Shown: in pieces, positions 1-64,000 of the stretch
Layout of the letters: the number at the start of each line of letters is the position of its first letter
Position numbering within the stretch: the first letter of the stretch is position 1
From: Hymenobacter sp. HSC-4F20
GTDB taxonomy: Bacteria > Bacteroidota > Bacteroidia > Cytophagales > Hymenobacteraceae
Direction of reading: 5' to 3'
Length of the DNA: 64,000 nt
Assembly: GCF_019599275.1 (NCBI RefSeq)
Contig: NZ_JAHZTD010000001.1
Coordinates: 434,001 to 498,000, forward strand
The notes under the pieces: generated by a model
The model's input: only the letters and a program-made list of their open reading frames with translations
What the model was told of the DNA's origin: nothing
The model's database searches: none
Translations under genes and position numbers: made by a program

Positions 1-1258
1 TGGTGGTGTACGACCGGGCCAGAATGGCGCGCATGCAGTCTGCCAGGCTATGCGGCGTTGTGTTTTTTAATTGATTATCAAGGTAGAGCGCAAACAGGAA
101 GCCACGCCGGTAGGGCAGCTTCTCGTAGTCGCGGCTGGTCCAGAAGCGCTGGTAGTTCAGGGAGTCGTTCGGGACGTTGCGCACCGGCGACAGGTAGAGG
201 GGGCGCACCACTTCCGTATTGAGCTCGGCTACATACTGGGCGGGCGTCAGCAGGTGGGTGCGCAGGCGCAACTGCGTCTGGAAGTACTCGGTAAAGCCTT
301 CGCTAAACCAGTACTGTCGCTCCTCCTTCCGGATCCGAATCTGGTGGCCAATCCAGGTGTGCATCAGTTCATGGAAAAGCAGGTAGTCAACGCGGCTCGC
401 AATAGCTGGCCCTTTGTTATCGGTGGCAAAGGCAGAAAAAGAGTCAGCTAAGGCAGTGCCGGACACGCTCTGGCGGTGCTTACGCTCGGTCCAGGGGTCG
501 TAAGTGGGTAGGAGAGAAACCAGAAACGAGGGCGGACCCGGATCCTGCCAGAAGGCGCGTTGTGCCTGCACCGCCAGCTGCAGGTGGCGAGCCGCACTAT
601 CTACCTGAAAATGCCGAAAGGGGCGAGTAGCAAACCATACCTGCGTTTGGCCGACGGGCAAGGCCTGTAGCTGTAGCTTCCCGCCCAGAAACATGCTGCT
701 TTCCAATAAACTGCGCCGCCCGGTTACCTGCACCCGTGAAGCCGTTTGGGGCTGCAGGCTGGAAAGGAAAGGCATGCTTTTGGGCAGCCGCCACTGCACC
801 CGCACTTTCTGCTGGTCTTGCTCCGAGGCCCAATAACGGAGTGGCTTCATGAAGAGGGCAAAGCCATATACATGGAAGTACCCCTGTTCGATGATGGGGC
901 GGAAAGTCCGCTCGTTGCGCAACGTATCGTGTTGGTCGGGCCGGATGGTGTAGCGCAGGCGCACCCGCTGCCCAGGGCGGTGCCGCACCGTGACTACTAC
1001 CCAGTCGCCCGTTGTTTCGCGCTGCAGGGGCATGTTGGCTTGCAACTCGGTGAGGCAGTTTTCTAAGTTCGTCTCACCCCAGAAGTTAGTCGGGTAGTGA
1101 AAGGTCGTCTGCGTGGTATCGGCTGTTTGGTAAGTTAGCGTCACCCGTAACTTATCGGTAGCCTGACCAGCGGGCTCAACTGTGTAGGCGAGTCGTTGCG
1201 ACCAGGCGGGGCCGGTAGTTGCTACACCTAAGCTAGCCAGTAAGAAGAGGTATTTCAT
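1..1258 (-). CDS. M61-like (gluzincin) metallopeptidase, 3' end beyond the window
   Basis: The gene reads leftward from ATG at 1256-1258 and has no stop before base 1, so only about 419 residues of the N-terminal part are present. The first about 20 residues (MKYLFLLASLGVATTGPAWSQ, cut after WSQ) form a signal peptide, so the protein is exported. The zinc site is HELMH at about residues 296-300, followed by WFSEGFTEYF with the third ligand Glu at about 320. That HExxH then SEGFTEY arrangement is typical of family M61 (glycyl aminopeptidase-like), and related to M1. The N-terminal half resembles the beta-rich domain found in these peptidases. The substrate cannot be told from sequence. Confidence 0.75.
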   Translation of the reverse strand, partial: MKYLFLLASLGVATTGPAWSQRLAYTVEPAGQATDKLRVTLTYQTADTTQTTFHYPTNFWGETNLENCLTELQANMPLQRETTGDWVVVTVRHRPGQRVRLRYTIRPDQHDTLRNERTFRPIIEQGYFHVYGFALFMKPLRYWASEQDQQKVRVQWRLPKSMPFLSSLQPQTASRVQVTGRRSLLESSMFLGGKLQLQALPVGQTQVWFATRPFRHFQVDSAARHLQLAVQAQRAFWQDPGPPSFLVSLLPTYDPWTERKHRQSVSGTALADSFSAFATDNKGPAIASRVDYLLFHELMHTWIGHQIRIRKEERQYWFSEGFTEYFQTQLRLRTHLLTPAQYVAELNTEVVRPLYLSPVRNVPNDSLNYQRFWTSRDYEKLPYRRGFLFALYLDNQLKNTTPHSLADCMRAILARSYTT

Positions 1259-1454
1259 GTAGCTATCAGCACAGGAGGGAACAAGGTGCCGGGGGAAGGC
1301 AAGCTGAAAAGGGAGAGGGCACCGGGAAAGCCCGAGTAGAGAAGGCTCTATTACTCTTAGGGACTTACAAATAAAGTAAGGGGTAGTAAAAAGCGCTGAG
1401 CTGGTAAGCACTACCACCTAAGCCTAGGAAAGTAAAAACCATTTCCCGAATCCA

Positions 1455-1480
1455 GCGTTATGTTTAGCAAAATATAACGC
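1455..1480 (+). promoter_or_regulatory. Inverted repeat directly before the first TonB receptor start
   Basis: GCGTTAT at 1455-1461 and ATAACGC at 1474-1480 form an inverted repeat with a 12-base spacer that ends exactly at the ATG of the receptor gene. The spacer includes TATGTTTA, a near match to the Bacteroidota -7 element. The same CGTTAT-N12-ATAACG arrangement occurs at 14061-14084. It could be an operator or a hairpin at the 5' end of the mRNA; the role is inferred. Confidence 0.35.
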
Positions 1481-4087
1481 ATGCCCGACGCTACTCCCTA
1501 CCCTCGATTTCTGATCCAACTCCTAACGCTACTCTGCGCCACGCCCCTGACCAGTTTGGCCCAGAGCCAGCCAGCGCTAGCGGATACGACGCGGCTGGGG
1601 GAGGTAGTGGTAGCCGCTTCGAAGGTGGAGGAGAGCATCTTACAGTCGCCGGTGACGGTGGAGAAGCTGACGGCGAGGCAGTTGCGGCTCACGCCGGCCC
1701 CCTCGTTTTTCGATGCCATTGAGCACGTAAAGGGCGTGCAGGTGATTACGCCCAGCCTGGGATTCAAGGTGATAAACGCCCGGGGCTTCACCAATACCAC
1801 CAACGTGCGCTTCGTGCAGCTGGTAGATGGTATTGATAACCAAGCACCCCACATCGGCGGGCCCATCGGCAACGTGCTGGGCCCGAGCGACCTGGATATT
1901 CAGGCCGTGGAAATTGTGCCGGGCACCGCCGCCGCGCTGTATGGGCTGAACGCCATCAACGGGCTGGCCAACTTCAGTACCCGCAACCCATTCCGCAGCG
2001 AGGGGTTAAGCGTGCAGCAGAAGATAGGGGTGAACCATGTAAACGACGCCAACACCGGCGCGCATGTCTTTTCCGAAACCAGTGTGCGCTACGCCAAGGC
2101 CTTGAGCCCCAAGCTGGCGTTCAAGGTGAATGGTACCTACCTGCGTGGCTACGACTGGATGGCTACCGACCCCACCGACATCAACCCGAACGGCAACGCC
2201 ACCACCGGCCTGCTGGGGGCTGACAACCCCGCCCGCGACCCAGTAAGCAGCTACGGCAATGAGTCTTCCAACCGCTCGAACCTGACGCTAGGGGGAAAGA
2301 CCTACCAGGTGGCCCGCACCGGCTACCAGGAACAGGACGTGGTGGATTACCATCTGCAAACTTTCCGCTACGATGCCGCCCTGCACTACAAGCTTACCCC
2401 GAACGCCGAACTGGCTTACACCTACCGGGGTGCCAACTTCGATAACGTGTACCAGCGCAGCAACCGGTTTCAACTCAGTAATTATCATCTGCAGCAGCAC
2501 GCCCTGCAGCTGACTACCCCCGTGGTGCAGGCCCGCGCCTACTTCACCCAGGAAAATACCGGCCGCAGCTACAATCTGCGCAGTATGGCCGAAAACCTGG
2601 ACCGCAGCTTCAAGCCCGATAAGCAGTGGAACGACGACTACACCTCCGCTTGGAACAGAGCCACGCAAGACGGCCAAACCGTAGCCCAGGCCCACGCCGC
2701 GGCCCGCACTGCCGCTGACACCGGCCGCTTACAGCCCGGCACGCCCGCGTTCAAGCAGCGTCTGCGGGAGCTGGCGGGCATCAATAACTGGGACCAGGGC
2801 GCGGCCCTACGTGTGCAGGCTGAACTGCTCCATGCCGAGGGCCAAGTGAACATAGGGGAGGCCCTACGCCGAGGCAGCAAAGCCCTGCCCGCCTGGGCCG
2901 ACCTGCTGGTGGGCCTTGACCACCGCACCTACCTCATTCAGCCCGACGGCAACTACTTTATCAACCCTGAGGAGGGCGAAGACCCATACAGCACGCTCAC
3001 TTACGGCAAAACCGGGGGCTTTGTGCAGGCCGGGGCGCGGCTGCTACAAGAGAAAATCCGGCTCACGGCTACCCTGCGTGCCGACAAGAACGACTACTTC
3101 GCTACCCGCTTCAATCCGCGCCTGACAGCGGTGTACTCGCCTACCCAGCGCCACAACTTCCGGGTAAGCTACCAGAGCGGCTACCGTTTTCCGAGCTTGT
3201 TTGAGGGCTTTTCCAACGTGAACAGCGGACAGGTAAAGCGCATCGGGGGGCTGAGGGTAATGTCGGATGGGGTATTCGAAAACAGCTACCTGCGCAGCTC
3301 CATTGATGCCTTTGGCGCGGCCGTGACGCGCGATGTGAACACCAACGGCCTCTCGCGCAGTCAAGCCATTGCCCGCAACCAAGGGCTGCTGGTGAAGAAC
3401 ACCTACACTTACCTGCGGCCCGAGCACATCAAGTCTCTGGAGCTGGGCTACAAGGCGGCCCTGCTGCCCGGTGGCCGCCTGCTAACCGATGTGGATTTCT
3501 ACTACAACACCTACCGCGACTTTATTGCCCAGGTAGAAGCCTACGTGCCCGTGAATGCCGCCGGCCAGCCCCTGTCTGCCGACGCCGACCTAAGCACAGT
3601 GGCTACGGCCCTGAGCGCCCGCGCCGGGCAGGCCCGCTACCGCCTCTGGACCAACTCCCAAAGCCAGGTGTACAACTACGGCGGCTCCCTGGGTCTGCGC
3701 TACGACGTTGCTGGCGGCTACTTGGCCGGCGCCAGCGTCACCTATGCCCGCCTCGACCGCACCGAGTCTGCCGATGGATTGGAAGACGGCTTCAATACCC
3801 CGCGCTGGTCCTATAACCTGAGCCTGGGTAATGAGGATGTAGTAAAGAACGTCGGTTTCGGCCTCAACTTCCGCTGGCAGGCCCGCTATTACTCCCAAAC
3901 CTTCCTGGTTAACGGCTACGTGCCCGCCTACAGTACCCTCGATGCTCAGGTCAGCTACCGTCTGCCTACCCCCAACTTACGCCTGAAGCTGGGCGCCAGC
4001 AATCTGCTGAACCACTACTACGTGAGCTACCTGGGCGGCCCGAGCGTGGGCGGGCTGTACTACCTGCAGGTAGCCTACGGGCTGTAA
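1481..4087 (+). CDS. TonB-dependent outer-membrane receptor
   Basis: A protein of 868 residues. Residues 1-28 are a signal peptide ending near SLAQS. A TonB-box-like segment with GEVVVAASK follows, then a plug domain with the usual VEIVPGTAAALYG motif at about 145-160. The rest is a 22-strand-type barrel ending in an aromatic/hydrophobic strand (YYLQVAYGL). It lacks the N-terminal carboxypeptidase-like domain carried by the receptors at 34941 and 41674. The family imports ferric siderophores, haem, cobalamin, metals or glycans in a TonB-driven way. The substrate is not evident here. It is followed at once by a probable metal-responsive promoter and a second receptor operon. Confidence 0.88.
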   Translation: MPDATPYPRFLIQLLTLLCATPLTSLAQSQPALADTTRLGEVVVAASKVEESILQSPVTVEKLTARQLRLTPAPSFFDAIEHVKGVQVITPSLGFKVINARGFTNTTNVRFVQLVDGIDNQAPHIGGPIGNVLGPSDLDIQAVEIVPGTAAALYGLNAINGLANFSTRNPFRSEGLSVQQKIGVNHVNDANTGAHVFSETSVRYAKALSPKLAFKVNGTYLRGYDWMATDPTDINPNGNATTGLLGADNPARDPVSSYGNESSNRSNLTLGGKTYQVARTGYQEQDVVDYHLQTFRYDAALHYKLTPNAELAYTYRGANFDNVYQRSNRFQLSNYHLQQHALQLTTPVVQARAYFTQENTGRSYNLRSMAENLDRSFKPDKQWNDDYTSAWNRATQDGQTVAQAHAAARTAADTGRLQPGTPAFKQRLRELAGINNWDQGAALRVQAELLHAEGQVNIGEALRRGSKALPAWADLLVGLDHRTYLIQPDGNYFINPEEGEDPYSTLTYGKTGGFVQAGARLLQEKIRLTATLRADKNDYFATRFNPRLTAVYSPTQRHNFRVSYQSGYRFPSLFEGFSNVNSGQVKRIGGLRVMSDGVFENSYLRSSIDAFGAAVTRDVNTNGLSRSQAIARNQGLLVKNTYTYLRPEHIKSLELGYKAALLPGGRLLTDVDFYYNTYRDFIAQVEAYVPVNAAGQPLSADADLSTVATALSARAGQARYRLWTNSQSQVYNYGGSLGLRYDVAGGYLAGASVTYARLDRTESADGLEDGFNTPRWSYNLSLGNEDVVKNVGFGLNFRWQARYYSQTFLVNGYVPAYSTLDAQVSYRLPTPNLRLKLGASNLLNHYYVSYLGGPSVGGLYYLQVAYGL

Positions 4088-4171
4088 GCGGACCCGCCAA
4101 CCGCAAGTACGGGAGGTGGCAAGTGTAGACTTTTGCAGATGGTGACTCTGTAAATTTCTAGCCTGAAATAG

Positions 4172-4188
4172 ATGCATCAATGATGCAT
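4172..4188. promoter_or_regulatory. 17-bp perfect palindrome, probable operator
   Basis: ATGCATCA-A-TGATGCAT is a perfect palindrome with a single central base. It ends 15 bases before the -7 element at 4204-4211, so it covers the position of the -33 element, where a bound repressor would block transcription. A further partial half-site (TGATGC) follows at 4188-4193. The regulator is unknown. The downstream genes suggest a metal sensor, which is inference. Confidence 0.5.
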
Positions 4189-4203
4189 GATGCGCAATTG
4201 TTC

Positions 4204-4211
4204 TACCTTTG
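4204..4211 (+). promoter_or_regulatory. Bacteroidota-type -7 promoter element
   Basis: TACCTTTG matches the TAnnTTTG consensus exactly. It lies 36 bases before the GTG start at 4248 and just downstream of the palindrome at 4172-4188. Confidence 0.55.
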
Positions 4212-4247
4212 CCTTTCATGTATTCTTCATGAATCTAGCTGGGCATA

Positions 4248-4601
4248 GTGCATAGTAGGCGTAAAGTTGTGGCATGGTGGCTGTTGGGCCTGTTGCTTCG
4301 GGTAGTAGCTCCCGAGGCGGCCGTGCTGCGCCTGCACTTCCACCAGCACACCCAGGACACGCCTCTGACCAGTATCAGTGTAAAGTCGGGACAACAGAAG
4401 GAGGTGCTTTCGGGCAAGCACCAGCACTGCTACACGGAGCAGCTGTATAACGCCCCCTTCCAGCCGGCGGTGCCAATAAAGTTGCCGGAGCCCGTGCGCC
4501 TGTTGGCCTACGCGGTATACCGGCCTCAAGCGCCCGTGTGCCGGGCCTCGCACCTGCTAGAGGGTGCCTGCCTGCGGGGGCCGCCAGTTTCCTGTAGCTA
4601 G
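4248..4601 (+). CDS. Small His-rich membrane-anchored or exported protein, possible metal binder
   Basis: 117 residues starting at GTG, with no in-frame ATG that keeps the hydrophobic N-terminus. Residues 8-20 (VAWWLLGLLLRVV) are one hydrophobic segment, a signal or anchor. The rest has the His/Cys clusters HFHQH at about 30-34 and KHQHCYTEQ at about 57-65, and a conserved-looking EQLYNAPFQPA. Similar small His/Cys proteins occur near TonB receptors in Bacteroidota, but I know no tested function. The palindrome and promoter just upstream and the receptor and ABC genes downstream suggest metal handling. That role is inferred. Confidence 0.6.
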   Translation: MHSRRKVVAWWLLGLLLRVVAPEAAVLRLHFHQHTQDTPLTSISVKSGQQKEVLSGKHQHCYTEQLYNAPFQPAVPIKLPEPVRLLAYAVYRPQAPVCRASHLLEGACLRGPPVSCS

Positions 4602-4938
4602 AATCAGCTGTATTTCAGCCGCCAATACGGCCATTGGCTGGATGCTGTACTCCGTCGGCCTATCAAACTCTGGCTGCCTAATGACTAGGTAGTTGCTCGG
4701 AGTATCAGACCTCTGCCAGGCTGCGTGTAGGCGTGTGCTACCCCGCGAGGGCTCCAGCAACCAGGCCAGCAAGGTTTCTGGGGTAGTGCCAACAAGCTGA
4801 TTTTCCTGTAGAGGCTCCCGCGGATTGCCGGGCCGCTACGGCCGTGCGGTAGTCGGATACCCGGCGGCATTCCTCCTTCTTCTTGACTATAACCGCCCTG
4901 GGCCACAACCCGGCCAGGGAACAGGTGCGCCTTTTTTC
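4602..4938. other. 337-base gap with no supported gene
   Basis: The gap lies between the His-rich protein and the second TonB receptor. Short open frames on the minus strand (4557-4772, 4685-4906) have no recognisable protein features and overlap each other. No clear TAnnTTTG element or terminator was seen, so the receptor may be read from the promoter at 4204 or from an unrecognised one. Confidence 0.4.
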
Positions 4939-7371
4939 ATGCTACGACTACTTTTGTTTTTACTGCTGCTGGCCCCGAGCCTGGCAGCCGGCCAAACCTT
5001 GTCTGGCCGCATCAGCGGCCACCTCATCAGCCCCACCGGCCAGGCCCTCGAAGGCGTTACCGTGGTGGAAAAATCCGGGCGGTTTTCGGCCCTTTCCGAC
5101 GCCGAAGGGCACTTCTCCCTGGATCAGCTGCCCCTGGCCGAGTACACGCTCATCACCCGCAGTCTGAGCCACCAGCAGGAGCAGCGCACGGTTATTCTGA
5201 GCGCCGAAACACCTGCCCTAGTGGTCGATTTTACCCTGCGCGCCAGCACCAATGCCCTCCAGGAAGTGGAAGTGCTGGGCCGCAAGGAAACCACCTACAA
5301 GAGCGACTACAGCTTTGTGGGCACCAAAACGGCCACGGCGCTGAAAGACGTGCCCCAGTCGATTTCCACCGTGACCAAGGAGCTGATGGAAGACCGCCAG
5401 GCCCTACGCCTGCCTGATGTGGTAAAAAACATAGCCGGCGTTACGCAGTATTCGCATTACGACGACCTGACCATCCGGGGCTTCCGCAACGGCTACGAAA
5501 GCGGCTTCCGCCTCCTCAACGGGCTGCGCTCGGGCTTCAGCTACGGCAACTCGTTTACGCAAGCTCCCCTAACGGTGAACCTGGAGCGCGTGGAAGTGCT
5601 GAAAGGTCCCGGCGCAGCTCTCTACGGCGACATCAACCCCGGCGGCACGGTGAACATGGTAACCAAAAAGCCGCTGGACGTGGCCCGCAAAGCGGTGAGC
5701 TTCTCTAGTGGCAGCTTCAACACCACCCGCGCCACGGCCGACTTCACGGGCCCCCTGAACGAGCGCAAAAACGTGCTCTACCGCTTGAATGCGGGCTTCG
5801 AGAAGTCGAACACCTTCCGCGACGTGAACGACACCCGCTCCGTGATGGTGGCCCCCACCGTCACCTTCCTGCCTACCGACAAAACCACCATCAACGCCGA
5901 GCTGGTGTATACCCACGTAGATGGGTTTCTGGACCGCGGCCTGCCCATTCGGGGTGGTGATTTGTACGCCCTACCCCGCTCGTTTACCCTAAGCCAGCCG
6001 AGCGACTATTTCCGCACCAGCACCTACTACCTCAACGCCTCGCTCAACCACAAATTCACCGATTGGCTGTCGTTCAATGCTTCCTACCTCGACTTCACCT
6101 ACAACGAGAACCTGAGCGAGCACCGCACCCTGAACACCTACGCCGACGCGCCCGCCAACACGGTCATGAACCTGCGCTATTTCGACCGGCGCGCCGAAGA
6201 GTACACCAAAAACCTGGCCGCCTACTTTGCCCTCAACCGCTCCACGGGTTCCATTACGCACAAGGTGGTAGCGGGCCTGGATTACATCCGCTTCACTACC
6301 GACAAGCAAAGCACCATGTTTGAGGCACGGCAGAAGCTGGTGAATGGGGTAGCCACGCCGCTGACCTTCGACCTGAAAAATCCGGTGTACGAAATTCAGG
6401 ACCCCACCAAATACGTCCGCCGGCCGCTGCCCCAGTTCTTCATCGACTACATCAACTCGGTGTATCACACCACCGGCCTTTATGTGCAGGATCAGATAGC
6501 CGTGACGCCGCGCCTGGGCCTGCTGCTGGGGGCTCGCTACGAGCTGTTTGCCGATGAGCGGGACTACGGCGACGGCTCAGACAACATCAAGCAGCGCAAG
6601 CTGCTGCCGCGCGCCGGCCTCACCTTCGCTCTGCTGGGCAACCTGAACTACTTTGCCTCCTACAGCGCTGGGTTCCGGCCCCTCAAGCCCGAGTATGTTC
6701 GGTTTCCGGAGCGCTACGGCCGCAGCTCATCCTTCGACCCTGAAACCAGCTATCAGCTGGAAACCGGTTTGAAGGGCGAGTTCTTCAATAAAGCATTGTT
6801 CGGGACCGTGGCCGTGTACCAGATTGTGAAGCGCAACCAACTGGTGAGCACCGGCTCGCTTACACCCGACGGGGCACCGGTGTATCGTCAGAACGGCGAG
6901 GCCCGTTCCCGCGGGGCGGAGTTGGAGCTGACTGGTAACATCGTTTCCAACCTAAGCCTAAACGCCAGCTATGCCTTCAATCACTCCGAAGTCCGGAATG
7001 CCCAGCTAGACGCCGAAAATGGGCAGCCGCTGGCCAATGCGCCCAAGCATTCGGCGGGCCTCTGGACCAAGTACACGTTCGTAACCCCGGCGTTGCGTGG
7101 GTTTGGCGTGGCCCTCGGAGGCAACTACGTAGCTGCTCGCCGCACCGAAAACCGGGTGACCAATACCACGACGGGGGAGGAATACTGGGGGCACTGGCCC
7201 TCTTACACGGTGCTCGATGCCGCCCTGTTCTATACCGTGGACAAGTTCAACTTCCACCTGAACGTGAACAACCTGCTCGACCGGTACTACTTCGTGGGCG
7301 GGTACGACTACTTCCGCACCAGCCCCGGCGCCCCGCGCAACTTCATGGCTACCGTGGGCTACACCTTCTAA
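4939..7371 (+). CDS. TonB-dependent siderophore-type receptor with carboxypeptidase-like N-terminal domain
   Basis: The start at ATG 4939 gives MLRLLLFLLLLAPSLAAGQ, a clear signal peptide; the open frame extends 38 codons upstream without similar features. About 810 residues. Residues 20-110 are a CarboxypepD_reg-like beta-sandwich (GHLISPTGQALEGVTV...). The plug follows, with KDVPQSISTVTKELMEDR and VEVLKGPGAALYG, wording typical of the FhuA/FpvA siderophore receptor group. The barrel ends in FMATVGYTF with a terminal Phe. It probably imports a ferric siderophore or another metallophore. It is followed by an ABC ATPase and two permeases on the same strand, after an inverted repeat. Confidence 0.9.
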   Translation: MLRLLLFLLLLAPSLAAGQTLSGRISGHLISPTGQALEGVTVVEKSGRFSALSDAEGHFSLDQLPLAEYTLITRSLSHQQEQRTVILSAETPALVVDFTLRASTNALQEVEVLGRKETTYKSDYSFVGTKTATALKDVPQSISTVTKELMEDRQALRLPDVVKNIAGVTQYSHYDDLTIRGFRNGYESGFRLLNGLRSGFSYGNSFTQAPLTVNLERVEVLKGPGAALYGDINPGGTVNMVTKKPLDVARKAVSFSSGSFNTTRATADFTGPLNERKNVLYRLNAGFEKSNTFRDVNDTRSVMVAPTVTFLPTDKTTINAELVYTHVDGFLDRGLPIRGGDLYALPRSFTLSQPSDYFRTSTYYLNASLNHKFTDWLSFNASYLDFTYNENLSEHRTLNTYADAPANTVMNLRYFDRRAEEYTKNLAAYFALNRSTGSITHKVVAGLDYIRFTTDKQSTMFEARQKLVNGVATPLTFDLKNPVYEIQDPTKYVRRPLPQFFIDYINSVYHTTGLYVQDQIAVTPRLGLLLGARYELFADERDYGDGSDNIKQRKLLPRAGLTFALLGNLNYFASYSAGFRPLKPEYVRFPERYGRSSSFDPETSYQLETGLKGEFFNKALFGTVAVYQIVKRNQLVSTGSLTPDGAPVYRQNGEARSRGAELELTGNIVSNLSLNASYAFNHSEVRNAQLDAENGQPLANAPKHSAGLWTKYTFVTPALRGFGVALGGNYVAARRTENRVTNTTTGEEYWGHWPSYTVLDAALFYTVDKFNFHLNVNNLLDRYYFVGGYDYFRTSPGAPRNFMATVGYTF

Positions 7372-7403
7372 AAAGCTGCTTGTATAAAAGCCCTCTTGGC
7401 CGT

Positions 7404-7537
7404 GTCATGCGGAGCGGAGCCGAAGCATCTCTACCGCTGGCTAACCATAAGCAACCGCTCCGTAGCCCAGGGTTTAAACCCTGGGCTATTGAACCGCAAC
7501 GAAGCAGTAGAGATGCTTCGACTGCGTTCAGCCTGAC
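7404..7537. repeat. Dispersed inverted repeat, family A (copy 1)
   Basis: The left arm starts GTCATGCGGAGC and runs into GAAGCATCTCTACCGC at 7404-7437. The right arm at 7505-7537 is its imperfect reverse complement and ends in TCAGCCTGAC. The arms closely match the repeat at 20642-20732. Between them lies a separate 26-bp perfect palindrome at 7463-7488. The element sits between the receptor and the ABC ATPase and resembles a REP/BIME-type intergenic repeat. Confidence 0.7.
7463..7488. repeat. 26-bp perfect palindrome inside the repeat
   Basis: The sequence TAGCCCAGGGTTT is followed directly by its exact reverse complement, with GTTTAAAC at the centre. With no loop it could cruciform as DNA or form a tight RNA stem. 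It lies at the centre of the family A inverted repeat and splits its two arms. Confidence 0.7.
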
Positions 7538-7580
7538 AGTTCAGAAGGAGCGAATGTCACGATACACTACCTGTTTGCAT

Positions 7581-8291
7581 ATGAACTACATTCTGGAAGC
7601 CAAGGAGCTTCGCAAGGAGTACCCTAACAAGCTGGCCCTACAGGGGCTGAACCTGCAAATTGAGCCGGGGGAGGTGTTTTGCCTGTTGGGCCAGAACGGC
7701 GCCGGCAAATCCACGACCATCAACCTGTTTCTGGGCTTCATTGCGCCAACGTCGGGGGCGGCTTTTGTGAACGGTATGGAGGTAGCCGCCAATCCGCTCA
7801 AAATCAAGGAGCACCTGGCTTACATTCCGGAAAACGTGATGCTCTACCCCCACCTGACGGGCCTGGAAAACCTGGCTTTGTTCAGCAGTCTGGCGGGTTT
7901 CAAATACAAAGAGGCAGAGTTGCTCGACTACCTGCACCACGCCGGCCTGCCCGCCGAGGCAGTGCGCCGGCGCGTGGGCACCTACTCCAAAGGCATGCGC
8001 CAGAAGGTGGGTATTGCCATTGCCGTAGCCAAGCATGCCAAGGTGCTGCTGCTCGACGAGCCTACCTCCGGCCTCGACCCCAAAGCCTCCAACGAGTTTT
8101 CGCAGCTGCTGACCCAGCTGAGCACCGAGGGCACGGCCGTGCTCATGGCCACCCACGACATCTTCCGGGCCAAGGAGGTAGGCACCCGCGTGGGCATCAT
8201 GCGGGAGGGCGAGCTGGTGGATGTGCGCCCCACGGCGGCCCTGAACGCCCAGGAGCTGGAGCAGCTCTACCTCACCTACATGCACAACTAG
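7581..8291 (+). CDS. ABC transporter ATP-binding protein (ABC-2 exporter type)
   Basis: The ATG at 7581 (MNYILEAKELRKEYPN) begins the ABC fold; the open frame further upstream only translates the intergenic repeat. 236 residues. Walker A is GQNGAGKST at about 37-45, the signature is YSKGMRQKV at about 135-143, and Walker B is VLLLDEPTSGLD at about 155-166. The switch His is in MATHDIF. It is of the CcmA/NosF class that pairs with ABC-2 permeases. It is followed 10 bases later by the first of two permease genes, so the three very likely form one transporter. Confidence 0.92.
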   Translation: MNYILEAKELRKEYPNKLALQGLNLQIEPGEVFCLLGQNGAGKSTTINLFLGFIAPTSGAAFVNGMEVAANPLKIKEHLAYIPENVMLYPHLTGLENLALFSSLAGFKYKEAELLDYLHHAGLPAEAVRRRVGTYSKGMRQKVGIAIAVAKHAKVLLLDEPTSGLDPKASNEFSQLLTQLSTEGTAVLMATHDIFRAKEVGTRVGIMREGELVDVRPTAALNAQELEQLYLTYMHN

Positions 8292-8301
8292 TCCGCCCCC
8301 G

Positions 8302-9720
8302 ATGATGCATAGTATTGCGCAAAAAGAATTCGTCAGCACCCTGCGCGACAAGCGTTTTCTGGTGCTGAGCGTGCTGGTGCTGGCCTTGCTGCTGGCCGCT
8401 ACCCTGGTGGGGCGCGCCAGCTACCAGACCCTGCAGCAGGAGCGGCAACTAGCCCAGCAAACCGTCAACGACCAGTTCCGCCACCAGCCCGCGCGGCATC
8501 CGCACCGCGTGGCCCACTACGGCTCCTTTGCCTTCCGGCCCCGCTCCGGTCTCAGCCTACTCGACTCGGGCGTGGACTCGTTCACGGGCACCTCGGTGTT
8601 CCTGGAGGCGCACCAGCAGAACAGCGTCAACTTCAGCCAAGCCCAGCAGTCGGGCTCCCTGATTCGGTTTGGAGAAATGACGGTGGCCTTTGTGCTGCAA
8701 ATGCTGGTTCCTTTGCTCATTATTTTTCTGTGCTTCGGGGCCTTCACCCAGGAGCGCGAAACGGGTACGCTGAAGCTGCTGCTGAGCCAGGGCGTATCGT
8801 TGCGGCAAGTGGCCTGGGGCAAGATTTTGGGCTACAGCCGCGCCGTGGCGTTGGTGGTAGCGCCGGCCCTGGCCCTGGCTGCCGCGTTGCTGTTTGGGAC
8901 GGAGGAGTTTACTTCCGGCACTGACTTGGTAGGGCGGCTGGGGCTGTTTGTGCTGAGCTACGCGGTGTACTTTTTCCTGTTCATTGTGGGGGCCGTGGTG
9001 GTGTCGGCGGTGCAGGCCAGTTCCCGGGCGGCGCTGGTTACGCTGCTGGGCCTCTGGATTCTCGGTTGCATCATTCTGCCCAAAGCCACCGCCAACCTGG
9101 GTGCTACCCTGTACCCGGCCGTGACCAAGGCTCAGATGGACGCCGATGTGCACGAGGAAGCCCAGCACGGCATCAACGGCCACGACCCGCAAGACCAACG
9201 CTCGGCCGCCCTGAAGGCGGGGCTGCTCAAAAAGTACGGCGTCGATTCGGAGGAAAAGCTGCCGGTGAGCGTGGGCGGTATCGTGATGAGTGAGAGCGAA
9301 GCCTATTCGGCCAAGGTGTACCAGCAGCACTTCGCCGACCTGAACGCCACCTACGAGCGGCAGAACCGCCTTTCTGATTGGGTAGGACTGCTGAACCCCT
9401 ACCAAGCCATCCGGCCCCTGTCCATGGGCCTGGCTGGTTCCGATTTCGCCCACTACGTGCACTTTCAGCAGGCCGCCGAAACTTACCGCTACGCCCTGGT
9501 GCAGCGCCTGAATGCCCTGCAAACCAGCATGGGCTACGGCGACAAGGAGCGCAAGCTCGATGCCCACACCTGGCAGCAGCTACCCCTCTTTGCTTACCAG
9601 GCTCCCCCCCTCGGCTGGGCCTTACCCCGCCTGCTGCTGCCCGTGGCGGCCCTGTTGCTTTGGGCTGTGGGCCTGAGCTGGCTGGGGCTGCGGCTGATTT
9701 CCAACTCCCGACTTGCCTGA
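8302..9720 (+). CDS. ABC-2 type permease, DUF3526 family
   Basis: 472 residues. One membrane helix lies at about 18-37, followed by a long extracytoplasmic loop to about 125. Then come five further helices between about 130 and 270, a second large soluble segment, and a last helix at about 440-465. The QERETGTLKLLLSQG coupling motif at about 150-165 is characteristic of NosY-like and DUF3526 permeases. It lies between the ATPase and a paralogous permease, overlapping neither. Together they probably form a heterodimeric membrane channel. The cargo is unknown. Confidence 0.85.
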   Translation: MMHSIAQKEFVSTLRDKRFLVLSVLVLALLLAATLVGRASYQTLQQERQLAQQTVNDQFRHQPARHPHRVAHYGSFAFRPRSGLSLLDSGVDSFTGTSVFLEAHQQNSVNFSQAQQSGSLIRFGEMTVAFVLQMLVPLLIIFLCFGAFTQERETGTLKLLLSQGVSLRQVAWGKILGYSRAVALVVAPALALAAALLFGTEEFTSGTDLVGRLGLFVLSYAVYFFLFIVGAVVVSAVQASSRAALVTLLGLWILGCIILPKATANLGATLYPAVTKAQMDADVHEEAQHGINGHDPQDQRSAALKAGLLKKYGVDSEEKLPVSVGGIVMSESEAYSAKVYQQHFADLNATYERQNRLSDWVGLLNPYQAIRPLSMGLAGSDFAHYVHFQQAAETYRYALVQRLNALQTSMGYGDKERKLDAHTWQQLPLFAYQAPPLGWALPRLLLPVAALLLWAVGLSWLGLRLISNSRLA

Positions 9721-9724
9721 CCTG

Positions 9725-11107
9725 ATGAGATTATTCTGGCTTCTGTTTTCCTACGAGTGGCGACACTTCCGGGCCGCTAAAGGGCTGGTGCTGCTGTGCG
9801 CCTTGCTGCTGCTCACAGGCCTCTACGGCATCTACTACGGCACCACCGAAATTGAGCGCCAGCGCCAGCACCTTACCACCCTGCCCGAGCTCACGCGCCG
9901 CAACGTGGAGGAACTTAAGGTGAAGTTTCCTGGCCCCACCGATGCCGGCGACATTGGCTATTACCACACCACCTATGCCGTGCACCACCCCGACGCCTGG
10001 GCCGCCCTCTCCCTGGGCCAGCGTGATATAAACCCCTACTACGTGAAGCTGCGCCTGCTGGGCCTGCAAAACCAGCTCTACGCCACCGACAATACCAACC
10101 CCATGAAGGTGCTCAGCGGCAACTTCGACCTGGCGTTTGTGCTGGTGTACCTGTTTCCGTTGCTCATCATTGCCCTGAGCTTCAACCTGCTGTCCAGTGA
10201 GCGGGAAGAAGGCATCCTGACCTTGCTGCTGGCCCAGCCCGTGAGCCCCGGCGTGGTAGTAGGCGCCAAGCTGGCTTTCCGTCTGGCCGTGGTGCTAGGG
10301 CTGGCCTGGCTGCTCTCCGCCGTGGGCATGCTTTGGGCCCAGGTGCCGCTGGATGGCCGCGTACTTACGTGGTTGGGGCTGAGCACGCTGTACTGCCTAT
10401 TCTGGTTTGGGGTAGCACTGATCATCACGGCCTTGCAGCGCACCTCGGCCTTTAATGCCGTAACCCTGCTGGGCGTGTGGCTGCTGCTGGTAGTGCTGGT
10501 GCCCAGCCTGCTGAACCTGGGCGTGGCGGCGGCGCACCCCGTGCCGCAGGGCATCGAACTGACCATCAAGCAGCGCGAGGAAATCCATGCCGGCTGGGAC
10601 CGGCCGAAGACCCAGACCATGAACCGGTTCTTTGCCCTGTATCCGCAGTGGCGCGACACGGCCACCATCCGGGAGCGGTTTGTATGGCGCTGGTATTACG
10701 CCTTCCAGCACCTCGGCGACCTGGCCGTGGCCAAGCAAGCCGCCGCCTACGCCAACGGCCTCCAGCAGCGCTATGACTTGGTGGAGAAGCTGAACCTACT
10801 CTCCCCGGCCATCAACGCCCAAGGCAGCCTCAACGCCCTGGCCGGCACCGATTTGCCAACTCACCTGAAGTTTCAGCGTAGCGCCACCGCCTACCACGAT
10901 GCGCTCCGGGCCTTTTACTACCCCTTCCTGTTCCGCAAAGTCGAATTCACCCACAAAGACTACGCCCAGGAGCCGACCCACACCTTCACCAGCCAACCCG
11001 AGCTGAGCACCGCTCTGCGCGGCCTGGTCAAGTTACTATTGAGCGTGGGGGTAGTGTTTGCGGCCGGACTACTGCTGCTCCGGGCGCGGCCCATCAATCC
11101 GCGCTAG
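9725..11107 (+). CDS. Second ABC-2 type permease, DUF3526 family
   Basis: The ATG at 9725 is four bases after the stop of the previous gene; a TTG at 9713 overlapping that stop is the alternative. 460 residues with the same layout as its neighbour: a helix near residues 16-35, a soluble loop, the coupling motif SEREEGILTLLLAQP at about 160-175, several helices up to about 270, a soluble part and a last helix at about 430-450. The two permeases are probably an old duplication. Being last in the operon, it completes a TonB receptor, ATPase and permease set. Confidence 0.85.
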   Translation: MRLFWLLFSYEWRHFRAAKGLVLLCALLLLTGLYGIYYGTTEIERQRQHLTTLPELTRRNVEELKVKFPGPTDAGDIGYYHTTYAVHHPDAWAALSLGQRDINPYYVKLRLLGLQNQLYATDNTNPMKVLSGNFDLAFVLVYLFPLLIIALSFNLLSSEREEGILTLLLAQPVSPGVVVGAKLAFRLAVVLGLAWLLSAVGMLWAQVPLDGRVLTWLGLSTLYCLFWFGVALIITALQRTSAFNAVTLLGVWLLLVVLVPSLLNLGVAAAHPVPQGIELTIKQREEIHAGWDRPKTQTMNRFFALYPQWRDTATIRERFVWRWYYAFQHLGDLAVAKQAAAYANGLQQRYDLVEKLNLLSPAINAQGSLNALAGTDLPTHLKFQRSATAYHDALRAFYYPFLFRKVEFTHKDYAQEPTHTFTSQPELSTALRGLVKLLLSVGVVFAAGLLLLRARPINPR

Positions 11108-11145
11108 GGCTTGGCCGCGGGAGCAGAAGGACACAGCCACAGCAG

Positions 11146-11496
11146 CTAATGGCCTTCCTCTACGAATTGACGCAGGCGCCGACGGGTGATGGTCTGGTTG
11201 TTCCAGTAGAATGAATCGGCCATTTCCCTTCGGCTCAGCGTGGCATCTGACTGTTGGCTGAGCCAACTGACGAAGGCGGCCCGGTCGGGAAAGGGTAGGG
11301 CGTAGGGTGGGCGCTCATCGATAGTGTTCAAGCCCTGCAGCTGCCCATCCCAGACCTCGGCGTAGATAAATGTGCCCTCTACGCAGGCCAGCCCGAGGCC
11401 ACAATAGTCGCGGTGGTAGGGCACCAGCGTCCGGCCTGCGGCTAAGGCATCGGCTACCTGCTCGGCTAATGGCAACCCGTAGGAGCGTGGGGGCAT
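11146..11496 (-). CDS. Unknown 116-residue cytoplasmic protein
   Basis: MPPRSYGLPLAEQVADALAAG begins a small protein with no signal peptide or membrane helix. It contains a GLGLACVEGTFIYAEVWDGQL segment, then PFPDRAAFVSWLSQQSD and a charged C-terminal helix rich in Arg. I do not recognise a domain. It is read leftward, ends 38 bases from the convergent permease gene, and lies just downstream of a lipoprotein gene. Codon use looks like its neighbours. Confidence 0.6.
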   Translation of the reverse strand: MPPRSYGLPLAEQVADALAAGRTLVPYHRDYCGLGLACVEGTFIYAEVWDGQLQGLNTIDERPPYALPFPDRAAFVSWLSQQSDATLSRREMADSFYWNNQTITRRRLRQFVEEGH

Positions 11497-11512
11497 GGCG
11501 GCTATAGTAAGG

Positions 11513-12100
11513 CTAGTACTCTAGCACGTCGTCAATCTTATAGCCCTGGTCCGTTTGGAGCACCTTGATGTCGCCCTGGTTATCCATTTTGTAGGTCAGG
11601 TCCCGGATGGTGACGTTGAAGAGGTACCCATTGTCCTGGGTGCGCTCTTTGAACGTGCAGCGCGTGACTTTCAGGTTGCCATAATCCTGAGCGGTGAACA
11701 GGAAGCCACCCGTGCCCACGTACTTGGGGTTGTACTGGCCCGCCCATTTCTTCTCGAAATCCGCCACGGCCTTATCCTGATCCTCCGCGAATTCCAGGTT
11801 GATGGATTCGAGCTTGTAGGCTTTGTAGCGCCGGGTATAAATACCAGCAGTAGTATCAGTATCGGCCTTGGCATCGGCTCCGGGGCTGTCCGTATGGTAG
11901 TAGTCTTCCACGCTGCTCATCAACCATTGCCGGGCGCCAGCTACATCATCAGCGGCAGCCTCGGGTGCTGTAGGTTGATCAGGAGTTTGGGTTGCGCCTG
12001 TTGCGGGAGTGGAGGCAGCGGCTGGTGTTTCGTTGGGTTGGGTCTGGCAAGCCGCGAGCAGGCCCACCAGGGCACAAAGCGGCAATAAGGATTTGGGCAT
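11513..12100 (-). CDS. Unknown lipoprotein
   Basis: 195 residues with a lipoprotein signal: MPKSLLPLCALVGLLAAC, with the lipobox LLAAC and the modified Cys at 18. A low-complexity linker rich in Ala, Thr and Pro spans about 19-50. A folded domain follows from about 55 to 195, containing GARQWLMSSVEDYYHTD, FEKKWAGQYNPKYVGTGGFL and a final strand region. The domain is not recognised. It is probably anchored in the outer or inner membrane facing the periplasm. It is 16 bases upstream of the unknown gene at 11146-11496 and may be co-transcribed with it. Confidence 0.7.
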   Translation of the reverse strand: MPKSLLPLCALVGLLAACQTQPNETPAAASTPATGATQTPDQPTAPEAAADDVAGARQWLMSSVEDYYHTDSPGADAKADTDTTAGIYTRRYKAYKLESINLEFAEDQDKAVADFEKKWAGQYNPKYVGTGGFLFTAQDYGNLKVTRCTFKERTQDNGYLFNVTIRDLTYKMDNQGDIKVLQTDQGYKIDDVLEY

Positions 12101-12322
12101 ACAGGTAGCTAACGAATAGAGGCGTGAATATATAAAACCCAGCTACGGCAACCTGACTCGAAAAAGTGCGAAACCACTCCGCCGATGTGCTGTCACCCGT
12201 GGATGGGGTAGTAGTTTACACGACGGCTGCGCCGCCCATCAGCAAAGGTGAAAGCCTGTTCAGCATCGGCCACCTGCCTAAAGCCGCTTAGCCCTAGCCA
12301 GTAGGAGAATAGCCTTTTTACT

Positions 12323-13297
12323 TTACAGGCTGGCAATCAAATCAGTCAGAGCCGCTTTTACTGTGGGCAGATGAGTACAGATTCTCGGGTCCATCAAATT
12401 ACCTCCGAAACCTGCTCTATCTTCGGACACTTTACTGGTCAACCTTTGCAGGTTTGCCTTTAATGCTTTAGGCTGATGGGCACCCAGAGTCCAAATGGCA
12501 ACTATTTTGGGGAAATCTGGCGTCTTGGCGTCTGCCAGCAGAGCGAGTAACTGCTGATTTGCTTCCGGGGTGTTAACGGCTGTCAGCGCCCGAGCAGCAG
12601 ATATTTGGGAGTGGAAGTTTCGATTGTCGCGCAGGAAGGGTAGGGTAGCGGCGTAAAACTCAGTTAGCCCCAGATGATAGATAGTTTCGAGGGCGGCGTG
12701 CTGCCTAAAAAAGATGGGTAGTTCTTCCTCATTCAGCGCAGCGGGCTTTTGGGCCAGCTGTTGCCCAATAAAGGTACGCACTGCTTCGGCCGCGTAAGGC
12801 TGCTGATGGTAGTGTTGAAAAATAGCCGTCATGGTTAGCTCGTAGGCTGGTCGCTCCAGTAAAGCTTGATGATAACTATGGCGGTAGGTAGCGGAAACAC
12901 GCTGGCCCTTCACTAAAGCAAAGCCAGTGGTAGGAGTAGCGAGACTATAGGTATCGGCCTGATTTTTCTTGAGGAAAAAGTAAGCTGTATCCCGGGGACT
13001 GAGGTGAAACTCTGGTCCGTGCCCGCCCGAAGTACTACACAAATCAAGTGAGTAGAAATTGGTGAGTTTAACGGTGCCGGTAAGAGGACTGCCTACCGCT
13101 CCCAGGGTAGCAAGTACAGTAAGCGTAGCGCTGTTCTCAGCCGCCGCCGCGACGGTGGCCAGCACAAAATAATCCGCTTCCTTTACCACCCGGTCATGCC
13201 AAGGTTCATTCCAGGTAGTAGCGTAAGTTAGGTTAGACCCTCCAAGCAACAGGAGCCAAACCAGAATGAAGCGAAGAAAATGCAGTGAGTTGCGCAT
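12323..13297 (-). CDS. Exported protein with HEAT-like helical repeats
   Basis: The start chosen is ATG at 13295-13297 (MRNSLHFLRFILVWLLLLGG...), which gives a clean signal peptide; the open frame runs further upstream but only through non-coding sequence that overlaps the divergent regulator gene. 324 residues. After an all-beta N-terminal half, residues about 200-320 are helical pairs such as ISAARALTAVNTPEANQQLLALLADA and IVAIWTLGAHQ, like HEAT repeats. Function is unknown. The start lies in a 26-bp tandem duplication at 13283-13334. Confidence 0.65.
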   Translation of the reverse strand: MRNSLHFLRFILVWLLLLGGSNLTYATTWNEPWHDRVVKEADYFVLATVAAAAENSATLTVLATLGAVGSPLTGTVKLTNFYSLDLCSTSGGHGPEFHLSPRDTAYFFLKKNQADTYSLATPTTGFALVKGQRVSATYRHSYHQALLERPAYELTMTAIFQHYHQQPYAAEAVRTFIGQQLAQKPAALNEEELPIFFRQHAALETIYHLGLTEFYAATLPFLRDNRNFHSQISAARALTAVNTPEANQQLLALLADAKTPDFPKIVAIWTLGAHQPKALKANLQRLTSKVSEDRAGFGGNLMDPRICTHLPTVKAALTDLIASL

Positions 13298-13334
13298 AGC
13301 AACAATAGCAGTGAGTTGCGCATAGCAACAATAG
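13283..13334. repeat. 26-bp tandem duplication across a start codon
   Basis: Two perfect head-to-tail copies (13283-13308 and 13309-13334) of a unit beginning CAGTGAGTTGCGCATAGC. Each carries the CAT that reads as ATG on the minus strand. The second ATG (at 13321-13323) is out of frame with the gene at 12323-13297, because 26 is not a multiple of three. Confidence 0.85.
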
Positions 13335-13414
13335 AATAAGTGAGCAGGAGTATAGAGTTGGCGTAATACTACCGTATTCCTTCTGATTTTTGACTGCCAC
13401 CTCTTCAGCTTGTT

Positions 13415-13996
13415 ATGCTCGACGCCCTGCGCACTTACTTCTCTGATAGGCTCCCACTTTCCGAAGCCCAACTCACCGAGCTGGAAAGCTTGCTCACGCC
13501 GCGCCAGCTGGCTCGGCACGAAGTGTTGGTGCGCCAGGGGGAGGTAGGGCGTTACGGGGCCTTTGTGGTGCGGGGCTGCCTGCGCAGCTTCGTGACCGAC
13601 GAGCGGCAGAAGGAGCACATCCTGCAGTTCGCGCCTGAAAACTGGTGGATTTCTGATCAGCACAGCCTGGCGCGGCAACAGCCGGCCCTGTTCTCCATCG
13701 ATGCCCTGGAAGACTCCGAGGTGCTGGTGTTCGGAGCCGAGTTCTACGCCCGGCTACAGTCCTTCGGGCCAGAGTTTCAGATGTTGTTTTATCAGTTGCT
13801 GCAAAACAGCCTGGTGGCCCTGCAGCGTCGCTTGATTGGCGTGCTCAGCGCCCCGGCGGAGGTGCGCTACCAGGAGTTTCTGCAGCTCTATCCCACGCTG
13901 GCCCGGCGGCTACCCCAGCGCCACATTGCCGCCTACCTCGGCATCACGCCTGAGTCTCTAAGTCGCATTCGGGGCGAACTGACCCGGAATGGGTAG
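13415..13996 (+). CDS. Crp/Fnr-family transcription regulator
   Basis: 193 residues. Residues 10-115 form a cyclic-nucleotide-binding-like beta barrel (TPRQLARHEVLVRQGEVGRYGAFVVRGCLRSF). Residues 120-190 form a helix-turn-helix region with RHIAAYLGITPESLSRIRGEL as the recognition unit. The barrel lacks the canonical cAMP pocket RxS/T motif, and there are no Fnr-type cysteine clusters, so the ligand is unknown. It is divergent from the HEAT-like gene and about 360 bases ahead of the molybdenum enzyme operon, which it could regulate; that is inference. Confidence 0.85.
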   Translation: MLDALRTYFSDRLPLSEAQLTELESLLTPRQLARHEVLVRQGEVGRYGAFVVRGCLRSFVTDERQKEHILQFAPENWWISDQHSLARQQPALFSIDALEDSEVLVFGAEFYARLQSFGPEFQMLFYQLLQNSLVALQRRLIGVLSAPAEVRYQEFLQLYPTLARRLPQRHIAAYLGITPESLSRIRGELTRNG

Positions 13997-14060
13997 GGTA
14001 CAAGTGCTGCATCAGGCCGGCTAAGCGGAGCGCGTGGGGAGGACGTAAACAGGTGCCTTC

Positions 14061-14084
14061 CGTTATGTTCTCTAGTATATAACG
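14061..14084. promoter_or_regulatory. CGTTAT-N12-ATAACG inverted repeat (second copy)
   Basis: CGTTATGTT at 14061-14069 and ATATAACG at 14077-14084. The spacing and the flanking bases match the element at 1455-1480 before the first TonB receptor. It lies about 65 bases after the Crp/Fnr gene and could be a binding site for it or another regulator. Confidence 0.35.
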
Positions 14085-14231
14085 TAGGCAATATCAGAGG
14101 TGTAGACTTGAGGAATAGATAGTAGGTGAATATTTAGAATCTGTATGCATAACCGATTAACTGCCTGAGGATTAATAGCTCACTGCTGGGTTTTCTGGTA
14201 TATAGGATTTTAAAGAGAGGAAATACGAGCA

Positions 14232-14349
14232 AAAGAATAACGTGGGGCCGAAGTCCGGCGTAAAGGAAACGCACTGTCCGGTTCGCTCCCTCTGGGTGCA
14301 GTAGGCCGGGTAGCTGCTTTCCGCTCGCACCCTCACCTAACTATTCTTT
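14232..14349 (+). promoter_or_regulatory. Possible structured 5' leader of the molybdenum enzyme operon
   Basis: The ends of this block pair: AAAGAATA at 14232-14239 with TATTCTTT at 14342-14349, and GTGGGG at 14242-14247 with CCTCAC at 14331-14336. Inside, CCGGC at 14255-14259 can pair with GCCGG at 14305-14309, GCGT at 14258-14261 with ACGC at 14269-14272, and GCAG at 14298-14301 with CTGC at 14314-14317. The closing stem ends five bases before the ATG at 14355, so folding could control translation. I know no matching riboswitch class. Confidence 0.35.
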
Positions 14350-14354
14350 CTCTC

Positions 14355-14894
14355 ATGATACAACAGTCCTCAACCTCCGCAGCCCAAGCGGGTGGGGTGG
14401 CTGCTCCGCCGCCCACGGGCACGGTGCGTCTCACCATCAACGGCCAGCAGCACACGCTGCAGATTGCGCCCTGGACGACCCTGCTCGACGCCCTGCGCGA
14501 ATACGTCCACCTCACGGGCACCAAAAAAGGCTGCGACCATGGCCAGTGCGGGGCCTGCACCGTGCTGGTAAACGGCAAGCGCATCAACAGCTGCCTCTCG
14601 CTGGCCGTGATGCACGAAGACCACGACATTACCACCATTGAAGGGCTGGGCAGCCAGGAAAATCTGCACCCCCTGCAGCAGGCCTTCATCGACCACGACG
14701 CTTTCCAGTGCGGCTACTGCACGCCGGGCCAAATCTGCTCGGCTCAGGGCCTCATCAACGAAGGCCGGGCCCACACCGAGGAAGAAATCAAGGAGCATAT
14801 GAGCGGGAACCTCTGCCGCTGCGGTGCCTACGCTGGCATTCTGAATGCGGTAAAGGAGGTAGTGGATGCCAAGAGCTCAGAGCCTAGAAGATAG
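14355..14894 (+). CDS. paoA: Aldehyde oxidoreductase 2Fe-2S subunit (PaoA/YagT-like)
   Basis: 179 residues. The plant-ferredoxin-type 2Fe-2S cluster ligands are C60, C65, C68 and C80 (CDHGQCGAC). The second cluster is in the helical domain at C119, C122, C154 and C156 (CGYCTPGQ and LCRCGAY). This is the small electron-transfer subunit of xanthine oxidase family enzymes. Residues 1-20 are a low-complexity extension without a twin-arginine motif, unlike the exported E. coli PaoA, so this enzyme is probably cytoplasmic. It is first in a three-gene operon with the FAD and molybdopterin subunits. Confidence 0.93.
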   Translation: MIQQSSTSAAQAGGVAAPPPTGTVRLTINGQQHTLQIAPWTTLLDALREYVHLTGTKKGCDHGQCGACTVLVNGKRINSCLSLAVMHEDHDITTIEGLGSQENLHPLQQAFIDHDAFQCGYCTPGQICSAQGLINEGRAHTEEEIKEHMSGNLCRCGAYAGILNAVKEVVDAKSSEPRR

Positions 14895-14966
14895 AGCGTA
14901 GATGGCCCTGCCATCTGCGTCTCGCCTAATTCTAAGTTCTCACCTCTCAGTTCTAAGCTCTCAACC

Positions 14967-15989
14967 ATGAATCCATTCACTTACTCCAGCGCTACGGCCG
15001 TCGAGGACGCCGTGCGCGACAATGCCAGCCACGAGGGCGCGGCTTACATCGGGGGTGGCACCAACATCCTCGACCTGATGAAGGAAAATGTGGCGCGCCC
15101 TACCCACCTGGTGGGGCTGAACAAGCTGCCACTTACTGCCATTGAGCCTACCCCCGAGGGTGGCCTGCGCCTGGGCGCCCTGGCTACCAACGCCGATACG
15201 GCCTGGAACGAGGAAGTAAAGCGCCGCTACCCGCTGCTGAACCAGGCCATTTTGGCCGGGGCCTCGCCGCAACTGCGCAATATGGCCACCAACGGCGGCA
15301 ACCTCATGCAGCGCACCCGCTGCTACTATTTCTACGACACGGCTACCCCCTGCAACAAGCGCGAACCGGGTTCGGGCTGCGGGGCCATTGGGGGTTTCAA
15401 CCGCATTCATGCCATTCTGGGGGCCAGTGAGCAGTGCATTGCCACGCACCCCTCCGATATGTGTATTGCCCTGGCCGCCCTGGCCGCTACGGTGCGCGTG
15501 AGCGGGCCGAACGGCGAGCGGACTATTCCGTTTGAGGACTTCCACCGCCTGCCCGGCAACACCCCGGAGCGCGACAACAACCTGGAGCCCGGCGAGCTGA
15601 TTACCGGCCTCGATTTGCCCGCCAAAGGCTTCGAGAAAAACTTCAGCTACCTCAAGCTGCGCGACCGGAACTCCTACGCCTTCGCCCTGGTATCGGTGGC
15701 GGCGGCCCTGGAGCTGGACGGCGACACCATCAAAGATGCCCGCCTGGCCCTGGGCGGCGTAGCCCACAAGCCCTGGCGCGACCAGGAAGCCGAAAACCTG
15801 CTGAAAGGCCAGCCCGCTACCCCCGAAACCTTTGCCCGTGCTGCCGCCAAAGTGGTAGAAAGCGCCAAAGGCTACGGCTCCAACAACTTCAAGATTGAGC
15901 TGGCCCGCCGCGCCATTGTGCGCGCCCTCAAGCAAGCCGCCGAAGGCAGCCAGCACGCATCCGACGTCTTTTTAAACTCGAATCCATGA
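14967..15989 (+). CDS. paoB: Aldehyde oxidoreductase FAD subunit (PaoB/YagS-like)
   Basis: 340 residues, FAD-binding PCMH-type fold, with the FAD loop GGGTNILDLM at 30-38. Cysteines at about 119, 129, 138 and 157 lie in the stretch from RCYYFYD to GASEQC; PaoB-type subunits carry an extra 4Fe-4S cluster there, which distinguishes them from ordinary xanthine dehydrogenase subunits. Its stop overlaps the next gene's start as ATGA at 15986-15989, indicating translational coupling. It passes electrons between the Fe-S subunit and the flavin. Confidence 0.93.
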   Translation: MNPFTYSSATAVEDAVRDNASHEGAAYIGGGTNILDLMKENVARPTHLVGLNKLPLTAIEPTPEGGLRLGALATNADTAWNEEVKRRYPLLNQAILAGASPQLRNMATNGGNLMQRTRCYYFYDTATPCNKREPGSGCGAIGGFNRIHAILGASEQCIATHPSDMCIALAALAATVRVSGPNGERTIPFEDFHRLPGNTPERDNNLEPGELITGLDLPAKGFEKNFSYLKLRDRNSYAFALVSVAAALELDGDTIKDARLALGGVAHKPWRDQEAENLLKGQPATPETFARAAAKVVESAKGYGSNNFKIELARRAIVRALKQAAEGSQHASDVFLNSNP

Positions 15990-18217
15990 GCACGACCAAC
16001 TATATCGGCAAGCCCACGAGTCGGGTTGACGGCCCGGCCAAGGTAACGGGCGCCGCTACCTACGCCGCCGAGTTCCATGTGCCTAATATGGCGTACGGCT
16101 GGGTGGTGAGCAGCCCCATTGCCAAAGGCCGCATTACCAAAGTTCACGCTGATGAAGTGCTGGCTATTCCGGGCGTGCTGGAGGTGTTTTCGCACGAAAA
16201 CGTGCCCGGCCTGGCCTGGTTCGACCGTAACTACAAGGACGACGTAGCTCCTGGCGGCTCGCCCTTCCGGCCCCTGCACGAAGACAAAATCAAGTTCAAC
16301 CAGCAGCCCATTGCCCTGGTAGTGGCCGAAACGCTGGAACTGGCCCGCTACGCTTCCTCGGTGCTGCGCATCGACTACGAGGAAGAAGCCCACGAAACCG
16401 ACATCGAAGCCAAGCGCGACGAAGGCTTTGAGCCAGGCCGCGGCAAATCGGGCTGGATGCCGCCACCCCCGCCCCGCGGCAACCCCGACAAAGCCTGGGA
16501 AGAGGCCGAGCACCACATCGAGCACGAGTACGTGCACGGCGCTCAGCACCACAACCCCATGGAAATGTACGGGGCCACCGTAGAGTGGCGCGGCGACAAG
16601 AAGCTGACGGTCTATGACAAGACCCAGGGGGTAGTAAACGTGCAGAACTACCTCACCAAAATCTTCGGGCTGAGCAAGGACGACTGCCGGGTAATTAACC
16701 AGTACATGGGCGGCGGATTCGGCTCGGGGCTGCGGCCGCAGTACTCGGTGTTTCTGGCTGTGCTGGCTTCCCTGGAGCTGAAGCGTTCGGTGCGCGTCAC
16801 GCTCACGCGCCAGCAGATGTTCAGCTTTGGCCACCGCCCGCACACGCTGCAATACGTGAAGCTGGGTACCAATCCCGATGGCACCCTGGCCGCTATTCAG
16901 CACCACGCCCTCCACGAAACCTCGCAGTTTGAGGAGTATACTGAAAACGTGGTGAACTGGAGCGGCATGCTCTACCAGTGCGAAAACGTGAAGCTGGGCT
17001 ACCAGCTGGCCAAGCTGGATGTGTTTACGCCCCAGGACATGCGCGCGCCCGGCGCCGCTACCGGCTCTTTCGCCCTGGAAGTAGCCATGGACGAAATGGC
17101 CGCTGCTGCCGGAATTGACCCCATCGACTTCCGCATCCGCAACTACGCCGAAGAAGACCAGAACGCTGGCAAGCCCTTCTCCAGCAAGCGCCTGCGCGAC
17201 TGTTACCACCAGGGCGCGGCCAAGTTCGGGTGGGAGAAACGTAATCCTCAGCCCCGCTCCATGCGCAAGGGCAACCGTCTGGTGGGCTATGGCATGGCCG
17301 GCGGCGTGTGGGATGCCACCCAGAAGAAAGCCGCCGCCAAGGCTACCCTCACCGCCGACGGCAAACTGCAAGTAAGCAGCGCCACCGCCGACATCGGGAC
17401 GGGTACCTACACCATCATGACCCAGATTGCGGCCGAAACCCTGGGCTTGCCCCTGGAGGCCGTAACCTTCAAGCTCGGCGACACCGACATGCCCGAAGCC
17501 CCCGTGCAGGGCGGCTCCTGGACGGCCGCCTCGGTGGGCTCGGCCGTGAAGAGCGTCTGCGAAGCCATCGGCGAGAAGCTGCTCAAGCTGGCCCAGAAGA
17601 TGGAAGGCTCGCCCCTGAAAGGCGCCAGCCCGGACGAGGTGGAGTTCGTGAACGGCCAGATTCGGCTGAGCAACAACCCGAACGAGGCGGTTGTCATCCG
17701 CGACGTGCTGCAGGCCAGCGGCGAAACCAGGCTGGAAACCGACACCTCGGCTACCCCCAACTTGCTCAAGCAGGCCACCCACTCCATGCACTCGCACAAC
17801 GCCGTGTTTGTGGAGGTGGAGGTAGATGAGGAGTTTGGCACCGTGCACGTTACGCGCGTGCTCAACGCCGTGGCCGCCGGCCGCATCCTCAACCCCAAAA
17901 CCGCCCGCTCGCAGGTGCTGGGCTCCATTGTGTGGGGCATCAGCATGGCTCTGATGGAGGAAACCATCATGGACCACCAGTTTGGGCGCTACATGAACCA
18001 CAACTACTCGGAGTACCACATCCCCGTGCAGGCCGATATCAACGATATCGAGGTGCTGTTCGTGGAGGAGGAAGACGACGTAGTAAACCCGCTCGGGGTG
18101 AAGGGAGTGGGCGAAATCGGCCTGCTGGGCGTAGCCGCCGCCATCACCAACGCCGTGTACCACGCCACCGGCAAGCGCGTCCGCGACCTGCCCATTTACC
18201 TGGACAAGCTGCTGTAA
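15986..18217 (+). CDS. paoC: Aldehyde oxidoreductase molybdopterin-binding subunit (PaoC/YagR-like)
   Basis: 743 residues, catalytic subunit of the xanthine oxidase family. It has the first domain TSRVDGPAKVTGAATYAAEF at about 8-28, the cofactor-binding MGGGFGSGLRPQ at about 243-254, RAPGAATGSFALE at about 353-365, and the catalytic Glu in GVGEIG at about 710. It would oxidise aldehydes to acids using molybdenum cofactor, with electrons going to the Fe-S and FAD subunits. No PaoD/XdhC-type maturation chaperone gene is adjacent. A terminator follows at 18238. Confidence 0.93.
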   Translation: MSTTNYIGKPTSRVDGPAKVTGAATYAAEFHVPNMAYGWVVSSPIAKGRITKVHADEVLAIPGVLEVFSHENVPGLAWFDRNYKDDVAPGGSPFRPLHEDKIKFNQQPIALVVAETLELARYASSVLRIDYEEEAHETDIEAKRDEGFEPGRGKSGWMPPPPPRGNPDKAWEEAEHHIEHEYVHGAQHHNPMEMYGATVEWRGDKKLTVYDKTQGVVNVQNYLTKIFGLSKDDCRVINQYMGGGFGSGLRPQYSVFLAVLASLELKRSVRVTLTRQQMFSFGHRPHTLQYVKLGTNPDGTLAAIQHHALHETSQFEEYTENVVNWSGMLYQCENVKLGYQLAKLDVFTPQDMRAPGAATGSFALEVAMDEMAAAAGIDPIDFRIRNYAEEDQNAGKPFSSKRLRDCYHQGAAKFGWEKRNPQPRSMRKGNRLVGYGMAGGVWDATQKKAAAKATLTADGKLQVSSATADIGTGTYTIMTQIAAETLGLPLEAVTFKLGDTDMPEAPVQGGSWTAASVGSAVKSVCEAIGEKLLKLAQKMEGSPLKGASPDEVEFVNGQIRLSNNPNEAVVIRDVLQASGETRLETDTSATPNLLKQATHSMHSHNAVFVEVEVDEEFGTVHVTRVLNAVAAGRILNPKTARSQVLGSIVWGISMALMEETIMDHQFGRYMNHNYSEYHIPVQADINDIEVLFVEEEDDVVNPLGVKGVGEIGLLGVAAAITNAVYHATGKRVRDLPIYLDKLL

Positions 18218-18237
18218 TCTGGCTTGCCGTAACACAG

Positions 18238-18273
18238 AAAAGCCCCGGTGCCGTAAGGTGCCGGGGCTTTTTT
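18238..18273 (+). terminator. Terminator of the molybdenum enzyme operon
   Basis: AAAAGCCCCGG and CCGGGGCTTTTTT form a GC-rich stem with a T-run, 20 bases after the paoC stop. It is nearly symmetric, so it may also serve the convergent gene at 18303-19334. Confidence 0.85.
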
Positions 18274-18302
18274 GGTGGGTTATTTCTACTGAACCACAAG
18301 AA

Positions 18303-19334
18303 TCATAGGTTTCGAGCAATATTGATGAAATCATTGAGGCTTTTTCCTAAGATAGCCATTCCAGCGTCATGTGGATTCTCCAACTTGTATTTTCCTTTTG
18401 CTGCTCCATTTAAAGAATAGTCGTGTCCATCTATTGTTACAATACACCAATGGTTGTACCTACACTCAACGATTACATTATCAGAATAGAATGGCCACTC
18501 TTTATTATATTCGCTTTTAGAAATTTTAAGATGCTTATAGTTGGGATTACACTTTCTCTCCACTTCATCTATAAAGTTTCTCTTGTGCACTCTTTTAGGT
18601 GTTTCAATATATTTAGTTGTAGATTTTCTATAGTCAGTCTTTCCGTAATCATTCCCATATAACATGCCAAAGTCGAGGTATGAATTGACTGTAAGTTGTT
18701 TACCTAGCTCACCTACTTGGTCAAAAATAAATTGCCTTGATAGGCTAGATATGAATTTTTCAAAAACAACTATAATATAATTTGTTATGCTTTGTCCTAC
18801 TTCATAGCTAGAATCATAGTCAATTAGCTTTGCATAATTAGCTTTATTAGTGGATAGAATTTTATTCTCAAATTCCTGCCAACTAGATATAGCGTCTATG
18901 CTTTTTTTGTCGCTGTCTGTTATAACGTCAAAATTATAGTATCTAGCAAATTTTCCAAATTCAGAAATTATATGTAACAATTCTTTTAAGTCTTCATTAC
19001 TAAGAATGAAAGTTCTGTCAATATTAAACTGAGGTCTATTATAGTCTAAGTAATAAAATTGATTTATTTCATTTAGTAGTAATTCTAAATCATGGCCAAA
19101 TTTTTTTAAATACCTAGCATCCGGCAATTTTTTGTTTTTGTTAGAATACGCTAAGCATATGTATGATTTCATGAATCTCTCAATGCCTTGTGAAAGAAGC
19201 TGAAACGGAAGAAAGTAAAAATCATTTCCTTGGCCTATATTCTGTAGTTCTCCAAAGCCTAATCGTATTAGCTTATTGGAAGTCTCTAATTCCTCTAATA
19301 TGGCAAGTACTTTGTGAGTGTCAATTTCTTTCAT
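18303..19334 (-). CDS. AT-rich unknown protein, possible HEPN-type domain
   Basis: 343 residues, Lys/Asn/Ile/Tyr-rich and strikingly AT-rich against its GC-rich neighbours, which suggests recent transfer. Residues about 30-95 are helical: LLSQGIERFMKSYICLAY (47-63), then RYLKKFGHDLELLL (74-87). The pattern of an SQxxEKxxK-like helix followed by GHDLxxLL, plus R74-x6-H81, resembles HEPN domains, many of which are RNases or defence sensors. The similarity is weak. The C-terminal part (about 250-343) has a WPFYSDNVIVECRYNHW segment that I do not recognise. It stands alone, with no partner nucleotidyltransferase beside it. Confidence 0.6.
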   Translation of the reverse strand: MKEIDTHKVLAILEELETSNKLIRLGFGELQNIGQGNDFYFLPFQLLSQGIERFMKSYICLAYSNKNKKLPDARYLKKFGHDLELLLNEINQFYYLDYNRPQFNIDRTFILSNEDLKELLHIISEFGKFARYYNFDVITDSDKKSIDAISSWQEFENKILSTNKANYAKLIDYDSSYEVGQSITNYIIVVFEKFISSLSRQFIFDQVGELGKQLTVNSYLDFGMLYGNDYGKTDYRKSTTKYIETPKRVHKRNFIDEVERKCNPNYKHLKISKSEYNKEWPFYSDNVIVECRYNHWCIVTIDGHDYSLNGAAKGKYKLENPHDAGMAILGKSLNDFINIARNL

Positions 19335-19395
19335 ATTGTGTCATTCTTAAGCACCATGGTATAACGCCCTGTCTAAAGTAGATTAATAAATATAG

Positions 19396-20547
19396 CTACA
19401 ATGTCTTTAGCACCTCCACCGCATTCGTATTCTTCGGGTTAAGCTCTACGGACCTTTTGTAGTTGGCTTTTGCTAGCTCTTTGTTGCCGGAGGTGAGGTA
19501 GGCTTCGGCGAGGCTGTCGAAGGCGTTGCCGCTTTGGGGATGGAGCACGGTGTTGAGCTTGAAGATTTCCAGGGCTTTCTGGGTTTCGCCCTGGCGCAGC
19601 AGAGTGTAGCCCCAGCTGTTCAGGTCGCTTTCGGAGTGGCGGTAGTCGGTTTCGCGCTTTTTTAGTTCGTTGGTGGCCTCCACGGAGTAGCGGAGGCTGC
19701 GCTGGAGTAAGTCGGCGCTTTGCTGGGGGCCGCGGGTGGCGGCGTGGGCTTTGGCAATGGCACTGACCGCCAAGGCGGGGTTCTCGTGGAAGAGGTAGTG
19801 GCCGCAGCCATAGGCCGTGAGGCTTTCCCGGTTGGGCTGGGCCGCCACGAACTGTTGGTGGCAGGCTTTCCAGCGGGCGGCTTCGGCGGGATTGGGCATA
19901 AAGAACTGCTCCGCTACCACGTCAATAACCGGAATGCTGGCCGGAAACGGGGCGTTGCGCACGGCCTGTACCGTGGCAGGGTAGTTGAGGGTTTGGAAGT
20001 AGCGGCCCCGGTGCTCGGTTTTATTTTTGGCAATGTCGGTCTGCATGTCGCGCATCATGCCCGCGAGAAAGTCATCAGTAGCGAAAGAGGGTAGCATGGC
20101 ATCTAGGAGCACCACGGCTTTCACCTGCTTGGGGTGGCGGGCGGCGTAGAGGGAGCTGTAGAAGCCGCCGTAGGAGTGGGCCACCAGCAGCAGCTCCTTG
20201 CCGTAGCCGAGCTTTTTAAGGCCCGTTTCCAGGCCCTGCATGCCGCTCAGGATGCCGTGCTGGGTGTCGTCGGCTTCCCGGGAAACCTCGCTTTTCCCGA
20301 ACCCGGCCCGGTCGTAGGTTATTAGGGTGGTGCCGGTGGCTTGGGCCAGGGGCCTGAGCAGGGGCTCCCACACCCGGGCATCGTCGCCGCCCCCGGCTTC
20401 CAGCAGAATCGGGGTGCCTTTGCCTTTGATGATGTGGAAGTGCAGCCGGTAGCCACCCACATCTACCAGCGTGTCAACGGTTTGGGCACGTCCGGGTAGG
20501 GCCAGCAGCGGCAGGCAGAGGAATAGGATAGCGAGATAGTGTTTCAT
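19396..20547 (-). CDS. Exported alpha/beta hydrolase with C-terminal TPR repeats
   Basis: 383 residues. Signal peptide 1-21 (MKHYLAILFLCLPLLALPGRAQ, cleaved near RAQ). Residues 25-265 are an alpha/beta hydrolase: an LLEAGGG oxyanion region at 48-54, YDRAGFGKSE at 78-87, and the nucleophile elbow AHSYGG with Ser125. Residues about 290-380 are TPR units (SLAEAYLTSGNKELAKANYKRSVELNPKN). Hydrolase-TPR fusions of this type occur in Bacteroidota and the TPR part probably binds a partner or substrate. The substrate is unknown. The catalytic Asp and His are not assigned with certainty. Confidence 0.85.
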   Translation of the reverse strand: MKHYLAILFLCLPLLALPGRAQTVDTLVDVGGYRLHFHIIKGKGTPILLEAGGGDDARVWEPLLRPLAQATGTTLITYDRAGFGKSEVSREADDTQHGILSGMQGLETGLKKLGYGKELLLVAHSYGGFYSSLYAARHPKQVKAVVLLDAMLPSFATDDFLAGMMRDMQTDIAKNKTEHRGRYFQTLNYPATVQAVRNAPFPASIPVIDVVAEQFFMPNPAEAARWKACHQQFVAAQPNRESLTAYGCGHYLFHENPALAVSAIAKAHAATRGPQQSADLLQRSLRYSVEATNELKKRETDYRHSESDLNSWGYTLLRQGETQKALEIFKLNTVLHPQSGNAFDSLAEAYLTSGNKELAKANYKRSVELNPKNTNAVEVLKTL

Positions 20548-20641
20548 CAGGAATAGGATAGGAAGTATAGGGTAGAGAGGCGATTATGCGGCACGTAGTT
20601 GGCTCAGCCTGTAAGAACAGCATGGAAACCAACAAAAACGT

Positions 20642-20732
20642 GTCATGCTGAGCTTGTCGAAGCATCTCTACCTCTGACTAACTTAATCGTGAGGCCGAAG
20701 CGGGAGAGATGCTTCGACAAGCTCAGCATGAC
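20642..20732. repeat. Dispersed inverted repeat, family A (copy 2)
   Basis: The left arm GTCATGCTGAGCTTGTCGAA... and the right arm (20704-20732) are nearly perfect inverse copies of about 29 bases, separated by about 33 bases. Both match the arms of the element at 7404-7537. Confidence 0.8.
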
Positions 20733-20778
20733 GTGCTAGTGGCGTATGATACGCCGTGCAAAGAAGCCATTTTCACCC

Positions 20779-20854
20779 GTCATTCCGAGCGGCGCGAGGA
20801 ATCTGGAGTAACCTCTTTATCGGAAATCAGATTCCTCGCGCCGCTCGGAATGAC
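20779..20854. repeat. Dispersed inverted repeat, family B (copy 1)
   Basis: Arms of 27 bases at 20779-20805 and 20828-20854 are perfect reverse complements, starting GTCATTCCGAGCGGCGCGAG. The first twelve bases share GTCATnCnGAGC with family A, and the rest matches the repeat at 49188-49283. Confidence 0.8.
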
Positions 20855-20888
20855 AAACCGGATTTTCTTACTCCGCTAGATGCCCTGG

Positions 20889-22070
20889 CTAGCTACTACC
20901 ATTCTCTCCCGTATCCCTGCCCCTAAGCAGAGCCACCAACCCCAGCGCCGGCCCAATGGCCAGGGGCAGCAGCAGAAACGGCGGTTCCAGGTGGCGGGCC
21001 AGCAGGCCGGTGAGCTGAATGCTGCCAACGGTCAGGGCAAAACCCAGGCAATTGACGATGGTAAGAGCCGTGCCCCGCGAGGCCGCCGGTGCATTTTGCG
21101 CTACCAGCGTAGAAAACAGCGGCGAATCGGCTACCACCACTACCCCCCAAAACACCAGAAACCCTAGCAACATCGCCACCGAGCCGCTCCCCAGCACCAA
21201 CGGCGACACCACGCAGCACAGCCCCGATAAGGCCAGCGCCGCCGTAGCTACCGGGCGCGGCCCCAGCCGCTGGGAAAGCAGCCCACTGCCCACACAAGCC
21301 AGGCTACCTACCCCGATAATGAGAAAGGACAGCAGCGGCACCGCCAGCTCCGCGCCGGGGTGGCGGTGGTTGTAGGCTGCCAGCAGCACCGGCACGAAGG
21401 CCCAGAAGGTGTACAGCTCCCACATGTGCCCGAAGTAGCCAAACGCCGCCGCCCGAAACTCGGGCTCCCGGAAACCCGTCAGAAACGCCGTGAGCCGTAG
21501 CTGCTGCCCGGCGCGGCGGTAGGGGCCATCGGGCACCAGCAGCACCAGCCCTACCCCACCCAGCACCGCCAACCCCGAGGTGGCCAGCGTCACGTACTGC
21601 CACGGCAGCCGGGCGGCAGCAGCCCGGAGCAGGTGCGGAAAGGCCGTGCCCAGCACCAGCGCCCCCACTAGAAATCCCAGTGACCGGCCCAGTCCGGCCT
21701 CAAAGTAGTCGGCGGCTATTTTCATGCCTACCGGGTAGATGCCTGCCAGGAAAAACCCCGTCAGAAACCGCAGGGTCAGTAGCTGCGGAGCCCCAAGGCC
21801 ACCGAGGTTGACGCCCAGGTTGCAGGTAGCGGCCAGCAGGGCACTGACAAAAAACACCCGCGAAGGGGAGAAACGGTCGGCCAGGGCCAGCAGGGCGAAG
21901 GTGAGCGTGCCGGTGATGAAACCCAGCTGCACGGCGCTGGTGAGGGTAGCCACGAAGCCCGGCGGCAGGTGGAGCTGCGCGGCTATATCCGGAGCTACGG
22001 CATTGCCGGCAAACCACAGCGAGGTGCAGAAAAACTGCGCCCCCACGATGGTGGGTAAAATGCGGGACAT
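20889..22070 (-). CDS. MFS transporter
   Basis: 393 residues with about 12 membrane helices. The N-terminal half has the MFS loop 2-3 motif as LLALADRFSPSRVF at about 60-73, and a GRSLGFLVGALVLG segment at about 128-141. It is similar in size and layout to CynX/NimT-type or other small-molecule transporters, but the substrate cannot be told. It starts 42 bases after the end of an ABC ATPase gene on the same strand, so the two may be co-transcribed from the promoter at 23143. Confidence 0.88.
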   Translation of the reverse strand: MSRILPTIVGAQFFCTSLWFAGNAVAPDIAAQLHLPPGFVATLTSAVQLGFITGTLTFALLALADRFSPSRVFFVSALLAATCNLGVNLGGLGAPQLLTLRFLTGFFLAGIYPVGMKIAADYFEAGLGRSLGFLVGALVLGTAFPHLLRAAAARLPWQYVTLATSGLAVLGGVGLVLLVPDGPYRRAGQQLRLTAFLTGFREPEFRAAAFGYFGHMWELYTFWAFVPVLLAAYNHRHPGAELAVPLLSFLIIGVGSLACVGSGLLSQRLGPRPVATAALALSGLCCVVSPLVLGSGSVAMLLGFLVFWGVVVVADSPLFSTLVAQNAPAASRGTALTIVNCLGFALTVGSIQLTGLLARHLEPPFLLLPLAIGPALGLVALLRGRDTGENGSS

Positions 22071-22112
22071 GAAGGGTTAGACGGGACGGGTGGGGTAGGA
22101 AATAGCTGGGCT

Positions 22113-23084
22113 TTACAGATACCAGAGGGCCGCCACCGCCACGGCCTCGCCCCGGGCCACGGGCGGAGCGGTAGCTTTTACCGTTACGCGGCCGCCGGCC
22201 AGGGCCACGTCCACCTCCGAGTAGCTCCCGAAAAACCGCACGTCCGTTACGGTGCCGGGCAAGCCGCCGGCCCCGGGGGGGAGCAGGGTAAGCTGCTCGG
22301 GGCGCAATAGCAGGGGCTTGCGGCGGGGCTTTACGCCGGCCAGCGTAGCCAGGGCGGCGGCCAGCTGCCCCCGGAGCAGGAGGTAGTCGCCGAACAGGCC
22401 GGCCACGTACTCGGAACTGGGCTGCTGGTAAATCTGGCGGGGCGGGCCCTGCTGCACCAGTCGGCCCTGCTGCAGCACCAGGATGGTATCGGCCCAGGAA
22501 AGCGTATCCTGCGGGTCATGGGAAATTAGGGTGCACGTCACGCCCAGCTGCTCGCTCACGTCCTGAAGCACAACTTTGAGTAGCTGCTTGTGCCCCCTAT
22601 CGAGGTTGGAATAGGGCTCATCGAGCAGCAGCAGCCGGGGCGAGGACAGCAGCAGGCGGGCCAGGGCAATGCGCTGCCGCTCCCCGCCCGAGAGCTGGTT
22701 GGTGGGGCGCTCTAGCAGGTGGCTGATCCGGCACACCTCGTAGAGGTGCTGGGCTTCGGCGGCCGGCCGCTTGCTGGCGTAGCGCAGCACCTGCTCCACG
22801 CGCAGAAACTTGGGCAGTTCAAACTGCTGCGAAAGGTAGGCCACGCCCGGGTGGCCCGGCACCAGCTGCTCAAACGGCCCCTTAACCCGCCGCCCGTCCA
22901 CGTGCACCGTGCCGCCGGTGGGCTGCACCAGCCCGGCTATACTCTGCAGCAAGCTGCTCTTGCCCGCGCCGGTTTCGCCCGCAATGGCCACTTTCTGGTG
23001 CGGCTCCTGGGTGAAGCTGATGTCGTGGAGCACCACGGCGTCTTTTTCCTGGAGGCTTATTCCGGCAACGGTTACTAAACTCAT
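22113..23084 (-). CDS. ABC ATPase with C-terminal TOBE-like domain
   Basis: 323 residues. Walker A GETGAGKSS at about 36-44, signature LSGGERQRIALARLLL at about 135-150, Walker B LLLLDEPYSNLD at about 154-165, and the switch His in LISHDPQD. Residues about 240-323 form a small beta domain (LLLRPEQLTLLPPGAGGLPGTVTDVRFFGSYSEVDV) like the TOBE domain of Fbp/Pot/Mod importers. That class works with a binding protein and permeases, but none is encoded nearby. The neighbour is an MFS transporter instead. Confidence 0.88.
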   Translation of the reverse strand: MSLVTVAGISLQEKDAVVLHDISFTQEPHQKVAIAGETGAGKSSLLQSIAGLVQPTGGTVHVDGRRVKGPFEQLVPGHPGVAYLSQQFELPKFLRVEQVLRYASKRPAAEAQHLYEVCRISHLLERPTNQLSGGERQRIALARLLLSSPRLLLLDEPYSNLDRGHKQLLKVVLQDVSEQLGVTCTLISHDPQDTLSWADTILVLQQGRLVQQGPPRQIYQQPSSEYVAGLFGDYLLLRGQLAAALATLAGVKPRRKPLLLRPEQLTLLPPGAGGLPGTVTDVRFFGSYSEVDVALAGGRVTVKATAPPVARGEAVAVAALWYL

Positions 23085-23142
23085 GGGTGGGCGAAAAAAG
23101 CGGGGTAGGGGAAGCCGCCGAGCAGAAACCCGGCCGTGGCTT

Positions 23143-23150
23143 CAAAGATA
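23143..23150 (-). promoter_or_regulatory. -7 promoter element of the ABC ATPase gene
   Basis: Reads TATCTTTG on the minus strand, an exact TAnnTTTG match, 58 bases before the ATG at 23084. Confidence 0.45.
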
Positions 23151-23176
23151 GGGACGGAAAATGCCGGCCCTGCGCC

Positions 23177-23749
23177 CTACTTTAATGGAGGCGCTACCTG
23201 CTTTGCCGTAGGGCAGGCTAGCTCCAAGTAGTGGTTGCCGTTGAACGCAAACTCCCGGATAACTTCCAGGCCGAGCTTCTGGGTGTGGGCGGCGTAGGAA
23301 CGGGTGTTGATGCGGTTGATAAAGGTGACCAGCACCGGGTAGCGGGCCGCCATCTGCTCCCGCGAGAAATCAAAAATCCGTTCCAGCAGGCCGCTACCCC
23401 GGTACGCTTTGTCGAGGCAGACGGGGCCGTACTGGTAAGAATTCTCGGTGCTAAGCTGCCGGCCGGCGTAGGTCAGGGTGGGTAGCTGCGCTATCATGTA
23501 GGCGAAAATGGGCCACTCCAACCAGAACTGCCAGCTTGCGGCCATAACGTACGCCACCACCTGATTCTGGTGCGTGGCAACCGTCAGGCCCTGTTCCTGC
23601 TCAATGAGTTGTGTAAGCTGCTCGCGGGTGAAGGCGGTAGTCACGAAACCATCGGGCTTGTCCTCCTCGGCAATGGTGGCAATCTGGTATTTCTGGTGCA
23701 GGGCCAGCACGCCGTCAATGTCTTCCAGGTCGGCTAGTTTGAGGTGCAT
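23177..23749 (-). CDS. GNAT-family N-acetyltransferase
   Basis: The ATG at 23747-23749 (MHLKLADLEDIDGVLALHQKY) is the natural GNAT start; the longer frame upstream overlaps the intergenic region. 190 residues. The acetyl-CoA-binding region corresponds to VCLDKAYRGSGLLERIFDFSREQM at about 115-138, where YRGSGL is a variant of the R/QxxGxG/A loop. It ends with a RINTRSYAAHTQKLGLEVIREF C-terminal motif typical of the fold. The acceptor substrate is unknown. Confidence 0.82.
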   Translation of the reverse strand: MHLKLADLEDIDGVLALHQKYQIATIAEEDKPDGFVTTAFTREQLTQLIEQEQGLTVATHQNQVVAYVMAASWQFWLEWPIFAYMIAQLPTLTYAGRQLSTENSYQYGPVCLDKAYRGSGLLERIFDFSREQMAARYPVLVTFINRINTRSYAAHTQKLGLEVIREFAFNGNHYLELACPTAKQVAPPLK

Positions 23750-23780
23750 AGTGGGGGTAGGGAGGTGAAAGTATAAGTCT

Positions 23781-24203
23781 CTATTCTGCTCGCCAGTCGT
23801 ACAGTCCGCCTGCTTCGAATACATCTCCCTCTAAAAAGCAAGACAAGAATTCGGCTAACGAGGAAGTCAAAACTTCTTCGGCGAATATTTCGAACGTGTT
23901 TTTAGATGTTTTTCTCAAGGACCACATGCCGCAGTAGGTCATGTATTCTGAGAAATGAAACCAGTGTTTGCCATAATGCCTCTTATTGGCCAAAATGTCT
24001 TCCAGACCTATCATAGTGAATAGGTCTTCCTCACAGCTAAATCCATTACAGAGCAAATAGAATTCAGTAAAATCATCTGGCAGTTCAAATCCTATTCTTC
24101 GCTCAAAAGAGATAATCTGAGATATAGAAGCTGGAGGATTTAGAGTGATTCCTGACTGTTCGTGTTTAGTAGCTATTGCAGATACTAGCTCCTTAATGGA
24201 CAT
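23781..24203 (-). CDS. SMI1/KNR4 (SUKH) family protein
   Basis: 140 residues from MSIKELVSAIATKHEQ (an ATG 16 codons upstream at 24251 is possible). The region FERRIGFELPDDFTEFYLLCNGFSCEEDLFTMIGLEDIL at about 34-72 is the SUKH signature: an amphipathic start, a LPxDFxxFYxxxNG core and a following hydrophobic strand. SUKH proteins often serve as immunity proteins to polymorphic toxins, but many are orphans. No toxin is adjacent. Base composition is more AT-rich than its flanks, which fits acquisition. Confidence 0.8.
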   Translation of the reverse strand: MSIKELVSAIATKHEQSGITLNPPASISQIISFERRIGFELPDDFTEFYLLCNGFSCEEDLFTMIGLEDILANKRHYGKHWFHFSEYMTYCGMWSLRKTSKNTFEIFAEEVLTSSLAEFLSCFLEGDVFEAGGLYDWRAE

Positions 24204-24316
24204 GGTGTAGTTAAGTCGGTTTAAGCCCACTGGTTCATGGCAAGTTAGCATGTGTAACTATTACAGGTGCCCACTATTTCTTATCCTACATCAAGGCCTC
24301 GCTACCCTAGCTGGGG

Positions 24317-24324
24317 TATTTTTG
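24317..24324 (+). promoter_or_regulatory. -7 promoter element of the dioxygenase gene
   Basis: TATTTTTG, an exact TAnnTTTG match, 22 bases before the ATG at 24347. Confidence 0.5.
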
Positions 24325-24346
24325 TTAGGTAGAAAGTACCAATCCC

Positions 24347-25234
24347 ATGCACCGCAACAGCTTCCTCAAAGCCCTGGCCGTGCTACCCTTTGCCTCTGCT
24401 ATGAACTCCCTGCAAGACCTCCATAAAACCGCCAGCTCTTTCCAGCAAACGGCCAAGATGCCCGTGCTCTTCGTCGGCCACGGCTCGCCCATGAATGCCC
24501 TGGCCGATAACCCGTTCACCCAAACCCTGCACCAACTGGGGCGCGACATTCGCAACCTCCAGCCGCCGCGGGCGGTGCTGGTCGTGTCGGCGCACTGGCT
24601 TACGCGCGGCACCTTCGTGGCCGTAAACGAGCGGCCCGAAACCATCCACGACTTCGGCGGCTTCCCCCAGGAATTGTTTGATATGCAATACCCCGCGCCC
24701 GGCGCCCCCGACGTGGCCCGCGAGGTGCTGGCAGCCCTACCCGACGCCCACCCCACCGACGAGTGGGGCCTCGACCACGGCACCTGGACGGTGCTGCACC
24801 ACCTCTTTCCGGAGGCCGATATTCCGGTCTTCCAGCTCAGCATCGACTACTACAAGCCCCTGACGTTTCACGCCGAGCTGGCCCGGCAGCTGCAGTTTCT
24901 GCGCCGCCGCGGCGTCCTGATTCTGGGCAGCGGCAACATCGTGCACAACCTGCGCCAGAGCATGGCCAGCTTTATGCAGAATGACGCGCGCCCCCACGCC
25001 TGGGCCGTGGAGTTCGACGAGTGGGCCAAAGCCAAAATAAACCAACGCGACCTGCACGCCCTGGCCCACTACCAGCAGGCTGGCGCCAGTGGCCCGCTTT
25101 CCGTGCCTACCCCCGACCACTACATTCCGCTGCTCTACAGTCTGGCCCTGGCCGAGCCCGACGACGACATTCGCCACGCCTATGAAGAAGTCAGCTTCGG
25201 GGGCATGAGCATGCGCACGTTTGTGGTGGGATAA
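24347..25234 (+). CDS. ygiD: 4,5-DOPA dioxygenase extradiol-type protein (YgiD/LigB family)
   Basis: 295 residues. The core begins at about residue 38 with MPVLFVGHGSPMNAL. Conserved His residues are H45 (GHGSPMN), H83 (SAHW) and H101 (ETIHDFGGFPQEL), with GSGNIVHNLR at about 194-203, typical of the family's class III extradiol iron or zinc site. The family cleaves catechol rings such as DOPA. The N-terminal about 37 residues (MHRNSFLKALAVLPFASAM...) look like a leader seen in related Bacteroidota proteins and could be an export signal. Confidence 0.88.
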   Translation: MHRNSFLKALAVLPFASAMNSLQDLHKTASSFQQTAKMPVLFVGHGSPMNALADNPFTQTLHQLGRDIRNLQPPRAVLVVSAHWLTRGTFVAVNERPETIHDFGGFPQELFDMQYPAPGAPDVAREVLAALPDAHPTDEWGLDHGTWTVLHHLFPEADIPVFQLSIDYYKPLTFHAELARQLQFLRRRGVLILGSGNIVHNLRQSMASFMQNDARPHAWAVEFDEWAKAKINQRDLHALAHYQQAGASGPLSVPTPDHYIPLLYSLALAEPDDDIRHAYEEVSFGGMSMRTFVVG

Positions 25235-25268
25235 AGGGTAGGCGGCATTGCAGCTTCTGTTCTTACTA

Positions 25269-25313
25269 CCCCAAAAAGGCCATTGCAAGAGTTGCAATGG
25301 CCTTTTTTGGGGG
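25269..25313. terminator. Bidirectional terminator between convergent genes
   Basis: CCCCAAAAAGGCCATTGCAA and TTGCAATGGCCTTTTTTGGGG form a long stem with a GAG-containing loop, 35 bases after the dioxygenase stop and 65 bases from the convergent lipoprotein gene. Confidence 0.85.
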
Positions 25314-25377
25314 TAATTAGCCTCTGTTACTGGAGCTGCATCGGGGCTTTTCTGCCTGCTTTGGATGCCTTCTGAAG

Positions 25378-26814
25378 TTATTGGGGCTTGCTATTTGCCC
25401 GGAAGGTTTTGGTGTGCCGTATGGTAGTGCTGCCATTCTTGGGCACCACATCAAAAGATACCCGCACGCCCCGCACATGCAGCGGACGGTTTGCTGCCAG
25501 GGCCGAGCCTATGTACAACGGTGGCTCAGGTACCGTCGTGTCGCCTACGGCGACAATTTCCTGCCGAATATTTTTGATATCAGCAATGCGGGTGACGGCC
25601 GGATTGAACAGGTAGCGCACCGAGGGCACGTCCAGGGTGTAGGTGTAGGGCTGAGTGCCACCAACTTGCTGCCGGGTTAGGACCGTAGGCCGACTCTCCA
25701 GAAAGAATACCCCCGGCGCCTCGTTGTACTGGGGCGCCCAACCAACGGTCGTCCCGTTAGCATACCCCGGCAGCGCAACGTTAAAGTTCGTTAGAAGTAC
25801 GTTGGCATCTGAGTTGAACTTCATTTGAGCGGGTACCTGAACTAGGGCACCCGTGCCGGCATTCTGACTTGGCACTACGCCGCTGAAAACCCGGACACCT
25901 GGTTGGAGGCTGAGTGCCTGCTGAGCTTCTGCGGTAGATACCCCCGCCTGCTGCAGGCTAGCCAGGCTTGCGGGGCCCGTTAAGCGCAGCCATACCGGCC
26001 CGTCATAAGAGAGGGCGGTACTAAATAGCGTGGGCCGGGTTAGGTCAACTCCTTCCACCTGGAAGCTAACCGGAAGGCGGGTGCCCACCTGAGAAGTACC
26101 CAAACGGATTCCGTCTACTTTGCTGCCGTTCAGCTGCCATGTCAGGCTTAGGCTTTCATGGGTAGCCCGCCCAATATTCCGGTCATAAGCCAGCTCTGAC
26201 TGCACCGCGTACCATACTCTTTCGCCTATCGGCTGCATTTCCAGTGAAGAGGCAAACTGGGCGTTTTGCAAGGGGTCTACTACTGATTGGGCCGCGAAGC
26301 TGAGCAGGGGAGAACTGGTGGCTGCGCTGCCTCCTAACTTTGGGGTAGAGGCCAACGCCTGATACGAGCGGGCGCTCTGGGCATCTGTCTGCTGGTAATA
26401 ATAGCACCGCACCAGGCCGCGGTACTTATTGTAGAGTATGAAAGTAGGGGTGTTAGCCGCGTAGACAGAAGAAAAGTTGTTGTAGAGTAATTCCCAGCCA
26501 TCGGCCTTCCGATGGTCGTCGCGCAGGTCATCACTAAAAGCCCGAACAGCGGTAGGCGCCCACGGAGCCGGAATGGGCGCGCTGCCGGGCGGGGTTGGCA
26601 TCACAGTGGCGGCGTCCCAGTCAAACGCATAGTCTGCCGAAGCTGGTTTGGTGGGCGGGGCCGGGGTAAAGGTCAGCGGCACGACGGTGGGCGCGCCAGG
26701 GGCCTCGGCTGTTGTCACGCTCAGGGCTGGAGCCTCTGGGTCTTTTGAGCAGGAGCTGAACACGAGCAGCAAGGCTGCGCCAGCCCCGGCAAGTGAGCGA
26801 CTTGATAAAGCCAT
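25378..26814 (-). CDS. Large unknown lipoprotein
   Basis: 478 residues. Residues 1-22 are a lipoprotein signal (MALSSRSLAGAGAALLLVFSSC), with the modified Cys at 22 in the lipobox VFSSC. A Pro/Ala/Thr-rich linker spans about 23-60. The remaining about 420 residues are rich in beta-strand patterns and aromatic residues (RGLVRCYYYQQTD, GYANGTTVGWAPQY). I do not recognise a domain. It is probably a surface or periplasmic protein, and stands alone between convergent and divergent neighbours. Confidence 0.7.
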   Translation of the reverse strand: MALSSRSLAGAGAALLLVFSSCSKDPEAPALSVTTAEAPGAPTVVPLTFTPAPPTKPASADYAFDWDAATVMPTPPGSAPIPAPWAPTAVRAFSDDLRDDHRKADGWELLYNNFSSVYAANTPTFILYNKYRGLVRCYYYQQTDAQSARSYQALASTPKLGGSAATSSPLLSFAAQSVVDPLQNAQFASSLEMQPIGERVWYAVQSELAYDRNIGRATHESLSLTWQLNGSKVDGIRLGTSQVGTRLPVSFQVEGVDLTRPTLFSTALSYDGPVWLRLTGPASLASLQQAGVSTAEAQQALSLQPGVRVFSGVVPSQNAGTGALVQVPAQMKFNSDANVLLTNFNVALPGYANGTTVGWAPQYNEAPGVFFLESRPTVLTRQQVGGTQPYTYTLDVPSVRYLFNPAVTRIADIKNIRQEIVAVGDTTVPEPPLYIGSALAANRPLHVRGVRVSFDVVPKNGSTTIRHTKTFRANSKPQ

Positions 26815-27116
26815 AATCGGGTAGAGTAATAAAGGGAAGGTATAGGACCGCCGGATGAGGTGGCTGAAAGTAATTCATAATAGTATAAAAATCCTATCAA
26901 CGAGTTTACTATTCATCCTAAGACCTTGCAGAATTGGGAGGCTAATCAAGAAAAGCCAAGGCAACAGCACGGTGGCTGGCCGGAAAGACAGGCTACGAAA
27001 ATAGCCCGAATGTCCGGCAGCAGGAATTTGCCAGGACTGGCGGATGAAAGTAGTGGTAAGCAACCCTTCTTAGCCTACCCTCATCTATGCGGGCAAAACG
27101 ATATACTGCGTGCCTG
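26815..27116. other. 302-base gap between divergent genes
   Basis: Lies between the lipoprotein (minus) and the aminopeptidase (plus). The middle (26880-26945) is AT-rich, as expected for promoters, but no exact TAnnTTTG match was found on either strand. No small gene was seen. Confidence 0.4.
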
Positions 27117-29591
27117 ATGCGAAACCTTACAGTACTACTCCTGGCTCTGGCTACTACCCCTGCTGCGGCCCAGCAGCTTGCTACCCCACCCTCCACTACT
27201 ACCCTTTACCGCGCTACTGAGCCCAAAGTCAATGCCCTGGTGCACACCAAGCTGGAAGTGCGCTTCGACTACGCCAAGCGCTACCTCTACGGCCGCGAGT
27301 GGGTGACGCTTAAGCCCTACGGCTACGCCACCGACTCGCTCCGCCTCGATGCCAAGGGCATGGATATCAAGTCGGTAGCGCTGATGAGAGGCGGCACGCC
27401 GCAGCCCCTGAAGTACCGCTACAACGGGTGGCAGCTGGCGGTGCAGCTGGGGCAGGTGGTGCCGGCCGGCGAGGCCTATACCGTCTACATCGACTATACG
27501 GCCAAGCCCGATGAACTGCAGGTGAAGGGCAGCGCCGCCATTGCCGGCGCCAAGGGCCTCTACTTCATCAACCCCGACAGCGCCGTGGCCGGCAAGCCGG
27601 TGCAGATCTGGACCCAGGGCGAGACGGAAGCCAACTCGGCCTGGTTTCCCACCATCGACAAGCCCAACCAGAAAACGACTACCGAAATCAGCCTGACGGT
27701 GCCCGCCAAGTATGTGACGCTCAGCAATGGGCAGCTGGTGGCGCAGGCAGCGGCCGGCCCCGGCCTGCGCCGCGACACCTGGAAGATGGACCAGCCCCAC
27801 GCGCCCTACCTGGTTATGCTGGCCGTGGGCGACTTCAAGATCACCAAGGACACGTGGCGCGGCAAGGAAGTCAGTTACTACCTCGAGCCCCAGTACGCAG
27901 CTCAGGCCCGCGCTATTTTCGGCAAAACACCCCGGATGCTGGAGTTTTTCTCCCAGCGCCTCGGCGTAGATTTTCCGTGGAGCAAATACGCCCAGGTAGT
28001 CGGCCGCGAGTACGTGGCTGGCGCCATGGAAAACACCACGGCTTCCCTGTTTGGAGAGCACGCGCAAGGTACGGCCCGCGAGCTGCTGGACTGGGAGTAC
28101 ACCCTGGTGGAGCGCGAAATTGCCCACGAGCTGTTTCACCACTGGTTTGGCGACTACGTGACCTGCGAAAGCTGGAGCAATCTGACCGTAAATGAGTCGT
28201 TTGCCAATTTCAGCGAGGTGCTGTGGGCCGAGCACGAATACGGCCCCGACGCCGGCGCGGCCCAGGCCTACCGCAGCCTGCGCACCTACCTGCGCGGCCC
28301 CGGCAACTCCCAGAAGCCGCTCGTGCGCTTCCAGTATGCCGATAAAGAAGATATGTTTGACGGGGTTAGCTACCAGAAAGGGGGTAGCATCCTGAACATG
28401 CTGCGGGCCCATTTGGGAGAGGACGTGTTTTTCGCCGGGTTGAAAACCTATTTAACCCGCAACGCCTTCGGCACCGGCGAGGCCCAGCAGCTGCGGCTGG
28501 CCCTGGAGGAAGCCTCGGGCCAGGATCTGAACTGGTTTTTCAACCAGTGGTATTACCGCGCCGGTCACCCCATTGTTACCATTGACTACCAGTGGGATGC
28601 TGCCCGCCAGCGGCAAGCCGTGGTGGTACGCCAAACCCAGCCCGGCGCGCCCTTTGTGCTGCCGCTTCAGGTGGATGTGTACACCAATGGCCGCGCCCGG
28701 CGCTACCCCGCCACCCTGCGCCATGCCGTCGATACGCTGTACTTTCCGGCGCCTACCCGCCCCGAGCTGGTAAACGTAGACGCGCAGAAAACCCTGGTCT
28801 GGCAGAAGCAGGACAACAAGCCCCTGGCCGATTTCGCCTACCAGTACCGCCACGCCCCTACTTTCCTCGACCGGCGCGAAGCCCTGGTAGCTGCCCAAAC
28901 GCAGCTTTCCGACCCCCTGGCCCAGAAAACCCTGGTCATGGGCCTGCAGGATAAGTCGGACGTGCTGCGGGGGCTAGCCATTGAGCAGCTCAACCTCAAA
29001 AACGACACGCTTCGCAAAGCCGCTGCCCCCATCCTGGCCCGCCTCGCCACCTCCGACCCGTCGGTGCAGGTGCAGGCGGCGGCGCTGCTGGCTTTGGGCA
29101 ACCTGAAGCAGAAGCGCTACACCAAGCTGTTTACTAAAGCGCTGGACAGCAAGTCGTACCGGGTACAGGGGGCGGCTCTGCAAGGCTTGGCAGCCTTGCA
29201 GCCCACGCAGGCCCTGGCCCGTGCTACCGCTTTCGAGGCCGATAACAAAGGCGCCCTGACGGTGGCGCTGGTGCTGGTGTACGGGCAGGCGGGCAGCCTA
29301 GCCCAGTGGCCTTCGGTGCTGGCCAAGTTTGATGCCGCTGACACCAACAACCGCTTCAACATGATGTCCGGCTTCGGCGCCATGCTGGGCCGCCTCGACG
29401 ACCCCACGGCCCTCACCCAAGGCATCACGCGCATCAAGGATATGGGGGTGCAATTCAAGCCCTACGGAGTAGATACGCCCCTACTTGCGCTACTGCAGCA
29501 GATCCGGCAGCAGCAGTCTACCCGCCCGAATGCTGCAGTAGCAGCCACGCTGGTAGCGCAGGCCGCAGCCGAGATTGAAGCTGCGAAGTAG
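27117..29591 (+). CDS. M1-family aminopeptidase with C-terminal helical repeats
   Basis: The ATG at 27117 opens a clear signal peptide (MRNLTVLLLALATTPAAAQQ); an ATG ten codons upstream is less likely. 824 residues. The N-terminal M1 beta domain spans about 25-225. The exopeptidase motif GAMEN is at 302-306 and the zinc site HELFHHWFGDY starts at H337, with NESFAN carrying the third ligand Glu. Residues about 570-820 are HEAT-like helical pairs (LARLATSDPSVQVQAAALLALGN). It is exported and would remove N-terminal amino acids from peptides. Confidence 0.93.
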   Translation: MRNLTVLLLALATTPAAAQQLATPPSTTTLYRATEPKVNALVHTKLEVRFDYAKRYLYGREWVTLKPYGYATDSLRLDAKGMDIKSVALMRGGTPQPLKYRYNGWQLAVQLGQVVPAGEAYTVYIDYTAKPDELQVKGSAAIAGAKGLYFINPDSAVAGKPVQIWTQGETEANSAWFPTIDKPNQKTTTEISLTVPAKYVTLSNGQLVAQAAAGPGLRRDTWKMDQPHAPYLVMLAVGDFKITKDTWRGKEVSYYLEPQYAAQARAIFGKTPRMLEFFSQRLGVDFPWSKYAQVVGREYVAGAMENTTASLFGEHAQGTARELLDWEYTLVEREIAHELFHHWFGDYVTCESWSNLTVNESFANFSEVLWAEHEYGPDAGAAQAYRSLRTYLRGPGNSQKPLVRFQYADKEDMFDGVSYQKGGSILNMLRAHLGEDVFFAGLKTYLTRNAFGTGEAQQLRLALEEASGQDLNWFFNQWYYRAGHPIVTIDYQWDAARQRQAVVVRQTQPGAPFVLPLQVDVYTNGRARRYPATLRHAVDTLYFPAPTRPELVNVDAQKTLVWQKQDNKPLADFAYQYRHAPTFLDRREALVAAQTQLSDPLAQKTLVMGLQDKSDVLRGLAIEQLNLKNDTLRKAAAPILARLATSDPSVQVQAAALLALGNLKQKRYTKLFTKALDSKSYRVQGAALQGLAALQPTQALARATAFEADNKGALTVALVLVYGQAGSLAQWPSVLAKFDAADTNNRFNMMSGFGAMLGRLDDPTALTQGITRIKDMGVQFKPYGVDTPLLALLQQIRQQQSTRPNAAVAATLVAQAAAEIEAAK

Positions 29592-29637
29592 GGGAGGGTG
29601 GGTGCCCGGCGCCGCGCCAAGTCAGGCAAATGAGGAT

Positions 29638-29697
29638 ATACACCAGCAGACCGCTGGGCTCCCGCCGCAACGGGAGCCCAGCGGTCTGCTGGTGTAT
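29638..29697. terminator. 27-bp perfect stem downstream of the aminopeptidase gene
   Basis: Arms 29638-29664 and 29671-29697 are exact reverse complements with a CCGCAA loop. It begins 47 bases after the stop. There is no T-run, so it may be a transcript-end stabiliser or terminator for both directions. Confidence 0.55.
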
Positions 29698-29832
29698 GCA
29701 TGGGCGGCAGCAGGCGTTGCTACCCGTGAGGCCGCGCTAGAAGCTTGAAAGTGGAACCCGAACGAGAAGCTCGGCGCTAGTCTTTTATACCAGGCGGCAG
29801 GTGCTGGCTTATGGGAAACATAAGCCGTTGGA

Positions 29833-30195
29833 CTACGTGGCAAACAGGCGGTTGATGCGCGGCTGAAGAACCCGGATGCCGATAGAGGAAAACCACAGCA
29901 GAAAGAACTCTCCCAGGCAGTCGGTGAAGGTAACCGGCCGCTGCAGCTCCACTGTTTTCAGGGCTTTGGCTACCCAATACCGGCTGGAGAAAATGCCCGC
30001 CATCAACAGCAGATGTACTGGTACAACCAGGCCTGCCAGCGGTGGGGTAAAGAGGTTTCCTTGCACCGCCATGTTCAACACGGCCATAGTCAGCAGGAGG
30101 TACAGCGTTGGCACCGCCAGACCCAGCTTCAGCCACCGCGTGGGCAAGAGTGTAGCGTCGGGTAGCAGGGTAGAAGCGGAGTGCCCAGGGCTCAA
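29833..30195 (-). CDS. Small three-helix membrane protein (Bacteroidota family)
   Basis: 120 residues starting at TTG, overlapping the preceding gene's stop as TTGA at 30192-30195. Three hydrophobic helices at about 22-43, 51-70 and 92-110. The C-terminal LGEFFLLWFSSIGIRVLQPRINRLF matches a pattern I know from small unannotated Bacteroidota membrane proteins ending in QPRINK. Function unknown. It is translationally coupled to the smaller membrane protein upstream, so the two may act together. Confidence 0.6.
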   Translation of the reverse strand: MSPGHSASTLLPDATLLPTRWLKLGLAVPTLYLLLTMAVLNMAVQGNLFTPPLAGLVVPVHLLLMAGIFSSRYWVAKALKTVELQRPVTFTDCLGEFFLLWFSSIGIRVLQPRINRLFAT

Positions 30196-30374
30196 AGCCA
30201 GCTAAACAAGCCACCCATAACTACCAGCGTGCTCATGGTAAGCTCAAGTATAAGCAGCTGCATATCTGGGGTTTGATCGAACAGTGCCAGGTTGCTAAAC
30301 AGCTGAACCAGAAAGGGCAGGCCAACCCTCAGCATGAACAAGGCCCAGGGTGTAAGATGCACAGAAAAGCGCAT
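30192..30374 (-). CDS. Small two-helix membrane protein
   Basis: 60 residues from ATG 30374 (MRFSVHLTPWALFMLR). Two hydrophobic stretches at about 10-30 and 38-58, with a short polar loop DQTPDMQ. The stop TGA overlaps the next start (TTGA). The longer frame back to 30443 is possible but adds an unlikely polar region. Function unknown; the coupling to the three-helix protein is the only clue. Confidence 0.5.
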   Translation of the reverse strand: MRFSVHLTPWALFMLRVGLPFLVQLFSNLALFDQTPDMQLLILELTMSTLVVMGGLFSWL

Positions 30375-30597
30375 AGAAAACAAAGTGAAACAGAACGTAA
30401 GGGTAAGGCGCGGGCTTGTGCCTACCTCCGCAGTAGCAACCAACCACTCCGAAAAAGAGTAGGGCAGAACTTCATTGGTAAGTCTGGACCGGTAGGCGGG
30501 GTAGGCTACGCGCTACCCCCCGCCTCAGCCGGGAGGCCCCATTAAGCGGCAGTTCGTGCAGCTGCTGCGTGTATATTCACGGGCCACACTATTTAGT

Positions 30598-33222
30598 ATG
30601 ACGCAGGAACAACTACGCCTCGCAGAAACCAACACACATACACCCTGGAAGAAATTTGGCCCCTACCTCACTGAGCGCCAGTGGGGCACCGTGCGCGAAG
30701 ACTATAGCCCCGAAGGCAACGCCTGGGACTATATCACCCACGACATGGCTCGTAGCAAGGCCTACCGCTGGGGCGAGGAAGGCCTGGGTGGTATCTCCGA
30801 TGACCAACAGCTGCTGTGCTTTGCCGTGGCCCTGTGGAACGGCAAAGATGAGATTCTCAAGGAGCGCCTGTTTGGCCTCACCAACGGGCAGGGCAACCAC
30901 GGCGAAGACGTAAAGGAGCTGTACTACTACCTCGACAGCACGCCTACCCATTCCTACATGCGGATGCTCTATAAGTATCCGCAGCGGGCCTTTCCGTACC
31001 GCAAGTTGGTGCGGGAAAATGCCCGCCGCACCCGCCAGGAGCCCGAATACGAGCTGCTCGATACCGGCATCTTCGATAAAGGCCGCTACTTCGATGTGTT
31101 CATCGACTATGCCAAGGCCGGCCCCGATGACCTTCTGATTCAGATAACGGTGCACAACCGCGGCCCCAAGCGCGCTTCCCTGCAGGTGCTACCCCAGCTG
31201 TGGTTCCGCAACACCTGGAGCTGGGGCTACAACAGCGCCCGGCCCGTAATCCGCGAGCTGGAGCCCGGCACGGCCCTCGCGGAGCATCCCGCGCTGGGTC
31301 CCTACCACCTGTACTGCGACCAAGCCCCCCAGCTGCTGTTCTGCGAAAACGACACCAACGGCGCCCGCCTCTACAACCTGCCCGCCGATGGGCTGCACTT
31401 CAAAGACGGTATCAACGATTACATCGTGGAGGGCGACCTGGCGGCTATTAATACCGAGCAGCAGGGCACCAAAATGGCCGCCCAGTACTACCTCACGCTG
31501 CAACCCGGCCAGTCGCAGAGTGTGCGCCTGCGCCTGCGCCAGCCCGCGTGCCCGGAGCCCTTTCTGGATTTCGACCACATTTTCGCGGCCCGCAAGCGCG
31601 ACGCCGACGAGTTCTACGACTGCCTCCAGGAAAACCTGCCGCCCAGCCCCGATGCCCGCAACGTGCAGCGCCAGGCCTTTGCCGGCATGCTCTGGAGCAA
31701 GCAGTTTTACTACTACGATGTTACCCAGTGGCTCAACGGCGACCCGGCCGTGCTCAACCCGCCGCCTGAGCGCCGCAAGGGCCGCAACCGGCACTGGGGC
31801 CACCTGCAAAACCAGGACATCATTTCCATGCCCGACAAGTGGGAATACCCCTGGTATGCGGCCTGGGACCTGGCTTTCCACTGCATTCCGCTGGCGATGG
31901 TCGATGCCGAGTTTGCCAAGCAGCAGCTGCGCCTGCTGACCAAAGACTGGTACATGCACCCCAACGGGCAGTTGCCGGCCTACGAGTGGAACTTCTCCGA
32001 CGTGAACCCGCCCGTGCACGCCTGGGCCACCTGGCGCGTGTACAAGATGGACAAGAAGCTGCGCGGCGACCAGGGCGACACGCCCTTCCTGGAAGCAGTG
32101 TTTCACAAGCTGGTCCTCAACTTTACCTGGTGGGTTAACCGCAAGGATAAAAGTGAGCGAAACATCTTCGAGGGCGGCTTTCTGGGGCTGGATAACATTG
32201 GGGTATTCGACCGCTCGGCCCCGCTCCCTACGGGGGGCTTCATTGAGCAGTCGGACGGGACGAGCTGGATGGCCATGTTTGCCTTGAATTTGATGCGCAT
32301 GGCCCTGGAGCTGGCCCGCACCAACCCCGTCTACCAGGAAATGGCCAGCAAATTCTTCGAGCACTTTCTGCACATTGCCGATGCCATGACCCGCGGCGGC
32401 GACGGCCTGTTCAACCTCTGGGATGAGGAAGACGGCTTTTACTACGATGTGCTGCACACCCCCGACGAGGAGCGCATCAAGCTGAAAGTGCGCTCCATTG
32501 TGGGCCTGATTCCGCTGTTTGCCGTGGAAATCGTGGACCAGCAACTGCTCGACGCCATGCCTGAGTTTACCAAGCGCGCCCGGTGGCTGCTGGAAAGCCG
32601 CCCCCACCTGGCGAAGCTGGTGGCCCGCTGGGAAGACCCCGGCAAGGGCGCCCGCCACCTGCTGGGCCTGCTGCGCCGCTCGCGCCTGAAAAAGCTGCTC
32701 ACCCGCATGCTCGATGAGACGGAGTTCCTCTCTGACTACGGCATCCGGGCCATGTCGCGCTACCACCTGGCGCACCCGTATGTGTTCAGCACCGAGGAGG
32801 AGAACTTTGAGGTACACTACGTGCCCGGCGAGGCGGAAAGCAGCATGTTCGGCGGCAACAGCAACTGGCGCGGCCCCATCTGGTTTCCCATCAACTACCT
32901 CATCATCGAGTCGTTGCAGCGTTTCCACTTCTATTATGATGAGAAGTTTCAGATTGAATACCCCACCGGCTCGGGAACCATGCTCAACCTGAAACAAGTG
33001 GCCGAAGCCCTGGCTGGGCGCTTGGCAAAACTGCTGCTGAAAGACGAAAACGGCCGCCGCCCCGCCTTCGGCGACAACGAGCTGCTGCAAACCGACCCGC
33101 ACTTCCGCGACTACCTGCTGTTCCACGAGTACTTCCACGGCGATACTGGCCAGGGCCTCGGGGCCAACCACCAAACCGGCTGGACTGGCCTTATCGTGCG
33201 CTTGCTGCAGATGCCGGGGTAG
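30598..33222 (+). CDS. GH63-like glycoside hydrolase (glucosidase)
   Basis: The ATG at 30598 ([12 protein letters not shown]) is preferred over a GTG 14 codons upstream. 874 residues, no signal peptide, so probably cytoplasmic. The N-terminal half is a beta-sandwich ([26 protein letters not shown] at about 165-190). The rest is an (alpha/alpha)6 barrel with [20 protein letters not shown] at about 423-442, matching the GH63/mannosylglycerate hydrolase-like fold, and a Trp-rich [15 protein letters not shown] near residue 762. Such proteins hydrolyse glucosyl or related linkages; the exact substrate is not known. Stands alone. Confidence 0.82.
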
Positions 33223-33357
33223 TCGATAAGCCAGCCTGTGCCTTGCCCTTTTGCCAAGCCTGACTTAGGCTACAAGGGTAGGGGCAGGCTGGTGTAAACA
33301 AAACGCCTGGATGGCTGCTTTAGCAAGTCAGTGTTTTCTAACCATCCGTTCCAGTAC

Positions 33358-34062
33358 ATGAGCTACCCCAACGCCGTTTCGCTGACTGCTTCCGACGCCA
33401 CCCAGTTCAATGCCTATACCGCGTTTCCGACTTCTGAGGGGCCACACGCCGGTATTATTCTGCTCCAGGAGGCCTTCGGCGTGAACGGCCACATCCGCAA
33501 TGTGGCCGACCGCCTGGCGCAGGCCGGCTACGTAGTAATTGCGCCCGAAGTGTTTCACCGCACGGCCGCGCCCGGCCTGGAAATTCCGTATTCCGACTTT
33601 GCCAGCGCCGCACCCCACTACAACGCCATTACCCCGGAGGGTGTAACCGCCGACGTGCAAGCCTGCTACGACTGGCTTCAGACCCAGGACAATGTCACGG
33701 AGAAAGTTGGCAGCATAGGCTTCTGCTTAGGTGGGCGGCTGTCGTTTTTGGCCAATGCCGTGTTACCCCTGGCGGCCGGCGTATCCTACTACGGCGGGGG
33801 CACTCACCTGCTAAAGGACCGCGCCCCTGACCTGCACGCGCCGCACCTGTTCTTCTGGGGCGGTCTGGATCAGCACATCAGTAAAGACAAGATTGCGGAG
33901 GTAGTAGAGGCGGTAGATGCGGCCGGTAAGCCCTACATCAACACCGTAATTTCCTACGCCGACCACGGTTTCCACTGCGACGAGCGGCCCAGCTACCACC
34001 CGCAGGCAGCGGCCGAAGCCTGGGCTCTTACGCTGGCTTTCTTCCAGGAAAAGCTGCGTTAA
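33358..34062 (+). CDS. Dienelactone hydrolase family protein
   Basis: The ATG at 33358 (MSYPNAVSLTASD) is preferred over a GTG at 33331. 234 residues, cytoplasmic alpha/beta hydrolase. The nucleophile is Cys123 in GFCLGGR, with Asp171 (WGGLDQH) and His203 (YADHGFHCD) completing the triad. Glu38 in LLQEAFG matches the Glu of the family. Dienelactone hydrolases open lactone rings in aromatic degradation, but many members act on other esters. No catabolic operon is nearby. Confidence 0.9.
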   Translation: MSYPNAVSLTASDATQFNAYTAFPTSEGPHAGIILLQEAFGVNGHIRNVADRLAQAGYVVIAPEVFHRTAAPGLEIPYSDFASAAPHYNAITPEGVTADVQACYDWLQTQDNVTEKVGSIGFCLGGRLSFLANAVLPLAAGVSYYGGGTHLLKDRAPDLHAPHLFFWGGLDQHISKDKIAEVVEAVDAAGKPYINTVISYADHGFHCDERPSYHPQAAAEAWALTLAFFQEKLR

Positions 34063-34140
34063 GCTCTGGCGTCTGGGTCGGTAGTTCAGGGTGTACTGTA
34101 GGCTGGTGGGGTAGCAAAACCAAGCTGGACCGAAAAGAAA

Positions 34141-34175
34141 AACGCCCGAAGCTCATTTTTTGAGCTTCGGGCGTT
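34141..34175. terminator. Bidirectional terminator
   Basis: A 15-bp perfect stem (AACGCCCGAAGCTCA and its complement) with a TTTTT loop, between the dienelactone hydrolase and the convergent ankyrin gene. Confidence 0.75.
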
Positions 34176-34197
34176 GCGCCGCATAGCGGCATAAACT

Positions 34198-34650
34198 CTA
34201 TTTGGTCTTGGCCTGAATAAGCTTCAGTACCTCGGCATTGCCACCTTCCTTGGCGCTGGTTAGCACGTCTTTTCCATCTTTGTCCTTGGCCTTGGGGTTT
34301 GCTCCGCTGGCCAGCAGAAACTCCACTACCGGCAGGTGCCCACCGGCGGCGGCGGCCATCAGCGGCGTAGTGTTAAACGAATCCGGCTTGTCAACCTGGG
34401 CCTTATTTTTCACCAGGGCCTTTACCACGTCCAGATGGCCATTGCCGGCCGAAATAACCAGGAAAGTAGTCGGGAAGCCGGGCATCATTTCCACCGCAGC
34501 ATTGGCATCGGCCCCGGCAGCCAACAAGGCATCAACATCGGCAGCCTTATTCTTCATAACGGCGGCGTACACCTTTTGCGTGGGGGTTTGGGCGTACGTA
34601 AGGGTAGTAGCGGCGAGAAATAGTGTAAAAAAGAGAAGAAGTTTTTTCAT
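34198..34650 (-). CDS. Periplasmic ankyrin-repeat protein
   Basis: 150 residues. Signal peptide 1-20 (MKKLLLFFTLFLAATTLTYA, cleaved before QTP). Then about four ankyrin units: AAVMKNKAADVDALLAAGADANA, VISAGNGHLDVVKALVKNKAQVD, PLMAAAAGGHLPVVEFLLASGANPK and the final KEGGNAEVLKLIQAKTK. The repeats are for protein contacts, probably in the periplasm. The -7 element TATATTTG is at 34685-34692. Partner unknown. Confidence 0.85.
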   Translation of the reverse strand: MKKLLLFFTLFLAATTLTYAQTPTQKVYAAVMKNKAADVDALLAAGADANAAVEMMPGFPTTFLVISAGNGHLDVVKALVKNKAQVDKPDSFNTTPLMAAAAGGHLPVVEFLLASGANPKAKDKDGKDVLTSAKEGGNAEVLKLIQAKTK

Positions 34651-34684
34651 GCCGAGAAATCCAAAGGTGGAGAGAAAGCAAACT

Positions 34685-34692
34685 CAAATATA
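34685..34692 (-). promoter_or_regulatory. -7 promoter element of the ankyrin gene
   Basis: Reads TATATTTG on the minus strand, an exact TAnnTTTG match, 34 bases before the ATG at 34650. Confidence 0.5.
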
Positions 34693-34852
34693 GGGATACC
34701 GGGCCGGAATCCCCCTTTCTCAGGGCGTACTCCGGCAACCCGGCCGGGTGCTCCGGGCTTAAGGCAGTTGATAAGAAGAAAAAAAGGAGGTATTCAGGAG
34801 CTTTAAGCTGAGCCCCTTACCCCAGCAGATTCCTTGGATTAGAGCAGGGTTA

Positions 34853-34869
34853 TGTAGAATCGTTTTAAA
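34853..34869. promoter_or_regulatory. Operator-like palindrome, copy 1 (imperfect)
   Basis: TGTAGAA-TCG-TTTTAAA matches the TTTAGAA-N3-TTCTAAA pattern at 6 of 7 positions in one arm and 6 of 7 in the other. Confidence 0.4.
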
Positions 34870-34911
34870 TAAATTTCGTTTCCTGGAATTCCTGCCCTTA
34901 CTTTGCTGCGC

Positions 34912-34928
34912 TTTAGAAACGTTCTAAA
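34912..34928. promoter_or_regulatory. Operator-like palindrome, copy 2 (perfect)
   Basis: TTTAGAA-ACG-TTCTAAA is a perfect 7-3-7 palindrome 12 bases before the ATG of the TonB receptor, over the expected transcription start. It is the best copy of a motif shared with the promoter of the receptor at 44238. Confidence 0.55.
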
Positions 34929-34940
34929 TAAGTAGCTCGC

Positions 34941-37403
34941 ATGAACACATTGCAACGCCTGGGTTTGGTTTCCACCTTAACAGCCTGTTCCCTTTCTGCT
35001 GTCGCACAGCAAGCCGCCTCGATTCGCGGCACCATTACCACCTCCGATGGTCGGCCAGCTGAATCGGTTACGGTTGGGTTGAAAGGGCGCAGCCAGGGGG
35101 CTATTACCAACAGCCTGGGGCAGTATGTAATTGAGCGGGTACGCGACGGGCAGTACACAGTAAGTGTGACGGCCGTAGGCTTGAAGTCGGAGGAGCGGGT
35201 AGTAACGGTAAGCGGCGGACAGGGCGTAACCCTCGACTTTGCCCTTGCTGAAAACTCGGAGCAATTGAAAGAGGTAGTCGTGAACGGCGCCCGCGTGAAC
35301 CGCTTCGCCCGCAAGCAGTCGGTGGACGTGAATAAGATGCCCCTAGACAACCTGGAAAACCCGCAGGTGTATGCTACCGTGGGCAAGGAGCTGCTGACCG
35401 AGCAACTGGTTTTTTCGGTAGATGATGCGACGCGCAACGCCCCGGGCCTGCAGAAAATGTGGGACGCCACCGGCCGCGGCGGCGACGGCGGCGCCTTCTA
35501 CGCCGCGCGGGGCTTCGTTACGCAAAGCCAGTTGCGCAACGGCGTGGCCGGCAACGTAACCGGCAACATCGACGCGGTGAACCTGGAGAAGCTGGAAGTC
35601 ATTAAAGGCCCCTCGGCTACCCTGTTCGGCTCGGCCCTGACCTCGTATGGCGGCTTGATTAACCGCGTCACGAAAAAGCCGCTCGACACCTTCGGCGGCG
35701 AGGTAAACCTGGCGGCCGGTAGCTACGGCTTCCACCGCGTGAGTGCCGACGTGAACCTGGTGGACCAGAACACGCCCGCCGACCAGCCCAAAACGCTGGG
35801 CTTCCGCCTGAACACGGCCTACACCTACGAGGATAACTTCCAGAACAAGGGCTACACCGGCTTCAACAAGAACCTGGCCGTGGCTCCCAGCCTGCAGTGG
35901 CGCCCCTCGGACCGGCTGACGGTGAACCTGGACGCGGAAATCTACAAGGGCCGGGGCACGGGCAACCAGTTCATTTTCCTGTATTTCGCGCCGGCCCAAC
36001 TGGGCTTTGACCGGGCCGATAAGTCGCCGTTTGATTACCGCCAGTCGTACCAGGGGCCGGGCCTGATTCAGGATTCGCGCAGCACCAACCTGTTCGGGCA
36101 GGTGCAGTACAAGATTTCGCCCGCCTTCACGGCCACCACCTACCTGACCAGCAGCAACAGCTACTCGAACGGCAACTCGGCGTACTTCTACCTGACGCCG
36201 TCTACTCCGGATTTCCGCAGCCGCCACCCCGAGTTGCCGGCCGCCGACAACTACCTGGTGCGCGCCGACCAATCGACGGACAACAGCCAGCGCCAGCTGT
36301 GGGAAGTGCAGCAGCTCTTCAACGGCGACTTCCAGGTGGGTAACATGCGCAACCGCGTGGTGCTGGGCCTGGATTTCCTGCGCATCAACTCGGACGTCAA
36401 CTTCGTGGGTGCCAACTTCGACACGGTGGCCCTGGCCTCGCCGCGACCCATCCTGGACCGCTTCAACGGCACTAATATGAACGCCGTGTACGCTAGCGGC
36501 GGCGGGGGGCGCTACCTGGTCACCACCAAATCGAACACCTACAGCGCCTTCGTGTCGGATGTGCTGAACCTGACCGAGCAGCTAAGCGTGCTGGCTGCCC
36601 TGCGCGTGGACCACGTCGACAACAAAGGCGGGCTCTACTACTCGCCCGTAGCGGCCTACAAGCAGACTACTTTTTCGCCGAAGTTCGGGCTGGTGTATCA
36701 GCCGGTGAAGGAGCGGGTAAGCGTGTTTGCCAACTACCAGAACAGCTTTAACAACCTGGGCCTCTACCTGGCCGAAGACGGCAGCCGTCCGCTGGCCCGG
36801 CCCGAGCGTGCCAACCAGTGGGAAGGTGGGGTGAAACTGGACGCGGCCGGCGGCCGCCTCAGCGCCACGGTGAGCTACTACGACATCCGGGTGCAGGACC
36901 GGCTGCGGCTGCTGGGCTACGCGCCCACCACGTTTGAAGCCATCAACGCCCAGGACGCCACCCAGCGTAGCAAAGGCGTGGAAGTTAATTTTACTGCCAA
37001 CCCGGTGTCTGGCCTGAACGTGGTCGGCGGCTTCTCCTACAACAATTCGAAGTTTGAGGATTCGCCCGAAGACGTGAACGGCCGCCGGCCCAACACCGCT
37101 TCCTCGCCCTACCTGGCCAACGCCTGGGTGAGCTACCGCCAGCCCGAGGGCGCGCTGCGCGGCCTGGGCGCGGGCATCGGCGGCAACTACGCCAGCGAAA
37201 ACCGCGTGCAGAACTCCAGCACCAACGTGTTTACCCTGCCCAGCTATACCATCTTTAACGCCAGCATCTTCTACGACCAGCCCAAATACCGCATTTCGGC
37301 CAAGGTAGATAACCTGACCGACCAGCAGTACTGGACCGGCTACACCACCATGAACCCGCAGAAGCTGCGCAGCATTATTGGTAGCGTGGCGTACAAGTTC
37401 TAA
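34941..37403 (+). CDS. TonB-dependent siderophore receptor
   Basis: 820 residues. Signal peptide 1-22 (MNTLQRLGLVSTLTACSLSAVA, cleaved before QQ). Residues 26-110 are a carboxypeptidase-like regulatory domain (IRGTITTSDGRPAESVTVGLKG). The plug runs to about 240, with LEKLEVIKGPSATLFGSALTSYGG at about 215-238. The barrel ends in LRSIIGSVAYKF with the terminal Phe typical of outer-membrane proteins. It probably imports ferric siderophores. A PepSY membrane protein gene follows 18 bases later, and two operator-like palindromes precede it, so iron-regulated expression is likely. Confidence 0.92.
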   Translation: MNTLQRLGLVSTLTACSLSAVAQQAASIRGTITTSDGRPAESVTVGLKGRSQGAITNSLGQYVIERVRDGQYTVSVTAVGLKSEERVVTVSGGQGVTLDFALAENSEQLKEVVVNGARVNRFARKQSVDVNKMPLDNLENPQVYATVGKELLTEQLVFSVDDATRNAPGLQKMWDATGRGGDGGAFYAARGFVTQSQLRNGVAGNVTGNIDAVNLEKLEVIKGPSATLFGSALTSYGGLINRVTKKPLDTFGGEVNLAAGSYGFHRVSADVNLVDQNTPADQPKTLGFRLNTAYTYEDNFQNKGYTGFNKNLAVAPSLQWRPSDRLTVNLDAEIYKGRGTGNQFIFLYFAPAQLGFDRADKSPFDYRQSYQGPGLIQDSRSTNLFGQVQYKISPAFTATTYLTSSNSYSNGNSAYFYLTPSTPDFRSRHPELPAADNYLVRADQSTDNSQRQLWEVQQLFNGDFQVGNMRNRVVLGLDFLRINSDVNFVGANFDTVALASPRPILDRFNGTNMNAVYASGGGGRYLVTTKSNTYSAFVSDVLNLTEQLSVLAALRVDHVDNKGGLYYSPVAAYKQTTFSPKFGLVYQPVKERVSVFANYQNSFNNLGLYLAEDGSRPLARPERANQWEGGVKLDAAGGRLSATVSYYDIRVQDRLRLLGYAPTTFEAINAQDATQRSKGVEVNFTANPVSGLNVVGGFSYNNSKFEDSPEDVNGRRPNTASSPYLANAWVSYRQPEGALRGLGAGIGGNYASENRVQNSSTNVFTLPSYTIFNASIFYDQPKYRISAKVDNLTDQQYWTGYTTMNPQKLRSIIGSVAYKF

Positions 37404-37421
37404 CCTAACCCTTTCACGCTT

Positions 37422-38567
37422 ATGACGGCTAAGCAGCTCGTTGGCAAGCTACACCTCTGGCTCGGACTCGCGTCCGGGCTAGTGGTGTTTATTGTGAGCA
37501 TCACGGGGGCCATCTTTGTCTTCCAGGATGAAATCCGGGACCTGACCGAGCCCTGGCGCAAGGTGGAGGCCCAGGCCACGGCACCGGTGCTGCCCTCGCG
37601 CCTGCAGGCCGCCGCCCTGGCCGCCCACCCCAGTATAGACAGCAAGGACACCTGGGTAACCTACTTCGGGCCCGAGCGCTCGGCTACGGTGTTCTTCACC
37701 ACCAAAGCCGGGGCGCCTACGCAGGTGTACCTGAACCCCTACACCGCCGAGGTGCTGCACGAGCACGACCTGCGCACCCACTTCTTTGCGGTTGTGCAGG
37801 AAATCCACATGACCTTGCTGCTGCCCGAGCCGGTAGCCAAATGGGTAGTGGGCGGGGCCGTTATGATTTTCGTGGTGATGCTTATTACCGGCGTGGTGCT
37901 GTGGTGGCCCAAGCGCAAGCAGGAGCGCAAGCAGCGCTTCACCATTAAGTGGGGTGCCCGGTGGCGGCGCGTGAACTACGATTTGCACAACGTGCTGGGC
38001 TTTTACGCCGCCAGCATTGGGCTGATACTGGCCCTGACAGGTCTGCTCATGATTTTTCCTTCGGTGCTGACCCCCATTGCGTACGTGGCCAACGGCGGCA
38101 AGACCTACCCCCAGGACCTGATAACGGCCAAAGTAGACACGCTACAGCCCGTAGCCGCGGCCGCGCAGCCCGTCCGCGACGTTATCTACCAGACCGCCCG
38201 CCGCCGCTCGCCTCAGGCTGAAATGATTCTGCTAGGGCCCACTGGCACCGGCAAAGCGCCCGCCTACTGCTGGACTTACCGCAAGGCCCTGCACTACTAC
38301 TACCGCGACGACTACGCCTTCCACCCGGTTTCGGGCCAGGAACTGCAGGCAAGCTTCCACGACACGAAAAGCGCCGGCACCAAGCTGACCGACATGAACT
38401 ACGACATCCATACCGGCCAGATTCTGGGTTTCGGGGGGAAGCTGGTAGCCTTCCTGGCCAGCCTGATTTCAGCCAGCCTGCCCGTAACTGGCACCATCAT
38501 CTGGTGGGGCCGGCGCAACAAAACCAAAAAGCCCCGTCCCCAGAAGCTACAGGTGCAGGTTGCCTAA
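37422..38567 (+). CDS. PepSY-associated transmembrane protein (PiuB-like)
   Basis: 381 residues. N-terminal helix at about 10-33 (LHLWLGLASGLVVFIVSITGAIFVF), a periplasmic PepSY-like stretch to about 135, then helices near 140-165 (VVGGAVMIFVVMLITGVVLWWP), 190-215 and 340-365. It contains the conserved His residues of the family, for example HMTLL and NYDLHNVLGF. Such proteins are linked to siderophore iron release in the inner membrane or periplasm, possibly with haem. It is in one operon with the receptor upstream. Confidence 0.88.
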   Translation: MTAKQLVGKLHLWLGLASGLVVFIVSITGAIFVFQDEIRDLTEPWRKVEAQATAPVLPSRLQAAALAAHPSIDSKDTWVTYFGPERSATVFFTTKAGAPTQVYLNPYTAEVLHEHDLRTHFFAVVQEIHMTLLLPEPVAKWVVGGAVMIFVVMLITGVVLWWPKRKQERKQRFTIKWGARWRRVNYDLHNVLGFYAASIGLILALTGLLMIFPSVLTPIAYVANGGKTYPQDLITAKVDTLQPVAAAAQPVRDVIYQTARRRSPQAEMILLGPTGTGKAPAYCWTYRKALHYYYRDDYAFHPVSGQELQASFHDTKSAGTKLTDMNYDIHTGQILGFGGKLVAFLASLISASLPVTGTIIWWGRRNKTKKPRPQKLQVQVA

Positions 38568-38605
38568 GAAAGCCGGAGGTAGCAAACTGCCGTCGTAATG
38601 ATAAT

Positions 38606-38643
38606 AAGCAAAAAGCCGGGCCCAGGGGCCCGGCTTTTTGCTT
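38606..38643. terminator. Bidirectional terminator between convergent genes
   Basis: AAGCAAAAAGCCGGGCC and GGCCCGGCTTTTTGCTT form a long stem with T-runs at both ends, between the PepSY gene and the SLC10-type transporter gene. Confidence 0.9.
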
Positions 38644-38674
38644 GGTGTGAAAACCAAAACGTCTGCCATCCTGC

Positions 38675-39724
38675 CTAAGCCGGTACAGTCTCGGTGGCTG
38701 CTCTACCCATGCTCTGGGCCATCATGCTGGCCAGAATGATTTGCAGAGCGTGGTAGAGCATAAGGGGGAGCAAAATAAGGCCCGTAGCGGCAGTAGCCGG
38801 GAATAGCAGACTGGCCATGACGCTGCCGTGCACCAACGACTTCTTGGAGCCGCAGAACAGGGCCGTAATCCGGTCTTCGCGCGAGAAGCCCAGTACCCGG
38901 CTCAGACCCCACACCAGTCCGAAAATGGCCAGGTACAGCCCTACCATGCCCAGCGCCAGCAGAGCAATATCCTGGGCGGCGTAGCTGCGGAAAATGCCCT
39001 CGGCAAACGACTCGCAGAACGCCGTGAAGACAATCAGCAGAATCACTACCTGGTCGGAGATGCGCAGAGTGCCTTTGTGCTGCTCGGCGAAAGCACCAAA
39101 GCGGCGGTTGAGCAGCACGCCCGCCACCACCGGCAAAATTACCTGCCAGGTCAGGCTCACGGCCAGGCCCCACAGGTGGCCGCCGTCGGCGGAAGTGTGC
39201 AGGAACAGGCTGGTCCAGAGTGGGGTGAGGAAGATGCCGAGCAGGCTGCTAATGCTGGCGTTGAAGATGGCGGCCGGCAGGTTGCCCCGCGCAATGCTCA
39301 CCATCACGACGGAGGTAGAAACCGTGCTGGGCAGCGTACACAGAAAGAAAATGCTCTGCCAAAGCTGTTCCCCCTTGAGCCCCGCAAACAAGGGCCGCGC
39401 CACTAGCGCCAGCAGCGGAAATGCCACAAACGTAATCAACTGCACCACTACGTGCAGGCGCCAGTTGCGCAGGCCCGCCTTCAGCTTATCGAGGCTCAGG
39501 CGCAGGCCGTAGAAGAAAAAGATAAGCGCCACGCCCGCAGTAGTAACGGCTTTCCACGGAATCGGGCTGGCCTTGCTACCCACGCCTGGAATGAGGTAGG
39601 CCAGTGCCACTGCTCCAATCAGGCCGAGCAGAAACCAGTCGAGCAGGCCTGCCCGGCGGAGCAGGGCAACTACACGGTTTTCGGCGGGACGGGGCGGGAC
39701 GGCAGAAACGGGAGGCTGGCTCAT
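38675..39724 (-). CDS. SLC10/SBF-type transporter (bile acid:sodium symporter family)
   Basis: 349 residues with about nine to ten hydrophobic helices starting near residue 30 (LLDWFLLGLIGAVALAYLIPGVG). The segments VALIFFFYGLRLSLDKLKAGL at about 69-89 and LPSTVSTSVVMVSIARGN at about 131-148 are typical of the SLC10A7/YfeH branch of this family. The YfeH-type subgroup is common in bacteria. The solute is unknown; position inside the iron island suggests, but does not show, a link to metal or siderophore metabolism. Confidence 0.85.
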   Translation of the reverse strand: MSQPPVSAVPPRPAENRVVALLRRAGLLDWFLLGLIGAVALAYLIPGVGSKASPIPWKAVTTAGVALIFFFYGLRLSLDKLKAGLRNWRLHVVVQLITFVAFPLLALVARPLFAGLKGEQLWQSIFFLCTLPSTVSTSVVMVSIARGNLPAAIFNASISSLLGIFLTPLWTSLFLHTSADGGHLWGLAVSLTWQVILPVVAGVLLNRRFGAFAEQHKGTLRISDQVVILLIVFTAFCESFAEGIFRSYAAQDIALLALGMVGLYLAIFGLVWGLSRVLGFSREDRITALFCGSKKSLVHGSVMASLLFPATAATGLILLPLMLYHALQIILASMMAQSMGRAATETVPA

Positions 39725-39739
39725 GGAACGGCAAAATAA

Positions 39740-39768
39740 AAGCGTCAGACCACAGCAGTCTGACGCTT
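39740..39768 (-). terminator. Terminator of the DUF3861 gene
   Basis: AAGCGTCAGAC and GTCTGACGCTT form an 11-bp stem. On the minus strand it is followed by TTATTTTG, a weak T-run. It lies between the DUF3861 gene and the SLC10-type gene. Confidence 0.7.
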
Positions 39769-39801
39769 CTTGATTTCTACGGGCGTAATCAGCGGAGGTT
39801 T

Positions 39802-40107
39802 TTACTCCTGGGGCTTGGTTTGGCCCTTGAGCTTTTTCAGAAACTCCCCGTAGGCTGGCCCGAACTCGGCAAACAGCGGCTCGCCGCGGTGGGCCAGCAG
39901 CACGTTGCCCAGCAGCTTTAAGCCCACGGCCAGGGTAGCCGCTTCCTCGGCCGGCAGAACATCGGCCTGCTGTATGCGCTCGATAATGGCAAACACATCG
40001 TCGTGGTTGGCGAAGGCCAGAGTTAGCGGCTCGTGGAGTGGCTGATCAGGCTGGCTGGCCTGCTGGTGTTCCAGGGTGAGCCGGTACTGATGCTGCTTTT
40101 TACTCAT
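39802..40107 (-). CDS. DUF3861 family protein
   Basis: 101 residues from MSKKQHQYRLTLEH, which is the typical start of the family; the longer frame upstream is not used. It has LTLAFANHDDVFAIIERIQQADVLP at about 28-52 and ATLAVGLKLLGNVLLAHRGEPLFAEFGPAYGEFLKKLK to the end. I recognise the DUF3861 pattern. Function is not known. It is 71 bases downstream of the PepSY gene on the same strand. Confidence 0.82.
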   Translation of the reverse strand: MSKKQHQYRLTLEHQQASQPDQPLHEPLTLAFANHDDVFAIIERIQQADVLPAEEAATLAVGLKLLGNVLLAHRGEPLFAEFGPAYGEFLKKLKGQTKPQE

Positions 40108-40178
40108 AGCGGAAGCAAAGGAGAGGGAAGATAGGAAAAGAGCCGGGCTGAAGCGTGCCTGATGCTGCCGGAGGCAGA

Positions 40179-41534
40179 TTAGACGGCCGTGGCCAGCTTG
40201 CGCTGCTTTTTGTTGGCTTTGCGCAGGCGGTTCAGCCACAGGATGGTGCCGGTGATGGGGAAAGTAAAGCCCAGCACGCACACAATCAGGCTAATGACTT
40301 TAGATGGCCAACCCCAGATGGAACCCGTGTGCACCGGCTTAAACATGCCGCGTACGCGCTGGCCCAGGCTACGCTGCTCGTAGGTTTGCTGGCTTAGCAC
40401 CTGGCCGGAGTACTGGTCGAGGTAGGTTTCGTCGGTAGCGTTTTCGTAGCTGGCATCGGGGCGCAGCGTCGCTACCCGGATGCTGCCTGTGGGGTCTTTG
40501 GGTAGTTGCAGGCTGTAAGAAACCGACGCAGGGGCCAGCTCGCGGGCGCGGGCCAGGGCCGCGTCGGGCGTAAGCCCAGGGGTAGCCGAAGCGGTAGGCG
40601 TCGCACTTGCTTCGGGAGTAGTAGTGGGGGTAGCAGCCGCGGCTCCCGGCACCACCGAAACCGGCGGCTCGGGACGCTGCATGGGCGAGTTGGTCACGGC
40701 GTAGATGCCCTTGTTAAACCACTCAAATGACCAGGCCAGACCTGTAAACGCAAACACGAACAGAAACAGGGCCGAGTAAAAGCCCAGCACAATGTGCAAA
40801 TCGTGGTTGAGGCGCTTCCATCCCCCGCTCCACTTCACCTGCAGGCGCTGTTGCAAGGCCTTGCGCGTGGCGGGCCACCACAGCACAATGCCGGTGATGA
40901 TGATGAACAGGAACATAACGGTGCACACGCCCACAATCAGCTTGCCGATGGGGCCACCCACCATGCCGCGGTGCAGGGCCATCATGGTGAAGAAGAAGGT
41001 TTCGCGGTAGTTCAGCTCGCCGGTTACAGCAGCGGTGTAAGGGTTCACGAACACCACCGGGCCCCGGCCGCCTTCGCCTCCGCCACCTTTGCCGCCCTTG
41101 CCCTCGGGTCCGCCTTTGCCGCCCCGCTCAGCGCGGCCACCCTCGGCGTGTTGTCCTGCCGCCTGCGGGCCTTTGCCGGCTTCCGAGCGGCTCTCGCCCC
41201 CACGCTGACCGCCTTCACCCCGGCCTTTGCCTTCGCCCTTCTGCTCACCGCCCGGCGCGCCAGCCAAGTTGAACTCTACGGTGCGGGTAGGGTCGGCGTA
41301 CACTTTCATGCCCGTAATCTTCGCGTCGGCCTTATAGGCTTTTACGGCCGCCGTGAGGCGTTCCAGGGGTAGGGTCGGGGTAGCAGCGGGCGTCACGAAG
41401 TACCGCTCGGGGTGCCAGGCCTGCTCCAGTTCTTTTTCGAAGACCAGCACGCCGCCCGTGAGGCAGACCACGGCAATAACCAGCCCCGAAACCAGGCTGA
41501 GGTAGAGGTGAATGTTGCGGAAGAAGATTTTCAT
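40179..41534 (-). CDS. PepSY membrane protein with a Gly/Glu/Lys-rich insert
   Basis: The ATG at 41532-41534 (MKIFFRNIHLYLSLVSGLVIAVVCLTGGVLVF) starts the first membrane helix, as in the paralog at 37422. 451 residues. The periplasmic PepSY part holds a low-complexity insert at about 95-160 composed mainly of Gly, Glu, Lys and Arg, then YRETFFFTMMALHRGMVGG and further helices at about 180-205, 230-250 and 415-440. A Thr/Ala/Pro-rich stretch lies at about 290-325. The paralog lacks both stretches. It is likely linked to siderophore iron use. A terminator-like stem separates it from the receptor gene upstream. Confidence 0.85.
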   Translation of the reverse strand: MKIFFRNIHLYLSLVSGLVIAVVCLTGGVLVFEKELEQAWHPERYFVTPAATPTLPLERLTAAVKAYKADAKITGMKVYADPTRTVEFNLAGAPGGEQKGEGKGRGEGGQRGGESRSEAGKGPQAAGQHAEGGRAERGGKGGPEGKGGKGGGGEGGRGPVVFVNPYTAAVTGELNYRETFFFTMMALHRGMVGGPIGKLIVGVCTVMFLFIIITGIVLWWPATRKALQQRLQVKWSGGWKRLNHDLHIVLGFYSALFLFVFAFTGLAWSFEWFNKGIYAVTNSPMQRPEPPVSVVPGAAAATPTTTPEASATPTASATPGLTPDAALARARELAPASVSYSLQLPKDPTGSIRVATLRPDASYENATDETYLDQYSGQVLSQQTYEQRSLGQRVRGMFKPVHTGSIWGWPSKVISLIVCVLGFTFPITGTILWLNRLRKANKKQRKLATAV

Positions 41535-41564
41535 GGGGCTAAAATACAAGGCGGAACGTCGGGC

Positions 41565-41611
41565 GAAAACCCGAAAGGTGGCTAGTTGCAGCCAGCACCT
41601 TTCGGGTTTTC
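41565..41611 (-). terminator. Terminator-like stem between receptor and PepSY genes
   Basis: GAAAACCCGAAAGGTG and its complement at 41596-41611 form a 16-bp stem followed on the minus strand by TTTTC. It could end or reduce transcription from the receptor into the PepSY gene. Confidence 0.6.
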
Positions 41612-41673
41612 TCTTCACTCACTAGTTCTTCGGACAGGAAAGAGGTTTCCTTAACTTCCTGGCAAGGACGCTC

Positions 41674-44238
41674 TTAGAGGCGGTAGCCGAGCGTAGCCGC
41701 GAAGTTGCGCGGAGCAATGGGGTTCACGCTGTTGTCGTCGTGCATGTTGTAGCTCAGCTCGTTGAGCAGGTTAGCCAGCTTCACGCGCACCGAGAACCGG
41801 TCGTAGGTGTAGCCCAGCGAGGCATCCAGCTGCACGTAGTTCGGGATGGTGATGAACTGGTTGGCATCGGCGCCGGTGGCCCAGGGCTTGCCGTCGGCGG
41901 GGTTAACCAGGCGCGGGTTACGGCCGGCCAGCTTATCGCCTACGTAGTAAGTAGTTACGCCAGCCGTCAGGCCGCGCAGGAATCCGTTGTCGCCGAACGT
42001 GCTGCCGAAGTTATAGAACAGGCTAAGGTTGGCCGTATGGGCGGGGTTGTAGCGCAGGCGGCTGCCGTTTTCGTAGATGTTGCTGTTGGTGTAGGCGGTA
42101 TGGTTGTAGCTGTAGCCGGCAATAAACGACAGCCCGAACATCGGCTTGCTCTGAATGTCTACCTCCACGCCCTTGCTCGTTACCTCGCCGGCCAGCTCCT
42201 GGGGGCTGGTGCTATACTGGGTAGTAAAGCGCGGGTCGTTGGGCAGTATGCTCTGGATCTGGTTGCTGTTGACGATGCGGTAGGCCGTTACGTTGGCCGA
42301 CAGCGCCCCTTTGAATAAATCGTTCTTGATGCCTACCTCGTACTGGTCAATGATGGAAGGCGGCAGGGGCTGGCCGTTGAGGTCGACGGCGGTGTTGCTC
42401 TGGGGGGTAAAGGAGTTGGAGTACGAGGCGAACAGGGCCGTTGTCTTGATGGGCTGGTACACGACCCCCAGGCGGGGCGAGAAGGCATCATCGTAGCGCC
42501 GGTTGTTTACCAGCTGACCGGCCAGGGTGCCGTTTTTGTTGGTGCCCGAGCGGTTGGCGGCCGTGTTGTAGTAGTACTGGTCGCTGGGGGTTTCCTGGTA
42601 GCTCCAGCGGATGCCGGCCAGCACCTTTACTTTCTCCGAGAGGCTGAGCAGATCCTGGGCGTAGAAGCCGGCGCGGCGCGTGTTGCTCTGGGTAGAAAGG
42701 TTGCGTACCAGATCATTGAAGCCCCCAATACGCTCCTTGGGCTGGGCCACTACTTTGCTGCGGTCCAGAATGTTGATGGCGTCGTAGGCCGTGATATTGG
42801 TTCGGGAGTTGGTGGGCGAAGTCGGGCCCGAGTACGCCAGCGTGTTGGTCAGGTACTGATCCGCATCGGCGCCTACCAGCACAGTGTGCTCCAGCGCGCC
42901 GGTGCGGAACTTGCCCGTCAGGTCCAGCTGCGCCAGAAAGTAATTCTCGTTCGTGTCAGTGCGCTGCAGGCTGCGGGTCAGGTCGCCGTAAGTGGCGGCG
43001 GCGCCGCTGGCTACCGGGCGGCTGGCGCTGCGTAGCTCGTTGTTGTAGCGCTGGTAGCCGACTACCCCCCGGATCTGCCAGGTATCGTTCAGGCGGCTGG
43101 TGAGGGTAGCGGTAGTGCTGGTTTGCTGGGTGGCATTATTGGCGCCGGGCACGTTCAGGAAGCGGCTCCGCGACTCCGGAATCTGGTAGTTGATGCTGCC
43201 AATGCCGTAGTCGGGCGTGCGGTTGTCGCGCAGGTAGTCGCCTTCCACTACGAGGGTAGTTTTAGGGGTAAGGGTAAACAGCAGCGAGGGGTTCACGTAC
43301 ACCCGGTCCGACTTCACCTCGTCGCGGAAGCTGTTGCCCTGCTCGTAGGTGCCGTTCAGGCGGAAGGCCACGCTTTCGCTTTTGCCCACGGCCCCGTACA
43401 CGTCTACCATGGGCTTCCAGAAGCCAAAGCTGCCCACGCGCAGGCCAACGGAGCCCCCGCGCTCAAACTGTGGCTTCTTGGTTACCAGGTTCAGCACGCC
43501 CCCCGCGGCCACGTTGCCGTACAGGATGGCGGCGCTGCCTTTCAGCACTTCCATGCGCTCCAGGGAGCTGGCTTCGGGCATTACGCCGTTGTTGAAGCGC
43601 ACCCCATTCTTAAAAGTATTGTTGCTACCGTAGGCAAAACCCCGACTGCCCAGCTCTTCCTGCGTGCCGCCGGTGGTGCTGGTTACGTACAGGCCACTCA
43701 CGTTCACCAGCGCGTCGGAGAGGCGCAGCACCTGCTGCTGCTCCAGCACCTGGCGCTCCACCGTCACGGCGCTTTGCGGCAAATCCAGGGAGGCTACCGG
43801 CAGCTTGCTGACGCTGGTAGGACGTTCGTTGAGGCTGCGGTTACCCGTTACAGTTACCTCATTCAGCTGCTGGTTGTTCTGCACTAGGGCAAAAGCCTGC
43901 AGGGTAGTGGTTTCGCCGCCCGTCACGGTTACCATCTGCTCCTGGGAAGTATAACCCAGGCTGCTGACTACCAGCTGGTAAGAGCCAGCCGGAGCCGAGA
44001 GGCGGAAGCTGCCGTCGGGACCCGTGGTGGTGCCGAAAGACGTGCCTTTCAGGGCCACAGTTACCCCCTCAACGGGCTGTCCTTTTTCATCCTTCACTAC
44101 CCCGGCCAGGCGGCCCCGCTGCGCGTTGTCGTCTTCTCCGTGCTTTAGCGAAGCGGTAGCTCCACCGGTTGCCGTGGGAGTGGCAACAGCAGTGAGGGGA
44201 AGGGTAAGGAGCAGAAGCAGGGGTAGGGGTCGGGACAT
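41674..44238 (-). CDS. TonB-dependent siderophore receptor
   Basis: 854 residues. Signal peptide 1-19 (MSRPLPLLLLLTLPLTAVA), then a polar stretch to about 42, a carboxypeptidase-like domain at about 43-125 (LAGVVKDEKGQPVEGVTVALKG), and the plug to about 275 with SLERMEVLKGSAAILYGNVAAGGVLNLVTKKP at about 228-259, a FhuA-like wording. The barrel ends in PRNFAATLGYRL. It is a paralog of the receptor at 34941 and is paired with a PepSY gene downstream. Three operator-like palindromes lie upstream at 44261-44335. Confidence 0.92.
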   Translation of the reverse strand: MSRPLPLLLLLTLPLTAVATPTATGGATASLKHGEDDNAQRGRLAGVVKDEKGQPVEGVTVALKGTSFGTTTGPDGSFRLSAPAGSYQLVVSSLGYTSQEQMVTVTGGETTTLQAFALVQNNQQLNEVTVTGNRSLNERPTSVSKLPVASLDLPQSAVTVERQVLEQQQVLRLSDALVNVSGLYVTSTTGGTQEELGSRGFAYGSNNTFKNGVRFNNGVMPEASSLERMEVLKGSAAILYGNVAAGGVLNLVTKKPQFERGGSVGLRVGSFGFWKPMVDVYGAVGKSESVAFRLNGTYEQGNSFRDEVKSDRVYVNPSLLFTLTPKTTLVVEGDYLRDNRTPDYGIGSINYQIPESRSRFLNVPGANNATQQTSTTATLTSRLNDTWQIRGVVGYQRYNNELRSASRPVASGAAATYGDLTRSLQRTDTNENYFLAQLDLTGKFRTGALEHTVLVGADADQYLTNTLAYSGPTSPTNSRTNITAYDAINILDRSKVVAQPKERIGGFNDLVRNLSTQSNTRRAGFYAQDLLSLSEKVKVLAGIRWSYQETPSDQYYYNTAANRSGTNKNGTLAGQLVNNRRYDDAFSPRLGVVYQPIKTTALFASYSNSFTPQSNTAVDLNGQPLPPSIIDQYEVGIKNDLFKGALSANVTAYRIVNSNQIQSILPNDPRFTTQYSTSPQELAGEVTSKGVEVDIQSKPMFGLSFIAGYSYNHTAYTNSNIYENGSRLRYNPAHTANLSLFYNFGSTFGDNGFLRGLTAGVTTYYVGDKLAGRNPRLVNPADGKPWATGADANQFITIPNYVQLDASLGYTYDRFSVRVKLANLLNELSYNMHDDNSVNPIAPRNFAATLGYRL

Positions 44239-44260
44239 AAGGAAGAGCGAGGAGAGCTTG

Positions 44261-44277
44261 TTTAGATTGATTTAAAA
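44261..44277. promoter_or_regulatory. Operator-like palindrome, copy 3
   Basis: TTTAGAT-TGA-TTTAAAA, an imperfect 7-3-7 palindrome 22 bases upstream of the receptor ATG at 44238. Confidence 0.4.
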
Positions 44278-44297
44278 CAATGCAAAGCTCTGCTCTA

Positions 44298-44314
44298 TTT
44301 AGATAGATTCAAAA
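44298..44314. promoter_or_regulatory. Operator-like palindrome, copy 4
   Basis: TTTAGAT-AGA-TTCAAAA, with the same spacing, 20 bases beyond copy 3 in the receptor promoter. Confidence 0.4.
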
Positions 44315-44320
44315 CAGTTC

Positions 44321-44335
44321 TTTAGAAAAATTCTA
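44321..44335. promoter_or_regulatory. Operator-like palindrome, copy 5
   Basis: TTTAGAA-AAA-TTCTA, a 15-base match to the pattern with a truncated right arm, next to copy 4. Confidence 0.4.
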
Positions 44336-44411
44336 CTCATGCAGTAACTGGCTTGTATAAGAGTGCCTTAGCTTATAGTAGCTGGCGTTTCTGGGTGTTG
44401 CAAAACTCAAA

Positions 44412-44434
44412 AAGCCCGGCTAGGGGCCGGGCTT
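44412..44434 (-). terminator. Terminator of the luciferase-like monooxygenase gene
   Basis: AAGCCCGGC and GCCGGGCTT form a stem with a TAGGG-type loop. On the minus strand it ends in TTTTTG, a T-run, 35 bases after the stop of the gene at 44469. Confidence 0.8.
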
Positions 44435-44468
44435 CTGAACAGAAACAAAAACAGATATACCTCTACCT

Positions 44469-45521
44469 TCAGGCGCTAACCGCTGCTACCGAAGCCGTTG
44501 CAGGGGTAGGCAAAGCAAAGGCATCGGCCAGCAGCTCGTAGGAGCGAAGCCGGTCGTCGAAGTCATGGGTGATGGTAACGGCTACCACTTCCTCTACCTG
44601 ATACTCGGCGGCCAAAGCCGTGAGTTCGGCCTTCACCTTATCGGGGGTGCCACTGATAATGCGCTGGTGATGATAGGCCAGGCGATGCAGCAAATCGGGC
44701 GATAAGCTCGCCACGTTTACTTTCTCCACCGCATCAATAGGGGAGTACTGGCCGGTTTCGAGCTTGAGCATTTGCAGGGCCAGGTTGTCGGCCAGGGCCT
44801 GGGCGTGGCCGGCCGTATCGGCACACACCACGAAGATGGCCACGTTGGCCTGCGGGGCCGTCAGCTCCGCGGAAGGCTTGAACCGGTCCCGGTAGAGCTT
44901 CATCAGTTTCGGCCCGCTGTTGGGGTTAATAAAGTGGGCAAACGAGAAGGCCGCGCCGGCTTCGGCAGCAAACAGCCCACTTTGGCCACTCGAGCTAAGC
45001 AGCCACAGCTCCGGCCGGGTGTCGGCGAAGGGCGAGGCTTTTACGGTAGCATGAATGGTGTCCTCCACTACCTCGTCGCGCAGGTAGGCCCGTAGGTCCA
45101 TGAGCTGCTCGGCAAAATCCTCGTCGCTGAAGGTGTTGTGGGGGTTAAGGGCGTGGGCTGTAATGCGGTCGGAGCCCGGGGCACGGCCAATACCCAGGTC
45201 GATGCGGCCGGGGTAAAGGGTTTCGAGCAAACGGAAGTTCTCGGCCACCTTCAGGGCCGAGTAGTGGGGTAGCATCACCCCACCCGAGCCCAGCCGGATG
45301 CGCGAGGTTTCAGCCCCGAGTCGGGCCAGCAGCACTTCCGGTGCCGAGCCGGCCAGCGTATTGGTATTGTGGTGTTCCGACACCCAGAACCGGGTGAAGC
45401 CCCGCCGGTCGGCGAGGCGGGCCAGTTCCAGGGTATGTTGCAGTGCCTCCCGCGGGGTGCGCCCTACGGGCACCGGCGACTGGTCCAGCACGCTGAGGCG
45501 AATATTCAAAGGAGTTTCCAT
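44469..45521 (-). CDS. Luciferase-like flavin-dependent monooxygenase (LLM class)
   Basis: 350 residues from METPLNIRLSVLDQSPVPVG. The (beta/alpha)8 LLM fold is shown by ISV-like LDQSPVP at the start, FWVSEHHNTNTLAGSAPEVLLARL at about 45-68, RLGSGGVMLPHYSALKVAENFRLLETLYPGRIDLGIGRAPGSD at about 75-117, and a C-terminal AVTITHDFDDRLRSYELLA. These are typical of the MsnO8-type subfamily that uses reduced FMN. The substrate is unknown. Monocistronic, with its own terminator. Confidence 0.9.
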   Translation of the reverse strand: METPLNIRLSVLDQSPVPVGRTPREALQHTLELARLADRRGFTRFWVSEHHNTNTLAGSAPEVLLARLGAETSRIRLGSGGVMLPHYSALKVAENFRLLETLYPGRIDLGIGRAPGSDRITAHALNPHNTFSDEDFAEQLMDLRAYLRDEVVEDTIHATVKASPFADTRPELWLLSSSGQSGLFAAEAGAAFSFAHFINPNSGPKLMKLYRDRFKPSAELTAPQANVAIFVVCADTAGHAQALADNLALQMLKLETGQYSPIDAVEKVNVASLSPDLLHRLAYHHQRIISGTPDKVKAELTALAAEYQVEEVVAVTITHDFDDRLRSYELLADAFALPTPATASVAAVSA

Positions 45522-45588
45522 GGCAGAAGAGTAACAGCCTCTATAACCGCCCGGCCCTTGGTTGGTTTGGGCTGCAAAGGCGCACCGG

Positions 45589-46230
45589 CTACTCCGCGCG
45601 TTCCAGGGCCGCCACGTCGGAGGCGTTAAGCAGGGCTAGGTGGCGGGTAATTTTCTCGACCGGCCAGTCCCACCACGCCAGGCGGTTCAGGCGGGCAATG
45701 GTGTCTTCGTCGAAGCGGTAGCGGATCAGTTGGGCGGGGTTGCCGGCTACAACAGCGTAATCGGGTACGTCGCGGGTTACCACGGCCTTGGTGGCTACCA
45801 CTGCCCCATTCCCGATACGCACGCCGGGCAGTATGGTGGCCTCGTGCCCGATCCATACATCATGGCCCACCACGGTATCCCCCTTCGACGGGTACTTGTC
45901 CCGGATGTCGAGGCCCGCCATCAGCTGCTCCCAGCCGCCCCCAAAAATGGCGAAGGGAAACGTGGAAAGGGGGGCTGTTTCGTGGTTGCCGCCGTTCATA
46001 ATAAACTTCACGCCCGACGCCAGCGCGCAGAATTTCCCGATAATCAGTCGGTCGCCAATGAAGTCGAAATGGTAGAGTACATTCCGCTCAAAGTTGGCCG
46101 CGTCGTCCAGGTCGTCATAGTAGGTGTAGTCGCCAACGATAATGTTGGGCCGGGTAATGCTATTTTTCAGGAACACCAGCTTGCGGTGGTGGGGCAGGGG
46201 GTAGCGGGTGGTGGGGTCGGGGCCGTGCAT
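45589..46230 (-). CDS. vat: Vat-type O-acetyltransferase (xenobiotic acyltransferase, hexapeptide fold)
   Basis: 213 residues. The start [13 protein letters not shown] and the block [15 protein letters not shown] at about 27-41 are shared with streptogramin A acetyltransferases. The left-handed beta helix includes [19 protein letters not shown] at about 65-83, with the catalytic His expected at 83. It also has [26 protein letters not shown] at about 117-142 and a C-terminal helix with WWDWP. The family acetylates virginiamycin-like antibiotics or chloramphenicol. Whether this chromosomal copy confers resistance is unknown. Promoter at 46254. Confidence 0.88.
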
Positions 46231-46253
46231 GGGTAGGAAACGAAAAGCGGACT

Positions 46254-46261
46254 CAAAGGTA
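46254..46261 (-). promoter_or_regulatory. -7 promoter element of the acetyltransferase gene
   Basis: Reads TACCTTTG on the minus strand, an exact TAnnTTTG match, 23 bases before the ATG at 46230. Confidence 0.5.
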
Positions 46262-46384
46262 GGTGCGTTAGCGGTGCGCGCAGCGGCAGGAGTCGACCCG
46301 CTTCTCCGTGGGACCTCCTAGGGCCTTCACCAAGTCGTTTGCAAGATCCAAGTAACCGGTAGAAGTCCGCAAAAATTAGTGCGC

Positions 46385-46392
46385 TACCTTCG
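46385..46392 (+). promoter_or_regulatory. Near-consensus -7 element just before the TauE/SafE gene
   Basis: TACCTTCG matches seven of eight TAnnTTTG positions. It ends only seven bases before the ATG at 46400, which would give an almost leaderless mRNA. Confidence 0.35.
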
Positions 46393-46399
46393 CGCCCAC

Positions 46400-47182
46400 A
46401 TGATACCAACGCTTACGCTCGCCCTGCTGTGTGTATTCGCCTTTCTGGCCGGCCTGATTGATGCCATTGTGGGCGGGGGCGGCCTGATTCAGCTACCCGC
46501 CATGCTGGTGCTGCTCAAAGACGCTGGCACGCCGGTTCCTACCATCCTGGGGACCGGCAAAGTATCGTCGCTGATGGGCACGGCCGCCGCCTTGCGGCGC
46601 TACGCGGGGCAGGTACCTATTCGGTGGCGGGCTGTGGGCACGGCGGCGGCCGTGGCGGGCTTGTTTTCGTTTCTGGGGGCGCGGGTGGTGAGCCTGCTGC
46701 CGCAGGAACTACTGCCGCCCCTGGTGCTGGGGCTGCTGGTGGTTATTGCCATCTATACCTTCTGGCGCAAGGATTTCGGTTCCATCCACGCCCCGCGCCT
46801 GCCCAAAAGCCGCGAGGCCTTGTATGGGGCGCTGGTTGGCTTAGTTATCGGGTTTTACGACGGCTTTTTCGGGCCAGGCACGGGCTCGTTTCTGCTGTTT
46901 GCCTTCGTGGGCCTGTTCGGCTACGACTTCATTACGGCCTCGGCTTCGGCTAAGCTCGTCAACGTGGCTACTAACCTGGCCGCTCTGGCCTACTTCGCCT
47001 ACACCGGTCAGATTTTGTGGGGCGTGGCCCTGCCCATGGCCGTTAGCAACATCCTTGGCTCCACCCTTGGGGCCCACCTGGCCCTGCGCCACGGCACCGG
47101 CTTTGTGCGCACCCTGTTTCTGGTAGTGGTCGGCGCATTCATCATCAAGCTAAGCTTGCAGGTGTTTGAGGTCAGGTTTTGA
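46400..47182 (+). CDS. TauE/SafE (TSUP) family membrane permease
   Basis: The ATG at 46400 (MIPTLTLALLCVFAFLAGLID) follows a near-promoter; the GTG seven codons upstream would include it and is less likely. 260 residues with about eight helices. The first repeat has FLAGLIDAIVGGGGLIQLPAMLVL at about 13-36; the second, at about 156-205, has YGALVGLVIGFYDGFFGPGTGSF, both typical of the family. Such permeases export sulfite, sulfoacetate or other small anions. The substrate is unknown. Standing alone. Confidence 0.88.
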   Translation: MIPTLTLALLCVFAFLAGLIDAIVGGGGLIQLPAMLVLLKDAGTPVPTILGTGKVSSLMGTAAALRRYAGQVPIRWRAVGTAAAVAGLFSFLGARVVSLLPQELLPPLVLGLLVVIAIYTFWRKDFGSIHAPRLPKSREALYGALVGLVIGFYDGFFGPGTGSFLLFAFVGLFGYDFITASASAKLVNVATNLAALAYFAYTGQILWGVALPMAVSNILGSTLGAHLALRHGTGFVRTLFLVVVGAFIIKLSLQVFEVRF

Positions 47183-47275
47183 ACCTGTGAAGCTGTGAAG
47201 CGCATAAACTAGCTCGCTCAGTAAGGTGCTCAAGTAGGGGTGCCTTCCCAGAAGCTCTGCCCCGCAAACGCCAAC

Positions 47276-47307
47276 AAGCCCGTACTCCACGCTGGAAATA
47301 CGGGCTT
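47276..47307. terminator. Terminator-like stem between convergent genes
   Basis: AAGCCCGTA and TACGGGCTT form a 9-bp stem with a 14-base loop, between the permease and the small periplasmic protein gene. Confidence 0.5.
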
Positions 47308-47378
47308 AGTCTATAGAGCAGGGCTTTACGAAGCGAAGTTGATGTAGGCCGCCGGCCAATCAACTCACAAGCTTGCCG

Positions 47379-47843
47379 TTACTCCTGGTAGCGGCTGGGC
47401 AGGCCCGGGGCGGCGTTGCCTTGGGCTCCCTGGCCACTGGGCACGCCCATTTTCTCCTCCCGCTTGCGCTGATACTTATCGAACTGCTGGGGTGTGAGGG
47501 TTTCCTTAAGCATAGCCAGGCGCGACTGCCCGATATCGTCGACTACGGCGGCCATTTTGCGCATATCCTGGCGGTAAGTTTGGCGGGCGGTTTCTACCCC
47601 CCGCACGCTCACGAGGTTAATCTGGCGGACTTTCTCCACTTGCTGCGGGGTCAGGGCCAGGGCCTTCTGCATGTTGTCGGTGAGAGCATTGGCGCGGGCC
47701 TCCACCTGAGCTGGGTTCGGGGCAGCGGCCCGGACCGGGGTAGCGGCCGTAGCCGCGGGCTTGGGTTTGGGCTTGGCGGCCGTCTGGGCCAGCAGGGAGG
47801 CAGGGGCGCTCAGCAGCAGCGTGAGGAGCAGGGTAGTTTTCAT
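47379..47843 (-). CDS. Small periplasmic helical protein with LTPQQ motifs (Spy/CpxP-like)
   Basis: The start at ATG 47841-47843 (MKTTLLLTLLLSAPASLLAQ) gives a signal peptide; the longer frame upstream is unlikely. 154 residues. A Lys/Pro/Ala-rich linker spans about 21-45. Then come helices with LTPQQVEKVRQINLVSVRGVE at about 64-84 and LTPQQFDKYQRKREEKMG at about 117-134. The paired LTPQQ motifs recall the Spy/CpxP fold, a periplasmic chaperone or stress sensor. Assignment by motif only. Confidence 0.65.
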   Translation of the reverse strand: MKTTLLLTLLLSAPASLLAQTAAKPKPKPAATAATPVRAAAPNPAQVEARANALTDNMQKALALTPQQVEKVRQINLVSVRGVETARQTYRQDMRKMAAVVDDIGQSRLAMLKETLTPQQFDKYQRKREEKMGVPSGQGAQGNAAPGLPSRYQE

Positions 47844-48077
47844 GCGAAAGAAAAAGCCAAAAGCGGCGGTAGAGGAAGTGGATTCGAGCATCCGCGGCTT
47901 TCTAGCTGTAAAGATGATGCCAGAAGTGCAATCTGCCACCGGTAACGCAGAAACGAGCCGGAGTATTCCCCCACCCTAAGAAAATCTGCCCGGAGCGGCA
48001 CGCAACCTTTCCGGGGCATTTGCATACACCATCTATCCGGCCGCATTTGGCGCCCTCGTGCTACTGTAGATACTCCT

Positions 48078-49100
48078 ATGAAACCACAAACCCGAACTAC
48101 CTGGCTGGCTGCGGCCGGCACCCTTGGCCTGCTGGCCGCTACGCTTTACTCTAACCGCCGCGGTAGCTACGAGTTGGCGGGCCGGGTAATACTCATAACG
48201 GGCGGCTCCCGCGGCCTGGGACTTATCCTGGCCCGCCAAGCTGTGGCGGAGGGCGCCAGGGTCGCTATCTGCGCCCGCGACGCCGATGAGCTGGAGCGCG
48301 CCCGCCAAGAATTAACTCAGAGCGGGGCCGAGGTGCTGGCTCTGGTCCGCAACCTGACCAATGCTGAGGAAGTGGAAACTCTGGTGGCGGAGGTGCAGCA
48401 CCAACTAGGGGCCATCGACGTGCTGGTGAACAACGCCGGCATCATTACGGCCGGCCCCCTGGATAATATTGAGCTGCGCGACTATCAGGAATCGATGGAT
48501 ACGCACTTCTGGGCCCCGCTTCACGCCATGCGGGCTGTGCTGCCCAGCATGCGCCGCCGGGGAGAAGGCCGCATCGTGAATATTGCCTCGGTAGGAGGCA
48601 AGGTGCCCGTGCCCCACCTGGCCCCGTACTGCGCCAGCAAGTTTGCCCTAGTGGGCCTCTCAGAAAGCTACCGCGCCGAGCTGTTGCAGTATGGTATTCA
48701 GGTAACCACCGTTTGCCCCGGCCTGCTGCGCACCGGCAGCGCCCGGCACGCCATCGTCAAAGGCCAGCACAAAAAGGAATACGCCGCCTTCATCATTGCC
48801 GACTCCCTACCCATGCTTTCCATGGATGCCGACCGCGCCGGCCGCGAAATCTGGAACGCCTGCCGCCGCGGCGACGCCGAAGTGATTCTGAGCGTGCCGG
48901 CCAAAGTGCTTTCCACTCTGCACGGCCTGTTTCCCGGCACTACCGCCAATGTGCTGAGCTGGGTGAACCGCACCCTGCCCGGCCCCGGCGGCCCCCTCGG
49001 CGACGAGCGGCGCCGGGGCTACGAAAGCGAATCGGAAGTTAGCCGCTCCTGGCTCACGGCCCTAACCCGCAAAGCCGAGCGGCAGAACAACGAGCGGTAA
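48078..49100 (+). CDS. Short-chain dehydrogenase/reductase with N-terminal membrane helix
   Basis: 340 residues. Residues 8-24 (TWLAAAGTLGLLAATLY) are one hydrophobic helix. The Rossmann fold follows with TGGSRGLG at 41-48 (nucleotide binding), NNAG at 118-121 and the catalytic triad S171, Y184 and K188 (YCASK). An Arg at 67 after the second strand (ICARD) favours NADPH. The C-terminal about 60 residues extend beyond the usual SDR length. It is a possible membrane-attached oxidoreductase; the substrate is unknown. Confidence 0.9.
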   Translation: MKPQTRTTWLAAAGTLGLLAATLYSNRRGSYELAGRVILITGGSRGLGLILARQAVAEGARVAICARDADELERARQELTQSGAEVLALVRNLTNAEEVETLVAEVQHQLGAIDVLVNNAGIITAGPLDNIELRDYQESMDTHFWAPLHAMRAVLPSMRRRGEGRIVNIASVGGKVPVPHLAPYCASKFALVGLSESYRAELLQYGIQVTTVCPGLLRTGSARHAIVKGQHKKEYAAFIIADSLPMLSMDADRAGREIWNACRRGDAEVILSVPAKVLSTLHGLFPGTTANVLSWVNRTLPGPGGPLGDERRRGYESESEVSRSWLTALTRKAERQNNER

Positions 49101-49443
49101 AGGCCATTGCTTGCTGGTGCTGAGCCGACGGGTCATCCCGAGCCGCAGGACCGCTACGGAAAAAGTCGTCTGGAAAATGACTGGAACGTCATGCCAAGCG
49201 CCGCCGAGGAATCTCCCTTGAATCGTGTTGAAGTAGCACTGCAACGTCAGCACGCAAGATTCCTCGGCGGCGCTCGGAATGACGTTCCTTATTTGCTAGG
49301 AATCATAGACAGTCTCTACGGTACCATTGCTCGATTAGCCAACCAGGTGTAGAGGTCCTGTGTCCAAGCTCAGGCTGGCCTAGTATGGGTAACAGGGCGT
49401 TTTGCGTATCATTGCCACCAGCAACTGGTAACCTGCAACTCCT
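49101..49443. other. Gene-free region with a repeat and a degenerate repeat arm
   Basis: It contains the family B inverted repeat at 49188-49283 and a solo arm (GTCATCCCGAGCCGCAGGA) at 49132-49150. Between 49284 and 49443 no promoter with an exact consensus was seen upstream of the Lgt-like gene. Confidence 0.5.
49188..49283. repeat. Dispersed inverted repeat, family B (copy 2)
   Basis: The arms at 49188-49214 and 49257-49283 are 27 bases and differ at two positions. They match the arms at 20779-20854 over the first half and share the GGAATCT end. Confidence 0.75.
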
Positions 49444-50205
49444 TTGTCCTACCCCGTTCACCTCACGTTAGGGCCGCTCACGCTACCTATCCATCTGCTG
49501 CTGGAGGTGCTGGCGTATTCCGTGGGCTACCGCTTCTACCAGCACCTCCGGACCCGCTTCCCCGACCCGATTTCCGACGAAAACCGCCTCTGGATTTTCA
49601 TGGGCTGCGCGGCCGGAGCCCTGCTCGGCTCCCGCATGTTGGGCCTGTTGGAGCACCCGGAACTGCTGCGGCACCCGCCTGGCGGCTGGCTGTACTACTT
49701 CACCAACAAAACCATCGTTGGGGGCCTGCTGGGTGGCCTGGTAGGGGTAGAGCTGACCAAAAAGCGCCTCGGCGTGACAACCTCCAGCGGCGACCTGATG
49801 GTGTACCCCATCCTGCTGGCCCTGTGCATCGGCCGGCTGGGCTGCCACCTCTCGGGCCTCGAAGACGGCACCTACGGCACGGCCACTACCTTGCCCTGGG
49901 GCTTCAACTTCGGCGACGGGGTAGCGCGCCACCCCACCAACCTCTATGAAATTGGCTGGCTGCTGCTCACGGCGGCCGGCTTATGGCTGGCCGAGCAACG
50001 CGGGCCACTCCCGAACGGTTGGCGCTTCCGGTTTTTCCTGGCGGGCTACCTGCTGTTCCGGCTGCTGGTGGAGTTCCTAAAGCCCACGGCCGCCCCGGCC
50101 GGCTGGGGCCTCACCGCTATTCAATGGGCCTGCGTGGCGGGGCTGGGGTACTATGGGTGGTTGTTTGGGCGAGGAAGTGCCCAAAAGCAGTTAATTGAAT
50201 CTTAA
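49444..50205 (+). CDS. Divergent Lgt-family membrane protein lacking key Lgt residues
   Basis: 253 residues from TTG 49444, the only start after an in-frame TAA. About seven helices. It has the Lgt family layout: GCAAGALLGSRMLG at 54-67, GRLGCHLSG at 130-138 and RHPTNLYE at 162-169. The Arg of the Lgt signature is present (R131), but the motif Asn is Cys (C134), and the catalytic-His segment reads KTIVGGLLGG, with Val where Lgt has His. It is therefore probably not the prolipoprotein diacylglyceryl transferase but a paralog acting on a related lipid. It lies just upstream of the radical SAM gene cluster. Confidence 0.8.
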   Translation: MSYPVHLTLGPLTLPIHLLLEVLAYSVGYRFYQHLRTRFPDPISDENRLWIFMGCAAGALLGSRMLGLLEHPELLRHPPGGWLYYFTNKTIVGGLLGGLVGVELTKKRLGVTTSSGDLMVYPILLALCIGRLGCHLSGLEDGTYGTATTLPWGFNFGDGVARHPTNLYEIGWLLLTAAGLWLAEQRGPLPNGWRFRFFLAGYLLFRLLVEFLKPTAAPAGWGLTAIQWACVAGLGYYGWLFGRGSAQKQLIES

Positions 50206-50265
50206 TTTATGGAACACAACAGCCATTTGAGATACAGCGGCTTAGCTACTGTGCGTAGGTCTTAC

Positions 50266-50817
50266 ATGACAGAGTTTATTGTCGAGTGCCCGAAGTGTCG
50301 GTCTGCAGCGTTTGTGACCTGTGACAATCCTTATTCTTATTGCAACGGAAAATTAGCCTGTGCTAATTGCTCGCATGTGGAGCATGCTGAATCCTTAATT
50401 CGATACCGAGTTCTAATTAAGAAGTACTGTAATAACTGTGGATCAACAATTGATTATACTGCTCCTGAGTTAAAAGAGAGGATAAATAAAATTAATATTA
50501 AGTGTCCTGCTTGCAGCGCCTTGCAGGAATTACAACCTCGCAATGAGCAGTATCAAATTCAATACAAAAGCACTAGTAAAGTAAATGACCCTATTTTTAG
50601 TTTACCCTTATGGCTACAGACAGAGGTAAAAGGAAACCTGCTATGGGCGTACAATAGGCGACACCTTCAAGATATTAAGGAGTATGTTGAATCGAAACTA
50701 AGAGAGCGGCAAACAACAAGGTACACAACGATGGTAGAGCGTTTACCCACCTTTATAAAAGTGGCTAAAAACCGTAGCGCTATCCTCAAAGTAGTTGAAA
50801 GACTAATTAATAAATAG
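50266..50817 (+). CDS. Zinc-ribbon protein of a Bacteroidota family
   Basis: 183 residues from ATG 50266 (MTEFIVECPKCRSAAF), matching related proteins as I recall them; an ATG at 50209, only three bases after the Lgt-like stop, is the alternative. Residues 8-11 and about 32-36 form CxxC pairs, and a second ribbon has CNNC at about 57-60 and CPAC at about 78-81. The C-terminal half (PIFSLPLWLQTEVKGNLLWAYNRRHLQDIKEYV) is helical. It may bind nucleic acid or protein. It is more AT-rich than its neighbours. Function unknown. Confidence 0.65.
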   Translation: MTEFIVECPKCRSAAFVTCDNPYSYCNGKLACANCSHVEHAESLIRYRVLIKKYCNNCGSTIDYTAPELKERINKINIKCPACSALQELQPRNEQYQIQYKSTSKVNDPIFSLPLWLQTEVKGNLLWAYNRRHLQDIKEYVESKLRERQTTRYTTMVERLPTFIKVAKNRSAILKVVERLINK

Positions 50818-50846
50818 TTTCTGATTGCTTCTCATTAATATCACTC

Positions 50847-52247
50847 ATGCCCGAACGGCCCTATACCTACTACGATTTCACCCTGAGTCTGTGTCCGCAC
50901 TGCCTGCGGCGGGTAGAAGCCAAAATTGTCTTTGAAGATGGCGGTGTGTACATGCTCAAGCGCTGCCCCAGCCACGGCCGCCAGAAGGTGCTCATTGCTA
51001 CCGACATTGAGTACTACAAAAGCATCCGCAACTACGTGAAGCCCAGCGAAACGCCGCGCCGCTTCAACACTGCTACCCACTACGGCTGCCCCTACGACTG
51101 CGGCTTGTGTGCCGACCACGAGCAGCACAGCTGCCTCACCGTCATCGAAATAACCGACCGCTGCAACCTGACCTGCCCTACCTGCTACGCCGAAAGCAGC
51201 CCCCTGCACGGCCGGCACCGCACCCTGGACGAGGTAGAAGCCATGGTGGACGTGCTGGTGGAAAACGAAGGCGAGCCCGACGTGGTGCAAATTTCCGGTG
51301 GGGAGCCCACCCTGCACCCGCAGTTCTGGGAGATTCTGGACATGTGCAAGCGCAAGCCCATCAAGCACCTGATGGTGAACACCAACGGCGTGCGCCTGGC
51401 CAAGGACGAGGCCTTCGTGGCCCGGCTGGCTACCTACGAAGGCGCGTTTGAGGTGTACCTGCAGTTTGATTCCTTCAAGAAGGAAGCCCTGGAAAGTCTG
51501 CGCGGGCGCGACCTGCGCGAGGTGCGCCGCCAAGCCCTAGACCACCTCAACAAATACAACCTCAGCACCACCCTGGTCGTGACCCTGCAAAAAGGACTCA
51601 ACGACGACGAAATGGGCCAGATCATCGACTACGCCTTGCAGCAGCGCTGCGTGCGCGGCGTCACGTTCCAGCCTACCCAGGCAGCCGGCCGCCTCCAGAA
51701 CTTCGACCCCGCCACCGACCGCCTCACCCTCACCGAAACCCGCCAGCGCATCATCGAGCAAAGCCCCGTCTTTACCGCCGAAGATCTACTGCCCGTGCCC
51801 TGCAACCCCGACGCGCTGGTGATGGGCTACGCCCTGAAGCTGGGCGGCGAAGTGTTTCCGCTCACGCGCTACGTGCAGCCCGCCGAGCTGCTCCAGAGCA
51901 GCGGCAACACCATTGTGTACGAGCACGACCCACGCCTACGCCAGCACCTGCTGCGCCTGTTCAGCACGGCCAACACTGTGGATACCATCACGCCCGAGCT
52001 CAACCAGCTCCTATGTTGCCTACCCTCCATCCAAGCCCCCAACCTCCGCTACGAAAACCTGTTCCGAGTCATCATCCTGCAGTTTATGGATGCCTGGAAC
52101 TTTGATGTGCGCGCCATCAAGAAGTCCTGCGTGCATATCGTGAGCAAGGATTTGAAGATTATTCCTTTCGAAACCATGAACCTGCTGTACCGCGACGAAG
52201 AAAAACTGGCCCGCCTGCAGCAGCTGCGCGATATTCCGGTTCTCTAA
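50847..52247 (+). CDS. Radical SAM protein of the Tes/MJ0619 (tetraether synthase) family
   Basis: 466 residues. The N-terminal rubredoxin-like zinc or iron site is C16, C19, C40 and H43. CPYDCGLCADHEQHSC holds C81, C85, C88 and C96, then the radical SAM triad C106, C110 and C113 (CNLTCPTC). VQISGGEPTLHPQF (about 150) gives the GGE SAM-binding motif. The C-terminal LQFMDAWNFDVRAIKKSCVH matches Tes proteins. Archaeal Tes couples lipid tails of two phospholipids into tetraethers. A bacterial homolog could act on membrane lipids; that is inference. Confidence 0.9.
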   Translation: MPERPYTYYDFTLSLCPHCLRRVEAKIVFEDGGVYMLKRCPSHGRQKVLIATDIEYYKSIRNYVKPSETPRRFNTATHYGCPYDCGLCADHEQHSCLTVIEITDRCNLTCPTCYAESSPLHGRHRTLDEVEAMVDVLVENEGEPDVVQISGGEPTLHPQFWEILDMCKRKPIKHLMVNTNGVRLAKDEAFVARLATYEGAFEVYLQFDSFKKEALESLRGRDLREVRRQALDHLNKYNLSTTLVVTLQKGLNDDEMGQIIDYALQQRCVRGVTFQPTQAAGRLQNFDPATDRLTLTETRQRIIEQSPVFTAEDLLPVPCNPDALVMGYALKLGGEVFPLTRYVQPAELLQSSGNTIVYEHDPRLRQHLLRLFSTANTVDTITPELNQLLCCLPSIQAPNLRYENLFRVIILQFMDAWNFDVRAIKKSCVHIVSKDLKIIPFETMNLLYRDEEKLARLQQLRDIPVL

Positions 52248-52256
52248 CCCCTGCTG

Positions 52257-52538
52257 ATGGAAACGCCCGAATCACCGAAACCACCCGAAAAATCCACCAG
52301 TGACCTGTTGGCCCAGGTAGTAGTAGCAAATTTTGCCGCGCTGCTGGTCCTGGGCGGGCTTGGCGGCTTTATCGGAATGCTGGCCCTGCCGGTGCTAAAC
52401 CTGGTAATCGGGGTAGCGCTCCTGTTCACCGCGCACCGCAAGTTGGGCAAAGTAATACTACTATCGGGGCTGGTAGTGGGTCTGCTGGGGCTGGGCACCT
52501 GTGCCCTCATCCTCAGTAATTTGCGTGTCAATCATTAA
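52257..52538 (+). CDS. Small three-helix membrane protein
   Basis: 93 residues, starting nine bases after the radical SAM stop, so probably in the same operon. A short charged N-terminus (METPESPKPPEKS), then hydrophobic segments at about 20-42, 43-58 and 64-88. No domain is recognised. Likely a membrane partner for the radical SAM or Lgt-like protein; that is inference. Confidence 0.6.
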   Translation: METPESPKPPEKSTSDLLAQVVVANFAALLVLGGLGGFIGMLALPVLNLVIGVALLFTAHRKLGKVILLSGLVVGLLGLGTCALILSNLRVNH

Positions 52539-52832
52539 GCCCTGCGCTTGAGGAGTCCCGCCCAAATCAACGCCAACTTTCCCTGCCGTGGCGTATACTA
52601 AATAGTGGCTGTTACTACCTTTACTCACTGTCGCCGAGAGGAGTTGATGGGGTAGTTGCTGGAATGCAGAAAACAGATTGGAGCATAAGCCGCAGCCAGA
52701 TGACAAGCCTCGCCTACAAGGCTGGAACGCAGGGGGTTGAGGTGTTCCGCTGTCAGTTTCCATAGAAAAGCAAAGCGCCCTACTGGACAGGTAGGGCGCT
52801 TTGTGTTTGAATGCTGGAAGCGGGGAACTGGC
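52539..52832. other. Gap between convergent genes
   Basis: 294 bases. A minus-strand frame at 52461-52763 overlaps the membrane protein gene and shows no protein signature. A bidirectional terminator lies at 52775-52807. Confidence 0.4.
52775..52807. terminator. Bidirectional terminator
   Basis: CAAAGCGCCCTAC and GTAGGGCGCTTTG form a 13-bp stem with a 7-base loop, between the radical SAM operon and the convergent lipoprotein gene. Confidence 0.75.
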
Positions 52833-53333
52833 TTAGCGCGAAAATACCGAAGTGTAAGTGCTAGTACCTTGGTCGCTGGCCTGAGTTAGCTTTATGCGCA
52901 GGGTGGTGCTGGTTAGCTCCTGAACAGCATAGTGGCGGGTTACTTCTGATTGAGTTACCGTTAGTGAGTCGCCGGCCAGCGTCCAGGTGCCGGAAAGTTG
53001 CTGCGGCGCTTCGGGGTAGGCTTTTACAGCAGCTTCATCGAGCGTATAAGCACCACCAGTTTGGAAAAGGTGCAGATTGTCGCGCTGGGCGGCTTTCATC
53101 CGCGGGAACAAGTCCACGGCAGGAGTTGCATCGGTACCGGACGTAGCGGTGGCCAGCGTTAGGCTGGTTAAATGCCAAGGGCCTGCAGCTAACAACGCCG
53201 GTTTCGATTGAACAGTTGTAGCGGCAGCTGCCACTTCCTGGGCGGGATCCTTAATCTCCTCAATCTCTTTCTCACAAGAGGCAAACACGAGGGTGCTAGC
53301 CAGCAGGCTCAGGAATACGGGCAGTTTCTTCAT
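52833..53333 (-). CDS. Small lipoprotein, possibly lipocalin-like
   Basis: The ATG at 53331-53333 (MKKLPVFLSLLASTLVFASC) starts a lipoprotein signal with the modified Cys at 20. 166 residues. A charged linker follows (EKEIEEIKDPAQE). The domain from about 50 (GPWHLTSLTL) to the end has alternating beta strands (GTWTLAGDSLTVTQSE, LRIKLTQASDQGT), which resembles the lipocalin-like DUF folds of Bacteroidota. Probably anchored to the outer membrane. Function unknown. Confidence 0.7.
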   Translation of the reverse strand: MKKLPVFLSLLASTLVFASCEKEIEEIKDPAQEVAAAATTVQSKPALLAAGPWHLTSLTLATATSGTDATPAVDLFPRMKAAQRDNLHLFQTGGAYTLDEAAVKAYPEAPQQLSGTWTLAGDSLTVTQSEVTRHYAVQELTSTTLRIKLTQASDQGTSTYTSVFSR

Positions 53334-53648
53334 GAAAACGGGTTTTGGTGATTGTGCAACAACACGCTTCGAGGCGTAGTAGATTTGCGGCATATGCCTC
53401 ACTTTTTACGTCCAACTTCTCAACGGCATGACTCCCTGTTGGCTGCCGTTGCTACAAAGCTAGGTAATTATAACTAATGATGGTTCAGGCACTTGGTGAA
53501 TTTAGTCATTTCGTGCTACATAGTGGCCTTATGATGCAATATTGTGTGCATTTTCTTATTAATTTGACGTTAATATCTGGGAAAAATAAAAACAGCCGAC
53601 TATAATTCAATCGGCTGTTTGTGATAAAAAATAGGATTATTCTAGATA
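53334..53648. other. Gap upstream of the small lipoprotein and downstream of the DNA glycosylase
   Basis: 315 bases, AT-rich from 53460. It holds the fpg terminator at 53590-53620. No exact promoter consensus or small gene was seen. Confidence 0.4.
53590..53620 (-). terminator. Terminator of the DNA glycosylase gene
   Basis: AAACAGCCGA and TCGGCTGTTT form a 10-bp stem followed on the minus strand by TTTATTTTT. Confidence 0.75.
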
Positions 53649-54467
53649 CTAGTCAGCTGCTTGGCAGTGCGGGCACGTGTAGGTAGCTCGGCCACCAACA
53701 TACGATTTTGCAATTTCTGTATCGGAATGGCGTGGGCAGAACCGATGCTGGTCGGTGCCGGGTGTCGCGGAATCGTCCCATTCCCGGGCATGGATCAGAA
53801 AACTGGCCGGAAAATCCCGATACGTAGCCTCATGCCCGATTGCGGTGTGCAACACCAGCTGAATAGCGGTGTGCAAATCTTCAAATTCTCTAGTTGAGAG
53901 AGTTTGCGCTACCCGCTCGGGATGAATCCGGGCCTGAAAAAGCACTTCGTCCACAATCCAATTGCCTAGCCCCGCCGTGATGCTTTGGTCAAGCAGCAAA
54001 GGTTTTAGGATAGTTTTACGCTTGCTGAGCTTGTGCTGCAGTTGTTCGGCGGTAATGTCCAGAGCATCAGGGCCTAGCTTCTTGGCTTGCCGGTACTGCT
54101 CCACACTCTCTGCTAACCGGATGCGGCCAAACTTGCGCGGATCAACGAAGGCCACCCGCAGCCCGGATGAGAGATGGAGCGCCACGCGGGTGAAGCGCGG
54201 CGCATCCGGCCCGTCGCGGTAAGCACCCACGTCGCCGGTCATGCCGAAGTGCCACACCAGTACCTGCCCACTGTCTAACTGCAGAAAGCAGTTCTTGCCC
54301 AGCCGGCTAGTACCTGTGATGGTGCGTCCCACCAGAGCCTGGCGCAGCACATCCTCCTCCACGGCCAGTACGTGGGCATCCTGTACTTCCAGGGCCGTAA
54401 TGGTTTGGTCAAGAAGCACTTCGTTTAGAAAGCGGCGGTAGGTTTCAACTTCCGGTAGTTCGGGCAT
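53649..54467 (-). CDS. mutM: Formamidopyrimidine-DNA glycosylase (Fpg/MutM family)
   Basis: 272 residues. PELPEVE follows the initiator Met, giving the catalytic Pro2 and Glu3. Lys58 in the SRLGKNCFLQL loop matches the essential Lys57 of Fpg. The central segment has DQSITAGLGNWIVDEVLFQARIHP at about 159-182. The C-terminal zinc finger is C244-x2-H247 and C265-x2-C268, where the second Cys of the usual four is His. Fpg removes oxidised purines such as 8-oxoguanine by beta,delta-elimination. Followed by its terminator. Confidence 0.93.
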   Translation of the reverse strand: MPELPEVETYRRFLNEVLLDQTITALEVQDAHVLAVEEDVLRQALVGRTITGTSRLGKNCFLQLDSGQVLVWHFGMTGDVGAYRDGPDAPRFTRVALHLSSGLRVAFVDPRKFGRIRLAESVEQYRQAKKLGPDALDITAEQLQHKLSKRKTILKPLLLDQSITAGLGNWIVDEVLFQARIHPERVAQTLSTREFEDLHTAIQLVLHTAIGHEATYRDFPASFLIHAREWDDSATPGTDQHRFCPRHSDTEIAKSYVGGRATYTCPHCQAAD

Positions 54468-54613
54468 GAGTCTGCTATAAAAGGTGGAAAGAGCTTACTG
54501 CGCTCCGGCAGCAGCTACTACCCCTAACAAGCGCGACACTATCCTCCGTTCCTGGTCTGCCTTCTGCTTCTAGACCGCAGCCGCTTAGTAGGCAGTGCCC
54601 GGCGGTTGCCGAG

Positions 54614-55516
54614 CTAGAAGTGCAGCTGTCCTTCCACTACTACCACGCCCGTGCCGCTAATCTGCACGGCCTCAATGGCTTCCCGTGGGCCGTATACCTG
54701 CACGGCTACTGTGCCCGGGCGGCCCAACCAGTGGCCCTGCTCCGCTATAAACTGTGGGCTAGGCAGGTAGCCATAGTGCCATAGGTAGGCCGCCATGCCT
54801 CCGGTGGCCGAGCCAGTTACAGGGTCTTCCAGCACGTCGGGCGGGGTGCAGAGGTGGCGGGCAAAGGTGGTGCCGGCTGGGGTAGCGCCTTCCAGGCAAA
54901 ACAGGTGGGAACTGAAAAAATTGGTGCGGCGGCGGTAGGCCTCCAAGGCGGCAGGGTCGGGTAGGTAGGCCCGGCGTAGGGTAGCAGCATCACGCAGCAG
55001 CACCATCAGCTGGGGCGTGCCCGTACTTACCGTCTGAATCACTGAGCCTTCTACTATATCGGCGGGCGAAAGACCGAATAAAGGCAGCACAGTCTCGGCC
55101 TCGTGTATCTGCCCAAATACGGGGCGGCGCTGGGTCATCCGCACTTGCGCCGGCGCCGTGGGGGTAGTAGATGGCTCTACCTCAATCAGGAGGGGGCCGT
55201 GCAGCAATTCCAGGTGCAGGCGGGTTGTTTCGGTGGTGGGGCGGGCCAGGCGCCCGGTGTGCAGCAGGGCCGTGATGGTCGCAATGGTAGGATGGCCCGC
55301 CAGCGGAATCTCTTCGCTGGGAGTAAAATAGCGCACCCCGAACTCGGCCACCGCGGAACGCCGCACAAAAGCCGTTTCCGATTGGTTGAACTCCCGCGCC
55401 AGGCGCTGCATGGCCTCGTCGGTGAGGTCGTCGGCGTCGAGCACCACGGCGCAAGGGTTGCCGCCCAGGGCAGTTTCGGTAAAGGCGTCTACCAGTAGAA
55501 AGGGGTAAGTAGGCAT
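54614..55516 (-). CDS. PhzF-family isomerase/epimerase-like protein
   Basis: The ATG at 55514-55516 (MPTYPFLLVDAFTETALGGNPCAVV) is the typical start; the longer frame upstream is not used. 300 residues in two similar domains. The catalytic Glu47 lies in FNQSETAFV. The motifs FTPSEEIPLAGHPTIAT (about 64-80) and EDPVTGSATGGMAAYLW (about 226-242) are conserved in the family. PhzF acts in phenazine synthesis, but most homologs have unknown substrates. A stem-loop lies downstream of the M48 gene next to it. Confidence 0.9.
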   Translation of the reverse strand: MPTYPFLLVDAFTETALGGNPCAVVLDADDLTDEAMQRLAREFNQSETAFVRRSAVAEFGVRYFTPSEEIPLAGHPTIATITALLHTGRLARPTTETTRLHLELLHGPLLIEVEPSTTPTAPAQVRMTQRRPVFGQIHEAETVLPLFGLSPADIVEGSVIQTVSTGTPQLMVLLRDAATLRRAYLPDPAALEAYRRRTNFFSSHLFCLEGATPAGTTFARHLCTPPDVLEDPVTGSATGGMAAYLWHYGYLPSPQFIAEQGHWLGRPGTVAVQVYGPREAIEAVQISGTGVVVVEGQLHF

Positions 55517-55666
55517 AGCGGGGCAAAACAGGAGTGAGGGCCTAAAGGTAGGGCTGATTAACCAGGCCGGGCGCGGCGGGGAGGCGTTATCCCCTCCAGC
55601 CGTCTGGTCTGGCCCGGGCAGCCACCCAGCGTCAGGCTCAGTTCTCGCACTACGGCGCCCCTTAAA

Positions 55667-55709
55667 CAACCAGAGCCAGCTTCCCGAAGAAAGCTGGCTC
55701 TGATTGTTG
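55667..55709. terminator. Terminator-like stem downstream of the M48 gene
   Basis: CAGAGCCAGCTT at 55671-55682 and AAGCTGGCTCTG at 55691-55702 form a 12-bp stem with flanking complementary CAAC and GTTG. It lies 32 bases after the end of the gene at 55741. Confidence 0.6.
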
Positions 55710-55740
55710 GTTGCCCGAGAGGTTAGTGCTAGCCTGCGGC

Positions 55741-56625
55741 TTACGACGGATCAGAAAGCATAGCTACCTGGCGGCCATTCGTGTCATAAATGCCGCCGGT
55801 ACGGCTTATATACAGGCGGCGCTGCTGCCCATCGACCAGTACGTAGGGATAGGCAGTGCTTTCCGAGCGGGTAAGGCGGCCCACCACCTGGGCGGTGCGG
55901 TCTGCCCGGTCTACCCGCACCACGCTGAGGCGGTTGGTGAGGTAGTAGGGTTCGTCGGGATTGTCGCGGAAGGTAATCTTGCCCAGCACGCTAACGGCGC
56001 TGTTGGTCGTTGCTACTGTGCGCACAGGCGCCGTGGCGCGGTCAGCCAGTACGGCGGGGGTAGCCGACGGAGCAGCCACGCGGGTGCTGGCCACAATCTG
56101 CTGGTTGGCCCGCTGCCAGCCTTCGCCGATAGCCGTGAGGCGAGTGCGGCGGCCGGGGTGGGTAGGAGAAGCTTCATCGTCGGAAACAACGGCCATACCG
56201 GCCTGGGCCTGAGCCAGGCTGGCGCCCATCTTGCGCAGCACAAAGCCCGAAAACTCGTCGGCCTCCAACTCATCGGCCGGGTTGGAGCCCCCGGCGCGCA
56301 GGGTGTGGCCGTTGAGGTGGTGACCCATTTCGTGAGCCAGAATGCTGATGCCAGCCCAATCGGTGCGGCCGGCGCGGTTCACGGCTGCCACAAACTGCGG
56401 GTTGTATAGCAGGTAACGCTTGCCGCCGTACACCACGGCCGCGGCGTTCTGCACTTCGGTGGTAGCGCGCAACTCGAAGCGGGGCTTCAGGCCTACTACA
56501 TCTGTTATTTCACGTAGCACGTCGCGCTGGCCAGTAGTGGATTGCGCTGCTACGGAGCCGGTAAGCAGGAGCCACCCGGCAAGCACCAAGCCTGCGAAGC
56601 AGCGGAAGAAGCGAGGGTGGTTCAT
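55741..56625 (-). CDS. Exported M48-like metallopeptidase
   Basis: 294 residues. Signal peptide 1-27 (MNHPRFFRCFAGLVLAGWLLLTG... ending SVAAQ). The zinc site is HEMGH at 98-102 with the third ligand in ELEADEFSGF at about 119-128, as in M48. Unlike HtpX or Ste24 it has no membrane helices after the signal, so it is a soluble periplasmic or secreted form. The C-terminal half (residues 175-294) is a separate beta domain with a YPYVLVDGQQRRLYISRTGG segment. Divergent from the metzincin gene. Confidence 0.85.
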   Translation of the reverse strand: MNHPRFFRCFAGLVLAGWLLLTGSVAAQSTTGQRDVLREITDVVGLKPRFELRATTEVQNAAAVVYGGKRYLLYNPQFVAAVNRAGRTDWAGISILAHEMGHHLNGHTLRAGGSNPADELEADEFSGFVLRKMGASLAQAQAGMAVVSDDEASPTHPGRRTRLTAIGEGWQRANQQIVASTRVAAPSATPAVLADRATAPVRTVATTNSAVSVLGKITFRDNPDEPYYLTNRLSVVRVDRADRTAQVVGRLTRSESTAYPYVLVDGQQRRLYISRTGGIYDTNGRQVAMLSDPS

Positions 56626-56734
56626 GAAAAAATCCTGTTAAGTGTAGTGGTTGAAAGACAAGAACCTTGCCGAAAATTACGGAACAAACCCCAGGAACTA
56701 AATGCGTACAGGCAGAGTTTGGAGCCCGTGTTTC

Positions 56735-56742
56735 TATATTTG
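56735..56742 (+). promoter_or_regulatory. -7 promoter element of the metzincin gene
   Basis: TATATTTG, an exact TAnnTTTG match, 71 bases before the ATG at 56814. Confidence 0.45.
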
Positions 56743-56813
56743 CATTCCCAATTAAACCCGCCAGTTGTTAGGTGAAAAAGCGGAAGGAGAAGGCGGAATA
56801 TCTACTGAGGTTC

Positions 56814-58910
56814 ATGAAAAAAACACAATTGATCCGACATTGGTTCATCCGGACGGGTGCTGGAGCGTTGGCACTGCTGGCAACAACTACCGGCTCCGCA
56901 CTGGCGCAGGAAGCCTGTTTGCTAGAACCCCTGCCACTTCGTCAGCGGGTGGCCGCCGCCAGCCTGATTGTGGAAGCCCGGGTAGCCGCTACCCGCAGCC
57001 TCGACGAGGGCGCCCACATCGTAACGCTCAACGAGTTGGAAGTCTTTAAAGTATTTCGCGGCTCTTTTTCTTCCGGCCAGAATCTGACCTTGCGCACGGC
57101 TGGGGGCACCGTGGCGCTACGTCGGGAGGACGTAACCAACTCGCCCCAGCTAACTGTAGGGCAGCAGGGCGTATTCCTGCTGGAGCCCGAACCCGGACAA
57201 GCCGGCAGCTACCGCCTCTACGCTGGTCCCCAGGGCCTGATCAGCTACGACTTGCGGCTGGCAACGGCAGCTGAGCCGTTTGGGCACTACGCTTCCATTA
57301 CCGAGGAACTGTATCCTGCCTTGGAAGCGCAAACCGGGCAGGCGTTTCGCCCCGTACGCACTAACGCTCCGCTACAAGCCCGCCTCAACCAAGCCGCCCG
57401 GCCCGGGGCGGCCCCGCAAATCAGCGGCCTGAACCCGGCTACCATCACGGCCGGCACGGGCAGCGTCCTGACGATTACCGGCACGGGCTTTGGCACTACG
57501 CAAGGCAGCGGCACCGTAGGATTTCGCAACGGCAACAACGGCGGGCAGTCGTTCGTGTCGCCGCTGGCTTCGGACTACGTAAGCTGGTCCGACACAGAAA
57601 TCAAGGTACGGGTCCCGTCGGCTACCGTCGGGAATGCGGGGCCGGCGGGCTCGGGTGCTGTGCTGGTTACCAACGGTACCTCCGAAAGCGCCTTGAGTGT
57701 AGACAACCTCACGGTAGACTACGCCCTGAGCAATGTCAGCTACCAGGCCGACGCCAACTCGCCCCTGAATGCCTACCGCGTAGCCCTGGTCGGCACCGAT
57801 CAGCAAGGGGGTTACACCTTGCACTACAACCAGCGGTTTGCGGCCAACACTGCCGCTAAAGCCGCCTTTGAGCGCGCCCTGCTAACCTGGCGCAACGGGG
57901 TAGGAGCCAACCGCAAAGTGGCCGCCGCTACCACGGCCATCAACGTCGAAAACCGCCAGGATAACGTCAATGTAGTCAGCTTCGACGACGTGAATGAGTT
58001 GCCTGCCGGCGTGCTCGGCGTTACCTACTCCTATTATACAGGCTGTTTCAGCGGCGGCACTATCAACTGGGTGCTCAGCGGCACAGACTACATCTACGAC
58101 GAGGAACGGAACTGGCAGTTTACTACAGCTGACCCTACCGGCAGCCAAATTGATTTTGAAAGTGTGGTGCTGCACGAGCAGGGGCACGGTATTCAGCTCG
58201 GCCACATTATCAAGCCGGGCGCCGTGATGCACTACGCTATTGGTCCCAATACCAAAAACCGGGTGCTCAGTGCAGGTAGCGACGTAGCCGGCGGCAACGC
58301 CGAAATCAACTACAGCCTGACGGCTTCCAACTGCGCCCAAGGAGCGTACTCCCGCCTGGCCCCCGTGCCCCTGCCGGTTACGCTGGTAGGCTTCGGGGCC
58401 GAAGTAATGGCGGGCGGCGTACAGCTGCGCTGGCGGACGAGTACGGAGCTGGAAAGCCGCTTCTTTGCCGTGGAGGCAACCGACAACCCGGCGGCTACGG
58501 CCTGGACCGAGCTAACCCAGGTACCTGCCGCCGGCACCACTACCACCCCCCGTAGCTACGCCTTCCTGGATGACCGTCCTCTGACGACCCTGCGCTATTA
58601 CCGCTTGCGCCAGCAGGACCTGGACGGCACCGTGCACTACTCCGGAGTACTTACGGCTACGCCCGCTGTAGGCACGCAGGTAGTAGCCTACCCGAACCCC
58701 TTTACCACCGACATTCAGGTGGTGCTGCCCGCTGCGGCCACCGCTACGCTGCGGCTGCTCGACCTCACGGGCCGTAGCGTATACGCGCAGGCTGTACCCG
58801 CCGCGCAAACCTTTCTGACCCTGACCCCGCCCGAGCTGCGGCCCGGTGTGTATGTATTGGAGTGGCAAAGTGCCGGGCAGGTGCAGCGCACCCGCCTGGT
58901 AAAGCGCTAG
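56814..58910 (+). CDS. Secreted metzincin-like protease with IPT/TIG and type IX sorting domains
   Basis: The ATG at 56814 (MKKTQLIRHWFIRTGAGALALLATTTGSALAQ, cut here at its Ala-rich signal) is preferred over a GTG at 56772. 698 residues. An N-terminal domain to about 200 is followed by an IPT/TIG fold (GLNPATITAGTGSVLTITGTGFG, about 205-300). The protease part has HEQGHGIQLGH at 454-464 and a Met-turn VMHYAI. Residues about 615-698 are a T9SS type A sorting domain (VAYPNPF, LLDLTGRSVY, PGVYVLEWQ). It is exported through the outer membrane by the type IX system. Confidence 0.85.
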   Translation: MKKTQLIRHWFIRTGAGALALLATTTGSALAQEACLLEPLPLRQRVAAASLIVEARVAATRSLDEGAHIVTLNELEVFKVFRGSFSSGQNLTLRTAGGTVALRREDVTNSPQLTVGQQGVFLLEPEPGQAGSYRLYAGPQGLISYDLRLATAAEPFGHYASITEELYPALEAQTGQAFRPVRTNAPLQARLNQAARPGAAPQISGLNPATITAGTGSVLTITGTGFGTTQGSGTVGFRNGNNGGQSFVSPLASDYVSWSDTEIKVRVPSATVGNAGPAGSGAVLVTNGTSESALSVDNLTVDYALSNVSYQADANSPLNAYRVALVGTDQQGGYTLHYNQRFAANTAAKAAFERALLTWRNGVGANRKVAAATTAINVENRQDNVNVVSFDDVNELPAGVLGVTYSYYTGCFSGGTINWVLSGTDYIYDEERNWQFTTADPTGSQIDFESVVLHEQGHGIQLGHIIKPGAVMHYAIGPNTKNRVLSAGSDVAGGNAEINYSLTASNCAQGAYSRLAPVPLPVTLVGFGAEVMAGGVQLRWRTSTELESRFFAVEATDNPAATAWTELTQVPAAGTTTTPRSYAFLDDRPLTTLRYYRLRQQDLDGTVHYSGVLTATPAVGTQVVAYPNPFTTDIQVVLPAAATATLRLLDLTGRSVYAQAVPAAQTFLTLTPPELRPGVYVLEWQSAGQVQRTRLVKR

Positions 58911-58919
58911 CTTTCAGGC

Positions 58920-58980
58920 CGTCCCCTAACGCGTACGCCCCCGAAACCAGAGGTTTCGGAGGCGTACGCGTTAGGGGACG
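58920..58980. terminator. Long inverted repeat between convergent genes
   Basis: A 29-bp stem with one mismatch (arms 58920-58948 and 58952-58980, loop AGA). Arms begin GTCCCCTAACGCGTACGCC. It lies between the metzincin gene and the ABC exporter, and may end both transcripts. There is no T-run. Confidence 0.55.
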
Positions 58981-58997
58981 CTACTAGCGGAGGGGCA

Positions 58998-60794
58998 CTA
59001 CACGGCAGCGGGCTGCCGGCCTGAAGCAATGGTAGCCTGGGGCCGCTCCCCAATTTGCTGGCGCCACATGGCGTAGTAAAGGCCGCGCTGGGCCAGCAGC
59101 TCCTCGTGGCGGCCTGCCTCGGCAATGCGGCCCCGCTCCAGCACAAAAATGCGGTCGGCGTGCAGGATGGTGCTCAGGCGGTGGGCAATGAGGATGGTAA
59201 TGTGCTGGCGGGAGCCCGACAACTCGCGCACGGTCTGGCTGATTTCCTCCTCCGTGAGCGAGTCGAGGGCGGAGGTAGCTTCGTCGAACACGAGCAGGGT
59301 AGGGCGGCGCAGCAGGGCCCGGGCAATGCTCAGGCGCTGCTTTTCTCCCCCCGAGACTTTCACGCCGCCCTCCCCAATCACCGTATCCAGGCCCTGGGGG
59401 GCGCGGGCCAGTAAGGAATCGGCGGCGGCTTGGTGCAGGGCCCGCAGGCACTGCTCGTCGGTGGCCTGTGGGGCCACGAAGCGCAGGTTCTCGCGGATGG
59501 TGCCGGCAAACAGCTGGGTGTCCTGGGTCACGAAGCCGATTTGCTCCCGCAGCGCATCCAGATCCAGCTCCGGGCCCGGAATGCCATTGTACAGAATCTG
59601 GCCCGTAGCGGGAGGATAGAGCCCTACCAGCAGCTTCACCAGGGTAGTTTTGCCCGAGCCCGAAGGTCCCACAAAGGCAATGGTTTCGCCGAGCCTGGTC
59701 TGGAAGCTGATGCCGTCGAGGGCCGGGGCGCTGGCCGTCAGGTGCTGGAAATGTACGTCGTTGAAGGCCAGCGTTTCAATCTGCTTTACTACCTGCGGGT
59801 GGGCCGGCTTGGCTTCCTTGGGCGTGTCGAGAATCTGCTGGTAGTTGGCCATGGAGGCCTCCGTTTCGCGGTACACGTTGATAATGGTGCCCATTTCCTG
59901 CAAGGGCCCAAAAATGGCGAACGAGTAAATAAAGAAGGAGAAGAACTCCCCCACGGAAATTGTGCGCTGTACCACCAGAAACAGCAGCATCAGCAAAATC
60001 ACGTTGCGCATCAGGTTCACGAAGGTGCCCTGCACAAAGGACAAGGAGCGCAGGTAGCGCACCTTTTTCAGTTCCAGCTTCAGGATTTTCTCGGTGGTAG
60101 CATTCAGGCGCTGGGTTTCCTGCTGGGCCAGCCCCAGGCTTTTCACTAGCTCAATATTGCGCAGGCTTTCGGTGGTGGAGCCGGCCAGGGCCGTGGTTTC
60201 GGCCACAATGGTTTTCTGAATTACCTTGATGCGCTTGCTCAGGAACAAACTCAGCGTGCCCAGCAGCGGAATGGTTAGAAAGTATACCACTGCAATGGGC
60301 CAGTACACGCTGATGGCGTACCACGAGACAAAGATGATGGCCACCAGGGAAATAAAGAGCACATTTATAAAGCTCTGGATCAGCTTTTCCACGTCCGTGC
60401 GCACCTTCTGAAGCTTACCCAGCGTTTCGCCGGAGCGCTGGTCCTCGAACACCTGGTAGGGCAGTTCCAGGGAGTGGCGCAGTCCATCGGAGTACAGCTC
60501 GGCCCCCAGGCGCTGGGTGATGACGTTGGTGTAGTAGTCCTGGAAGTTTTTGGCGATGCGCGAGACCATGGCCACCCCCAGGGCCTGCAAAATCAGCAGC
60601 CCTGCTCCCCCGCTCAGGAACTCCCAGAAGCCGGGGTGCTGAGCGTTGCGCACGGCCGGCGTCACAAACCGGTCGATGATCTGCCGCAGAATATACGGGT
60701 CGAGCAGGGAAAACACCTGGTTGATGGCGGCCAGCAGCAGGGCCAGCCCCAGCAAGCCCCAGTAGTGGCGCAGATAGCGGTACAGTAGTTTCAT
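58998..60794 (-). CDS. ABC exporter (half transporter with fused membrane and ATPase domains)
   Basis: The ATG at 60792-60794 (MKLLYRYLRHYWGLLGLALLLAAIN) begins the first helix; the longer frame adds an unlikely Pro-rich stretch. 598 residues. Six helices lie at about 10-320, with ABC-membrane motifs. The ATPase has Walker A GPSGSGKTTLVK at about 390, the signature VSGGEKQRLSIARALL at about 492-507, and Walker B LLVFDEATSALDS at about 511-523. Like MsbA/LmrA, it would act as a homodimer exporting lipids or drugs. Substrate unknown. Confidence 0.92.
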   Translation of the reverse strand: MKLLYRYLRHYWGLLGLALLLAAINQVFSLLDPYILRQIIDRFVTPAVRNAQHPGFWEFLSGGAGLLILQALGVAMVSRIAKNFQDYYTNVITQRLGAELYSDGLRHSLELPYQVFEDQRSGETLGKLQKVRTDVEKLIQSFINVLFISLVAIIFVSWYAISVYWPIAVVYFLTIPLLGTLSLFLSKRIKVIQKTIVAETTALAGSTTESLRNIELVKSLGLAQQETQRLNATTEKILKLELKKVRYLRSLSFVQGTFVNLMRNVILLMLLFLVVQRTISVGEFFSFFIYSFAIFGPLQEMGTIINVYRETEASMANYQQILDTPKEAKPAHPQVVKQIETLAFNDVHFQHLTASAPALDGISFQTRLGETIAFVGPSGSGKTTLVKLLVGLYPPATGQILYNGIPGPELDLDALREQIGFVTQDTQLFAGTIRENLRFVAPQATDEQCLRALHQAAADSLLARAPQGLDTVIGEGGVKVSGGEKQRLSIARALLRRPTLLVFDEATSALDSLTEEEISQTVRELSGSRQHITILIAHRLSTILHADRIFVLERGRIAEAGRHEELLAQRGLYYAMWRQQIGERPQATIASGRQPAAV

Positions 60795-60982
60795 CAGATA
60801 GAAAGAAGAGGGGAGAGAGGCTAGAAGCCGGAAGGCCGCCGGAAGGTTTCGAGCCGGGGGTGGGATAGGGGAGCGGAAAAATCTGCGGCCGGGGCCCAAA
60901 GGTGGCTCTACGGCCGGTTACGCCGGCCACGGCAAGGCCAGCGCCCGGGTCTCCTGGGGCTGGTGCTGAGCTTTGAGGGATG

Positions 60983-61021
60983 TTGGAGCTTATGTTTAGA
61001 TTTTGAAAAAATAAGCTCCAA
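60983..61021 (-). terminator. Terminator-like stem after the MFS exporter gene
   Basis: TTGGAGCTTA and TAAGCTCCAA form a 10-bp stem with a T-rich loop on the minus strand, 11 bases after the stop of the gene at 61032. Confidence 0.45.
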
Positions 61022-61031
61022 AAGCTAGGCG

Positions 61032-62720
61032 CTAGGTAGCCTCGCCGGCAGTGCTGGCCACCAACCGGGTGCTACCGGGCACCATCACGGGGGGGGTAGC
61101 GGTGGGGCGGTACTGCTGGGCCAGCAGGTGAGCTACTGCGGGCGGTTCCGGGCCCTGGTGCAGCGCCCGGATGCTGGTTTTCAGCTCGGCCTCGTCGCGA
61201 CTCACGCCCCGGTCGTGCTGCTGGGCGTGCTCCTCCCACGACTCGGTCATGAAGTACTCCACCATGCGGGTAGGCTCGGCCAGATCGGCGTAGAGGCCCC
61301 AGCCAATGGCGCCCTCCCGGCGCCGGATGCGGGCCAGCTGCTCCATGAGGTAGGTGAAGGTAGGCTGGTCGGCAGGAGCAACCCGGTAGGTCGTCGTGAT
61401 AATCACCGGGCCTTCTTCAGGAGCTGGCTCGGCGGCCAGGATGGGCTCGGGACGAGGGCGGGCGGGGGTATGGTCGAGGGTTTCGGGCGAGTTGCGCAGG
61501 GAGAAGCGCAGGGCCAGCAGGGTAGTCAGGCCCAGCCACCCGGCGGCCCCGGCCAGGGCCAGCGGCAGGCCGGCCCTTTCGGCCACCGTGCCCCACACCA
61601 CGCTGCCCAGGGCCATGCCGCCCTGAATGGTGAGCAGGTAGAGGCTGATGGTGCGGGCTTGCACCCAGCGGGGCACCACGGTTTGCACGCCCACGCTAAA
61701 CGAGTTCAGCACCAGCATCCAGGCCATGCCCACCAGCGTCAGCAGAGCATAGAGCACCCAGTGGGTATCGACGTAGCCCAGGCCCAGTAAGCTCACGGCA
61801 AAGGCCACGGTAGCCAGGGTCACCCGCCAGTCGATGCTCAGGCGCTGGTTGAGGCGGGGCAGCGTCACGGCGGCCAGCACGGCCCCCAGGCCCATGCAGG
61901 AAAGCAGCAGGGAGTAAAAGGACGTGGGTTCGTGCAGGCGGCGGGCTACCACGGCGGGCATGAGGGCAAACAGGGCGCTGGCCCCGAAGGTAAAGCACAC
62001 CCCGCGCACCAGTATGTGCTGCACCGGCGGGGCAAACCGGGCGTAGCGCACTCCTCCCCGAATGGCGGCCACTACCCGTTCCGTGGCCAGGGTAGAAGTG
62101 GCCTGGGGTTCGCGCTGCCAGCGGTACACCATGTAGATAGTGGCCAGAAAGGAGAGACCGTTGAGCAGAAACGCTGCCCCGGCCGAGAAGTAGCCGATAA
62201 CCACCCCCCCCAGAGCCGGACCAAAAGCGCGGGCCAGGTTAAAGCTGACGCTGTTGAGGGCAATGGCCTGGGGTAGCTCCTGGCGGGGCACCAGCTCCGG
62301 CGTCACGGTTTGCCATACCGGGTTATTCAAAGCCCCGCCCAGCCCCAGCAGGAACGTGAGCAACAGTAAAAGCCAGGGGGTAGTGAGCCCGAGCAGGGTA
62401 GTGGCAGCCAGCACCAGGGCCACGGTGGCCATCCAGGTTTGGGTGAGCAGCAGCATCCGGCGGCGGTCCACCAGGTCGGCCAGGGCGCCCGCGGGGAGGC
62501 TCAGGAGAAACACGGGCAGGGCCGAGGCCGTCTGAAGCAGGGCTACCAGTACGGGCGAGGTTGTCAGCTCCGTCATCAGCCCCACGGCCCCCACATTCTG
62601 CATCCAGGTGCCAATATTGGACACGAAAGAGGCAATCCAGAGCATCCTAAAAAACGGAATACGCAGGGGCGTGAACGGGGAAGCCGTAGGAGCAGGAGCC
62701 GTGGTAGCGGGAGCAGACAT
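61032..62720 (-). CDS. MFS_3-type exporter with C-terminal soluble domain
   Basis: 562 residues. After a Thr/Pro/Ala-rich N-terminus the first helix begins near 22. About ten to twelve helices run to about 410; LADLVDRRRMLLLTQTWMATVALVL at about 80-104 is the loop 2-3 motif. The C-terminal part from about 425 is a soluble domain of ferredoxin-like alternation (VIITTTYRVAPADQPTFTYLMEQLARIRRREG) like the one found in the DUF894/enterobactin-exporter branch. It probably exports a small molecule such as a siderophore or drug. Confidence 0.85.
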   Translation of the reverse strand: MSAPATTAPAPTASPFTPLRIPFFRMLWIASFVSNIGTWMQNVGAVGLMTELTTSPVLVALLQTASALPVFLLSLPAGALADLVDRRRMLLLTQTWMATVALVLAATTLLGLTTPWLLLLLTFLLGLGGALNNPVWQTVTPELVPRQELPQAIALNSVSFNLARAFGPALGGVVIGYFSAGAAFLLNGLSFLATIYMVYRWQREPQATSTLATERVVAAIRGGVRYARFAPPVQHILVRGVCFTFGASALFALMPAVVARRLHEPTSFYSLLLSCMGLGAVLAAVTLPRLNQRLSIDWRVTLATVAFAVSLLGLGYVDTHWVLYALLTLVGMAWMLVLNSFSVGVQTVVPRWVQARTISLYLLTIQGGMALGSVVWGTVAERAGLPLALAGAAGWLGLTTLLALRFSLRNSPETLDHTPARPRPEPILAAEPAPEEGPVIITTTYRVAPADQPTFTYLMEQLARIRRREGAIGWGLYADLAEPTRMVEYFMTESWEEHAQQHDRGVSRDEAELKTSIRALHQGPEPPAVAHLLAQQYRPTATPPVMVPGSTRLVASTAGEAT

Positions 62721-62828
62721 GCGAAATAAGGCAGCGGGTAGAAAGCAAGCTGCTGCCTTGTACGAAAGAAAAGTCGACGGCGCCGCTTACCGTCCCTGCC
62801 AGCTACGTTCCTGCGGCGAGGTTAGCAA

Positions 62829-62857
62829 AAAGCCCTGGAACAAAGTCCCAGGGCTTT
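62829..62857 (-). terminator. Terminator of the KGG protein gene
   Basis: AAAGCCCTGG and CCAGGGCTTT form a 10-bp stem followed on the minus strand by TTTTTG, 31 bases after the stop at 62889. Confidence 0.85.
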
Positions 62858-62888
62858 CGTGGTGCAACGATCTGTCTGAAGGGGAGGC

Positions 62889-63116
62889 TTATGCAGTAAT
62901 AATACGACTGGCGCGGCTGGCCTGACCACCTTTACGGCCGGCAATTCGCGCTTCCTCTGAGGTAAAGCGGTGGCCGCGCCCGCTCTCGTGCGAGGCTTTG
63001 CCCCCTTCGCTGGCAATGCGGCGCTGAGTGGCAGGGTCCATGGCGGCAAAGCCGCGGGGGCGCTTGGGCGTTTCGGGAGCATTGGCTGAAGTAGCCATTT
63101 TTTGGTTGGTTTTCAT
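62889..63116 (-). CDS. KGG-repeat general stress protein
   Basis: 75 residues from ATG 63114-63116 (MKTNQKMATSANAPETPKRP). It has MDPATQRRIASEGGKASHESGRGH at about 26-49 and RIAGRKGGQASR at about 56-67, that is, two copies of the K/E-G-G motif of the YciG/GsiB stress family. Highly charged and predicted disordered, cytoplasmic. Members are induced by stress or starvation; no direct evidence here. It has its own terminator. Confidence 0.85.
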   Translation of the reverse strand: MKTNQKMATSANAPETPKRPRGFAAMDPATQRRIASEGGKASHESGRGHRFTSEEARIAGRKGGQASRASRIITA

Positions 63117-63154
63117 AGGAGTAGGTAGGGTGAAAGAAAGCGTAATAGGCAAGG

Positions 63155-63487
63155 CTACGTCAGATAAGGTCCAGCGTTTGAGCCCATTGGTTGCAACTCG
63201 AACACTTCATCTAGGCGCAGCAGGCATAGGGCCCGTTGCAGGGCTGGTCCTACGTTACTGAGCAGCACATGGGCGCCCGCCTGCCGGGCGAGCAGCAACT
63301 GAGATACTAGGTGGCTAACCCCGAGCGTGCGCAGGCACTGCAAATGCTGGCAATCAATGAGCAGCCGGGGCCGGGAACCAGGCTGGGTCCGGACGAGCTG
63401 GTGAGCCAGGGCCACAGGGTCAGTCGTGTTCAGATCGATGCTGAAGACAACCGGCTCAGGAGCAGAGGTAACTGGGACGTGTCGCAT
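63155..63487 (-). CDS. STAS-domain protein
   Basis: 110 residues from ATG 63485-63487 (MRHVPVTSAPEP). It shows the STAS pattern: an N-terminal strand (VVFSIDLNTTDPVALAHQL), a central strand SRPRLLIDCQHLQC at about 40-53, and the loop LRTLGVSHLVSQLLLARQAGAHVLLSNV at about 54-81. The usual phosphorylated-Ser loop (DSSG-like) is RTLG here, so classic anti-anti-sigma phosphorylation is uncertain. It stands alone with no kinase or phosphatase gene beside it. Confidence 0.75.
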   Translation of the reverse strand: MRHVPVTSAPEPVVFSIDLNTTDPVALAHQLVRTQPGSRPRLLIDCQHLQCLRTLGVSHLVSQLLLARQAGAHVLLSNVGPALQRALCLLRLDEVFELQPMGSNAGPYLT

Positions 63488-63967
63488 ACGCAAAAACAGA
63501 CAGTGGAAAGATGGTAGAAGAAGGGAGGTTGCACAGGTTGCTAGCCCTGCGCCAGATACTCGGCCAGGCTACCCGGCTTTTGGTTGAGCGCCATACATCC
63601 AATCCTGTCAGCCACAGTCCCGGCGCTCCGCCATCACAAAGTTGGGGTATGTAATCCAGAAAAAAGTCCAGATAAACTACCATTTATACTACTCCGTATT
63701 TTTCTCGTCCGTACCTACGCTGCCAGCAGAGATGTACGTTCTGCTTACCTACCAGGAGGAGACTGTACTACCTGCTAGCTGCTGTAATAGCTCGATAGGG
63801 CGGTTTTGAGTCTTATTTCCGTTCGGGGCCAACGGGTGGTCCGTAGTTTTCGCGGTCTGTCAGGGAGCAGAGGTTTCGGGGAAGTAGTGGGAAAAAGCCA
63901 AAGGCCCGGAACAAGCGTTCCGGGCCTTTGGCTTGGTAAAGGTTGTGGCAGAGCGTGCGCGTGGCCG
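63488..63967. other. Gene-free region of about 480 bases
   Basis: Lies upstream of the STAS gene. Small frames at 63456-63683 and 63584-63778 have no recognisable protein features. The only clear element is the terminator at 63895-63934. Confidence 0.45.
63895..63934 (-). terminator. Terminator of the gene at the right edge
   Basis: AAGCCAAAGGCCCGGAAC and its complement form an 18-bp stem with an AAGC loop, followed by TTTTT on the minus strand. Confidence 0.85.
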
Positions 63968-64000
63968 TTACAGGCGCAGGCCAATACCGGGGCCCAGCAA
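63968..64000 (-). CDS. C-terminal end of an unidentified gene
   Basis: Reading leftward from the window edge, the last ten codons give LLGPGIGLRL followed by TAA at 63968-63970. Too short to identify; a barrel-like ending (GLRL) is possible. The strong terminator 33 bases downstream supports a real gene end. Confidence 0.45.
   Translation of the reverse strand: MLGPGIGLRL

Follow-up and report, generated by a model that had tools for sequence, protein, structure and literature searches.

We describe a gene unit in which an Lgt-like membrane protein and a radical SAM enzyme of the Tes/TrsS type are joined by one to three tiny membrane proteins whose tail carries a cysteine, identified in Hymenobacter sp. 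HSC-4F20. Judged from sequence, its genes are linked, co-occur and have decayed jointly in one genome, and they conserve both catalytic-type residues and the tail cysteine. The trio, present in many bacteria, looks like an undescribed machine that modifies lipids or lipid-anchored proteins. We recognised no paper describing this three-gene module in the portion of the open PMC literature available to us, where TrsS receives a single mention, in the table of one paper. The locus lies in a stretch of 64,000 nucleotides (hereafter the window), and its four ORFs occupy the positions assigned to them in a preliminary description of this DNA (Table 1).

Table 1. Features of the locus, in positions of the window
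Feature	Position	Strand	Remarks
Lgt-like integral membrane protein	49444..50205	+	253 aa, TTG start
Zinc-ribbon-type protein, passenger	50209..50817	+	202 aa; in 1/44 loci
Tes/TrsS-related radical SAM protein	50847..52247	+	466 aa
Small membrane protein, third core component, candidate substrate	52257..52538	+	93 aa
Cys82 codon, conserved Cys after last helix	52500..52502	+	computed from the ORF

Among 60 genomes of the family, 12 carry the radical SAM gene, and an intact Lgt-like gene is present in these same 12 (350–372 bits in all of them), whereas none of the 48 genomes lacking the former has an intact copy of the latter, the best full-length hit there reaching 94.5 bits. In genome G025, which has no radical SAM hit, the Lgt-like gene survives in pieces in two frames, and visual inspection of that locus revealed relics of the small protein. 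In another genome (G093) the three genes are found on three contigs, the small one being a hit of E 0.037 identified from its sequence. The distance matrices of the Lgt-like and radical SAM proteins correlate with r 0.874 over 106 loci, a set also used for residue conservation that leaves out locus L092, and the best of 500 permutations gave 0.202. The conserved pairing of the two genes, proposed as a check in the preliminary description, is thus strongly borne out. The distance from the Lgt-like stop to the radical SAM start, with start codons set by rule, is at most 60 nt in 72 of the 108 two-gene loci, including 51 overlaps. Ten of 119 loci have no Lgt-like gene in the available stretch; the sequence of L132, L140 and L143 begins less than 310 bases ahead of the radical SAM gene, and L081 has its Lgt-like gene elsewhere. 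The module does occur in Bacteroidota, the scope considered at the outset, but the pair was also found in Paenibacillus, Fictibacillus, Clostridium and cyanobacteria. The window radical SAM protein shares 61% identity with its counterpart from Paenibacillus and 56% with that from Cylindrospermum.

The predicted model of the Lgt-like protein has the Lgt fold, with E. coli Lgt (PDB 5azb) as the top structural match (TM 0.60, E 1.4e-7; Z 13.7, rmsd 4.7, 238 aligned). A 16-row core of Lgt-like proteins forms a clade (97/93) in a tree of Lgt relatives, the deeper order of which is unsafe, with E. coli Lgt, the genome's own Lgt and a third paralogue on long branches. His103 is essential in E. coli Lgt and Asn146 is part of its signature. 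The divergent Lgt-like protein was initially noted to lack both, and this holds throughout: His103 of the HGGL motif is missing in 40/40 family members (Val in 24, Met in 11, Leu in 2, Ala in 2 and Thr in 1; V92 in the window protein), and the Asn146 position (window C134) is occupied by Cys in 40/40, as well as in 106/106 members of an overlapping set. Catalysis is therefore not assured. On the other hand, Arg143, Glu202, Tyr235 and Arg239 of Lgt are kept in 40/40 members (R131, Y202 and R206 of the window protein matching Arg143, Tyr235 and Arg239), and Glu243 is represented by 34 Glu and 6 Asp. In the available text of the Lgt study, this network is reported to bind and activate phosphatidylglycerol (PMC4728403). 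Tyr26 and Tyr30 in helix 1 are replaced by His and Glu in most members. An outward-facing active site would be expected by homology with Lgt, from which the Lgt-like gene further differs in travelling with a radical SAM gene.

The radical SAM protein was first assigned to the Tes family. It does match the Tes structure (GDGT-MAS, M. jannaschii MJ0619, PDB 7tol; E 4e-65, TM 0.75 for the predicted model), but among NCBIfam models TrsS (NF045646, a radical SAM (seleno)protein) ranks first, over nearly the whole length, with 328.1 bits against a cut-off of 490, and Tes (NF045702) second, with 282.9 bits against 450. Six other clade members likewise stay below both cut-offs (314–330 bits for TrsS and 274–295 bits for Tes), which places the clade, by sequence scores, near TrsS and Tes. 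Unlike a TrsS selenoprotein gene, the window gene has no in-frame TGA; a suspected selenocysteine in L092 was rejected, the in-frame stop being TAA. Measured against the metal-cluster ligands given in the accessible part of the Tes paper (PMC9433317), ligands for three of the four Tes metal sites are retained. These are the rubredoxin-like site (C16, C19 and C40 in 106/106 homologues, H43 in 104/106), the His-containing N-terminal auxiliary cluster (C81, C85, C88 and H91 in 105/106) and the CX3CX2C motif of the SAM cluster (C106, C110 and C113 in 106/106). The Tes paper also describes a hydrophobic tunnel that holds phospholipid tails (PMC9433317). In contrast, the ligands of the Tes C-terminal cluster appear re-arranged: C319 and C428 are present in 106/106 homologues and C390 and C391 in 98/106 each, in a region where the model is weak (pLDDT < 50 over 363–400, around C390/C391). 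In the 7tol alignment, with a chain-numbering offset of 20 that we infer, Met439 and Tyr459 of Tes correspond to Leu411 and Ile431. Since Tes variants at both sites are described as active in the same source (PMC9433317), this loss weakens membership in Tes rather than function. The window protein also differs from Tes in being bacterial and in having two fixed partners.

The third core part of the module, newly recognised here, is the small membrane protein. A three-helix membrane protein had been listed at the outset without being singled out, and its cysteine had been missed; it proves to be a conserved partner. In the window copy, a K/R-containing loop is followed by the last hydrophobic helix and then by GLGTC-ALILSNLRVNH, and the tail in the family often reads G-x-G-x-Cys. 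A cysteine stands directly after the last helix in 122 of 129 small hydrophobic ORFs adjoining the pair, compared with 23/112 such ORFs more than 2.5 kb away (12/56 on the plus and 11/56 on the minus strand, in agreement) and 1/14 beside other long genes, the latter a small control. All these ORFs were picked by rule from six frames without a gene finder, and many of the control ORFs are not real genes. Because the loci are related, the counts overstate independence: chained similarity joins the 129 ORFs into 18 clusters, the largest with 97 members, and 13 of the 18 contain the Cys. A few of the 122 ORFs look spurious (that of L090 and the first of L095). No Pfam match above cut-off was obtained for seven copies of the small protein, and in all eight locus pairs compared it is the least conserved of the three proteins, the radical SAM protein being the most conserved. 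On the window genome, a short and weak profile found a single significant copy (E 2e-13, the next at E 0.02).

The tail-Cys count covers 119 of 124 loci. L089 and L096 were dropped as the same contigs as L084 and L082, L086 and L087 as distant (26–28% identity, no module) and L061 for its unlinked genes. With L086, L087 and L061 scored as misses, an adjacent tail-Cys protein is present in 103/122 loci; an earlier count by regular expression had given a lower figure (55/80). Eleven loci have no adjacent small ORF. Four of them (L094, L105, L136 and L146) end within 300 bases past the radical SAM gene, and in L023, L085 and L115 the protein falls just beyond the reach of the adjacency rule, which leaves L101, L111, L118 and L155. 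The pair lacks an adjacent tail-Cys protein in two Reyranella loci (L118 and L138). Two small proteins adjoin the pair in 19/119 loci, and a locus can have up to three. The segment preceding the last helix carries a net positive charge in 110 of 122 proteins (negative in 6, zero in 6), which suggests an outward-facing Cys, on the side where Lgt acts. Only 35/122 tails match the classical lipobox (PROSITE pattern), and the window copy does not.

A lipid-related reaction, as the preliminary description had proposed, is plausible because the Lgt phospholipid pocket and the ligands of three Tes metal sites are kept, although the coupling of lipid tails fits less well with the replaced Met439 and Tyr459 and the apparently re-arranged C-terminal ligands. 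The conserved Cys of the small protein points to a protein-linked, lipoprotein-like reaction with this protein as the putative substrate. Our preferred reading, advanced tentatively and at somewhat less than even confidence, is that the Lgt-like enzyme lipidates the Cys and the Tes-like enzyme carries out radical chemistry on the lipid chain. The last helix of the tiny protein would be embedded in the membrane much as lipoprotein signal peptides are, exposing the Cys to the outside. The Arg/Tyr/Glu pocket would activate a phospholipid at its glycerol C3-O bond, and the Lgt-like enzyme, its acceptor site re-built by the loss of His103, the invariant Cys and, in most members, the new helix-1 His and Glu, would transfer a diacylglyceryl-type group onto the tail Cys. 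Before or after this attachment, the radical SAM enzyme would abstract a hydrogen from the hydrocarbon chain from the cytoplasmic side and then make a C-C or C-S bond, with the radical possibly parked on the C-terminal cluster as in Tes. The outcome would be an unusual lipid to which a small membrane protein is tethered or cross-linked. The wider proposal, a new post-translational system of several bacterial phyla in which the Lgt-like enzyme puts a glycerolipid on a Cys close to the C-terminus of dedicated mini membrane proteins and the Tes-like radical SAM enzyme makes a C-C or C-S bond on this lipid, so that the protein is covalently bound to an unusual, perhaps membrane-spanning, lipid, we consider unlikely though worth stating. 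Against lipidation stand the loss of His103 and Asn146, the small share of lipobox-like tails, the single small-protein copy in the window genome (hence no wide target set) and the two Reyranella loci. Furthermore, a fast-evolving tiny subunit would give the same linkage and Cys, and the substrate, the lipid and the order of steps are ones that we infer.

The linkage data would fit equally a complex whose substrates are free phospholipids of the membrane and whose reaction is tail coupling, methylation, sulfur insertion or the like, which adds the small protein to the original idea; the Lgt-like protein would present or flip the lipid, and the small protein would serve as a subunit or thiol relay. 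Tes itself acts on lipids (PMC9433317); the strongest conservation of the radical SAM protein is what a common lipid-chain substrate would lead one to expect. Taken alone, this scenario leaves unexplained both the Cys after a signal-peptide-like helix and the tandem, diverging small-protein copies, and we regard it as possible but doubtful. The same small precursor-like ORFs, with a variable body, a conserved Cys end and tandem copies, could instead be substrates of a peptide maturase, with the radical SAM enzyme cross-linking the Cys tail, through a thioether or otherwise, and the Lgt-like protein processing, anchoring or exporting the product. This appears improbable: TrsS and Tes are the nearest relatives among curated families and solved structures, with peptide maturases scoring far below them, the Cys would be outside whereas the enzyme is expected to be cytoplasmic, and no further exporter- or protease-like gene family is common to most of the 44 loci. 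Finally, the Lgt-like protein has the Lgt fold and passes the Pfam LGT cut-off (78.1 bits against 24.9), as a second ordinary prolipoprotein lipid transferase with chance neighbours would. That explanation is already disfavoured and strikes us as very improbable, given the loss of His103 and Asn146 in 40/40 members, a score of 26.1 bits against the 118.9-bit cut-off of the curated equivalog TIGR00544, a normal Lgt encoded elsewhere in the genome (248.5 bits) and the strict co-occurrence.

In the text available to us, bacterial Tes homologues are candidates for a role in brGDGT synthesis that experiments have yet to confirm (PMC8941075, PMC11868695). Models of Mss, a bacterial membrane-spanning lipid synthase, conserve the Tes catalytic architecture according to the accessible part of PMC13274423, which mentions no Lgt-like or small-protein partner. 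If a large clade of Tes relatives does act on a small membrane protein together with an Lgt-like enzyme, gene-based calls of producers of membrane-spanning lipids need care. It would also make a new lipid or lipoprotein chemistry testable with three short genes, one candidate substrate and one Cys in culturable bacteria.

Other neighbours do not belong to the module. The zinc-ribbon gene, initially counted as a cluster member, is a passenger confined, among 44 loci, to that of the window; among the family loci listed, other ORFs occupy this gap, and a Pfam scan of four of them gave no match above cut-off. The upstream SDR gene (48078–49100) was rejected as well, since seven of the 11 further family loci have an orthologue (69–78%) and the rest have none, or only a 25–34% relative. 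A defence-system scan of eight proteins (four from the window and four passengers) was likewise discounted, since the only match, of the radical SAM protein to pVip (viperin) at ~50 bits, reflects the shared radical SAM core.

Within the Hymenobacteraceae family, the radical SAM gene of the window has a patchy distribution, being present in 12 out of 60 genomes (34 out of 395 in the phylum). The preliminary description proposed that the Lgt-like and radical SAM genes act together in lipid modification, and their co-occurrence in Bacteroidota bears out the pairing. All 12 family genomes with the radical SAM gene possess an Lgt-like match of 350–372 bits, whereas among the 48 genomes without it no Lgt-like match exceeds 94.5 bits and none is intact; the 60 genomes share kinship, and these counts do not represent independent events. 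The one exception to the score limit is a family genome, G025, where the Lgt-like gene is fragmented across two frames, the search for the radical SAM gene found no copy, and small-protein relics, identified by eye, are flanked by the same SDR and MutM-type genes. The sequences show three conserved parts of the module, with their residues, their joint presence and their joint loss.

Genes at the locus in the window, which belongs to a genome of 5.3 Mb
Feature	Coordinates	Strand	Source
Lgt-like protein	49444-50205	+	ORF of window
Zinc-ribbon-type gene	50209-50817	+	ORF of window
Radical SAM protein	50847-52247	+	ORF of window
Small membrane protein	52257-52538	+	ORF of window

Among the window and 43 fetched loci carrying the radical SAM gene, the Lgt-like gene was found in 40 out of 44. 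Two of the others (L061 and L081) have one elsewhere in the genome (300 and 284 bits), and the remaining two (L086 and L087) carry distant Tes-like genes (26–28%). In the 108 loci with both genes, the Lgt-like stop lies at most 60 nt from the radical SAM start in 72 (51 overlapping), 61–350 nt from it in 8 and farther in 18, the Lgt-like gene being downstream in 10. Distances of the two proteins co-vary (r 0.874, n=106). Outside the family the two genes mostly abut. The gap between them is 416–1722 nt in 12 family loci (window 50206-50846; L016-L026), and the ORFs listed there differ in appearance between loci, as if the gap were a cargo site.

The genome of the window encodes three LGT-domain proteins: besides an ordinary Lgt, which scores 248.5 bits, there are the window protein at 77.7 bits and a longer one at 52.5 bits. 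The window protein is above the Pfam LGT cut-off and below the equivalog cut-off for Lgt, and its predicted structure has the Lgt fold with good confidence (pLDDT 85.6). In an alignment of 40 family members with E. coli Lgt as reference, R143, E202, Y235, R239, H196 and both HGGL glycines are kept in all 40, and the E243 position holds Glu in 34 and Asp in 6. As the preliminary description had stated, the catalytic-type His and the signature Asn are missing: none of the 40 has His at the H103 position, and N146 is replaced by Cys in every one. The Tyr26 position is His in 37 and the Tyr30 position Glu in 36. Across 106 loci from several phyla (window numbering), R131, C134 and R206 are invariant, Y202 and E169 are kept in 105 each, H17 in 97 and E21 in 95. 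According to PMC4728403, activation of the phospholipid in E. coli Lgt is attributed to R143 and R239, and binding of the lipobox peptide is proposed for the HGGL arm. Since the two arginines are kept and the HGGL His is lost, the donor side appears retained and the acceptor side looks rebuilt. The third LGT-domain protein (L003, genome C9:1861503-1862252) lies in a 628-aa frame with a long C-terminal part; where Lgt has its signature it reads GCxxxGCCxG, and the residue corresponding to R143 is Cys. In Flavobacterium davisii (L100), the Lgt-like gene may be broken, as its matches of 112 and 91 bits fall in two different ORFs.

The radical SAM protein of the window has the SAM motif and an 'HMPTM' zinc-ribbon domain, and shares 92% identity with its Hymenobacter metallilatus counterpart (L140), which makes Hymenobacter the most likely host genus. 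Its assignment to the Tes family stands in part: Tes is the nearest solved structure (TM 0.75 in structural comparison) and ligands at three of the four Tes metal sites, as given in PMC9433317, are kept (C16/C19/C40/H43, C81/C85/C88/H91, C106/C110/C113), but the NCBIfam scores are under both cut-offs and higher for TrsS (328 bits) than for Tes (283 bits). Six further members score 314–330 and 274–295 bits, respectively, and from these sub-cut-off scores of seven members the radical SAM proteins of the module look like a clade separate from TrsS and Tes. The C-terminal cluster appears altered: Met439 and Tyr459 of Tes are replaced by Leu and Ile, and unlike Tes the clade has its own C-terminal set, C319, C390, C391 and C428. 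An extra Cys, C96, is invariant (106/106). In Clostridium lacusfryxellense (L092), an in-frame TAA inside the N-terminal cluster motif indicates either a broken gene or a sequencing error.

One to three tiny membrane proteins are encoded together with the pair, either past the radical SAM gene, between the two genes or behind both. A single relative turned up in the other 43 loci when they were searched directly with the small protein of the window, and a Pfam scan of seven small proteins from different groups gave no family above cut-off; they were recognised via position, size and a common C-terminal end. Of the 129 small hydrophobic ORFs adjoining the pair, 122 have a Cys among their final 25 positions, directly after a hydrophobic stretch, against 23 of 112 such ORFs more than 2.5 kb away (p 4e-35 assuming independence, which these ORFs do not have) and 1 of 14 small ORFs beside other long genes. 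At least one adjacent tail-Cys protein occurs in 103 of 119 loci, together with the Lgt-like gene in 98. The genes are unlinked in genome G093, which has such a small protein on a third contig. Chained similarity gave 18 clusters, 13 of them with the Cys, and as the biggest holds 97 of the 129 ORFs, the small proteins form mostly one diverging family. Gly is the commonest residue at –4 (83/122) and –2 (84/122) from the tail Cys, the classical lipobox is satisfied by 35 of the 122 tails, and 34 end in His. The residues past the Cys frequently finish M-H, N-H or F-H (many loci, e.g. window 52503-52535). A net positive segment precedes the last helix in 110 of the 122, so by the positive-inside rule the tail Cys would face outside.

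The last helix of the small protein is laid out similarly to a lipoprotein signal peptide. Because of this likeness and the retained Lgt donor pocket, we favour the tail Cys as acceptor: the Lgt-like protein would transfer a glycerolipid onto this outward-facing residue, and the radical SAM enzyme would perform radical chemistry on a lipid chain. Alternatively, the three proteins might form a complex that modifies free membrane phospholipids, with the small protein as a subunit or thiol relay. Of the three parts, the radical SAM protein is the best conserved (61% to Paenibacillus) and the other two drift. This pattern would suit an unvarying substrate, for example a lipid chain, and is equally compatible with the modification of free phospholipids. 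Both enzymes are divergent relatives of known superfamilies that fall short of defining features of Lgt, Tes and TrsS, and neither the three-part module nor the small-protein family was found described in a literature search of the open PMC subset.

The spread of the module was scanned over named genomes using the best 80 of at least 566 relatives, with an Lgt-like gene in 71 of the 80 stretches. These relatives come from Bacteroidota (Pedobacter, Flavobacterium, Chitinophaga, Aquimarina, Niabella and others), from Paenibacillus, Fictibacillus, Clostridium, Cylindrospermum and other cyanobacteria, and Reyranella, and from Elusimicrobia and Ignavibacteria bins; taxonomic assignments of MAGs may be wrong. 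Tail-Cys small proteins were seen in Paenibacillus, Fictibacillus, cyanobacteria, Clostridium and Elusimicrobia, and none was found beside the pair in two Reyranella loci (L118 and L138). The Lgt-like gene of both is much diverged (136–139 bits), and L138 has an adjacent proline-rich small membrane protein with an internal rather than tail Cys. In four loci (L082, L083, L084 and L085), the radical SAM protein is only 35–41% identical and a tail-Cys protein still lies beside the Lgt-like gene. Two more genes are present in the first three, for an ICMT-type membrane protein and a DUF4395-like protein (a single copy of either type was scanned, the rest judged by eye), giving a five-gene module of radical SAM, ICMT-type, DUF4395-like, Lgt-like (GCFFxGCCYG) and tail-Cys small proteins; L084 is from an Ignavibacteria bin and L082 from a bin named Chlorobaculum.
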